Source: a virus. From it: a stretch of 31,394 nucleotides of DNA. The DNA lies in the IMG/VR virus record IMGVR_UViG_3300028557_000131, positions 1 through 31,394 of that record, one strand, 5' to 3'. The notes beneath the pieces were generated by a model. That model saw only the letters and a program-made list of their open reading frames with translations, had not been told where the DNA came from and searched no databases. The stretch's first letter is position 1. The number at the start of each line of letters is the position of its first letter. Shown one piece after another: positions 1 to 31,394 of this stretch. Both the position numbers and the translations under genes were made by a program.

Positions 1-762
1 CTCACTTAAAATATCAGATTCAGTTTCACTCAAATCTACACCGTTTTCCAAGTCTTTAATTAACTTCTCAGCATCTTTTTGTGTTTCTTCTTCATCTTTC
101 TTCTTTTCTTCAATCTCAATATCACAAGCTCCTTGAGCATTTGATTTAATTGCTCTTGAAATTTGTGCCTCCGATAAAGTAGCATCAAAAAATGCCATAA
201 CTTTAACTATATTATTCAAATTATCAATATATGATTGAGCTCTAGTTCCGAGAATTTCTTTGATACCGTCTTTAAATAAAGGTAAATTTAATAATGCTTT
301 AGAATTAAGACCTTTACCTTGTTGTATAGTTCTTAATATTTTTCTCTTCATTATTTCATTTAAAACTCTCTCATCTACAATATCTTCAATACTTTGTCTT
401 GGAGGTGCCTCAGGTGTTCCAGACATCATTTGTCTAGCCTCATTACCTATTTTAAAATCCAAAGTAACATCATTTAATAATGTACCAAATAATTGATAGA
501 AAGCTTTTTCACAAAGTTCAGATAATTCTGTTTCTTTACCACTTTGTAGTCTTTGAGAATCTTGAATAAATCTTGGGAAGTTTTGTAATAATCCCATGTT
601 ATTTCTTTCAAAATCTCTAACTTTATCTTGTTGTTCTCTATTAGTTTTATCCAACCAAGATGGTCCTTGAGTATTACCTTCACCAGGAATACCAATATTT
701 CCTTTTAATGATGCTTCATTTACATCACTCATAAATTGTTCAAAGTTTTTAGAGATTGCCAT
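1..762 (-). CDS. Probable virion-associated protein, 3' end outside window
   Basis: An uninterrupted reading frame starts with ATG at 762 and is still open at base 1, giving 254 visible residues. The N-terminus 'MAISKNFEQFMSDVNEAS' resembles the T4 capsid-targeting pattern (aromatic-x-x-F ... E, then a small residue), with a possible prohead-protease site after VNE. The rest is mostly helical and polar, including a Pro-rich stretch (TPEAPPRQS) near residue 115 and a strongly charged KKKDEEE segment near residue 230. The start overlaps the end of the upstream gene by 14 bases, so the two are translationally linked. I do not recognise the family; a prohead core or head-associated role is inferred only from the N-terminus and its neighbour. 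Confidence 0.8.
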   Translation of the reverse strand, partial: MAISKNFEQFMSDVNEASLKGNIGIPGEGNTQGPSWLDKTNREQQDKVRDFERNNMGLLQNFPRFIQDSQRLQSGKETELSELCEKAFYQLFGTLLNDVTLDFKIGNEARQMMSGTPEAPPRQSIEDIVDERVLNEIMKRKILRTIQQGKGLNSKALLNLPLFKDGIKEILGTRAQSYIDNLNNIVKVMAFFDATLSEAQISRAIKSNAQGACDIEIEEKKKDEEETQKDAEKLIKDLENGVDLSETESDILSE

Positions 763-1090
763 ATTTACTTTCTATATTTTTTAACATTTCTTGACCTTCT
801 GAAGTATCTTTTACTTTGTTTAATTCACTAAAAAACATATTCATAACCTCGTCAAATGTTCCCATTGGTTTTTCCTGTGTACCTGGACTAGGCTCTTGTG
901 TTGGAATTGGTCTCCAAGGTCTTGTTATAGGTTCTTTTGTTTTTGGTGGAGCAATAATTACTTCTTCTGTATCTTTAGATGAACCATCTAAAGTAGCAAA
1001 CCTATTTTCAATAGCACTCTTATAAACATCAGATAATTCCTTACTAACAGGTTTAGCATCAAAACTCTCAAACTTTTTTATATACTTCAT
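749..1090 (-). CDS. Small protein with capsid-targeting-like N-terminus
   Basis: 113 residues. It opens with 'MKYIKKFESF', one of the clearest copies of the short basic/aromatic N-terminal peptide shared by about ten unrelated proteins here. A Pro/Thr-rich, probably disordered middle (residues about 47-75) and a helical acidic C-terminus (about 78-110) follow. It is the first gene of a minus-strand operon; its stop lies inside the start of the next gene (14-base overlap). Upstream is an intergenic TATATA (1112-1117) shared with the divergent MazG-like gene. No known domain is recognised. A small packaged or core protein is a reasonable guess. Confidence 0.7.
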   Translation of the reverse strand: MKYIKKFESFDAKPVSKELSDVYKSAIENRFATLDGSSKDTEEVIIAPPKTKEPITRPWRPIPTQEPSPGTQEKPMGTFDEVMNMFFSELNKVKDTSEGQEMLKNIESKYGNL

Positions 1091-1111
1091 ATATAATCGT
1101 TAAATTTTATT

Positions 1112-1117
1112 TATATA
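1112..1117. promoter_or_regulatory. TATATA element between divergent genes
   Basis: A palindromic TATATA lies 20 bases before the ATG at 1138 (plus) and 21 bases before the ATG at 1090 (minus), so it could be the -10 element of either or both units. No convincing -35 box is visible. Confidence 0.4.
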
Positions 1118-1137
1118 TTTAATTTCGAAACTCATTT

Positions 1138-1626
1138 ATGAAAATATTACCTATAAAAACAAAAGAAGAATACTATACATATTCTAAATATTTAGACACT
1201 CTTTATGGAGTAGAACTAAATGAAGAACAAACAAATGAAGTACTTGTTATTCAACAACTTCTGGAACACTACGAACAAAATAATTTATCAAAAGTCGGTG
1301 AAGAATTTGATACATCAGAGGATTTAGATTATATCTATGAACTAATACAAGGTGTTTCATCTTTAGAAAAATTTGGATTATTAGAAAGAGTGTGTAAACT
1401 ACAAGAAGAATTAGGAGAATTGTCTGCTGAGGTATTAAAATCAATAGGATTTAAAAATTCGGATCTAACTCTCGATAAAATTAGGGAGAATATTTTACTA
1501 GAGTCAGTTGATTGTCTAATAATGTCACTAGATATTTTATCACACCAAGGATTCTCTAGAAAAGAAATAGTAGATATGGCAAATATCCAAATTGAAAAAT
1601 GGATTTTAAACATAAAAACAAAATAA
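1138..1626 (+). CDS. MazG-like NTP pyrophosphohydrolase with HigA-like N-terminus
   Basis: 162 residues. Residues 85-135 carry the all-alpha NTP-pyrophosphatase signature: E90-E91-x-x-E94 in 'KLQEELGELSAEV', then E122-x-x-D125 in 'ESVDCLIM'. These acidic residues bind Mg2+ in MazG/dUTPase-type enzymes, which hydrolyse (d)NTPs to monophosphates. Residues 1-47 ('IKTKEEYYTYSKYLDTLYG' ... 'LLEHYE') resemble the segment before the HTH in HigA-type antitoxins, but no HTH follows. The gene stands alone, divergent from the 749-1090 operon, with TATATA 20 bases upstream. Likely roles are nucleotide-pool sanitation or altering host (p)ppGpp/NTP signalling. The substrate cannot be read from sequence. 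Confidence 0.7.
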   Translation: MKILPIKTKEEYYTYSKYLDTLYGVELNEEQTNEVLVIQQLLEHYEQNNLSKVGEEFDTSEDLDYIYELIQGVSSLEKFGLLERVCKLQEELGELSAEVLKSIGFKNSDLTLDKIRENILLESVDCLIMSLDILSHQGFSRKEIVDMANIQIEKWILNIKTK

Positions 1627-1645
1627 AATCAAGAATAAGATTTAA

Positions 1646-1651
1646 TATATA
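1646..1651 (+). promoter_or_regulatory. TATATA element upstream of 1672 gene
   Basis: TATATA ends 20 bases before the ATG at 1672. Spacing matches that of other units in the window. An A-rich leader follows. Confidence 0.4.
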
Positions 1652-1671
1652 AAAAAAAACAAAATCTAAAA

Positions 1672-2190
1672 ATGAAAAGATTTACATCGATACAAAAAGA
1701 ATCTAAAGTTAGAAAAATAAATGAGCAAGAATTAACTCTACCTCAAAATACAGAGATTACTAAGCAAGAACAAACAGAACCACAAGGACAAGATCAGCAA
1801 CAAACTGGTGAATCTACACCTGTTAAGTTCTTTTCAAAGTTATTTGAAGCTAGACAAATGGCACATATTTTCCATTTACAAGTTAAATCAGAAATGGGAT
1901 CAGGTTGGGAACACGACGCACTTAAAGATTTCTATGATGGTATTTTAGAATTTGCGGACGATTTAATAGAAACTTATCAAGGACAATATGGAATTGTTGA
2001 AGGATATGAAATTATTGATCCATCAGCAACTGGTCAAATGAAATCAATAGAATATATAAAACAAACTGTTGATTATATAAGATCTGAAAGAAAAGCAATT
2101 AGAGAAGAAGATACACATCTTCATAATGTAATTGATGAAATCATAGCTCTATTTTATAAAACAATTTATAAATTAACTAACTTAAAGTAA
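1672..2190 (+). CDS. Ferritin/Dps-like phage protein (DUF5856-like)
   Basis: 172 residues. An N-terminal tail (1-50) is rich in Gln/Thr/Glu and probably disordered; it begins 'MKRFTSIQKES', a weak form of the shared N-terminal peptide. Residues 52-170 look like a four-helix bundle. The line 'ARQMAHIFHLQVKSEMG' has the His spacing of ferritin-like/Dps proteins, followed by an acidic helix 'FYDGILEFADDLIETYQG'. This matches my memory of the phage DUF5856 group. If it binds metal, it could be a DNA-protecting or virion-packaged protein. The coding region overlaps the convergent gene by 14 bases, and a bidirectional hairpin follows. Confidence 0.6.
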   Translation: MKRFTSIQKESKVRKINEQELTLPQNTEITKQEQTEPQGQDQQQTGESTPVKFFSKLFEARQMAHIFHLQVKSEMGSGWEHDALKDFYDGILEFADDLIETYQGQYGIVEGYEIIDPSATGQMKSIEYIKQTVDYIRSERKAIREEDTHLHNVIDEIIALFYKTIYKLTNLK

Positions 2191-2392
2191 TATTAAAATC
2201 CTCGATATTCTCGAGGATTTTTTTTATCTTTTTAATTTTAGGATTTATTATTGTCGAAGAATATCTACTTGAAATTGACATTGCAGGATTGAAATTAGAT
2301 TCTACAATTACTGGTTTATCCACCATTATATATGGTACCCAAACATAACCCGGATTTAAATTACTTCCTTTTTTACCAATTAATTGACTCAT
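2177..2392 (-). CDS. 71-residue protein resembling a capsid C-terminal segment
   Basis: 71 residues, second gene of a two-gene minus operon (3 bases after the upstream stop). Residues 15-50 ('GYVWVPYIMVDKPVIVES' then 'NFNPAMSISSRYSSTIINP') resemble, from memory, the C-terminal end of T4-like and jumbo-phage major capsid proteins, where a 'PYI/PYN ... SRY/TRY' pattern is common. This could be a capsid remnant, a minor capsid or decoration protein, or coincidence. Its last codons run through the plus-strand terminator hairpin and overlap the 1672 gene by 14 bases. Confidence 0.55.
   Translation of the reverse strand: MSQLIGKKGSNLNPGYVWVPYIMVDKPVIVESNFNPAMSISSRYSSTIINPKIKKIKKILENIEDFNITLS
2197..2225 (+). 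terminator. Rho-independent terminator
   Basis: A 9-bp perfect stem AATCCTCGA/TCGAGGATT with a TATTC loop is followed on the plus strand by a T run through 2225. It ends the 1672-2190 gene. It lies inside the 3' coding part of the convergent gene, where it is read in reverse as the codons near its C-terminus. Confidence 0.85.
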
Positions 2393-2395
2393 TAA

Positions 2396-2701
2396 TTAGT
2401 ATATGTATTTACGACCTGATTTGTTGTAATCTTCCAAAGATAAAATTATATTATCCAATTTATCATAAGCATCGATTAATGATCCTCTAACCAATTGTAA
2501 ATTTGAAACAGAATCATCTATTTGATCATTCTTTGACTTAGTTTTATTTTGAAAGTTACCAAACTCATTAATATATGAGTCAATATTTTCAACCTTCTGA
2601 TTCAAGAATGTCACCATCTGTTGTAAGTCTTCGATTATATCATTTGTTCTATCACCAGATATGTCGGGAATTTCATTTTCAAAAAACTTTTTAATTCTCA
2701 T
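2396..2701 (-). CDS. Small coiled-coil protein with capsid-targeting-like N-terminus
   Basis: 101 residues. It starts 'MRIKKFFENEIPD', a good match to the shared N-terminal peptide. Residues 20-92 are heptad-like and highly charged ('IIEDLQQMVTFLNQKVENID'), predicting a coiled coil. The C-terminus is short and basic/aromatic (GRKYIY). It leads the operon with the 71-residue capsid-tail-like protein. TATATA lies 25 bases upstream. A packaged or scaffold-like protein fits the N-terminus and coiled coil but is not proven. Confidence 0.65.
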   Translation of the reverse strand: MRIKKFFENEIPDISGDRTNDIIEDLQQMVTFLNQKVENIDSYINEFGNFQNKTKSKNDQIDDSVSNLQLVRGSLIDAYDKLDNIILSLEDYNKSGRKYIY

Positions 2702-2726
2702 TTAGTCGGATTATAATTTTATACTT

Positions 2727-2732
2727 TATATA
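2727..2732 (-). promoter_or_regulatory. TATATA element upstream of 2701 gene
   Basis: TATATA lies 25 bases before the minus-strand ATG at 2701. The divergent nuclease gene at 2790 has no comparable element close to its start. Confidence 0.35.
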
Positions 2733-2789
2733 TTTTTAAATTATTTTGGTATTTTGTGAATTTAATCTACATAATTTAATACATAGAAT

Positions 2790-3887
2790 ATGTATAAATT
2801 AAATAAGTATAATTTTTTAGAAAAATTTAAAGAAAAACACGGTAATAAGTATAATTATGACAGTGTTGTGTATAAAAATAATAGTACTAAAGTCAAAATA
2901 GAATGTATAGTACATGGTATATTTGAACAAGCTCCAAAGGATCATTTTAAGGGTCAGACTTGTGCAAAATGTTATCACGATAGTATGAAATTGACGAAAG
3001 ATAAATTTATTGAGAAGGCGATAAAGATACATGTCGATAAATATATTTATGATGATATAAATTATATAGACAGTCGAACTAAAATTATTATAAAATGTAA
3101 ATTACATGGTGAATTTGCTCAGAATCCAAATAACCATTTGAATGGTAATGGTTGTTCTAAGTGTTCTGGTACAAATAAATATAGTAATTTGGATTTTATA
3201 AAAATGTCAAAAGAAATTCATGGTGATAAATATTGCTATGATAAATCTGTTTATAAAAATGCAAATAGTAGAGTTGTTATTATATGTAGTAAACATGGTG
3301 AGTTCGTACAAAGAGCAAGTAGTCATTTACAAGGAAATTCTTGTATGAAGTGTGTATTTGAGGCAAAAAGATTATGTACTGATGACTTTATAAAAATGTC
3401 TAAAAAATTACACGGTGATAGATATAATTATGATTCTGTTAGTTATGTACTCTATAATACACCAGTAAAGATAAAGTGTCCAGAACATGGTTTTTTTAAT
3501 AAAAAACCTAGTTCACATTTGAATGGATATGGATGTAAAAAATGTTTTATTTCAAAAGGTGAATTAAAAATTTCTAAAATATTAGATAATTATAAAGTAA
3601 AATATGAATCACAATACGCTTTCAATGATTTAAAATATATAAACAACTTATTTTTTGACTTTGTTATATTTGATGAATCTAATAATATAAAATGTTTGTT
3701 GGAGTTCAATGGAGAACAACATTATAAATTTAGTAAACTAATGCATACAGATGAAATCGGTTTTGAAATACATAAAAAGAGAGATGAATTGAAATTTAAC
3801 TATTGTTTTGATAATAATATAAATCTTCATATAATAAGATATGATGAAGATATAGATGAAAAGATGAATAATATTTTTAATATATAG
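2790..3887 (+). CDS. Homing-type endonuclease with four zinc-ribbon repeats
   Basis: 365 residues. There are four tandem modules of about 64 residues, each with C-x2-H, exactly 15 residues, then C-x2-C: C39/H42/C58/C61, C103/H106/C122/C125, C166/H169/C185/C188, C230/H233/C249/C252. Each carries 'KYxYD', 'HGxF' and 'HLxGxxC' signatures of the DUF723-like family. Residues 256-365 look like a PD-(D/E)xK/Vsr-type nuclease: D290 in 'FFDFVIF', E305 in 'LLEFNGEQHY', then D332 and K335. The repeats probably bind DNA and the C-terminus cuts it, as in free-standing phage homing nucleases. Its stop is 3 bases before the next ATG. No TATATA element precedes it, unlike most neighbours, which fits a later insertion. 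Confidence 0.75.
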   Translation: MYKLNKYNFLEKFKEKHGNKYNYDSVVYKNNSTKVKIECIVHGIFEQAPKDHFKGQTCAKCYHDSMKLTKDKFIEKAIKIHVDKYIYDDINYIDSRTKIIIKCKLHGEFAQNPNNHLNGNGCSKCSGTNKYSNLDFIKMSKEIHGDKYCYDKSVYKNANSRVVIICSKHGEFVQRASSHLQGNSCMKCVFEAKRLCTDDFIKMSKKLHGDRYNYDSVSYVLYNTPVKIKCPEHGFFNKKPSSHLNGYGCKKCFISKGELKISKILDNYKVKYESQYAFNDLKYINNLFFDFVIFDESNNIKCLLEFNGEQHYKFSKLMHTDEIGFEIHKKRDELKFNYCFDNNINLHIIRYDEDIDEKMNNIFNI

Positions 3888-3890
3888 TTA

Positions 3891-4589
3891 ATGAAATTAA
3901 AAATTTTAAAATTTTCACAATTTTCAAAAGTGTTTGAAACATCAGAATTTAATTTACAACGACTTAATAGTGATTCTGTTCAGGCATCAGTACATGTTGA
4001 TGATCCTAGCTTATCAATTAATGCATTTGATAAACACGAAGATACTATTAGACAAGCAATATCTCAAATTGGTCAGATAAGTAAGGCACTTCAACACACA
4101 ACATCATATAGATCTTTAAAATCTAAAATGTCTCTAAGTGAGCAAGACTTACAAGATTTAACAATTATTAAAATTGTTAAAAATGTAGGTTTTAATTATG
4201 ATATTTATATTAAATTTAAAATATCTGATGAAGAATATTGGGGAGTTATTAAAAGTATTAACTTTGAACCTGAAGTTAGATCTGAAGTATTCAAAGATGA
4301 AGAATTATTACAAACCAAAGAATGGAATATTAAGACTAAAGGTCTTATACTAAAATCAATAAAATCTTGGCTTAAACCACAGTTTGGATTTTTTAAACTA
4401 ATTAAAGATGAGATTCAATGTTTTTCAAACATAAGTGGGAAATTACTAATTCTGCCAAAAGATTCTGTAGTAGAAGTATTAAAATCTTATGATGATAAAA
4501 TCATTTTTAAATTTAAAGATGATCAATACACAATAACTGGTGATAATTTCTTTTATTTCAACTGGTGGTTTGAACCTGTTCAGGATTAA
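3891..4589 (+). CDS. Hypothetical protein with capsid-targeting-like N-terminus
   Basis: 232 residues. It starts 'MKLKILKFSQFSKVFETSEF', an extended form of the shared peptide with a possible prohead-protease site after VFE. Residues 95-232 are mixed beta/alpha with conserved-looking aromatic patches ('EEYWGVIKSINFEPE', 'FFYFNWWFEP' at the C-terminus). No family is recognised. TATATA at 3881-3886 overlaps the nuclease stop codon and sits 4 bases before this ATG, so the nuclease appears to have landed just upstream without removing the element. It converges on the fibre gene with a 4-base tail overlap. Confidence 0.65.
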   Translation: MKLKILKFSQFSKVFETSEFNLQRLNSDSVQASVHVDDPSLSINAFDKHEDTIRQAISQIGQISKALQHTTSYRSLKSKMSLSEQDLQDLTIIKIVKNVGFNYDIYIKFKISDEEYWGVIKSINFEPEVRSEVFKDEELLQTKEWNIKTKGLILKSIKSWLKPQFGFFKLIKDEIQCFSNISGKLLILPKDSVVEVLKSYDDKIIFKFKDDQYTITGDNFFYFNWWFEPVQD

Positions 4590-6097
4590 GTTCCTACACT
4601 AGTATTAATTACTGCAGTGAAAGCCACTGTAGAAAATCCAGATACACCAAGCGCACTGAAATTTTGTTTAAACTTAAGTATTCCTGAAGGAGAAATCTCA
4701 AAAAAACCATTTCCTATATTACTTGCAGCTGAACTAGATATCATAGCTAAACTAAGACCACTAGTGCCTCCGCCAGTATTTTGCGATGTCAGAGTACCAG
4801 ATCCATTAACAGTATAAGATGCAATTATTTTATTTGTTTTAAATTGTTTAGGACTGGTTGGAAGAGCTGCTGTAAATGTAGCCTCTACACTGAAATAACA
4901 ATTATTAGGAACTGATATACTACCAACCTCTATTATACCTTGTCCAAAATTATATTTTGTACCATATACTGTTCTATGTCCACCAGTAGAAGTTACTGTT
5001 GAAAGACTCTCACCATTTGAACTAGAATAAATAGTAAAAATATTCCTATCCATTTTATGAAAGTAATTACCATTTGAGAAACCAAACAAAAATGAATAAT
5101 TACTAGTTCTTGATTGAAATGCAGGATATCCAAGTGAATTGACACCAACTAAAAATCCATTAGAACTTAAAACGCCGGTTGTTACACCAGCCGTAAACTG
5201 TGCGTAAGATGCGACACCAGTTCCATTATCAAGTTGTAACTTATTTGATGGGTTAGTAGGTGATCCAGCAGCATTTCCACCTAAGAGAAGTCCAGTCTCA
5301 TGAAATTTAAATCGTTGAAAACCACCCAGTGAAATTCCGATTTGATACTTAGCAGGATGAAAAATACCAGTATTATCATCATTATACCAAGCTACATCAG
5401 GACCATTGGTAGGTGAGGAAGCGGCGGTTGAATAAATATTCTGTGATCTCAAGAATAAAGAAGAATAATTAGGAGATGTAGTGTTCCCGCTTAAAATTAG
5501 ATTTTTAAATAAATAAGCCCAACCTGTTCCACTTTGAATTTGAAATGCAAGATTGGTATTAGTAGTTGAATTAATAGCAGGAGTACTAACACTCCTAGTA
5601 AGAAAGTCTATATGTCCAGAATCTGAAAATCTTATAGCACCAGAACCAACATTAAAATTAAAATAACTGTCTCCTAAATCACTATGGAAATTATAAGCTA
5701 GTAAAGTAGATGCTCCCTTATGTATAACAAAAGGTTGTGATGATCCGCTGTCCGAATCTATCTGTAACACTGCTCGTGGATTTGATACATTAATACCAAC
5801 ATTTCCCTTATTAATACTCGATCCAACGGCATAATATATACCAGATGATGTAAGTCCTGTTGATGATGACCATCTGGTCATATAATTTGTTTGACCAGTA
5901 CCATTGATATCAGCAACTGCCCATGCAGAAGTATTTACATTCCAAACATATGTGGTTCTATCGGATGTATCAAATACTCTTAACCCATCGTATTTGAATT
6001 GTATAGCTCCTCTAGCGGTAGATCCACTAGCAACTATTCTAGAATCGATTGGTAATGATACATTTACTTTAAATTGGTCTGCTATATTTATTGGCAT
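4586..6097 (-). CDS. Tail fibre-like structural protein
   Basis: 503 residues, rich in Ser/Thr/Gly/Asn with almost no Cys, typical of beta-rich trimeric fibres. Residues 1-60 ('SLPIDSRIVASGSTARGAIQ' then 'YDGLRVFDTSDRTTYVWN') look like a virion-attachment segment. Residues about 97-115 carry the fibre-type motif 'GNVGINVSNPRAVLQID', a variant of the common 'GNVGIGTTxPxxxLxV'. The rest is repetitive beta structure ending in a compact domain (about 380-503). It follows the 7653-6100 gene with a 2-base gap, so the two are co-transcribed. No C-terminal chaperone (S74-type) is evident. Host-range function is inferred from composition and motif only. Confidence 0.75.
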   Translation of the reverse strand: MPINIADQFKVNVSLPIDSRIVASGSTARGAIQFKYDGLRVFDTSDRTTYVWNVNTSAWAVADINGTGQTNYMTRWSSSTGLTSSGIYYAVGSSINKGNVGINVSNPRAVLQIDSDSGSSQPFVIHKGASTLLAYNFHSDLGDSYFNFNVGSGAIRFSDSGHIDFLTRSVSTPAINSTTNTNLAFQIQSGTGWAYLFKNLILSGNTTSPNYSSLFLRSQNIYSTAASSPTNGPDVAWYNDDNTGIFHPAKYQIGISLGGFQRFKFHETGLLLGGNAAGSPTNPSNKLQLDNGTGVASYAQFTAGVTTGVLSSNGFLVGVNSLGYPAFQSRTSNYSFLFGFSNGNYFHKMDRNIFTIYSSSNGESLSTVTSTGGHRTVYGTKYNFGQGIIEVGSISVPNNCYFSVEATFTAALPTSPKQFKTNKIIASYTVNGSGTLTSQNTGGGTSGLSLAMISSSAASNIGNGFFEISPSGILKFKQNFSALGVSGFSTVAFTAVINTSVGT

Positions 6098-6099
6098 AA

Positions 6100-7653
6100 T
6101 TAAAAATTAAATTTATAATTTTGAGAAGTTGGCATAGTCGATAACTGAGTCTTCTTATATATGTTATATAGACCCTGCCAATTACCGGCTGTCGGATCAG
6201 TTACAGAAACATTTTGAGAAAAAGTCCAAGAAGCTCCTACACCACTTAAAGATTCAGAAAATCCATTATCATCAAGAATTTCAGACAATAATCCATAATT
6301 TGATGGATACATAAAATATAAATATTGAGGAGTGGTTGGATTTGAAAGAGGAATAGATTGACTACCGTAACTATTAATAACCTTAGTATATGAAGAAAGA
6401 ATAAAGGGAATATTTCCTGATGTTAATGGATAATCAGTTGTGTTAAAACTATAAATATATGGATAAACAAACTCAACAGTTTGACTAGCTGTAAAAATAT
6501 AGGTTCCATCACTTGGTATAACCGAAAATGTAAATACACCAAATTGTGTATCATCGCCGATATCGGAATTTGGCAAATTATAGGTAAAAGGATAAGTATT
6601 AGTTATTAACCCTGGGCCACCAAATGTAGCACCTCCAGCATTAATTGGATAGCTACCATCTGGCTTTTGAGCTTTTAAACTCACCAAAGTAATATCATTT
6701 GTTCTCTTTGTAAGAGAATAGGAAACAACAACTGGTGTAGTGCCTGAAATATGGTTTCTTTCCAATGTTCTATTTTGAGACAAAGGTGTTGTCACATTCA
6801 ACAATGCGAATGGTCCCAATGTAGGATAAAGTATTTGATCGAAGAGTAATGAGAATGCAAGACTACTAAATGTTGTACCGACTGTTACACCACCAATACT
6901 TTGTATTATAGGATCTGGGTTTGTGTATTCTAATGGAACGTTATTTACTTTTACCGGAGTACCATAAATATTAGTTTCAAATCCTAAAGTTCCTAGTTCA
7001 TCACCAACACTCGTATAAGTTTTCAGCTCTAGATTATTAGGAGAACTCATAACTAAGAATAGGTCGCCTCCAATAGAAGGTGAAGGTGATAATATAGAAG
7101 CAGCAACTTGAGCAGTAGATGGCCAATATAAATCATTAATTACAACACTAGCTGAAGAACCACTTTGAATAGTTATTGTACCATAAGTTGCTGGATTTAT
7201 TAAATTAAGTGATATATAAGGATTACCACCAGAAACTTGAGTAGATTGAATATAAGGTGCAAATCCAAATAATGATGTATCAGTACCAGCTAAGAATCCC
7301 ATTCTAAAATACTGAAAAGGATTAGTATCTGATTTTGTATTGTAAAGAAAAACATCAGTCTGACTAGTTAATAATGATGATGACATTATATCAGATCCAG
7401 ATATTTGTTTTTTACCAAAAAATATCTTTTTATCTTTTATTTCATCTCTTGTGAATCCAATATATTCACTACCACCAACACTTGAATATTTAAATACGTT
7501 ACTTTCCCAAGCTGATAAAACAGCATCACGAACATCACGAGGTGTAATTTCTTTAGCAGTATTATCCGGAAGTAATTGTAAAACATCTTGCAAATCTGTT
7601 TTATTTTGAGCATAGTAAGTTGTTGCTGGATATTCACTAAATGTATAAGCCAT
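6100..7653 (-). CDS. Tail/baseplate structural protein, fibre-associated
   Basis: 517 residues, low in charge and rich in Ser/Thr/Asn/Tyr. Residues 18-50 hold 'LQLLPDNTAKEITPRDVRDA', a segment I associate with N-termini of Bacteroidota phage fibre or baseplate proteins. Residues about 250-420 contain repeated beta-sandwich-like segments ('SYSLTKRTNDITLVSLKAQK', 'YIFTASQTVEFVYPYIY') resembling Ig-like folds. The C-terminus ends in aromatic beta strands. It sits directly upstream of the second fibre-like gene. TATATATA lies 21 bases before the ATG, within the loop of a hairpin that ends the preceding gene. The exact part of the tail cannot be assigned. Confidence 0.65.
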   Translation of the reverse strand: MAYTFSEYPATTYYAQNKTDLQDVLQLLPDNTAKEITPRDVRDAVLSAWESNVFKYSSVGGSEYIGFTRDEIKDKKIFFGKKQISGSDIMSSSLLTSQTDVFLYNTKSDTNPFQYFRMGFLAGTDTSLFGFAPYIQSTQVSGGNPYISLNLINPATYGTITIQSGSSASVVINDLYWPSTAQVAASILSPSPSIGGDLFLVMSSPNNLELKTYTSVGDELGTLGFETNIYGTPVKVNNVPLEYTNPDPIIQSIGGVTVGTTFSSLAFSLLFDQILYPTLGPFALLNVTTPLSQNRTLERNHISGTTPVVVSYSLTKRTNDITLVSLKAQKPDGSYPINAGGATFGGPGLITNTYPFTYNLPNSDIGDDTQFGVFTFSVIPSDGTYIFTASQTVEFVYPYIYSFNTTDYPLTSGNIPFILSSYTKVINSYGSQSIPLSNPTTPQYLYFMYPSNYGLLSEILDDNGFSESLSGVGASWTFSQNVSVTDPTAGNWQGLYNIYKKTQLSTMPTSQNYKFNF

Positions 7654-7661
7654 TTAATTTA

Positions 7662-7690
7662 AAAAAGTTTTAAGTATATATAAACTTTTT
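7662..7690 (-). terminator. Hairpin between 7697 and 7653 genes, enclosing a TATATATA
   Basis: AAAAAGTTT (minus strand) pairs with AAACTTTTT across an 11-base loop, giving a 9-bp stem ending in T5. It would stop the 8098-7697 transcript. The loop contains TATATATA (7675-7682), 21 bases before the ATG at 7653, so stop and restart signals overlap. Confidence 0.5.
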
Positions 7691-7696
7691 ATAATC

Positions 7697-8098
7697 TTAT
7701 TCGAATAAATAATCAATTTTAATTAAATCCTTAATCTTAGCTGTTTTTAAACCTAAATTATCAAAAGATATTCTATCAAAAGGTATTTCATTTTCAATTT
7801 CATATAGATCACTCATCTCTTTAGAGAATTTATCAACATCTTTTAGTAGAACAGTATCAGGAATCACCTGACCATTTTCATCCTTAGCTGATATTGGATT
7901 ACCATCCTCATCTATTTGTATCCATTTATTATAAATTTTCTTTTCTAATGAAAGTTTATCTTCAACTATTGGTGATATAAATTTAATAATTCTGGTCAAT
8001 TTAAAAGCTGCTGAAGCATCTATATCTTGGTCTAAAAGGTTATTAATAGCTTCAAGAGATTCATTTGATAATTGTGAGTTTTTTATTTTGAAAGACAT
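7697..8098 (-). CDS. Hypothetical protein (possibly DUF1617-like)
   Basis: 133 residues, acidic and helical. Helix-rich segments ('SLEAINNLLDQDIDASAAFK', 'LTRIIKFISPIVEDKLSLEK') are followed by 'DEDGNPISAKDENGQVIPD', a polar hairpin-like insert. The layout recalls small phage DUF1617-type proteins, but I am not certain. TATATA (8116-8121) lies 17 bases upstream, overlapping the end of the methyltransferase gene. It is probably transcribed separately from the fibre pair because a hairpin follows it. Confidence 0.55.
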   Translation of the reverse strand: MSFKIKNSQLSNESLEAINNLLDQDIDASAAFKLTRIIKFISPIVEDKLSLEKKIYNKWIQIDEDGNPISAKDENGQVIPDTVLLKDVDKFSKEMSDLYEIENEIPFDRISFDNLGLKTAKIKDLIKIDYLFE

Positions 8099-8114
8099 AA
8101 ATTATTTTTAATTT

Positions 8115-8795
8115 TTATATAAATTTTTCGATTCGTTGTTTTGAGATCTCATAATATTTCTCATCCCTTTCAACACAAATAAATCTTCTTTCTATCTCTA
8201 TACAAGCAATTGCGGTTGTTGATGTGCCAGCAAATGTGTCTAAAACAATATCTCCTTTATTAGAATGTTTAACTATTAAATCTTTAATTAGGCCTAAAGG
8301 TTTTTGAGTTGGATGTTCTAATCTTTCTTTCCCATGACAAAGAGGATAATTATAAATTGCATTATCATATTCAGAATTAAAAGTAGGATTTTTATCCTTA
8401 ATAAATGTGAAAAAATATTCAGAACAATTAGATAAATAATTAATTTTTGAATTAACAGGAACCGGATTATTCTTTAACCATTGTCCTACTCTTGGTTGCT
8501 TAAATCTATTCTTTGCAGCAAATTCTTTAATAATAGAAGATTTCCAAATATCATAAAATAGAACTAATGTTCCTCCTTTTCTCAAAACTCTATAATATTC
8601 TTTAAATAAAGTATCTAAATCTATCTCAGTGTCCCAATATCCGAAATCAATTGATATTTGATTAAATTTAGATAATTTACCAGAACTAAAACCAGATTTC
8701 TTTGATATATCATATGGTGGATCCGTAAGTATTAAGTCTATTGAATTATCTTCAATCTTACTTAAATAATTAAAACAATCATCAAAAATTAACAC
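8115..8795 (-). CDS. DNA methyltransferase (N6-adenine or N4-cytosine), beta-type order
   Basis: 226 residues. The catalytic motif IV DPPY is at 25-28, after the usual 'NSIDLILTDPPY' lead-in. 'HPTQKPLGLIKDLI' (161-174) and the SAM-binding 'DTFAGTSTT' (186-194) follow, then 'ERRFICVERDEKYY'. The order IV ... X-I is that of beta-class amino-methyltransferases. The start is GTG at 8795: an in-frame TAA lies immediately upstream and no closer ATG keeps the conserved N-terminus. TATATATA (8816-8823) is 20 bases upstream. No restriction gene is adjacent, so this is probably an orphan phage enzyme protecting DNA from host nucleases. Confidence 0.9.
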   Translation of the reverse strand: MLIFDDCFNYLSKIEDNSIDLILTDPPYDISKKSGFSSGKLSKFNQISIDFGYWDTEIDLDTLFKEYYRVLRKGGTLVLFYDIWKSSIIKEFAAKNRFKQPRVGQWLKNNPVPVNSKINYLSNCSEYFFTFIKDKNPTFNSEYDNAIYNYPLCHGKERLEHPTQKPLGLIKDLIVKHSNKGDIVLDTFAGTSTTAIACIEIERRFICVERDEKYYEISKQRIEKFI

Positions 8796-8815
8796 TTATA
8801 TGACTCAATTTTAAT

Positions 8816-8823
8816 TATATATA
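8816..8823. promoter_or_regulatory. TATATATA between divergent genes
   Basis: This palindromic octamer lies 20 bases before the methyltransferase GTG (minus) and 7 bases before the ATG at 8831 (plus). It may serve both directions. Confidence 0.4.
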
Positions 8824-8830
8824 CTCTAAC

Positions 8831-9955
8831 ATGAAGCTTCTATTAGAATTTAAAGATTATAATGATTTATCTTTTGTAAAAGATACCGTAGAAGATTCTA
8901 TTCTTTCAGAAATAGAAGAATCAATTAAGCCGGTAATTCATCAATCAATAATTAGTATATTAGATGGTGAAGTAACTTGTCATGATTTAAAAAGAAGTGA
9001 ATATAGTAGTGATTTAGATTTTAAGAGTTATTTAGTATCATTTAATGTAAGAATTGAAAAAGAACAATTTGATGATATATCACCAAGAATTGAGTCAACA
9101 CTATCTTTAGAATTTGATGATAAAATAAAGTGTATTGTTTTACAATCATTTCCAATAAATGAGTTTGTTATTTGCAGTGACAATGAATATCAAATTTTAA
9201 AATATATTTGTAATTTTGAATATTCTATAGAAGATGAGATATGGGAGATCAAAAATAATCCTTACACATCAGTTATAGATCTAACAACCGATGACTTTAA
9301 CAACACAAAGAGTCTAACCATATGGATAAGAAAATATCTAAGCAAGCTTGGAGTAAATTTACAATTAAACAGAGAAAATATTGAATCTAATTATTTAAAT
9401 TATAAAATATCAACAAGTTTTTTCTTCAACAGCTCAAGAAATCTAAATGATAGATGGATACAAGATCTAGATTTAAGCAAACCAGATGGTAAAAATAAAA
9501 CTAATATAAATGTAAGAACTTGGATGAGAGATAATTTACCAATACATTATGATACTCTAAATAATCTCAAAAAGATTGGTGATAAAATAGATTCAATGAA
9601 TTTATCATTTCAATTAGACCTAAATTCTGATCCTAATGTGGAGGCAGAAAAATTATTAAATATGATTCGTGAAAAAGTTTTTCCTATTTTTTCAAATAGT
9701 GAGACAGATGATATATCAAATCTATATAAACAATTTGAAAAATTAGAAGAACTTGGAATAGATGCTGAATGGACTCACGAAGGAAACTATTTTTATTTAT
9801 TTGATATAAATTATAAAGGAGAACATTATATAGTACATACAAAATATGATGTTAAGAAAAAATTAGTAAAAATTGAATTAAAAGATAAAAATATTGAGGA
9901 AGAAATACCAATAGAAGATTTTTGTGATACAATATTTTTACTTTTAAGTGAATAA
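8831..9955 (+). CDS. Hypothetical acidic protein
   Basis: 374 residues, starting 'MKLLLEFKDYNDLSF', a loose form of the shared N-terminal peptide. The protein is acidic throughout, with alternating beta/alpha segments. The region 150-250 includes 'LTIWIRKYLSKLGVNLQ' and 'NDRWIQDLDLSKPDGKN'; the C-terminal 60 residues ('YKGEHYIVHTKYDVKKK') look like a small beta sheet. No family is recognised. It begins a plus-strand run followed 16 bases later by the gp26-like gene, so a structural or assembly role is possible. Confidence 0.6.
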   Translation: MKLLLEFKDYNDLSFVKDTVEDSILSEIEESIKPVIHQSIISILDGEVTCHDLKRSEYSSDLDFKSYLVSFNVRIEKEQFDDISPRIESTLSLEFDDKIKCIVLQSFPINEFVICSDNEYQILKYICNFEYSIEDEIWEIKNNPYTSVIDLTTDDFNNTKSLTIWIRKYLSKLGVNLQLNRENIESNYLNYKISTSFFFNSSRNLNDRWIQDLDLSKPDGKNKTNINVRTWMRDNLPIHYDTLNNLKKIGDKIDSMNLSFQLDLNSDPNVEAEKLLNMIREKVFPIFSNSETDDISNLYKQFEKLEELGIDAEWTHEGNYFYLFDINYKGEHYIVHTKYDVKKKLVKIELKDKNIEEEIPIEDFCDTIFLLLSE

Positions 9956-9971
9956 AAATTAATTAAAAACA

Positions 9972-10742
9972 ATGAGTTTAACTTCAATAATTAAGGGAAT
10001 TTTAAATATTCAAAAAAAAATTGATCTTAAAACACTACCATCACAAGGAATTTTTTATAATGATGGATTTGAAATCTACATAAAAAAGGCTAATTTAGAA
10101 GATATAATCGAATATGAATATGATTATGATGAAGAACAACTTGGTTCAGTTATTAGTAAAATAAAAAAAATTGTAGAAAAAAATACTACTATTACACCAC
10201 CAAATACATATAATGATGTTAAAAGTATTGATATTGTTTTTTTATTTCTTGAAATAGTAAAATTCACAAATAATAAACCAATAAATATTGCTTTTTTTAA
10301 CGACCTATTAGCCAAAGAAGAGCACATAAAATTTGAATCTACTAACTTTAACTATTTTCAACTAGACGAAAAAATACTTGAAAAGTATGATAGTGAAACA
10401 AAAGAATTTAATTTCGAAGGATTTAAATATTCAGTACCCAGTATAGGAGTTGAGAACGCACTAACACAATTTTTAATATCAAAATCATTAACAAAAAATT
10501 CAGAAGCATATAACACATATTCATATGACTTTCTATACTTCTTAGGACACAAATCATTTTTAAACTTCGATGAAATTGAAAATCTTATTCAAATTTTTAA
10601 TCATGATATTGATGAACAAGATAGAAAGAAGATTGAAAAAATAGTAAAAAAACTATCAGTAATAGGTAAATACTCACTTAAAAAGGACTCACAGATTATT
10701 GATGTCACTGCTAAAATTAATTTATCCAATATTTGGAAATAA
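9972..10742 (+). CDS. Baseplate hub protein, T4 gp26-like
   Basis: 256 residues. Residues 20-50 carry 'TLPSQGIFYNDGFEIYIKKA' followed by an acidic helix. This is the hallmark 'LPSxGxFY...G..I.I+....' opening of the T4_baseplate (gp26) family, whose T4 member helps assemble the central hub of the baseplate. The rest is helical, with 'DIVFLFLEIVKFTNNKPINI' and a basic C-terminus. The length is somewhat greater than T4 gp26 (about 208 residues). It follows the 8831 gene by 16 bases without its own TATATA, so the two are probably co-transcribed. Confidence 0.6.
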   Translation: MSLTSIIKGILNIQKKIDLKTLPSQGIFYNDGFEIYIKKANLEDIIEYEYDYDEEQLGSVISKIKKIVEKNTTITPPNTYNDVKSIDIVFLFLEIVKFTNNKPINIAFFNDLLAKEEHIKFESTNFNYFQLDEKILEKYDSETKEFNFEGFKYSVPSIGVENALTQFLISKSLTKNSEAYNTYSYDFLYFLGHKSFLNFDEIENLIQIFNHDIDEQDRKKIEKIVKKLSVIGKYSLKKDSQIIDVTAKINLSNIWK

Positions 10743-10750
10743 ATTCATAA

Positions 10751-10756
10751 TATATA
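10751..10756 (+). promoter_or_regulatory. TATATA element 4 bases before ATG 10761
   Basis: TATATA is followed by CATT and then ATG. If it is a -10 box, the mRNA would begin at or inside the start codon (leaderless). Confidence 0.4.
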
Positions 10757-10760
10757 CATT

Positions 10761-11594
10761 ATGAATATACTCAATTGGCAATTGTTTCTTGAAGAGATAG
10801 TTGGTGAAAAACCAATTTCAAATCTACAGTCATACATAGAGGGTATGAAATATTCAATGAAGGATAAATTATTCTTCACCGATATTTTTGATTTTGATGT
10901 AATTGTTGATTTTGGTTGTGCCGATGGAACCTTTCTAGAAGAACTCTCTAAAATAAAACCTAATGTTAAATTAATTGGATACGATTTAGATGATGAAATG
11001 TTATCTAAAGCTCAATCAAGACTAGGTAAAAAGGCATTATTTACTAATAACTGGTACGATGCAGTTAAATACACAAGTTCATTTAGAAATCCATTATTAA
11101 ATCTAAGTTCAGTAATTCATGAGGTTTATTCTTATTCTAGACCAAATGTAATTTCACAATTTTGGAATTCTCAAGTATTTGGAGGTGATTTTAAACACAT
11201 TACAATCCGTGATATGATACCTTCTATAGAAATAGAAAAACAGGAAATTAGTCACTTTAAAGACGATGTTAGAAAAGTTAGATCTAAAACTGATAGATTT
11301 TATCTAGACTCATTTGAAAAAAAATGGGGTACTATTAGTAATAATTATAGAACATTCGTACATTACTTAATGAAGTACCGATACACTGAAAATTGGGATA
11401 GAGAAGTTAATGAAAACTATCTTCCAGTTTCATTAGAAACTGTTAAATCTAAAATTCCAGGAGATTATAAAATTATTTATGAAGAAGACTTTTTATTACA
11501 GTTTTTAAAAGATCAAGTTAAAAAAGATTTTAATGTTGAATTAACACATTCAACACATACTAAAATGATTCTTAAAAATACAAAATTTAAATAA
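10761..11594 (+). CDS. Class I SAM-dependent methyltransferase
   Basis: 277 residues. SAM-binding motif I is 'VDFGCADGTFLEEL' (49-62). The acidic end of strand 2 that binds the ribose is D75 in 'LIGYDLDDEMLSKAQ'. No DPPY is present, so DNA amino-methylation is unlikely; an RNA, protein or small-molecule substrate is possible. The N-terminus 'MNILNWQLFLEEIVGE' resembles the shared N-terminal peptide and could carry a protease site after FLEE. The C-terminal 120 residues are helical and lack a family I can name. Confidence 0.75.
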   Translation: MNILNWQLFLEEIVGEKPISNLQSYIEGMKYSMKDKLFFTDIFDFDVIVDFGCADGTFLEELSKIKPNVKLIGYDLDDEMLSKAQSRLGKKALFTNNWYDAVKYTSSFRNPLLNLSSVIHEVYSYSRPNVISQFWNSQVFGGDFKHITIRDMIPSIEIEKQEISHFKDDVRKVRSKTDRFYLDSFEKKWGTISNNYRTFVHYLMKYRYTENWDREVNENYLPVSLETVKSKIPGDYKIIYEEDFLLQFLKDQVKKDFNVELTHSTHTKMILKNTKFK

Positions 11595-11642
11595 AAAAAC
11601 CTCTAATTTTTGGTCTGACAGTATAGAGAAACTATCATATTT

Positions 11643-11650
11643 TATATATA
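11643..11650 (+). promoter_or_regulatory. TATATATA element 5 bases before ATG 11656
   Basis: TATATATA, then CGTAT, then ATG. It belongs to the short-gap group. Confidence 0.4.
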
Positions 11651-11655
11651 CGTAT

Positions 11656-12624
11656 ATGATAAACTATGATGATGTTATAAAATTGCCGTTAAAGGTTAAA
11701 ATTTCAAAATTTAAAGATAAAAATTTAAAGATTGAACTAATAAAAAGAACTGAATTTCTATCTGAATCAGCAAGTATTGGTGAGAGAGTATATTGTATAG
11801 ATAATAATATAAATAAAATAATTTTATGTTATTGTGGAAATCCTGTTAAATATTTAAAATATAGCGAGGGATATTCAAAAAGATGTTCTAGGAAATGTTC
11901 CTGGAAAGATCCAAATGTAGTAGAAAAGAGAAAAAAAACTTGCTTAGAAAAATATGGAGTTGATAGTTTTACTAAAACCAATGAGTATTTAGTTAAAACT
12001 AAAGAAACTAATAATGAAAAATATGGAACTGATTTTTATCTACAATCTAATGACATAAAAAATAAAACTATAAAATTTAATTTAGATAAGTATGGTGTAA
12101 ATCACCATATGAAATCAAAAGAATTTATTGATAAATTCAAAAAAATGAATATTGATAAATTTGGAGTAGATAATGTATCAAAGTTAGATTATATTAAAGA
12201 GAAAAAAAGAAATACATTTCAAAGAAATTATGGAATTAATCACATTTTTAGCTCAAATGAAATAAAAGGTGAATTTTTCAAAGAAAAATATGGATATAAT
12301 CCATATATACCTATAAAGGATAAAAGCGAATTTGAAATTTATAAAAATGAAGTATGGAGATTAACATATAGAGTTAAAAAAATACTTATAGAAAAATGGA
12401 ATGGATACGATTACTACGATGGTGAATATATATTACAAAACTATTTCATAGATTATAATGATAATGACTATCCATCAATAGATCATAAAATATCAGTATA
12501 TTATGGATTCATAAATAAAATTGACCCAATTGATATAGGAAATATAGATAATCTCTGTATAACAAAAAGGTCAATTAATAAGAAAAAGGGAATTTTATCT
12601 GAAAATGATTTTAAATACAAATAG
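11656..12624 (+). CDS. HNH-type homing endonuclease with 23-residue repeats
   Basis: 322 residues. A Cys cluster C58-x-C60 ... C77-x3-C81 ('CYCGNP' and 'RCSRKCSW') probably binds zinc. Next come six modules centred on K-Y-G at 99, 122, 145, 168 (KFG), 191 (NYG) and 211; the first five are exactly 23 residues apart. This is a pattern of phage homing nucleases in which each module contacts DNA. The C-terminus 'PSIDHKISVYYGF' (273-285) with 'NIDNLCITKRSINKKKG' (298 on) matches an HNH-like active site (D276-H277 ... N299). The gene sits between the SAM methyltransferase and the convergent Ro60 gene (14-base overlap). Confidence 0.7.
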   Translation: MINYDDVIKLPLKVKISKFKDKNLKIELIKRTEFLSESASIGERVYCIDNNINKIILCYCGNPVKYLKYSEGYSKRCSRKCSWKDPNVVEKRKKTCLEKYGVDSFTKTNEYLVKTKETNNEKYGTDFYLQSNDIKNKTIKFNLDKYGVNHHMKSKEFIDKFKKMNIDKFGVDNVSKLDYIKEKKRNTFQRNYGINHIFSSNEIKGEFFKEKYGYNPYIPIKDKSEFEIYKNEVWRLTYRVKKILIEKWNGYDYYDGEYILQNYFIDYNDNDYPSIDHKISVYYGFINKIDPIDIGNIDNLCITKRSINKKKGILSENDFKYK

Positions 12625-14059
12625 AATTTATTTCATTCAACAAATGATTCTTATCTTTCTTTAGAACCTCTATTATATCAAAAACTTTTTCTGAAAATCC
12701 AGATAAACAATAAACTTGTGATTCCGGTAATTGTAGACTCCCGTATCCTGCGAGATCCCAGGAAAATACATGAGGATTACAATTAAACTTCTTTTTATAA
12801 AGATTAAATTCAGATGCTGGTGTTGTATTACCAATCCATCCTTGAAGGTCACTAAGTATTATAATATTATCGTATTTCTTATTAGCCTTTAAGAAAATAT
12901 CTTTAAAATTTGTTCCACCACCAGAGAAACGGAATCCATTTCTAATAGTAAGAATTGAATCCATTGGATTATATGCCTTGTAATTAGCGCTTGTAGCAAA
13001 TGTCATAACATCACAGTTATTAGCCTTTGATAACATAGCTCCAAACAAAGATGCTATCTCAGATGGTCTTCCACTCATAGATCCTGATACATCAAGAACT
13101 ACTAAAGTATCACCACTAAACTTAGGAACGTTGATTGCAGATATATCTAATGCTTGATGTAATGCAGTCATTACCATTCTAACATCAGATGATGAACCTA
13201 ACTTAGAAATCTCTTCATAAGCAGTTGAAAACCTAAATGGAAGAATACGACTTGATTTAATCAAATTCTCATCAACTAACATATCACACGCAAGACCAAG
13301 AAATTGTGGTGCTTGATTAATGATATTTCTCAAGTTTCTAAGAAGTGCAAAATATCCAATCTTTTTTGTTGTAAGAAGTTCACCCCATGCATCTGATTTT
13401 AACTGTGATAATTCCTCAATATTAGAAGCATCTTGACCAGCCTTTGATAATTTCGACTCCCAAGTATCAGTTGATTTTAAATCACCCAAAACAAGTTTAG
13501 AAAGTGCTTCCTTATTTGAAGGAGTTGGAATTGGATGAACCAGATTCACAATATCAATAAGTTTAACTTCTTTATTCTCACTCTTATATTTAGCAAGTTG
13601 GTAACTATCAAATCGATTAAAAGCTGAAGCAAATCCTTTTTTCAAGGAGTTTGGAAACTTTGGCTTGATCTTATCTGTCTTATTATCAAGATAATAGGAC
13701 ATAATTTCAGTCATATCATCAACACGAACAACTACTTTATCGTAAAAATCTTTTGACCATTCTTGACCTGAAACTCTTGAAGTTAATTCACCAGCAAGTG
13801 CGTGTGTGATACTTCTCATACCAAAATTATCACGAGCAAATATTGCAGCCTTAGCAGCAAATTTAGGATCAACTTTATCTAAAATAGTTTTAAGTCTATC
13901 TAGTGTAACATTCGATGAACGATAAAATTGATCATCTACAAATGAGTTTAATAAAATAGAAATCAATTCTAATTCATGTGATTGAGTATAAGCCTGACCA
14001 CCGGCTAAATTAGTGGTTAAAGTCTTTGGTTCTTTTAAGGTTAGGTTAAATTTTGACAT
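12611..14059 (-). CDS. rsr: Ro60 / TROVE-domain RNA-binding protein (Rsr-like)
   Basis: 482 residues, about the size of bacterial Rsr. Residues 1-300 are the alpha-helical TROVE ring, with the family opening 'NLAGGQAYTQSHELELISIL' and 'FAAKAAIFARDNFGMRSITH'. Residues 315-470 are a von Willebrand A domain with a complete MIDAS metal site: D323-x-S325-x-S327 ('DVSGSMSG'), T383 in 'GGTNF' and D404 in 'LSDLQ'. Ro60 proteins bind Y RNAs on the outer ring surface and misfolded RNA ends in the central hole, often working with 3' exonucleases in RNA decay or refolding. The gene starts 21 bases after a strong terminator that ends a structured RNA on the same strand, which may be its Y RNA partner. No TATATA is close to the start, so read-through from the RNA is likely. 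The 3' end overlaps the nuclease gene by 14 bases. Confidence 0.92.
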   Translation of the reverse strand: MSKFNLTLKEPKTLTTNLAGGQAYTQSHELELISILLNSFVDDQFYRSSNVTLDRLKTILDKVDPKFAAKAAIFARDNFGMRSITHALAGELTSRVSGQEWSKDFYDKVVVRVDDMTEIMSYYLDNKTDKIKPKFPNSLKKGFASAFNRFDSYQLAKYKSENKEVKLIDIVNLVHPIPTPSNKEALSKLVLGDLKSTDTWESKLSKAGQDASNIEELSQLKSDAWGELLTTKKIGYFALLRNLRNIINQAPQFLGLACDMLVDENLIKSSRILPFRFSTAYEEISKLGSSSDVRMVMTALHQALDISAINVPKFSGDTLVVLDVSGSMSGRPSEIASLFGAMLSKANNCDVMTFATSANYKAYNPMDSILTIRNGFRFSGGGTNFKDIFLKANKKYDNIIILSDLQGWIGNTTPASEFNLYKKKFNCNPHVFSWDLAGYGSLQLPESQVYCLSGFSEKVFDIIEVLKKDKNHLLNEINSICI

Positions 14060-14079
14060 AATTAAGTTTTTATTTTAAT

Positions 14080-14117
14080 AAAAAAGACCAGAAATAACTT
14101 TGTAGTTAAATCTGGCC
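14080..14117 (-). terminator. Strong rho-independent terminator upstream of Ro60 gene
   Basis: On the minus strand, GGCCAGA pairs with TCTGGTC (7 bp, one G-U); a second stem TAACT/AGTTA lies inside, separated by a TT/TT internal loop, and T6 follows. Together 12 bp. It ends the structured RNA 21 bases before the Ro60 start codon. Confidence 0.85.
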
Positions 14118-14396
14118 TTTCATATTAATGTAACAAACAAGTAAATCTAGACTGAGGTGTCGTCCGGACCTCATCTCGAGGTCAGGGACCGATATTCTTT
14201 AGGATTTATATCTTATCCTACTCTTTTATTTACAAGAAGTGGTAAATTCTTGTGACCATTAAGTGATCAAATCTACCCTTTTTAATTATTGTTACCAATA
14301 ATCCGATTGCTTGGATCAGCTTTCGGTCTTTCAGATAGTTATCGAAGTAACTCAATCTATCGCTATGTTTGTTTACACTTATATTAATAGACCAGA
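14111..14396. repeat. Interrupted inverted repeat, arms 29 and 31 bases
   Basis: Arms at 14111-14139 and 14366-14396 are complementary over about 27 positions, separated by 226 bases. They define the ends of the candidate RNA domain. Confidence 0.85.
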
Positions 14397-14438
14397 GATA
14401 ATTTATTAAGAGTATTTTTTTCATTGCCGAAGTAACTC
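14343..14438. repeat. 11-base direct repeat pair in the RNA leader
   Basis: CGAAGTAACTC occurs at 14343-14353 and again at 14428-14438, 85 bases apart. On the minus strand it reads GAGTTACTTCG. The first copy forms the loop side of a small hairpin; the second lies just upstream of the closing helix, within an 8-bp stem (minus TTGAGAGT/ACTCTTAA). Confidence 0.7.
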
Positions 14439-14548
14439 TCAAAATCACTACTGGATTATTTCTAATTGATTGTTTTTATTTTATATCCAAAAATTAAAAA
14501 GTTTAAATAATTTAAGATTAATATTATATATGATGTTAAAAAAATTAA
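14397..14548 (-). promoter_or_regulatory. AT-rich leader with possible promoter for the RNA
   Basis: This remaining part of the 509-base gap has no credible gene. On the minus strand a TATAAT hexamer is present at 14527-14522 and could start the RNA; no good -35 box is seen. A 72-codon frame at 14230-14448 has unconvincing composition and cuts across the RNA structure, so it is not called. Confidence 0.35.
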
Positions 14549-14569
14549 AAAAATCAAAGGTGGATTTTT
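14549..14569 (-). terminator. Terminator after membrane coiled-coil gene
   Basis: On the minus strand AAAAATC pairs with GATTTTT around a 7-base loop (CACCTTT), followed by T-rich sequence. It begins at the stop codon of the 16095-14569 gene and separates it from the RNA/Ro60 unit. Confidence 0.65.
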
Positions 14570-16095
14570 TATATATCCGCAGATGGAGGCCAACTACCAT
14601 TTATAGAATGTAATCTTTTTAATTTAACATTCAGACTTTCCCACTGTTTAATCTCACTATCAAGATTCACTAGTTCTTCTCTAACTTTTTCTAATTTATT
14701 TTCTCTATCCTTTAATTCATCTTCTCTAGATTCTAATCTAGCTGATAAATAATCCAAATCTTCTCTATCCTCTAACACCTTATTCTTAAAGTCATTAAAT
14801 TCCTTTCTTTCATCTTTCAAAACCTGAGAATCATTTTCTATTTTCTTTCTCTTATCTTCGAGTTTAGATTTATATTCTTCTTCTTCTTTCAATATTAATT
14901 CTCTATAATTGTCAGATTTTAAATTTAAATCTTTTTGTAAAGATTCTAATTCTATCTTTCTTTTTTCTAATTTATCTTTCTCCTCTTGTACATATGATTC
15001 AAAACTAGTTTCTTTTGTTTTAAAATTACGAGTTATCTCTTCAGCTTTATTTTTTAATTGATCATCCAAATCATTTATTTGATTTTCTCTATCATCTATT
15101 TCTTTTTCTCTAATAGATACTCTCTCCTTACTCTCCTTCTCAAGATTGGAAATGATTTCTAATGATTTTAATTCATTATCTTTGATCTCCTTTGATTTTG
15201 ATTCAAAATCTTTACTTAATTCATTAAATTCCTTTTCCCTTTCTTCAAACTCTTTAATTTTCAAATCAATTGTTTTACTTAATTCTAACTTTTCCTTTTC
15301 TTTATTCTTATCCCCGAAGATAACATTAGCACCTACAACAAGTGAAACTGCCAATGGATCAAATACTAACATAAGAGCAATAATAAACCAGTTAATAACC
15401 TGATCCATTGAACTACCTGTTAATTTAGCAATATATTTTAAAGGACCAATTTCACCCGCCAAATCAGTATTAGTTTCTAAATCTAATTTCTTTAAATCTA
15501 TCTTAGTAATAGAGTCGTTTAGTGCGGTTTCAGTTAGTAATATATCATCTCGTCTTTTTTGAGACGATTTGAGTTGTTCTTCATAAACTTTTCTATTAGC
15601 AGAGGATGATGTCGTAATAATATTACCCTTTTTATCTTTTGACTGAACAAAATTATTTGTAACACCTTTTGTCAATTCAGCAATATTTGAAGTAATTCGT
15701 TCTTTTTCAGATCTTGAATCATTTAATTGTGTTTGAAACATCTCACGTTTCACATCAAGAACTTTAACTTGTTTATCAATGTTCTCAACTTTATTAGCTG
15801 TTTCAGAATATGCCGATGAAAGGTATCCATAAATACCAGCAGATGTAATCATCATGAGAACAAATAGTGCAACGAAATAATAAAACTTTAATGCTTTATT
15901 TAATCTTCCCCAATATTGGTAAAGTAATGAAGCTAAAACTAATTTAGCAATCTCAAGTGATCCCATCATAATCATCACTTGTAAGCTAGCTCCAGAGAAC
16001 ATTTTACCGAGCCCTGTAACTGAGTAGAAGGCCGCTGATAATGAAACTGAAAGAGCAGAAACAACTACTAAATAAGGTAATATCTTTTTTTCCAT
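14569..16095 (-). CDS. Membrane protein with long cytoplasmic-type coiled coil
   Basis: 508 residues. Predicted membrane segments at about 6-26, 37-59, 71-92 and 233-260 are separated by a polar 140-residue loop. Residues 262-500 form an almost uninterrupted, Glu/Lys-rich coiled coil ('KIKEFEEREKEFNELSKDFE' style heptads). The N-terminal 'SVTGLGKMFSGAS' and 'GSLEIAKLVLASLLYQYW' lines recall membrane proteins seen in large marine phages, without a known function. It is not a tape measure protein by size or context. It could act at the host inner membrane. TATATA (16101-16106) lies 5 bases before the ATG. Confidence 0.75.
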   Translation of the reverse strand: MEKKILPYLVVVSALSVSLSAAFYSVTGLGKMFSGASLQVMIMMGSLEIAKLVLASLLYQYWGRLNKALKFYYFVALFVLMMITSAGIYGYLSSAYSETANKVENIDKQVKVLDVKREMFQTQLNDSRSEKERITSNIAELTKGVTNNFVQSKDKKGNIITTSSSANRKVYEEQLKSSQKRRDDILLTETALNDSITKIDLKKLDLETNTDLAGEIGPLKYIAKLTGSSMDQVINWFIIALMLVFDPLAVSLVVGANVIFGDKNKEKEKLELSKTIDLKIKEFEEREKEFNELSKDFESKSKEIKDNELKSLEIISNLEKESKERVSIREKEIDDRENQINDLDDQLKNKAEEITRNFKTKETSFESYVQEEKDKLEKRKIELESLQKDLNLKSDNYRELILKEEEEYKSKLEDKRKKIENDSQVLKDERKEFNDFKNKVLEDREDLDYLSARLESREDELKDRENKLEKVREELVNLDSEIKQWESLNVKLKRLHSINGSWPPSADI

Positions 16096-16100
16096 ATAGG

Positions 16101-16106
16101 TATATA
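16101..16106 (-). promoter_or_regulatory. TATATA element 5 bases before ATG 16095
   Basis: On the minus strand TATATA, then CCTAT, then ATG. It belongs to the short-gap group. Confidence 0.4.
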
Positions 16107-16115
16107 TTAAAATTG

Positions 16116-16151
16116 AAAAGTTTCAATTCTCTAATGAGAATTGAAACTTTT
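16116..16151 (-). terminator. Terminator after nrdB
   Basis: A 16-bp perfect stem (AAAAGTTTCAATTCTC with its complement) has a 4-base loop. It ends in TTTT on either strand and sits between the nrdB stop and the next gene. Confidence 0.8.
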
Positions 16152-16174
16152 TAGTAATATTTATATAGTCAACA

Positions 16175-17251
16175 TTAAAAGTCAAATTCATCATAACTTT
16201 CTTCATCAACATCTTGCTTATAAGCTCCAACCACATAAGTTTCAATTTCTGTTTCTTGTGGTGCATTTTGAACTGATGTAGATCCAGATGTCCAGTTATT
16301 AATCCAAGAAATTGGATTTTGAACTTTATCAAAAAGAGGCTCTAATCCAATAATCTTCATACGATTATTTGTTAACCACTTCATATATTGAGTTAGAATC
16401 TCAGCATTTAAACCAATCATTGAACCATCTTTAAATAGATACTCAGCCCACTCCAATTCTTCTTTAGCTGCGTCCTCATACATTTTAATTACTAGTGGCT
16501 CACATTCAGTTGCAATCTGTTGGAAACCTTCTGACCACTCTTCTTTTAAAGTTTTAACCAGGAATGAAGTGAATCCCATGTGTAGATTTTCATCACGATT
16601 AATTAGTGAAATAATCTTAGCATTTCCTTCCATCTTCTTATTCTGTGCGAAGCAGTATGAACAAGCAAATGATACATAAAATCTAATACCTTCAAGAATA
16701 TTGATAGATACAAGAGTTAAGTATAATTTCTTTTTTCTATCATGTTCTGTATCACTATCAAGTGAATTGATTAACTCATCATAGTAATGTGTTACAGAAG
16801 TTGTTCTTTTAACAATTTCTTCATCTTTTAAGATATTATCTAACATCTCACTCGGATTAGAATAGATGTTTTTAATAATGTAAGTATAGGAGTAAGAGTG
16901 AATTGTTTCAAAAAATTCCCAAGTCTTTGAAAATAATTCTACTTCTTGATTTGAACAATCTGCTAATAGATTAGAAATACCACGACTTTGAACCGAATCC
17001 AAAAGAATTTGATATCCTAAATTTTTAGTAAAGATAAATTTCTCATGTTCTGTCAATGACTGAAAATCTGATTTATCTTTTGATAAGTTAATTTCTTCGG
17101 GTCTCCAGAAATAAGAGATATGTTGCTTAAACATATTAAAAATCTTCTCATATCTGAACTTATCATATCTTTGTAAAGATAAGTCACCACCGAAGAATAG
17201 TGGCACTTTTGTAAAATCTAAATCTGTATTTAGGTTAATTATTGACTTCAT
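16175..17251 (-). CDS. nrdB: Ribonucleotide reductase class Ia, beta subunit
   Basis: 358 residues, close to E. coli NrdB (375). All diiron ligands are in place: D85, E115, H118, E187, E221, H224. The radical tyrosine is Y122 in 'ETIHSYSYTYI', and Y339 near the C-terminus ('EIETYVVGA') is the conserved relay tyrosine of the radical path. Blocks 'EGIRFYVSFAC', 'NRDENLHMGF' and 'LFKDGSMIGLN' are typical. The subunit makes and stores the tyrosyl radical for NrdA, producing dNTP precursors for phage replication. It lies downstream of nrdA and a small gene in one operon and is followed by a strong terminator. Confidence 0.97.
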   Translation of the reverse strand: MKSIINLNTDLDFTKVPLFFGGDLSLQRYDKFRYEKIFNMFKQHISYFWRPEEINLSKDKSDFQSLTEHEKFIFTKNLGYQILLDSVQSRGISNLLADCSNQEVELFSKTWEFFETIHSYSYTYIIKNIYSNPSEMLDNILKDEEIVKRTTSVTHYYDELINSLDSDTEHDRKKKLYLTLVSINILEGIRFYVSFACSYCFAQNKKMEGNAKIISLINRDENLHMGFTSFLVKTLKEEWSEGFQQIATECEPLVIKMYEDAAKEELEWAEYLFKDGSMIGLNAEILTQYMKWLTNNRMKIIGLEPLFDKVQNPISWINNWTSGSTSVQNAPQETEIETYVVGAYKQDVDEESYDEFDF

Positions 17252-17276
17252 ATTTTATAATTTTGTTTTTATTATA

Positions 17277-17558
17277 TTAATTTTCCTCTTTAGGTTGTAT
17301 TCTGTTTAAAATCCTTTCGATTTTTTTAATCTTAGTAAATGGACTTGGAAACCAATAATTAGTTGAAATCGGCATCGGAGTGTTATATTTATTCATTAAT
17401 TGTTTTAAGTATTTTTCAGCTTCTTCTTTAGACAAATTACCAACAGGTATTTTATATACGATTCTATTGTTAGTTCTACTAATTGTCCAATTATTTGGAG
17501 AAAGAGGAACAATTGGTTCCTCTTTCTTTTTAAATAAATTTTTAATCCAGTTTATCAT
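17277..17558 (-). CDS. Small protein between nrdA and nrdB
   Basis: 93 residues from the ATG at 17558, which overlaps the nrdA stop as ATGA; a TTG three codons further upstream is less likely. The basic N-terminus 'MINWIKNLFKKKEE' is followed by 'RIVYKIPVGNLSKEEAEKYL' (about 31-50) and 'KQLMNKYN'. This resembles a line I remember from T4-like portal proteins ('RVFYxDVGNLPxxKAExYL...MNxY'), but the rest of a portal is absent. It could be a small portal-derived or unrelated phage protein. It is co-translated with nrdA, and nrdB starts 25 bases after its stop. Confidence 0.6.
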   Translation of the reverse strand: MINWIKNLFKKKEEPIVPLSPNNWTISRTNNRIVYKIPVGNLSKEEAEKYLKQLMNKYNTPMPISTNYWFPSPFTKIKKIERILNRIQPKEEN

Positions 17559-19873
17559 ATCGAACAAGCTCCTGATTCACAACCATCCATTCCCATAGAA
17601 TCTAAATCATCTGATTTTTTATCATCTGTATTAGCATAATAAAGAGTTTTCAATCCGTATTTGTATGCGTATAATACATCTTTAATAACACCACCAATTG
17701 AAATACCATCTGATGAATATTGATAATAGTGATTTGCTGAAATTGATTGATCAATCCACTTTTGAATAACTGCACAAATATTAGTATATCCACGATTATC
17801 TGGCATTTCAAATGCCATTTCATATTTATTCTTCAACTTAATACACTCAGGTGCCACTTGTTTAACAAGTCCTGATTTAGATTTCTTAGTGATGACAAGA
17901 GAACGAATTGGTTCAATACCATTAGTAGCATTTTGAACAACTGCTGAAGATTCTGCTGGCATTATAGCTGTTAATACAGAATTTCTTAAACCAAATTCTT
18001 CAATATCTTTTCTTAATGTTACCCAATCACAAGAGTAATCTCTTTTAACTAATTCATCAACATTTTTGTTATAACGATCAATTGGCATAATTCCTTTAGA
18101 ATATGTAGTTTTATCATACCACTCACATTTTCCGAACTCTTGAGCCAATTTATTTGAAGCTTTCAATAAAGAATATTGAATATTCTCAAATAACTCATCA
18201 ACATAAAAAAGTGCTTCTTTATCAGAATATTTAATACCTTGTTTAGCTAACCAATAAGCAAAATTTGTAACACCAACACCAATTGATCGACGCTTTAACA
18301 TCTTTTTAGCTGCGTTAATTGGATAATCCTGATTTTCAACAACATATTCAAGAATTCTAACAATATATTCAGCAACTTTATGTAGTTCTGTCATAGATTT
18401 AATGTTTCCTAAATTGAAAGCCGCTAATGTACAAAGTGCAATTTCAGCATCTGAGTATTGTTCAGTTTCTGGTTTATTATCAATGTCATAAATATTTTCA
18501 ATCGGTGATGTTGGTAAAACAATTTCAACACATAGATTAGACATTTTCAATCTTTCGGTGAAAGGTGAGTTAGTATTAACATTATCTATGTTCATAACAT
18601 ACATACGTCCAGTACCAATTCTTTCTTGAGCGAAAGAGTTCATCAAGTCTCTTGCCTTAACAATCTTTTTAGGAATTTTCTTATCAGCTTCATATTTCAA
18701 GTACAATTCTTCAAATTGTGGAAGACCAAATACATCATAAAGTCCAGGAACATCAGAAGGTGAGAAAAGTGCAATATCACCATTTGTGATAAATCTATTA
18801 TAAAATGTTTTCTCAAACTGAATACCATAATCCATGTGTCTCACACGGTTATCATCAGTTCCTTTGTTATTTTTCAATACAAGAACATCTTCAATTTCTT
18901 TATGCCACCAAGGGAAATAAAGAGTTGCTGAACCTTTACGAATACCACCTTGTGAACAAGAGTGTAGTGTAGATTGGAACATCTTAAAGAAAGGAATAAC
19001 ACCAGTATGAACTACTTCACCGTTGCGAACCTTAGATCCAAGAGCTCTAATTTGACCAGCATTAATACCGATACCAGCTCTTTTAGCAACATATTGACCA
19101 ATTGCAACATTACCGTGAAATATAGAATCCAATGAATCACCAACTTCAATCAAAGTACAACTTGAGAACTGACGATTTGGAGTTCTAATACCAGCCATAA
19201 TCGGTGTTGGTAGAGAAATCTTGTGCTCAGAAATCATATCATATAGTTCTTTTACAAAATCTATTCTTGTGGATTTATCATAGTCCGCAAAAACAGTCAT
19301 CGCAATCATCATAAAGCAAAATTGTGGTGTCTCATATGATTTACCAGTACTTCTATCTTTAACAAGATATTTATCAATTAATTGTTGAAGACCAGCATAT
19401 GTTAAATCGTAATCTCTTTCGTGTTTGATGTAGGAATCATACTTAGCAATTTCTTCTTGAGTATATTTTTTTAGTATTAATGAATCGTAAAGATCTACTT
19501 TAATGTTTCTATTGATACATTCTAATAGAGATGGTAATTCTTTCTTCGTTTCAAAAACTTCTTTACGAAGTAAATAATTCAATAGGTTCGAAGCAACATA
19601 TTGATAATTTGGATTTTTATCAGAAATCAAATCAACAGCCGATTGTACTAAAACTTTATGAATTTCACTAGTTTTAATATTTGGATAAAATTGTAAGTGT
19701 GAGTTCATCGCCACATCAGAAGCAGATACTCCACTAATACCAGATGTTGCCCAAATGAGCACTTTATTAATTTTTTCTGCCTCGAATATTTCTGTTTGTC
19801 CGTTTCTTTTTCTTACAATTATTTCGTTGCTACGAGTTTGTTTTTTTGTTTCTTTAGATATAATATCTTCCAT
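17555..19873 (-). CDS. nrdA: Ribonucleotide reductase class Ia, alpha subunit
   Basis: 772 residues (E. coli NrdA 761). An N-terminal ATP-cone ('IIVRKRNGQTEIFEAEKINK', 18-37) suggests allosteric activity control is retained. The redox pair is C239 ('RQFSSCTLIEV') and C481 ('ALCTLAAFNLGN'); the active site 'NLCVE' has N446, C448 and E450. 'PAESSAVVQNATNGIEP' (639-655) is the substrate-phosphate loop, Y745-Y746 relay the radical, and C765/C770 in 'DGCESGACSI' accept electrons from thioredoxin or glutaredoxin. It reduces ribonucleoside diphosphates together with NrdB. It leads the operon; TATATA is 26 bases upstream. No intein or intron is present. Confidence 0.97.
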   Translation of the reverse strand: MEDIISKETKKQTRSNEIIVRKRNGQTEIFEAEKINKVLIWATSGISGVSASDVAMNSHLQFYPNIKTSEIHKVLVQSAVDLISDKNPNYQYVASNLLNYLLRKEVFETKKELPSLLECINRNIKVDLYDSLILKKYTQEEIAKYDSYIKHERDYDLTYAGLQQLIDKYLVKDRSTGKSYETPQFCFMMIAMTVFADYDKSTRIDFVKELYDMISEHKISLPTPIMAGIRTPNRQFSSCTLIEVGDSLDSIFHGNVAIGQYVAKRAGIGINAGQIRALGSKVRNGEVVHTGVIPFFKMFQSTLHSCSQGGIRKGSATLYFPWWHKEIEDVLVLKNNKGTDDNRVRHMDYGIQFEKTFYNRFITNGDIALFSPSDVPGLYDVFGLPQFEELYLKYEADKKIPKKIVKARDLMNSFAQERIGTGRMYVMNIDNVNTNSPFTERLKMSNLCVEIVLPTSPIENIYDIDNKPETEQYSDAEIALCTLAAFNLGNIKSMTELHKVAEYIVRILEYVVENQDYPINAAKKMLKRRSIGVGVTNFAYWLAKQGIKYSDKEALFYVDELFENIQYSLLKASNKLAQEFGKCEWYDKTTYSKGIMPIDRYNKNVDELVKRDYSCDWVTLRKDIEEFGLRNSVLTAIMPAESSAVVQNATNGIEPIRSLVITKKSKSGLVKQVAPECIKLKNKYEMAFEMPDNRGYTNICAVIQKWIDQSISANHYYQYSSDGISIGGVIKDVLYAYKYGLKTLYYANTDDKKSDDLDSMGMDGCESGACSI

Positions 19874-19899
19874 AGGTGATTAATTTTTTATTAGAGTTT

Positions 19900-19905
19900 T
19901 ATATA
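19900..19905 (-). promoter_or_regulatory. TATATA element upstream of nrdA
   Basis: It lies 26 bases before the nrdA ATG at 19873. It belongs to the long-gap group. Confidence 0.4.
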
Positions 19906-19945
19906 TTGATGATATTTAACTTTAAATTTCTCCTTTTTTGAAAAT

Positions 19946-20917
19946 TTAAAGAAAATCTATGTTGTTTAATTTATTTAAATTATATTTAAATTTAGTATTG
20001 TTGAGTATCTTGGTAATAGAGGAAATATGAATTTCATAAGTGTTTTCAAAAGAATCTATATCAAATGTTGAAATATGATAATATGTCTCCATTACTACAC
20101 CAGTAAATATTTTAGAGTTATCTAATAAATCGATATATTCAAATTCTACTTCTGTACCAACATGAATATTTCTATTAGTTATTTCTTTAGAGTTTGAATA
20201 TTTTCCAATATGATCTTGTAATTCCATTATTATTAAATTTCTCCACTTATTATCTAATAGTTTAAACATATTAAATAGATTATCAGAAAAATAGATTGAT
20301 AATTCATTGAATAACTCAACATTAGTAAATCCATCATCTTCTAGATTAATTTTCAACAAGTGATAATATTGGTTAAAATCAGCTCTAGATGGTTTTCTTC
20401 GATTATTTAAAAAATTAATACTTGTTTTATCAAGTAAAACCTGATATACTTTTTCCTTAATATTCTTTGTCCTTATATATGATTCATTATCCTGAGACTC
20501 GGAATAAAAATGTGAAGATTTATCGACCTCAAATTTTTCATTAAAATACATTGATGTATAATCCTCATCATCTTCGGTGACTTTTTCTTCCTTTTTACCT
20601 TTAAAAATAGAATCATATTTCAATGAATGTTTTCCTTGAACTTTATGTTTAGATATAACCACCTCATCTTCTACAGCAGTATTTTCTTCTATCTCTGGTT
20701 CTTCTTCCTCTGATATCTCTATTATTATATCAATATCATCAGAATCATCTGATATTAATGATTCACCAGAACCATCATTAGAAAACTCTGACTCATCTTC
20801 GGCGACTTCTTCTTCAAAATTAGAATTATCTTCTAATTCTTCAAAATTTTCCAAATCGTCATCCTCCTCATGTTTTTTCTTTTTACTCATAAGTATTTTA
20901 TTTTTTTGGATACTCAT
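19946..20917 (-). CDS. Hypothetical protein with acidic N-terminal half
   Basis: 323 residues from the first ATG, or 314 from ATG at 20890 ('MSKKKKHEEDDD'), which may be the true start. Residues 17-85 are extremely acidic (runs of Asp/Glu/Ser) and probably disordered. Residues 140-323 are folded, with 'RRKPSRADFNQYYHLLKINL' and a C-terminal beta-rich part ('GTEVEFEYIDLLDNSKIFTG'). No family is recognised. An acidic tail can mimic DNA or serve as a disordered linker. A 10-bp palindrome (19920-19929 with 19942-19951) overlaps its stop and may aid termination, though no T run follows. Confidence 0.6.
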   Translation of the reverse strand: MSIQKNKILMSKKKKHEEDDDLENFEELEDNSNFEEEVAEDESEFSNDGSGESLISDDSDDIDIIIEISEEEEPEIEENTAVEDEVVISKHKVQGKHSLKYDSIFKGKKEEKVTEDDEDYTSMYFNEKFEVDKSSHFYSESQDNESYIRTKNIKEKVYQVLLDKTSINFLNNRRKPSRADFNQYYHLLKINLEDDGFTNVELFNELSIYFSDNLFNMFKLLDNKWRNLIIMELQDHIGKYSNSKEITNRNIHVGTEVEFEYIDLLDNSKIFTGVVMETYYHISTFDIDSFENTYEIHISSITKILNNTKFKYNLNKLNNIDFL

Positions 20918-20980
20918 AAAAATTATTTTTATGAAATTGTATCAGACCTATCTTATTATATGAAATCATTATAAAAAGTT

Positions 20981-21009
20981 AAACCAATAGAATCAAAAAA
21001 GATTGGTTT
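20981..21009 (-). terminator. Probable terminator after helicase operon
   Basis: On the minus strand AAACCAAT pairs with ATTGGTTT (8 bp) over a 13-base loop, followed by AAC then T5. It lies just after the helicase stop at 21032. Confidence 0.55.
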
Positions 21010-21031
21010 TATTTTTAAATAATATATCGAT

Positions 21032-22195
21032 CTAAGAATCTAAAAATTGATCACTCTCCAGTGTCAAATAAGTAGAGTTTAAAGTCAATTTTATCTGGCT
21101 CTTTAAAAAGTCACCGTCTCTTTGTTTTAAAAGTTTAAATCTATACATATTTAAACGTTTCATTTCTTCAGTTCTAATAATAGCCCAGAAAGTATCCGCA
21201 GTCTCAGCAATCGCTTTACTCTCAGGAACACTTTCTAATGTTATATCAGATGCATTCCAAGCATCCTTAGCAACTTGAACCCCGGTAATAATCGGACATT
21301 TATATTTCGAACCTAAAGCTCTTAAACCTTCTGCTAAATATTTACCTTTTGTATAAAGGTTATCACTTGATCCTTTTGGAGCCGCTATCAATGTAATATA
21401 ATCAACAATGATTAAATCGAATTTAATTCCCTTTTTTTGACCTATCTTTTGGATATAGTTATCAAAGTCATTTATGTTAGTGGTCCCGGCCGCCCAAAAT
21501 TTGGTATAAATCTTACCAACCTTATTAGTAAATAAATCTCCACCTTCTTTCATCGAACCAAGTGATTTAATCTTCTTACGGATCAACTCAGTGTCCTTAC
21601 TAACAGTATCATAATCATTAATAGGAATTTTTAAACGCATCGCTCCCATTCTTTTAAGTACTTTACGCTCACTCATCTCAAGAGTCACATATAAAACATT
21701 ATAACCCATATCAGCAGATCTAACAGCAAAGTTCTGCATCCAAAGAGAGTTATGACTTAAAATATCATTAGTATAGTATTGTTTATTTGATCCGGTACCC
21801 AATTGTAAATCATACATATGTGATCTATTACCAGTTAATCCGAATTCAATTATCATTTCTGGACCATCCTTTGTCATTATAAAATCTCCTAATAATATAT
21901 TTTCACAATAAATCTCTGTAAGATCACACTTCTTTGAATATAGGTTAATATTATCACATCTGTATAAAAGATGTTTATCAGCACATATTAATTCCTTACC
22001 ACCTGATGTAAATATCCTCCACTCATCATATTCAATAGTTTTGCCTATACCCTCAATATCAATCCAACCATAAGGAGTTTCTACTTGCAAATTATTTACC
22101 TCATAAGCTTCTATAAACTTATCATATAAGGCAGTTTCATATTTACCCTCTAATAGGCTATCAGCCTCTATAAATTCAAATTCTAAATTATTCAT
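21032..22195 (-). CDS. Replicative helicase, C-terminal half fused to intein C-part
   Basis: 387 residues. Residues 1-149 are the C-terminal part of a split intein: 'VETPYGWIDIEGIGKT', the block-B-like 'GGKELICADKHLLY' with H75, and the terminal 'YYTNDILSHN' ending in H148-N149. Residue 150 is the +1 Ser. Residues 150-387 are the C-extein, the rest of a T4 gp41/DnaB-type RecA fold: 'SLWMQNFAVRSADMGYNVL', 'TLEMSERKV', Walker B 'FDLIIVDYITLI' (D265) and 'GVQVAKDAWNASDITLESVP'. Trans-splicing with the product of 23370-24095 would restore the P-loop and yield a helicase of about 442 residues (T4 gp41 is 475). The start overlaps the nuclease stop by 8 bases. Confidence 0.92.
   Translation of the reverse strand: MNNLEFEFIEADSLLEGKYETALYDKFIEAYEVNNLQVETPYGWIDIEGIGKTIEYDEWRIFTSGGKELICADKHLLYRCDNINLYSKKCDLTEIYCENILLGDFIMTKDGPEMIIEFGLTGNRSHMYDLQLGTGSNKQYYTNDILSHNSLWMQNFAVRSADMGYNVLYVTLEMSERKVLKRMGAMRLKIPINDYDTVSKDTELIRKKIKSLGSMKEGGDLFTNKVGKIYTKFWAAGTTNINDFDNYIQKIGQKKGIKFDLIIVDYITLIAAPKGSSDNLYTKGKYLAEGLRALGSKYKCPIITGVQVAKDAWNASDITLESVPESKAIAETADTFWAIIRTEEMKRLNMYRFKLLKQRDGDFLKSQIKLTLNSTYLTLESDQFLDS
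21749..22195 (-). other. Split intein, long C-terminal fragment (149 residues)
   Basis: It extends from the ATG to the Asn codon at 21751-21749; the next codon is Ser (C-extein +1). It contains block B (His75), block F-like 'MYDLQLGTGSNKQYYTND' and block G 'HN|S'. The length is unusual, since canonical IntC pieces are about 35-50 residues. Confidence 0.88.
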
Positions 22196-23348
22196 TAATA
22201 AATCTTATACATTTTTCTAAAGTTTGTTGTGGATATTTTCTATATTCTGAATCCCAAATAACTAATACTGAAAATCCTTCATTTTTAGCAAAATTTGTTT
22301 TCCTATTGTCCCTTTCCCAAATATCCTTAGCACTATATCCACTTTCCTTATGATATGGATGAGGTGTATCATTCTCATTATAAATATTTGGATTTGCATG
22401 ATATTGATCACCATTATATTCTATGATCTTTTTTCTAGATATATCAGTAAAATCATATAATAATACCGATTTATCTGATTTAATCAGATATTCTTTATTC
22501 TTTGTCCAAAAAAATACATTTTTCACTTCAGTTATATCATATTTGTTTAGTATTTCCATAAATAATATTTGACTAATTTTGGAATATCCACCCTTAATAT
22601 TACCATTTTCAGATAAAGATTTTTGCCATTTTACCTGTCTTTCTTGAAAAACAGCAACACCATCATTAACTCCATATTTCTCAATGCAAATTTTTCTAGA
22701 AAATCTATTTTGTATTTGAGATATTTTTTGTTTAGCTTCACTTTCCGAAAACCCTCTTTGAATATAATATTCAATTTTGGTTGGATATTTTGAAGCATAT
22801 TTTTCCGGATTTGATTTTAATTTTATAGATGTCTTTTCATGAATATCGATCATAACATTATTAACTTCTAATTCAGCTTCTTCTTTTGTTAAACCCTTAT
22901 TAATCCAAAATTCAATACAATTTCTACTTCTTTTTTTATCCCATGATGGATCATTTTTTCTTATCTCATTTTGAGTTTTAACTCTTTCTTTTAATTGTCT
23001 TATATTCTCTAATTCAAATAATTTTTGAGCATCTTCTCTACTACAAACATTACGATACATAAATCCCTCTACACTGTGTGATTTGAAAGATTTTTTCAGA
23101 CATTGTTTATCATTACATAGATTTCTATATCCTTTAGATATGGATATAAATTCCCCTATGTTTCCACAAAAAAAACAAGAAGAATCTCGATGATTAACAT
23201 ATAGATCATAATAATGCTTATGATCTATTTTAATAGTTTTAGTCACATAACAAGAAAGACCCTTAGAAGAATGAAATTTTCTATTTGTAATAGGACAATA
23301 AAATGGAAAATCTATATCTTTATATCTTTTTTTGGCATCACCATTCAT
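22188..23348 (-). CDS. Homing endonuclease nested in the split helicase
   Basis: 386 residues. A Cys cluster C58/C61 ... C78/C83 ('CFFCGN' and 'LCNDKQC') suggests a zinc finger. Residues about 219-232 carry a 'CIEKYGV' module like those in the 11656 nuclease. The C-terminal 120 residues match a Vsr-type nuclease: D299 in 'LLYDFTD', E310 and H317 in 'IIEYNGDQYHANP', D347 in 'WERDNRKTNFA' and 'VLVIWDSEYR'. In known fractured genes a Vsr-like nuclease sits between the two halves of a split-intein host gene and spreads the element, and the layout here is the same. It starts 21 bases after the N-half stop. TATATA (23364-23369) lies 15 bases upstream. Confidence 0.8.
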   Translation of the reverse strand: MNGDAKKRYKDIDFPFYCPITNRKFHSSKGLSCYVTKTIKIDHKHYYDLYVNHRDSSCFFCGNIGEFISISKGYRNLCNDKQCLKKSFKSHSVEGFMYRNVCSREDAQKLFELENIRQLKERVKTQNEIRKNDPSWDKKRSRNCIEFWINKGLTKEEAELEVNNVMIDIHEKTSIKLKSNPEKYASKYPTKIEYYIQRGFSESEAKQKISQIQNRFSRKICIEKYGVNDGVAVFQERQVKWQKSLSENGNIKGGYSKISQILFMEILNKYDITEVKNVFFWTKNKEYLIKSDKSVLLYDFTDISRKKIIEYNGDQYHANPNIYNENDTPHPYHKESGYSAKDIWERDNRKTNFAKNEGFSVLVIWDSEYRKYPQQTLEKCIRFINE

Positions 23349-23369
23349 ATATAGTTTTATTTTTATATA

Positions 23370-24095
23370 TTAAATGTCATCATCCCCCTTACTAACTTTG
23401 GTAAAAATTTTACCAATTTTTATAGATCTTTCTTCACAATTATCTATATTTCTTATATTTATATAACCATCATAAAAAAAACATTTACCATTATTGGTTT
23501 CTGCCATTATACAATTAAATGTACCAATATCCCAACCACCACCTAAAATGTGGTCGATTGTTTCAAATCCTGATTTAACTTTAAATCTTGAACTGTCTTG
23601 AATGTGCAATTCTGCTTCATCGAAATCAGAACCCATGTCATCATCGTCAACAAAACTAGTAGAAGACATATCATCAACTATTGCTCTTATTCTATTAGCA
23701 GCTTCTATAGCTGTATCAAAATCAGATATATTATCGAAGTTTCGTGTTTCATCAATAATATCTACTGTTCCAGTTTTAATTCGATTCGTTAAAACCCAAG
23801 CATTAAACTTAGGTTCAACAAAATTCTTTTCATCGTAGTCTTTTAAATTATCAGTAAGTAAAGATTTAAGAATTTCTTTTGTAATTATACCCTCCTTATC
23901 TTCTAAGGATACCATATCCAAGATCTGTCTTGGTGTTGGTATTTGAGCTTCTGAATTTTTGGTAATGTATTCTCGAATTATACCGAATACAAATTGAACT
24001 TCAGTGTTTCTAAAAAAATAGGGCCGTACAATTTCAAAATATTTCTTATTCTTTAAAATGTAATTAAAAAAGACCTTTTCCAGTGATGAGGTCAT
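23370..24095 (-). CDS. Replicative helicase, N-terminal half fused to intein N-part
   Basis: 241 residues. Residues 1-204 are the N-extein of a gp41/DnaB-type helicase: a helical N-terminal domain ('PTPRQILDMV', 'DFDTAIEAANRIRAIVDDMS') and the start of the RecA fold, 'GFETIDHILGGGWDIGTFNC', ending in the Walker A lead 'AETNNGK' (198-204). At residue 205 the sequence becomes an intein: 'CFFYDGYINIRN' with Cys1, then 'SIKIGKIFTKV', stopping after 37 intein residues. The missing P-loop Ser is supplied by the partner at 21032-22195. Alone this half cannot bind ATP. The gene is preceded by an ATATAT stretch about 10 bases upstream. Confidence 0.92.
   Translation of the reverse strand: MTSSLEKVFFNYILKNKKYFEIVRPYFFRNTEVQFVFGIIREYITKNSEAQIPTPRQILDMVSLEDKEGIITKEILKSLLTDNLKDYDEKNFVEPKFNAWVLTNRIKTGTVDIIDETRNFDNISDFDTAIEAANRIRAIVDDMSSTSFVDDDDMGSDFDEAELHIQDSSRFKVKSGFETIDHILGGGWDIGTFNCIMAETNNGKCFFYDGYINIRNIDNCEERSIKIGKIFTKVSKGDDDI
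23373..23483 (-). other. Split intein, short N-terminal fragment (37 residues)
   Basis: It begins at the Cys codon 23483-23481 directly after Walker A Gly-Lys and ends at the stop codon. It holds only the block A region, so the split falls much earlier than in canonical split inteins. Confidence 0.88.
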
Positions 24096-24155
24096 AATGT
24101 TTTAATATATTTTAATTTTATAGTTAAAAATATTTTATTGTTTAATACTTTTTCC

Positions 24156-26483
24156 TTATTTTAGAAAAGTTAAAAAATTGTTATAGACTTCAATTGATTT
24201 TTCATAATCGTCCTCATACTTGTTAATATTATTATCTTTTATAAAATTGTGAGATAGACCCTTACTACTAATATCTCTTCTAATTGTATTGATACTCTCG
24301 GCATACTCACCACCAACATCATTAGATCTACAAAAATATCTAATAAAGGTAGATAAACTTGGTGGCATCTCAATATTATTCTTATCGATATATGAAGATA
24401 GTCTATATCCAGCATAATCATCATCATTAAATACAATATACCAGTAAGAAAAATACAAAACTATATTTTTATATTTAGAAATAAAACTCTTTAATCTTTC
24501 CTTTAAATCATCATCTTTATAATCAATTGACTCACTCTTATATGATAGCTTAGAATCTTTAGTGTATTTAGCATATTGATCAATCGTCTTATCACTTAAA
24601 ATATACTCATATACGTCATACTCTTTATATAACTCTGATAAAGTATGATTAAAATATTTTGTATATGACCCATACTTTTTCATAGCGATATAAAAGTCAT
24701 TAATATTTCTATAATCACCAACAGAATTAGAGTATAAAAAATTATTAATTTCCTCAAGTTGTTTTAACAAAGGTTCAATATTACCTTTTATGTTTTCAGA
24801 CCATATTTTAAGTGATTCAATAGTATATTGATAACACATTTTATGATATCCCCTTTTATAATCATTATTCTTCATATAAATTATACTTCTACCATCTGAT
24901 TCTAAATTCAAATATTCTAACATAGCTTTTGTAGCAAAGAAATATCTATCATCTTGTTCATCAGAGTCATATAAATGGTGAAAAATAGGAAATCTAGTAT
25001 ATTTATCATCTATACCATAAGAATAGTTATCTTTGTAAAATGAATCCCTTGGTTTTTGAGAATAAACTGAAAATTTATCTATTAATCCTTTAAATAGATC
25101 ATTAGTATCACTGTATTCATCAAAGGTGACTTTATAAAGTAACTTATATTCCTCTTCTATATCATCTTTTTTTATAAAATTACAATTGTTGTATGCATCA
25201 TATCCGCAAAAATCTTTATTAACCCACTGATCACTCCGACCATATTCTACTCTAACATATTTTGATCCCCTTAATTTAGAATATAAGAATTTTCTACGAC
25301 CATTAGGTCTTCCATTTTCAACTGAATCATATACATTAAGTATATCATCTGAATCAACCAATCCAAATCCTTCCAATTCTTCAGAATTTTCAGATTCAAT
25401 ATAAGCTTGATAATATTCTGAATAAACAGCATAATCTTTATGAATCCAGTCATTTTTATAATCCCTTACACAATCACTTTTTAAGAAGTAGTCATCTTTA
25501 TCGTTAATCCAAACACAATCACTAGAATTTAACCATTTTTGATAATGTTCTGACCATTCATGACCAGTAGGACTACCACCTGTGTCTTGAATATGATATT
25601 GTAATTTTGAACTATCCTCTATTACATATGTTCCTAAAATACCACTTTCATAATCAAGAATTGATAAAGTATCCATATATGGATACTTTTTAAATTTCCA
25701 ATTTTTCAATTGTACTTTACATCCACTTGTTTTTCCTATAAAATGTGCCTTATAATCATTATCAGTCACCTTTATAAATTCTTTGTACCAATCATGAATC
25801 TTTTCAGCATCATTATCAAATCTTGTATAGATTCTATCTAAATAGTAACCATATTTATTAACACCTCCAATTAATTTCCAAAGTAAAGCTCTTCCAAGTA
25901 ATCTATTTTTATCATCAACTAGAATTACTAATTGACAGACATCAGTATTTTCTGTGTAAATATTTAAAAAAGATTGAGTTTCTTCATATCTCATGCAAGA
26001 AGAATTCAATTGACCACCACCAGGTACATATTTATCTACATGATACCAATCTCTAATATTCTCACCCGAAACTACATGAATACCCTCACCAGTTTTTTTA
26101 AATAATTTATCCCAAGCATTTTTATAAGTATTAACAAATTTTTCAATTTGTGGATCGGTTACAGAAATACTATTAGTTGTTAAAATTTGTCTAACTGTTC
26201 TACCAATCTTAGCACTATTTGTAGCTCTATCAAATGGATCTTGACCCGCATCAATAAACCTTTTTACTTGTGTATCGTTTACAAATTTCATGTCATCATT
26301 TTTATCAGATGGCTTTAGATAATTAACATTAGTCTTAATATCTTTATCTATCAATGATAATAACATTTTAGCGACCGGATCTTTATCAGAAATTGATCTG
26401 ATTAATTCATCAAACTCTGGATTAACTTTTAAAATTGACTCTAAAAGTAAAAAAAAACTAAAATCGAAATATTTTTTAATCAT
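24156..26483 (-). CDS. Large 'SCM/PYMDT' family phage protein
   Basis: 775 residues. Residues 92-280 share a domain with the 27339 gene product: 'IGRTVRQIL', 'IEKFVNTYKN', 'LNSSCMRYEE' (C163), 'GRALLWKL', 'LDRIYT' and 'PYMDT' (268-272). The following 150 residues are Tyr/Trp/Asp-rich short repeats like those at the partner's C-terminus. Residues 430-775 are unique and helical. The N-terminus 'MIKKYFDFSFFLLLES' resembles the shared peptide, with LLE before Ser. This family is common in large phages but has no assigned activity known to me; the invariant Cys could be catalytic. The start overlaps the upstream stop by 4 bases (ATGA). Confidence 0.65.
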   Translation of the reverse strand: MIKKYFDFSFFLLLESILKVNPEFDELIRSISDKDPVAKMLLSLIDKDIKTNVNYLKPSDKNDDMKFVNDTQVKRFIDAGQDPFDRATNSAKIGRTVRQILTTNSISVTDPQIEKFVNTYKNAWDKLFKKTGEGIHVVSGENIRDWYHVDKYVPGGGQLNSSCMRYEETQSFLNIYTENTDVCQLVILVDDKNRLLGRALLWKLIGGVNKYGYYLDRIYTRFDNDAEKIHDWYKEFIKVTDNDYKAHFIGKTSGCKVQLKNWKFKKYPYMDTLSILDYESGILGTYVIEDSSKLQYHIQDTGGSPTGHEWSEHYQKWLNSSDCVWINDKDDYFLKSDCVRDYKNDWIHKDYAVYSEYYQAYIESENSEELEGFGLVDSDDILNVYDSVENGRPNGRRKFLYSKLRGSKYVRVEYGRSDQWVNKDFCGYDAYNNCNFIKKDDIEEEYKLLYKVTFDEYSDTNDLFKGLIDKFSVYSQKPRDSFYKDNYSYGIDDKYTRFPIFHHLYDSDEQDDRYFFATKAMLEYLNLESDGRSIIYMKNNDYKRGYHKMCYQYTIESLKIWSENIKGNIEPLLKQLEEINNFLYSNSVGDYRNINDFYIAMKKYGSYTKYFNHTLSELYKEYDVYEYILSDKTIDQYAKYTKDSKLSYKSESIDYKDDDLKERLKSFISKYKNIVLYFSYWYIVFNDDDYAGYRLSSYIDKNNIEMPPSLSTFIRYFCRSNDVGGEYAESINTIRRDISSKGLSHNFIKDNNINKYEDDYEKSIEVYNNFLTFLK

Positions 26484-27328
26484 TGTTCTTTTATTAATTT
26501 ATTACCACCTAAAGTTTCTTGATCAGTATCGGAATCAACTATATCATAAGATCTTACAGCCGTTGGAACATCTAATCCTTTTGTATTAAATCCAAATTTA
26601 TTTTTAAATTTATTAACTAACCAATCAAATCCGTATTTAGATAAAAATATTGATATTCCAAGTACAATTGCTGATGTATTTCCTATAAGAGTATCCATAG
26701 TTATATCATATTTACCAATTATTGCACTTATACCATTCATAGCAGGTATAAGAATACTGGTATATCCTAACATATCAATTAATCCATTAACAATATATGG
26801 TGTGTTTTTAAATAAATCTTTTAAAATGTTTCCTAAAAACTTAAAGCATTCTGCCATTTTTTTAATTATACCATTTCCAATTCCTCTAAGTTTAAGTTCT
26901 TCTAGAATAGTTCTAGCATCTTGTTTAGTAACAACACTTTTAATCATTCCAGTGCCACCACAATTTTTACAATCTTTAGATTTAATTTTACAGTCACAAG
27001 GAACTTCTGAATCACCTACCTTATTTTTAGATTCTTCTAAATAAGTTATTGTAAGTGCGGCGATAGAAACAAGTACAATATTTTCCATAGTTGGTTCTAC
27101 TTTTAGAACACCATTTGTAATTAAACCTTCTACAACAGGATACATTGCTCTAACTCCAACACCAAATGTAAATACCAATCCATAATTAAATCTTAAATCA
27201 TTTGATAGTTTTTTTAAAATACTATCAATTTGAGTACCTTTGTCGTCAGATTCATTAATAATTGGATTTGCAATAAAATTGGCTAGATCTTCTGCCATTT
27301 GATATTGTTTATAACTCAAAACTTTCAT
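26480..27328 (-). CDS. Membrane protein with half DnaJ-like zinc finger
   Basis: 282 residues. Hydrophobic stretches at about 50-70, 82-97, 183-206 and 214-232 suggest a membrane protein. Between them lies C111-x-C113-x6-C120-x2-C123-GGTG, one half of the CxxCxGxG zinc finger of DnaJ. The N-terminus 'MKVLSYKQYQMAEDLANFI' is a looser form of the shared peptide. It sits between the two paralogous SCM proteins and is translationally coupled to the larger one. TATATA (27333-27338) lies 4 bases before the ATG. Membrane insertion during DNA entry would be one idea, but no function is recognised. Confidence 0.65.
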   Translation of the reverse strand: MKVLSYKQYQMAEDLANFIANPIINESDDKGTQIDSILKKLSNDLRFNYGLVFTFGVGVRAMYPVVEGLITNGVLKVEPTMENIVLVSIAALTITYLEESKNKVGDSEVPCDCKIKSKDCKNCGGTGMIKSVVTKQDARTILEELKLRGIGNGIIKKMAECFKFLGNILKDLFKNTPYIVNGLIDMLGYTSILIPAMNGISAIIGKYDITMDTLIGNTSAIVLGISIFLSKYGFDWLVNKFKNKFGFNTKGLDVPTAVRSYDIVDSDTDQETLGGNKLIKEQ

Positions 27329-27332
27329 TAAT

Positions 27333-27338
27333 TATATA
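27333..27338 (-). promoter_or_regulatory. TATATA element 4 bases before ATG 27328
   Basis: It fills most of the 10-base gap between two co-directional genes. It belongs to the short-gap group. Confidence 0.35.
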
Positions 27339-28523
27339 TTAATTTTTAATTTTAATCCAACCATCTTTTTCATTAAAAATGAATCCATTTTTAGGATCTT
27401 TTAAATAGTCTAATGAGAAAAAATCTTTCTCAGATGCAACATAATATCCACTTCTTCTATATACCCAACCATTCTGTGTATTAGACCACTCATAATTATC
27501 TAAATCATCAGTTTCAATTCTTTGACCATCAACAGTATATTGTGGTATTACTTCTAATGGTTCTCCATCTGTATCTGTAAGTACATAATATTTATTATTA
27601 AATGGTTCATTATTAGATAGGGTATTCTTTTGACCGTATATAAAAGTATCCATATATGGAATATCTCTTATTTTTCCGGAAAATTCTTCTTTACTATATT
27701 CATCAATATTAAACTTCAATTTTATTATCATTGGAAACCATGAAACTTTACCATCTTTAACATATTCAACACTTGGGCCACTCTTATTTTCACTTTTATA
27801 AATTATATTATTTGTTTTAGCATAATTTATAAATTTAAAATAATCTGAATTATTTGTCACATAGATTCTATCCATAAATAAACCTTTATCAGTTTGCCAA
27901 ATCAGAGATCTTCCAAAAATATGACCATCAGAATTTAATAGAACTAATAATTTAACCGGAACATACTGATAAAAGTCAATTAAATGAAGTTCATCATTCA
28001 TACACGAATTCATAAGTGGATTAGAACTAGGACCATCATAATTATAGTTTTTAGATTGATAACCAGAAATAATTTTATTTCCTTCCCAAATTTCAAAATT
28101 TAAAGAATTTTCCTCTCTAATCGATTTATACTGATTAACAAAGTTTTCAATTTCTTGATCTGTAAATTCATCAAGAAACATTTTTTTTATAAATCTACCA
28201 ACTCTAATATTTGTATTATTTTTAAAATAAATAGGAGTCTCATTCCTAAGTGGTCTGACTAATGTAGATAACTTAGAATATTCATATGTATTAAAGTGTT
28301 GTGATAACTTAGTTGATGTTGTAAAAGAAATAGTATCCACATCGTCACCAACCATTATTAATGAAAAATCACTTGGTTCGGTATGTAAATTCAATAAAGC
28401 TAAACATATAGGAGAATCTATTCTTTCTAGAATATTTTCAAAATCATAAGACATAATAAAAGGAACTTTTATAGTTTCTTTACCACTCTCTAAAATAAAT
28501 TCAAAAAATTTAAATAATCTCAT
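27339..28523 (-). CDS. 'SCM/PYMDT' family phage protein, shorter paralogue
   Basis: 394 residues. It starts 'MRLFKFFEFILESGKE', one of the best matches to the capsid-targeting pattern, with a possible cut after ILE. Residues 105-295 match the 24156 gene: 'VGRFIKKMF', 'IENFVNQYKS', 'MNSCMNDE' (C174), 'GRSLIWQ', 'MDRIYV' and 'PYMDT' (289-293). The C-terminal 90 residues are Tyr/Trp/Asp-rich. It is first in the operon and has TATATATA 5 bases before its ATG. The two paralogues probably arose by duplication; a packaged or injected role is inferred from the N-terminus. Confidence 0.65.
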   Translation of the reverse strand: MRLFKFFEFILESGKETIKVPFIMSYDFENILERIDSPICLALLNLHTEPSDFSLIMVGDDVDTISFTTSTKLSQHFNTYEYSKLSTLVRPLRNETPIYFKNNTNIRVGRFIKKMFLDEFTDQEIENFVNQYKSIREENSLNFEIWEGNKIISGYQSKNYNYDGPSSNPLMNSCMNDELHLIDFYQYVPVKLLVLLNSDGHIFGRSLIWQTDKGLFMDRIYVTNNSDYFKFINYAKTNNIIYKSENKSGPSVEYVKDGKVSWFPMIIKLKFNIDEYSKEEFSGKIRDIPYMDTFIYGQKNTLSNNEPFNNKYYVLTDTDGEPLEVIPQYTVDGQRIETDDLDNYEWSNTQNGWVYRRSGYYVASEKDFFSLDYLKDPKNGFIFNEKDGWIKIKN

Positions 28524-28528
28524 CTTTT

Positions 28529-28536
28529 TATATATA
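28529..28536 (-). promoter_or_regulatory. TATATATA element 5 bases before ATG 28523
   Basis: It belongs to the short-gap group. The divergent gene at 28592 has its own TATATA at 28565-28570. Confidence 0.4.
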
Positions 28537-28564
28537 AAATCAATAAATCGATTTATTTTATTAA

Positions 28565-28570
28565 TATATA
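28565..28570 (+). promoter_or_regulatory. TATATA element upstream of 28592 gene
   Basis: It lies 21 bases before the ATG. It belongs to the long-gap group. Confidence 0.4.
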
Positions 28571-28591
28571 ATAAAAAAATAAATCCATAAT

Positions 28592-29116
28592 ATGAGATTC
28601 ATAAAAAAATTTGAAAACTTTTTCCTTTCACCAGACGTTGAAGAAGATGAAGAAGACTATGTAAGAAATAAAAGAAGTTCTATCATGAATCCAGGAATGG
28701 ATGATGAAGATACGGAATTAGACAATATGCCAATGTCACGTCACAATATGCCAATTATTGACTATATTAATAATAATCCGCCAATGGATGAAATGCCAGA
28801 AGAGGAATATGATGAAGAGGAATATGAAGGAGAAGGTGAATTTGAAGAAGGTGAATATGAAGAAGAGGAAGAAAACAACTTCAATAACAATCATATCATG
28901 AGTTTCGAAGCTAAAAATAATTCATATAAAAAATCAGGTTTAAAGAAACCAGAAAAGGCAGATCTAAATAAAGATAAAAAAATATCTGGATACGAGAAAA
29001 AAAGAGGAAAAGCAATTGAAGATTCAATTGATAAAAAGGGTGGTAAAGGTTTAACTGCAGCACAGAAAAAACTTCCAGCAGGTCTTCAAAAAGCAATATT
29101 AGCTAAAAAGAAATAA
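28592..29116 (+). CDS. Acidic/basic two-part protein with capsid-targeting-like N-terminus
   Basis: 174 residues. It starts 'MRFIKKFENFFLSPDVEED', a clear copy of the shared peptide. Residues 60-98 are a Glu/Tyr/Gly acidic run; residues 107-174 are strongly basic. The basic part includes 'ADLNKDKKISGYEKKRG' (123-139), which resembles an EF-hand/dockerin-like calcium loop, and ends in 'KKLPAGLQKAILAKKK', a tail I recall from other phage proteins. The charge split resembles T4 internal or core proteins that are packaged with DNA. A terminator follows. Confidence 0.65.
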   Translation: MRFIKKFENFFLSPDVEEDEEDYVRNKRSSIMNPGMDDEDTELDNMPMSRHNMPIIDYINNNPPMDEMPEEEYDEEEYEGEGEFEEGEYEEEEENNFNNNHIMSFEAKNNSYKKSGLKKPEKADLNKDKKISGYEKKRGKAIEDSIDKKGGKGLTAAQKKLPAGLQKAILAKKK

Positions 29117-29138
29117 TAAATAATAAATAATAAATAAT
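29111..29138. repeat. Four perfect copies of a 7-base repeat
   Basis: AAATAAT is repeated four times in tandem directly at and after the stop codon of the 28592 gene, adding several further stop codons before the terminator hairpin. Confidence 0.85.
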
Positions 29139-29140
29139 AA

Positions 29141-29170
29141 AAAAAAACACACTAGTTAGTGTGTTTTTTT
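29141..29170. terminator. Bidirectional-type terminator
   Basis: A7 CACACT / AGTGTG T7 form a stem of about 13 bp around an AGTT loop, with a T run on the plus strand. It ends the 28592 gene. Confidence 0.85.
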
Positions 29171-29176
29171 ATTTAA

Positions 29177-29182
29177 TATATA
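29177..29182 (+). promoter_or_regulatory. TATATA element 4 bases before ATG 29187
   Basis: TATATA, CCAT, ATG, directly after the terminator T run. The terminator excludes simple read-through, so a promoter here is especially plausible. Confidence 0.5.
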
Positions 29183-29186
29183 CCAT

Positions 29187-29939
29187 ATGAGAATAATTAA
29201 ATTTAATGAATCAGTTGATAAAGAGGAAATTGATGACATTCTTTTAGACCTTAAAGATGATGGATATGAAATAGAATCAGATATATTTGAAGGTGTTATA
29301 AACATAACTGGTAAAATAAATTCTGATATTGATAGAATTGAATTTCTTAAAGAAGTTATAAACTTAAATTCAAGAATAATATCAATTGGATATGAATCCA
29401 TAAATGAGAAATTAAACGTCTACACCGGAATGGTAAATGGTGTATCTGAATGTAGTTTTAAACTTAGATTTAAAGACACTGAGGCTAAAGCCAACAAGGA
29501 TGTAAACTCATTTGAAGAGTTTAAAACATACTTAGAAAAACATTTAGATTTACAATTTTATGAATGGGACACAGAAGTTTACATACCAGATCTTGATGAC
29601 AATATTGGATATCAAAAATCTAAAGTCCTCTTGAAACTGGATGTAAATAAAACCATTAGCTCATCAGGAGTTACTTGGGATAATATTCCAGCAGGATTTA
29701 CAATAGGTTTTGAAAAAGGTGGTTTAGAAGATATCAACCCACAGTATCAAAAAGAACTATCCGAATTAGTAATGACTAGTGATGAGTATTACTCTGTAAA
29801 TTTATGGTCTGTTCCTGAGAGGGAAAAAGAAAATTATTCAGACCCAGAACTTATAAAAAGAGCCAGGTCTAAACAATTTAAATTTGATAAAAGAGGAATA
29901 GAAGCAGTAGAAAGATGCTTACAAGCCTTTAAGCGTTAA
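29187..29939 (+). CDS. Hypothetical protein with capsid-targeting-like N-terminus
   Basis: 250 residues, starting 'MRIIKFNESVDKEEIDDILL', a short form of the shared peptide with Glu at position 8. Residues 10-75 form alternating helix/strand ('LKDDGYEIESDIFEGVINIT'). Residues 130-200 are beta-rich with 'SSSGVTWDNIPAGFTIGFEK'. The C-terminus is basic and helical. No family is recognised. Its end overlaps the convergent helicase gene by 11 bases. Confidence 0.6.
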   Translation: MRIIKFNESVDKEEIDDILLDLKDDGYEIESDIFEGVINITGKINSDIDRIEFLKEVINLNSRIISIGYESINEKLNVYTGMVNGVSECSFKLRFKDTEAKANKDVNSFEEFKTYLEKHLDLQFYEWDTEVYIPDLDDNIGYQKSKVLLKLDVNKTISSSGVTWDNIPAGFTIGFEKGGLEDINPQYQKELSELVMTSDEYYSVNLWSVPEREKENYSDPELIKRARSKQFKFDKRGIEAVERCLQAFKR

Positions 29940-31394
29940 TTTTAACATTAACCCTTTTAATAGCCTCCTGAAACCAATTTGGGAAAAAGTGACCAGAATA
30001 TTTTAATAAATCTGAAAAAGATCCATCAATTATAATAGTATCAGCATAATCTTCATTTGATCTAACAGCTCTACCAGTCATTTGAATCAATCCAGAAACA
30101 GTTTTCCAAGTATACCAATCAGGATTCATTTTCTGTCTTAACTTATTTTTCTGCGAAGCCAAAGTTGGATAAGGAATTTTAGCAATTACTTGAAATCTTG
30201 CTTTATCATCATCAAAACTAACACCAGTATCCATACTCGGAGAAACTATAACAGTTGGTTTATCAGTAGCATAATGTTCTTGTAAAACCAAATCTTTATT
30301 AGAAGAATCATGATAAACTAATCGTGGATTTCTAACATCACGAGACACCCAACTTGCTAACTCAAAAGAATTAGTATGTATAATTCCCTTCTTATCAGGA
30401 TATTTATTCAATATCTTCTGAATAAACGGTACATAATTCTTAAAGGTATCTTCTTTTGATTTATAAGACATCTTACCAAGTGGCATATAGTAAATTGGAC
30501 GATTCTTAACCGGAAAAGGAGATTCAATTGAATAATAAACAGCCTTATCAATATCTAAACCGTTCAATTGACAGAATAAATTTTTATCGAGAATAGTTCC
30601 TGACATTAGAAAAACCATATCATATTTTGAAAAAACATACTTATCAAGATAATCAAAGGCCCAAATAGGTTCTAATGATAATTCTTTTTGTTTAGTTTTC
30701 TCATTATAGTTTGATTCCAATACCCAATTATCAGGATTAGCTTTATATTCATTTAGAAAAATTTCAATTTTAGATTGATATTGTTGCAAATCAGTCACAA
30801 CTTGCATTAATTTAAAATCTGAGTTTTTACCACCTAATACTTTATTAACAGAGTTTTCTCTTTTAACAGATTTTGCACTTCTTTTCTCAGCACTTAAAGA
30901 TCTTTCAACATCACCAATAGTTGTTCCAATTTCACCTTGCAACTCTTTAAGAAATTCAATATATCCACTAATACTACTAACACTCTTTAGATCCTTAATA
31001 ATCCTAGATTCGTTGGAAAATTTCAATTTTTTAACAACAGATTCAGTTATTTTAATCGTGATAAAATCAGACATAATATCATCAAAATCATGTGCTTCAT
31101 CAACAATCAAAACATTACTACCTCTAGCATCCATCATTTTAGTCATATATAACTGAAATAGAATATAAAGATAAAAATTTGTCAATGACATTCTACCAGA
31201 AACATACCCATCTCTAGCACCAGCGTGTGGACAAAACTCACAAGTTGTTTTATTTAATCTGTTGAATTCATTACCTTGAGCACAAGAACAACCATATTGA
31301 ACACATTCATAATTTTCCTTACCCTTTAAGTCATTAATAGAATCATATGTTTCAACATACTGATCCTGTAATAATTTTCCAGAAGTTATAATAT
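29929..31394 (-). CDS. DinG/XPD-like superfamily 2 DNA helicase, 5' end outside window
   Basis: The frame is open to base 31394, giving 488 visible residues; the ATG at 31191 is internal. The first visible residues 'IITSGKLLQDQYVETYD' match the segment after the Walker A of DinG-type helicases. Cys 30, 35, 37, 51 and 54 ('YECVQYGCSCAQ', 'TTCEFCPHAGAR') fit an iron-sulfur cluster domain. DEAH is at 98-101. 'FLMSGTILD', 'VSPSMDTGVSFDDD' and 'LIQMTGRAVRSNEDY' are helicase motifs of the second RecA domain. It would unwind DNA, R-loops or D-loops 5'-3' during phage replication or repair. The product is not T4 Dda or UvsW by motif layout. Confidence 0.88.
   Translation of the reverse strand, partial: IITSGKLLQDQYVETYDSINDLKGKENYECVQYGCSCAQGNEFNRLNKTTCEFCPHAGARDGYVSGRMSLTNFYLYILFQLYMTKMMDARGSNVLIVDEAHDFDDIMSDFITIKITESVVKKLKFSNESRIIKDLKSVSSISGYIEFLKELQGEIGTTIGDVERSLSAEKRSAKSVKRENSVNKVLGGKNSDFKLMQVVTDLQQYQSKIEIFLNEYKANPDNWVLESNYNEKTKQKELSLEPIWAFDYLDKYVFSKYDMVFLMSGTILDKNLFCQLNGLDIDKAVYYSIESPFPVKNRPIYYMPLGKMSYKSKEDTFKNYVPFIQKILNKYPDKKGIIHTNSFELASWVSRDVRNPRLVYHDSSNKDLVLQEHYATDKPTVIVSPSMDTGVSFDDDKARFQVIAKIPYPTLASQKNKLRQKMNPDWYTWKTVSGLIQMTGRAVRSNEDYADTIIIDGSFSDLLKYSGHFFPNWFQEAIKRVNVKINA

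Follow-up and report, generated by a model that had tools for sequence, protein, structure and literature searches.

Ro60 is also known as a target in human autoimmunity. The usual picture of a bacterial Y RNA is that of a single stem together with a tRNA mimic. Among the described forms, YrlA is 90-150 nt long and its tRNA-like domain tethers PNPase, an exoribonuclease (PMC8394870). The vertebrate Y RNAs hY1, hY3, hY4 and hY5 are RNA polymerase III transcripts of 83-112 nt, each with a single stem that carries a conserved bulged cytosine (PMC4030889). From phages, putative Y RNAs of Listeria phage CKA15 were proposed on the basis of transcript abundance and a nearby Rsr homologue, and Y RNAs have also been reported from mycobacteriophages (PMC12282133).

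Here we describe a predicted noncoding RNA of 375 nt, lying just ahead of a phage Ro60 gene, which on sequence grounds is very probably a phage-encoded Y RNA with two tandem Ro60-binding-type stems and a structured effector domain. Like YrlA (RF02553; PMC8394870), it has a stem formed by 5′ and 3′ strands with the same conserved internal-loop elements, it adjoins a Ro60/Rsr gene and it holds an effector domain in the stem. Unlike YrlA, it has two tandem stems rather than one, its ~190-nt domain is not tRNA-like and it escapes the Rfam model. With the vertebrate Y RNAs it shares paired 5′ and 3′ ends and an interrupted stem, which is their Ro60 binding site (PMC4030889), but it differs from them in size, in its second stem and in having no Rfam match. 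The CKA15 and mycobacteriophage Y RNAs are likewise phage-encoded candidates near an Rsr gene, whereas neither a tandem stem nor a large non-tRNA domain is described for them in the available part of that article (PMC12282133). A literature search, which missed some key Y RNA papers, returned no description of this RNA family.

The locus and its relatives

The window, that is the whole stretch of DNA analysed (31,394 nt), is a 31-kb viral record. The features discussed below are as follows.

12611..14059, minus strand: Ro60/TROVE protein, 482 aa (PF05731, structural match, MIDAS pattern)
14080..14454, minus strand: whole RNA of 375 nt, comprising module 1, module 2 with the effector domain, and the terminator (z = -7.0 for 14420-14080; kept 5′ of Ro60 in ~30 related phage loci)
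14392..14454, minus strand: module 1, a Ro60-binding-type Y stem and complete hairpin, with closing CCAG/CUGG, internal loop UAGUGA x UUAUCU, inner helix and UUACUUCG in the loop (covariance model R1; covariation)
14343..14372, minus strand: module 2, 5′ strand, ACAAACA-U-AGCG-AUAGAUUGAG-UUACUUCG (descriptor common to module 1 and to stems of outsider loci; covariation of outer and inner helix)
14157..14342, minus strand: effector domain inside module 2, 186 nt, without tRNA-like features (no tRNA by ARAGORN, no Rfam match)
14162..14189, minus strand: hairpin at the end of the effector domain (GUCC..GGAC), corresponding in position to Pd in subtype III (folded in each relative)
14133..14156, minus strand: module 2, 3′ strand, CUCAGUCUA-GAUUUACU-UGUUUGU, which pairs with the 5′ strand (double changes in 6/7 pairs of the outer helix)

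A preliminary description of this DNA had called the neighbouring gene Ro60, and both sequence and predicted structure agree. The product matches the TROVE family (PF05731, E 2.6e-15), and its AlphaFold model (mean pLDDT 82) was matched by Foldseek to solved Ro60 structures at E 5.6e-17 to 1.3e-12, namely 9kop, 9l5y (Thermus phage phiLo), 1yvp (Ro autoantigen with RNAs), 2nvo (Deinococcus Rsr) and 9nen (human). The MIDAS-pattern residues D323, S325, S327, T383 and D404 are invariant in 25 relatives. Profile searches recovered ~30 loci whose Ro60 belongs to one clade with that of the window (67-92% identity), located on viral contigs of up to 476 kb and on the 635-kb phage genome LR745206. Nearly all of them carry a homologous RNA directly 5′ of Ro60. 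Among genome contigs, only one distant partial match was found to a bacterial or integrated homologue.

Two further observations concern interrupted genes. In L011, L012 and L013 (~3469-4150) the Ro60 gene is broken by ~690 bases with in-frame stops, probably an intron or a homing-endonuclease insertion. Elsewhere in the window (21032-24095, minus strand) a DnaB-like helicase is encoded as two halves. The first half stops after NNGK-C, the second starts after SHNS, and an endonuclease-like ORF of its own (22188-23348) lies in between; judged by eye, the arrangement resembles a split intein located at the P-loop.

Extent and fold of the RNA

The structure described earlier for this segment was borne out. 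The predicted folding energy of minus strand 14420-14080 is -95 kcal/mol, whereas 100 dinucleotide shuffles gave -61.2 +/- 4.8 and none equalled it (z = -7.0); the nested local hairpins are likewise predicted. The boundaries given in the preliminary description were too short: side-by-side reading of related loci places the start at ~14454 and not at 14396, ~58 nt further upstream, the former 5′ end having fallen inside module 1, a complete hairpin, on its 3′ strand. The 375 nt are counted from the first base of module 1 as far as the T-run. That the RNA is larger than known Y RNAs holds, and its size is accounted for by two tandem stems plus a large insert. A hairpin with a GTAA tetraloop, also pointed out before, is found in the window sequence but is not conserved, as the loop differs in the near relative L001.

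Both modules follow one layout: an outer helix, 1 nt, AGUG or AGCG, ~10 nt ending in an inner helix, UUACUUCG and an insert, and on the 3′ side the returning strands with a U-rich connector, CU at the connector end and then the outer helix. The insert measures ~16-40 nt in module 1. Module 2 (14372-14133) encloses a structured domain of ~190 nt in the window, and its insert reaches ~270 nt in relatives.

Compensatory changes, the check that had been proposed for this helix, are present in both stems across more than 20 related phages. In module 1 (24 sequences) the 14 pairs are 96.7% paired, 10 of them with changes on both sides, and all slid registers are far worse. Module 2 together with helix B:C, described below (23 sequences, 22 pairs), is 97.0% paired, a figure biased towards structure by an alignment of hand-cut blocks that left out the insert and was cut with structure in mind; double changes, which are less affected by this, occur in 11/22 pairs. 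The covariation scores were 0.492 against 0.157 +/- 0.022 in shuffles for module 1 and 0.254 against 0.155 +/- 0.009 for module 2 with B:C; because the aligned sequences are related, the shuffle counts are not to be read as probabilities. We also noted by eye that GAUAG in the 5′ strand of module 2 can pair with CUAUC soon after UUACUUCG in most relatives (window 14360-14335, minus strand), possibly a local alternative fold.

Y-type stems beside far-diverged Ro60 genes

The same stem layout is found beside the far-diverged Ro60 genes of csAssE-Sib, crAss001, Streptomyces phage GiJojo and Arthrobacter phage Atuin, and also beside diverged Ro60 genes in contigs L029-L031, L035, L037, L040 and L046. 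Across ten such outsider loci the motif core gave 40 matches on the Ro60 strand vs 4 on the other, a few cores being counted at two spacings. In these loci a tRNA, or a tRNA-like domain in permuted order, often makes up the insert. In L035 the Rfam YrlA model matched stem and insert over their full length (E 4e-8 within 501 bases, under the gathering score). Y-type stems moreover enclose tRNA-like sequences in the phage of L046 and in that of L002. Given the common layout, the tRNA-like inserts and the YrlA match on L035, the shared layout is most simply read as the Ro60-binding stem of prokaryotic Y RNAs.

We built a covariance model, R1, from nine Y-type stems of five outsider loci, crAss001 and Atuin among the sources, with zero members of the window's family, L035 excluded, and loops and connectors trimmed to equal length. 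Its best match in the window was module 1 (14454-14392; 32.4 bits, E 7.2e-6), the sole other match having an E of 0.041. Module 1 was also detected in nearly all family loci tested, R1 missing the near-identical L023 and L025, whose module 1 is divergent. Module 2 is too interrupted for R1 and is supported by motif, descriptor and covariation. Among held-out loci, R1 found stems near the Ro60 of cr111_1 and of a Xanthomonas phage. Some Ro60 phages gave no R1 match near Ro60, namely Gordonia phage Neville, Thermus phage phiLo, Streptomyces phage Frankenweenie and Brevundimonas phage Kikimora. The structure of the phiLo Ro60 dimer (9l5y) came out in 2025; as R1 finds no Y stem near this Ro60 (L075), a phiLo Y RNA, if there is any, has diverged.

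Across 12 whole-genome records of up to 635 kb, the R1 matches lay just 5′ of Ro60 or in tRNA arrays, with the exception of the contig of L060, in which a TROVE gene was not found. Moreover, we gathered 80 viral contigs by sequence motif alone, a scan for 14 fixed bases that is largely chance and served purely as input to R1. R1 picked ten of them, seven of these new. TROVE is encoded in 5/7 of the new contigs that passed R1 vs 2/20 of the tested contigs that it rejected (one-sided Fisher p ~0.005).

The tRNA arrays merit separate mention. Two phages of the window's family have Y stems there (L087 8962-9027, which is LR745206.1 342,961-343,026, and L088 6511-6960 in the phage of L002). These are stand-alone hairpins between tRNA genes, and one in the phage of L002 encloses a tRNA-like sequence. 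Therefore, the window RNA need not be the sole Y RNA of such a phage. In L089 (reverse strand, IMGVR_UViG_3300008255_000097, ~163-180 kb) a tRNA array holds at least 8 Y-stem cores, several of which enclose permuted tRNA-like sequences with the T arm first and the D arm last; the same phage encodes Ro60.

The effector domain and comparison with known families

The relatives fall into three subtypes by the insert of module 2, the window belonging to subtype I. In subtype III the helices Pa, Pb and Pd, with hand-picked arms, show compensatory changes, hairpin Pd being 98.8% paired. ARAGORN found no tRNA in the window, and the tRNA-like effector domain with D and T arms that defines YrlA is absent. 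The effector domain matches nothing known in Rfam.

None of the 4227 Rfam families matched the window at gathering level. YrlA (RF02553) and Y_RNA, the models singled out in the preliminary description, gave no match in 13900-14600 at E up to 10. With gathering and permissive thresholds, the window plus 16 related and outsider loci yielded nothing relevant for the family; sub-threshold YrlA matches among these 16 came from outsider loci only, and a separate RF02553 search left the window RNA unmatched. RF02553 matches under the cut-off also occurred in control genomes and so carry no information. A resemblance of CUGGUC to vertebrate Y RNAs had been offered as evidence and is not supported, since this segment changes with its partners, for example to CUGAUU in L010.

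An identity with YrlA was rejected on three counts: the tRNA-like domain was tested and absent, the RNA stays under the Rfam cut-off, and it measures 375 nt vs 90-150 nt. The stem and the gene context thus argue for a Y RNA, and the absence of a tRNA-like domain against YrlA. The window RNA would then be a tandem Y RNA variant with a new, non-tRNA effector domain in three subtypes. Binding of Ro60 by its two tandem stems is predicted, being carried over from known Y RNAs.

Terminator and alternative pairings

The structure is followed, as described before, by a terminator, with a hairpin and T-run ending at 14080. A simple terminator scan listed nothing at 14080-14120; it disallows internal mismatches such as the 2x2 one of the predicted stem. 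Four short segments around it can pair in more than one way.

14080..14120, minus strand: intrinsic-terminator-like hairpin and T-run (MFE fold; equivalent hairpin and T-run in family loci)
14451..14454, minus strand: segment A, CCAG, which closes module 1 with B (100% paired, 24 sequences)
14390..14395, minus strand: segment B, CUGGUC, which pairs with A or C (B:C 99.3% paired; switch in folds)
14112..14117, minus strand: segment C, GGCCAG, 5′ arm of the terminator, which pairs with B or D (B:C counts; folds)
14086..14091, minus strand: segment D, CUGGUC, 3′ arm of the terminator (fold)

The helix 14396-14366 / 14139-14111 of the preliminary description is present, its outer end being B:C, which extends the helix of module 2. 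This outermost part (CUGGUC 14395-14390 / GGCCAG 14117-14112) competes with CCAG 14454-14451 and with CUGGUC 14091-14086 of the terminator, whereas ACAAACA/TGTTTGT (14372-14366 / 14139-14133), which closes the second domain, is uncontested. A:B, B:C and C:D are conserved and mutually exclusive helices, B:C being partly implied by C:D.

Protein-responsive transcription attenuators place mutually exclusive antiterminator and terminator pairings ahead of a gene whose product binds the leader. The window likewise has mutually exclusive pairings ahead of a gene whose product would bind the leader; it differs in that a Y RNA stem would serve for binding and in being known here from the pairings. The pattern is the signature of an attenuator, and one that senses Ro60 is plausible. 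With Ro60 plentiful, the protein would bind module 1, hold A:B and free C for D, and transcription would stop; with Ro60 scarce, B would pair with C and transcription would enter the Ro60 gene. Folding predicts the pairing switch in most loci tested, B pairing with A in 11/14 representative loci at full length and with C in 14/14 when D is left out. In L010, L011 and L045, B:C is kept through matching changes or is longer than D would call for. The T-run ends 20 nt before the Ro60 start, which leaves little room for another promoter. A sigma-70 promoter scan found 2 sites vs 4.5 expected and does not bear on this point.

It is nonetheless unlikely that the RNA is mainly a cis-acting leader of the Ro60 gene, with the stable RNA as a by-product. 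Since B resembles D, B:C partly follows from C:D, and few sequences show any variation in the CUGGUC-GACCAG core itself. In L060, module 1 and a terminator occur without module 2 and with no co-directional gene after them. Moreover, an effector domain this elaborate, and Y stems that stand alone in tRNA arrays, favour a trans-acting RNA. As to L060 itself, the RNA lies at 7616-7740 of a 32.8-kb contig that may be a fragment and in which no TROVE gene was detected.

The attenuator and Y RNA readings are not mutually exclusive. We tentatively raise a two-in-one RNA, which we hold possible but doubtful, in which the first Ro60 stem is also the sensor of an attenuator, the level of Ro60 sets the ratio of Y RNA to Ro60 mRNA, and the non-tRNA domain of the second stem recruits a partner other than that of YrlA.

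An unrelated structured RNA (a ribozyme, intron, riboswitch or other large phage noncoding RNA) placed upstream of Ro60 by chance would fit the large size, an effector domain without known relatives and the unmatched Rfam Y RNA families. This is very improbable, as 0/4227 Rfam families match at gathering level, R1, drawn from unrelated Ro60 phages, matches module 1 and predicts TROVE genes elsewhere, and the linkage to Ro60 recurs in ~30 loci. A short protein gene, such as the listed 72-aa ORF (14230-14448, GTG start), or an AT-rich spacer with incidental folding can be dismissed, because the window and its nearest relative differ in length in ways that shift the reading frame, substitutions keep base pairs, and z = -7.0. 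The Y RNA reading proposed in the beginning is therefore the one supported, by the TROVE neighbour, the R1 match to module 1 and covariation.

Proposed role and implications

By analogy with Y RNA biology, the stems of modules 1 and 2 would each dock one Ro60 ring on its outer face, giving two rings per RNA. Module 1 may be a simple stabilising or gating stem. Module 2 would present a partner-binding domain, as the tRNA-like domain of YrlA does for PNPase, or its effector domain may gate the ring. The resulting phage RNP might handle structured RNAs while the phage infects its host, and so take part in RNA turnover or repair. The terminator at 14120-14080 is compatible with expression as a stable noncoding RNA; lying between RNA and gene, it would keep the Y RNA in excess of Ro60 mRNA, and may itself be regulated through the A/B/C/D pairing switch.

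If this reading is right, the stem that docks Ro60 is modular: it can occur twice, and it can carry a large domain of an altogether different kind, an arrangement that is conserved among phages whose genomes measure hundreds of kilobases. R1 finds Y-type stems missed by Rfam, some of them in phage tRNA arrays, where they lie between tRNA genes or surround them. The family would thereby offer a handle on two questions, namely the use that phages make of Ro60 and how the levels of Ro60 and Y RNA are matched.
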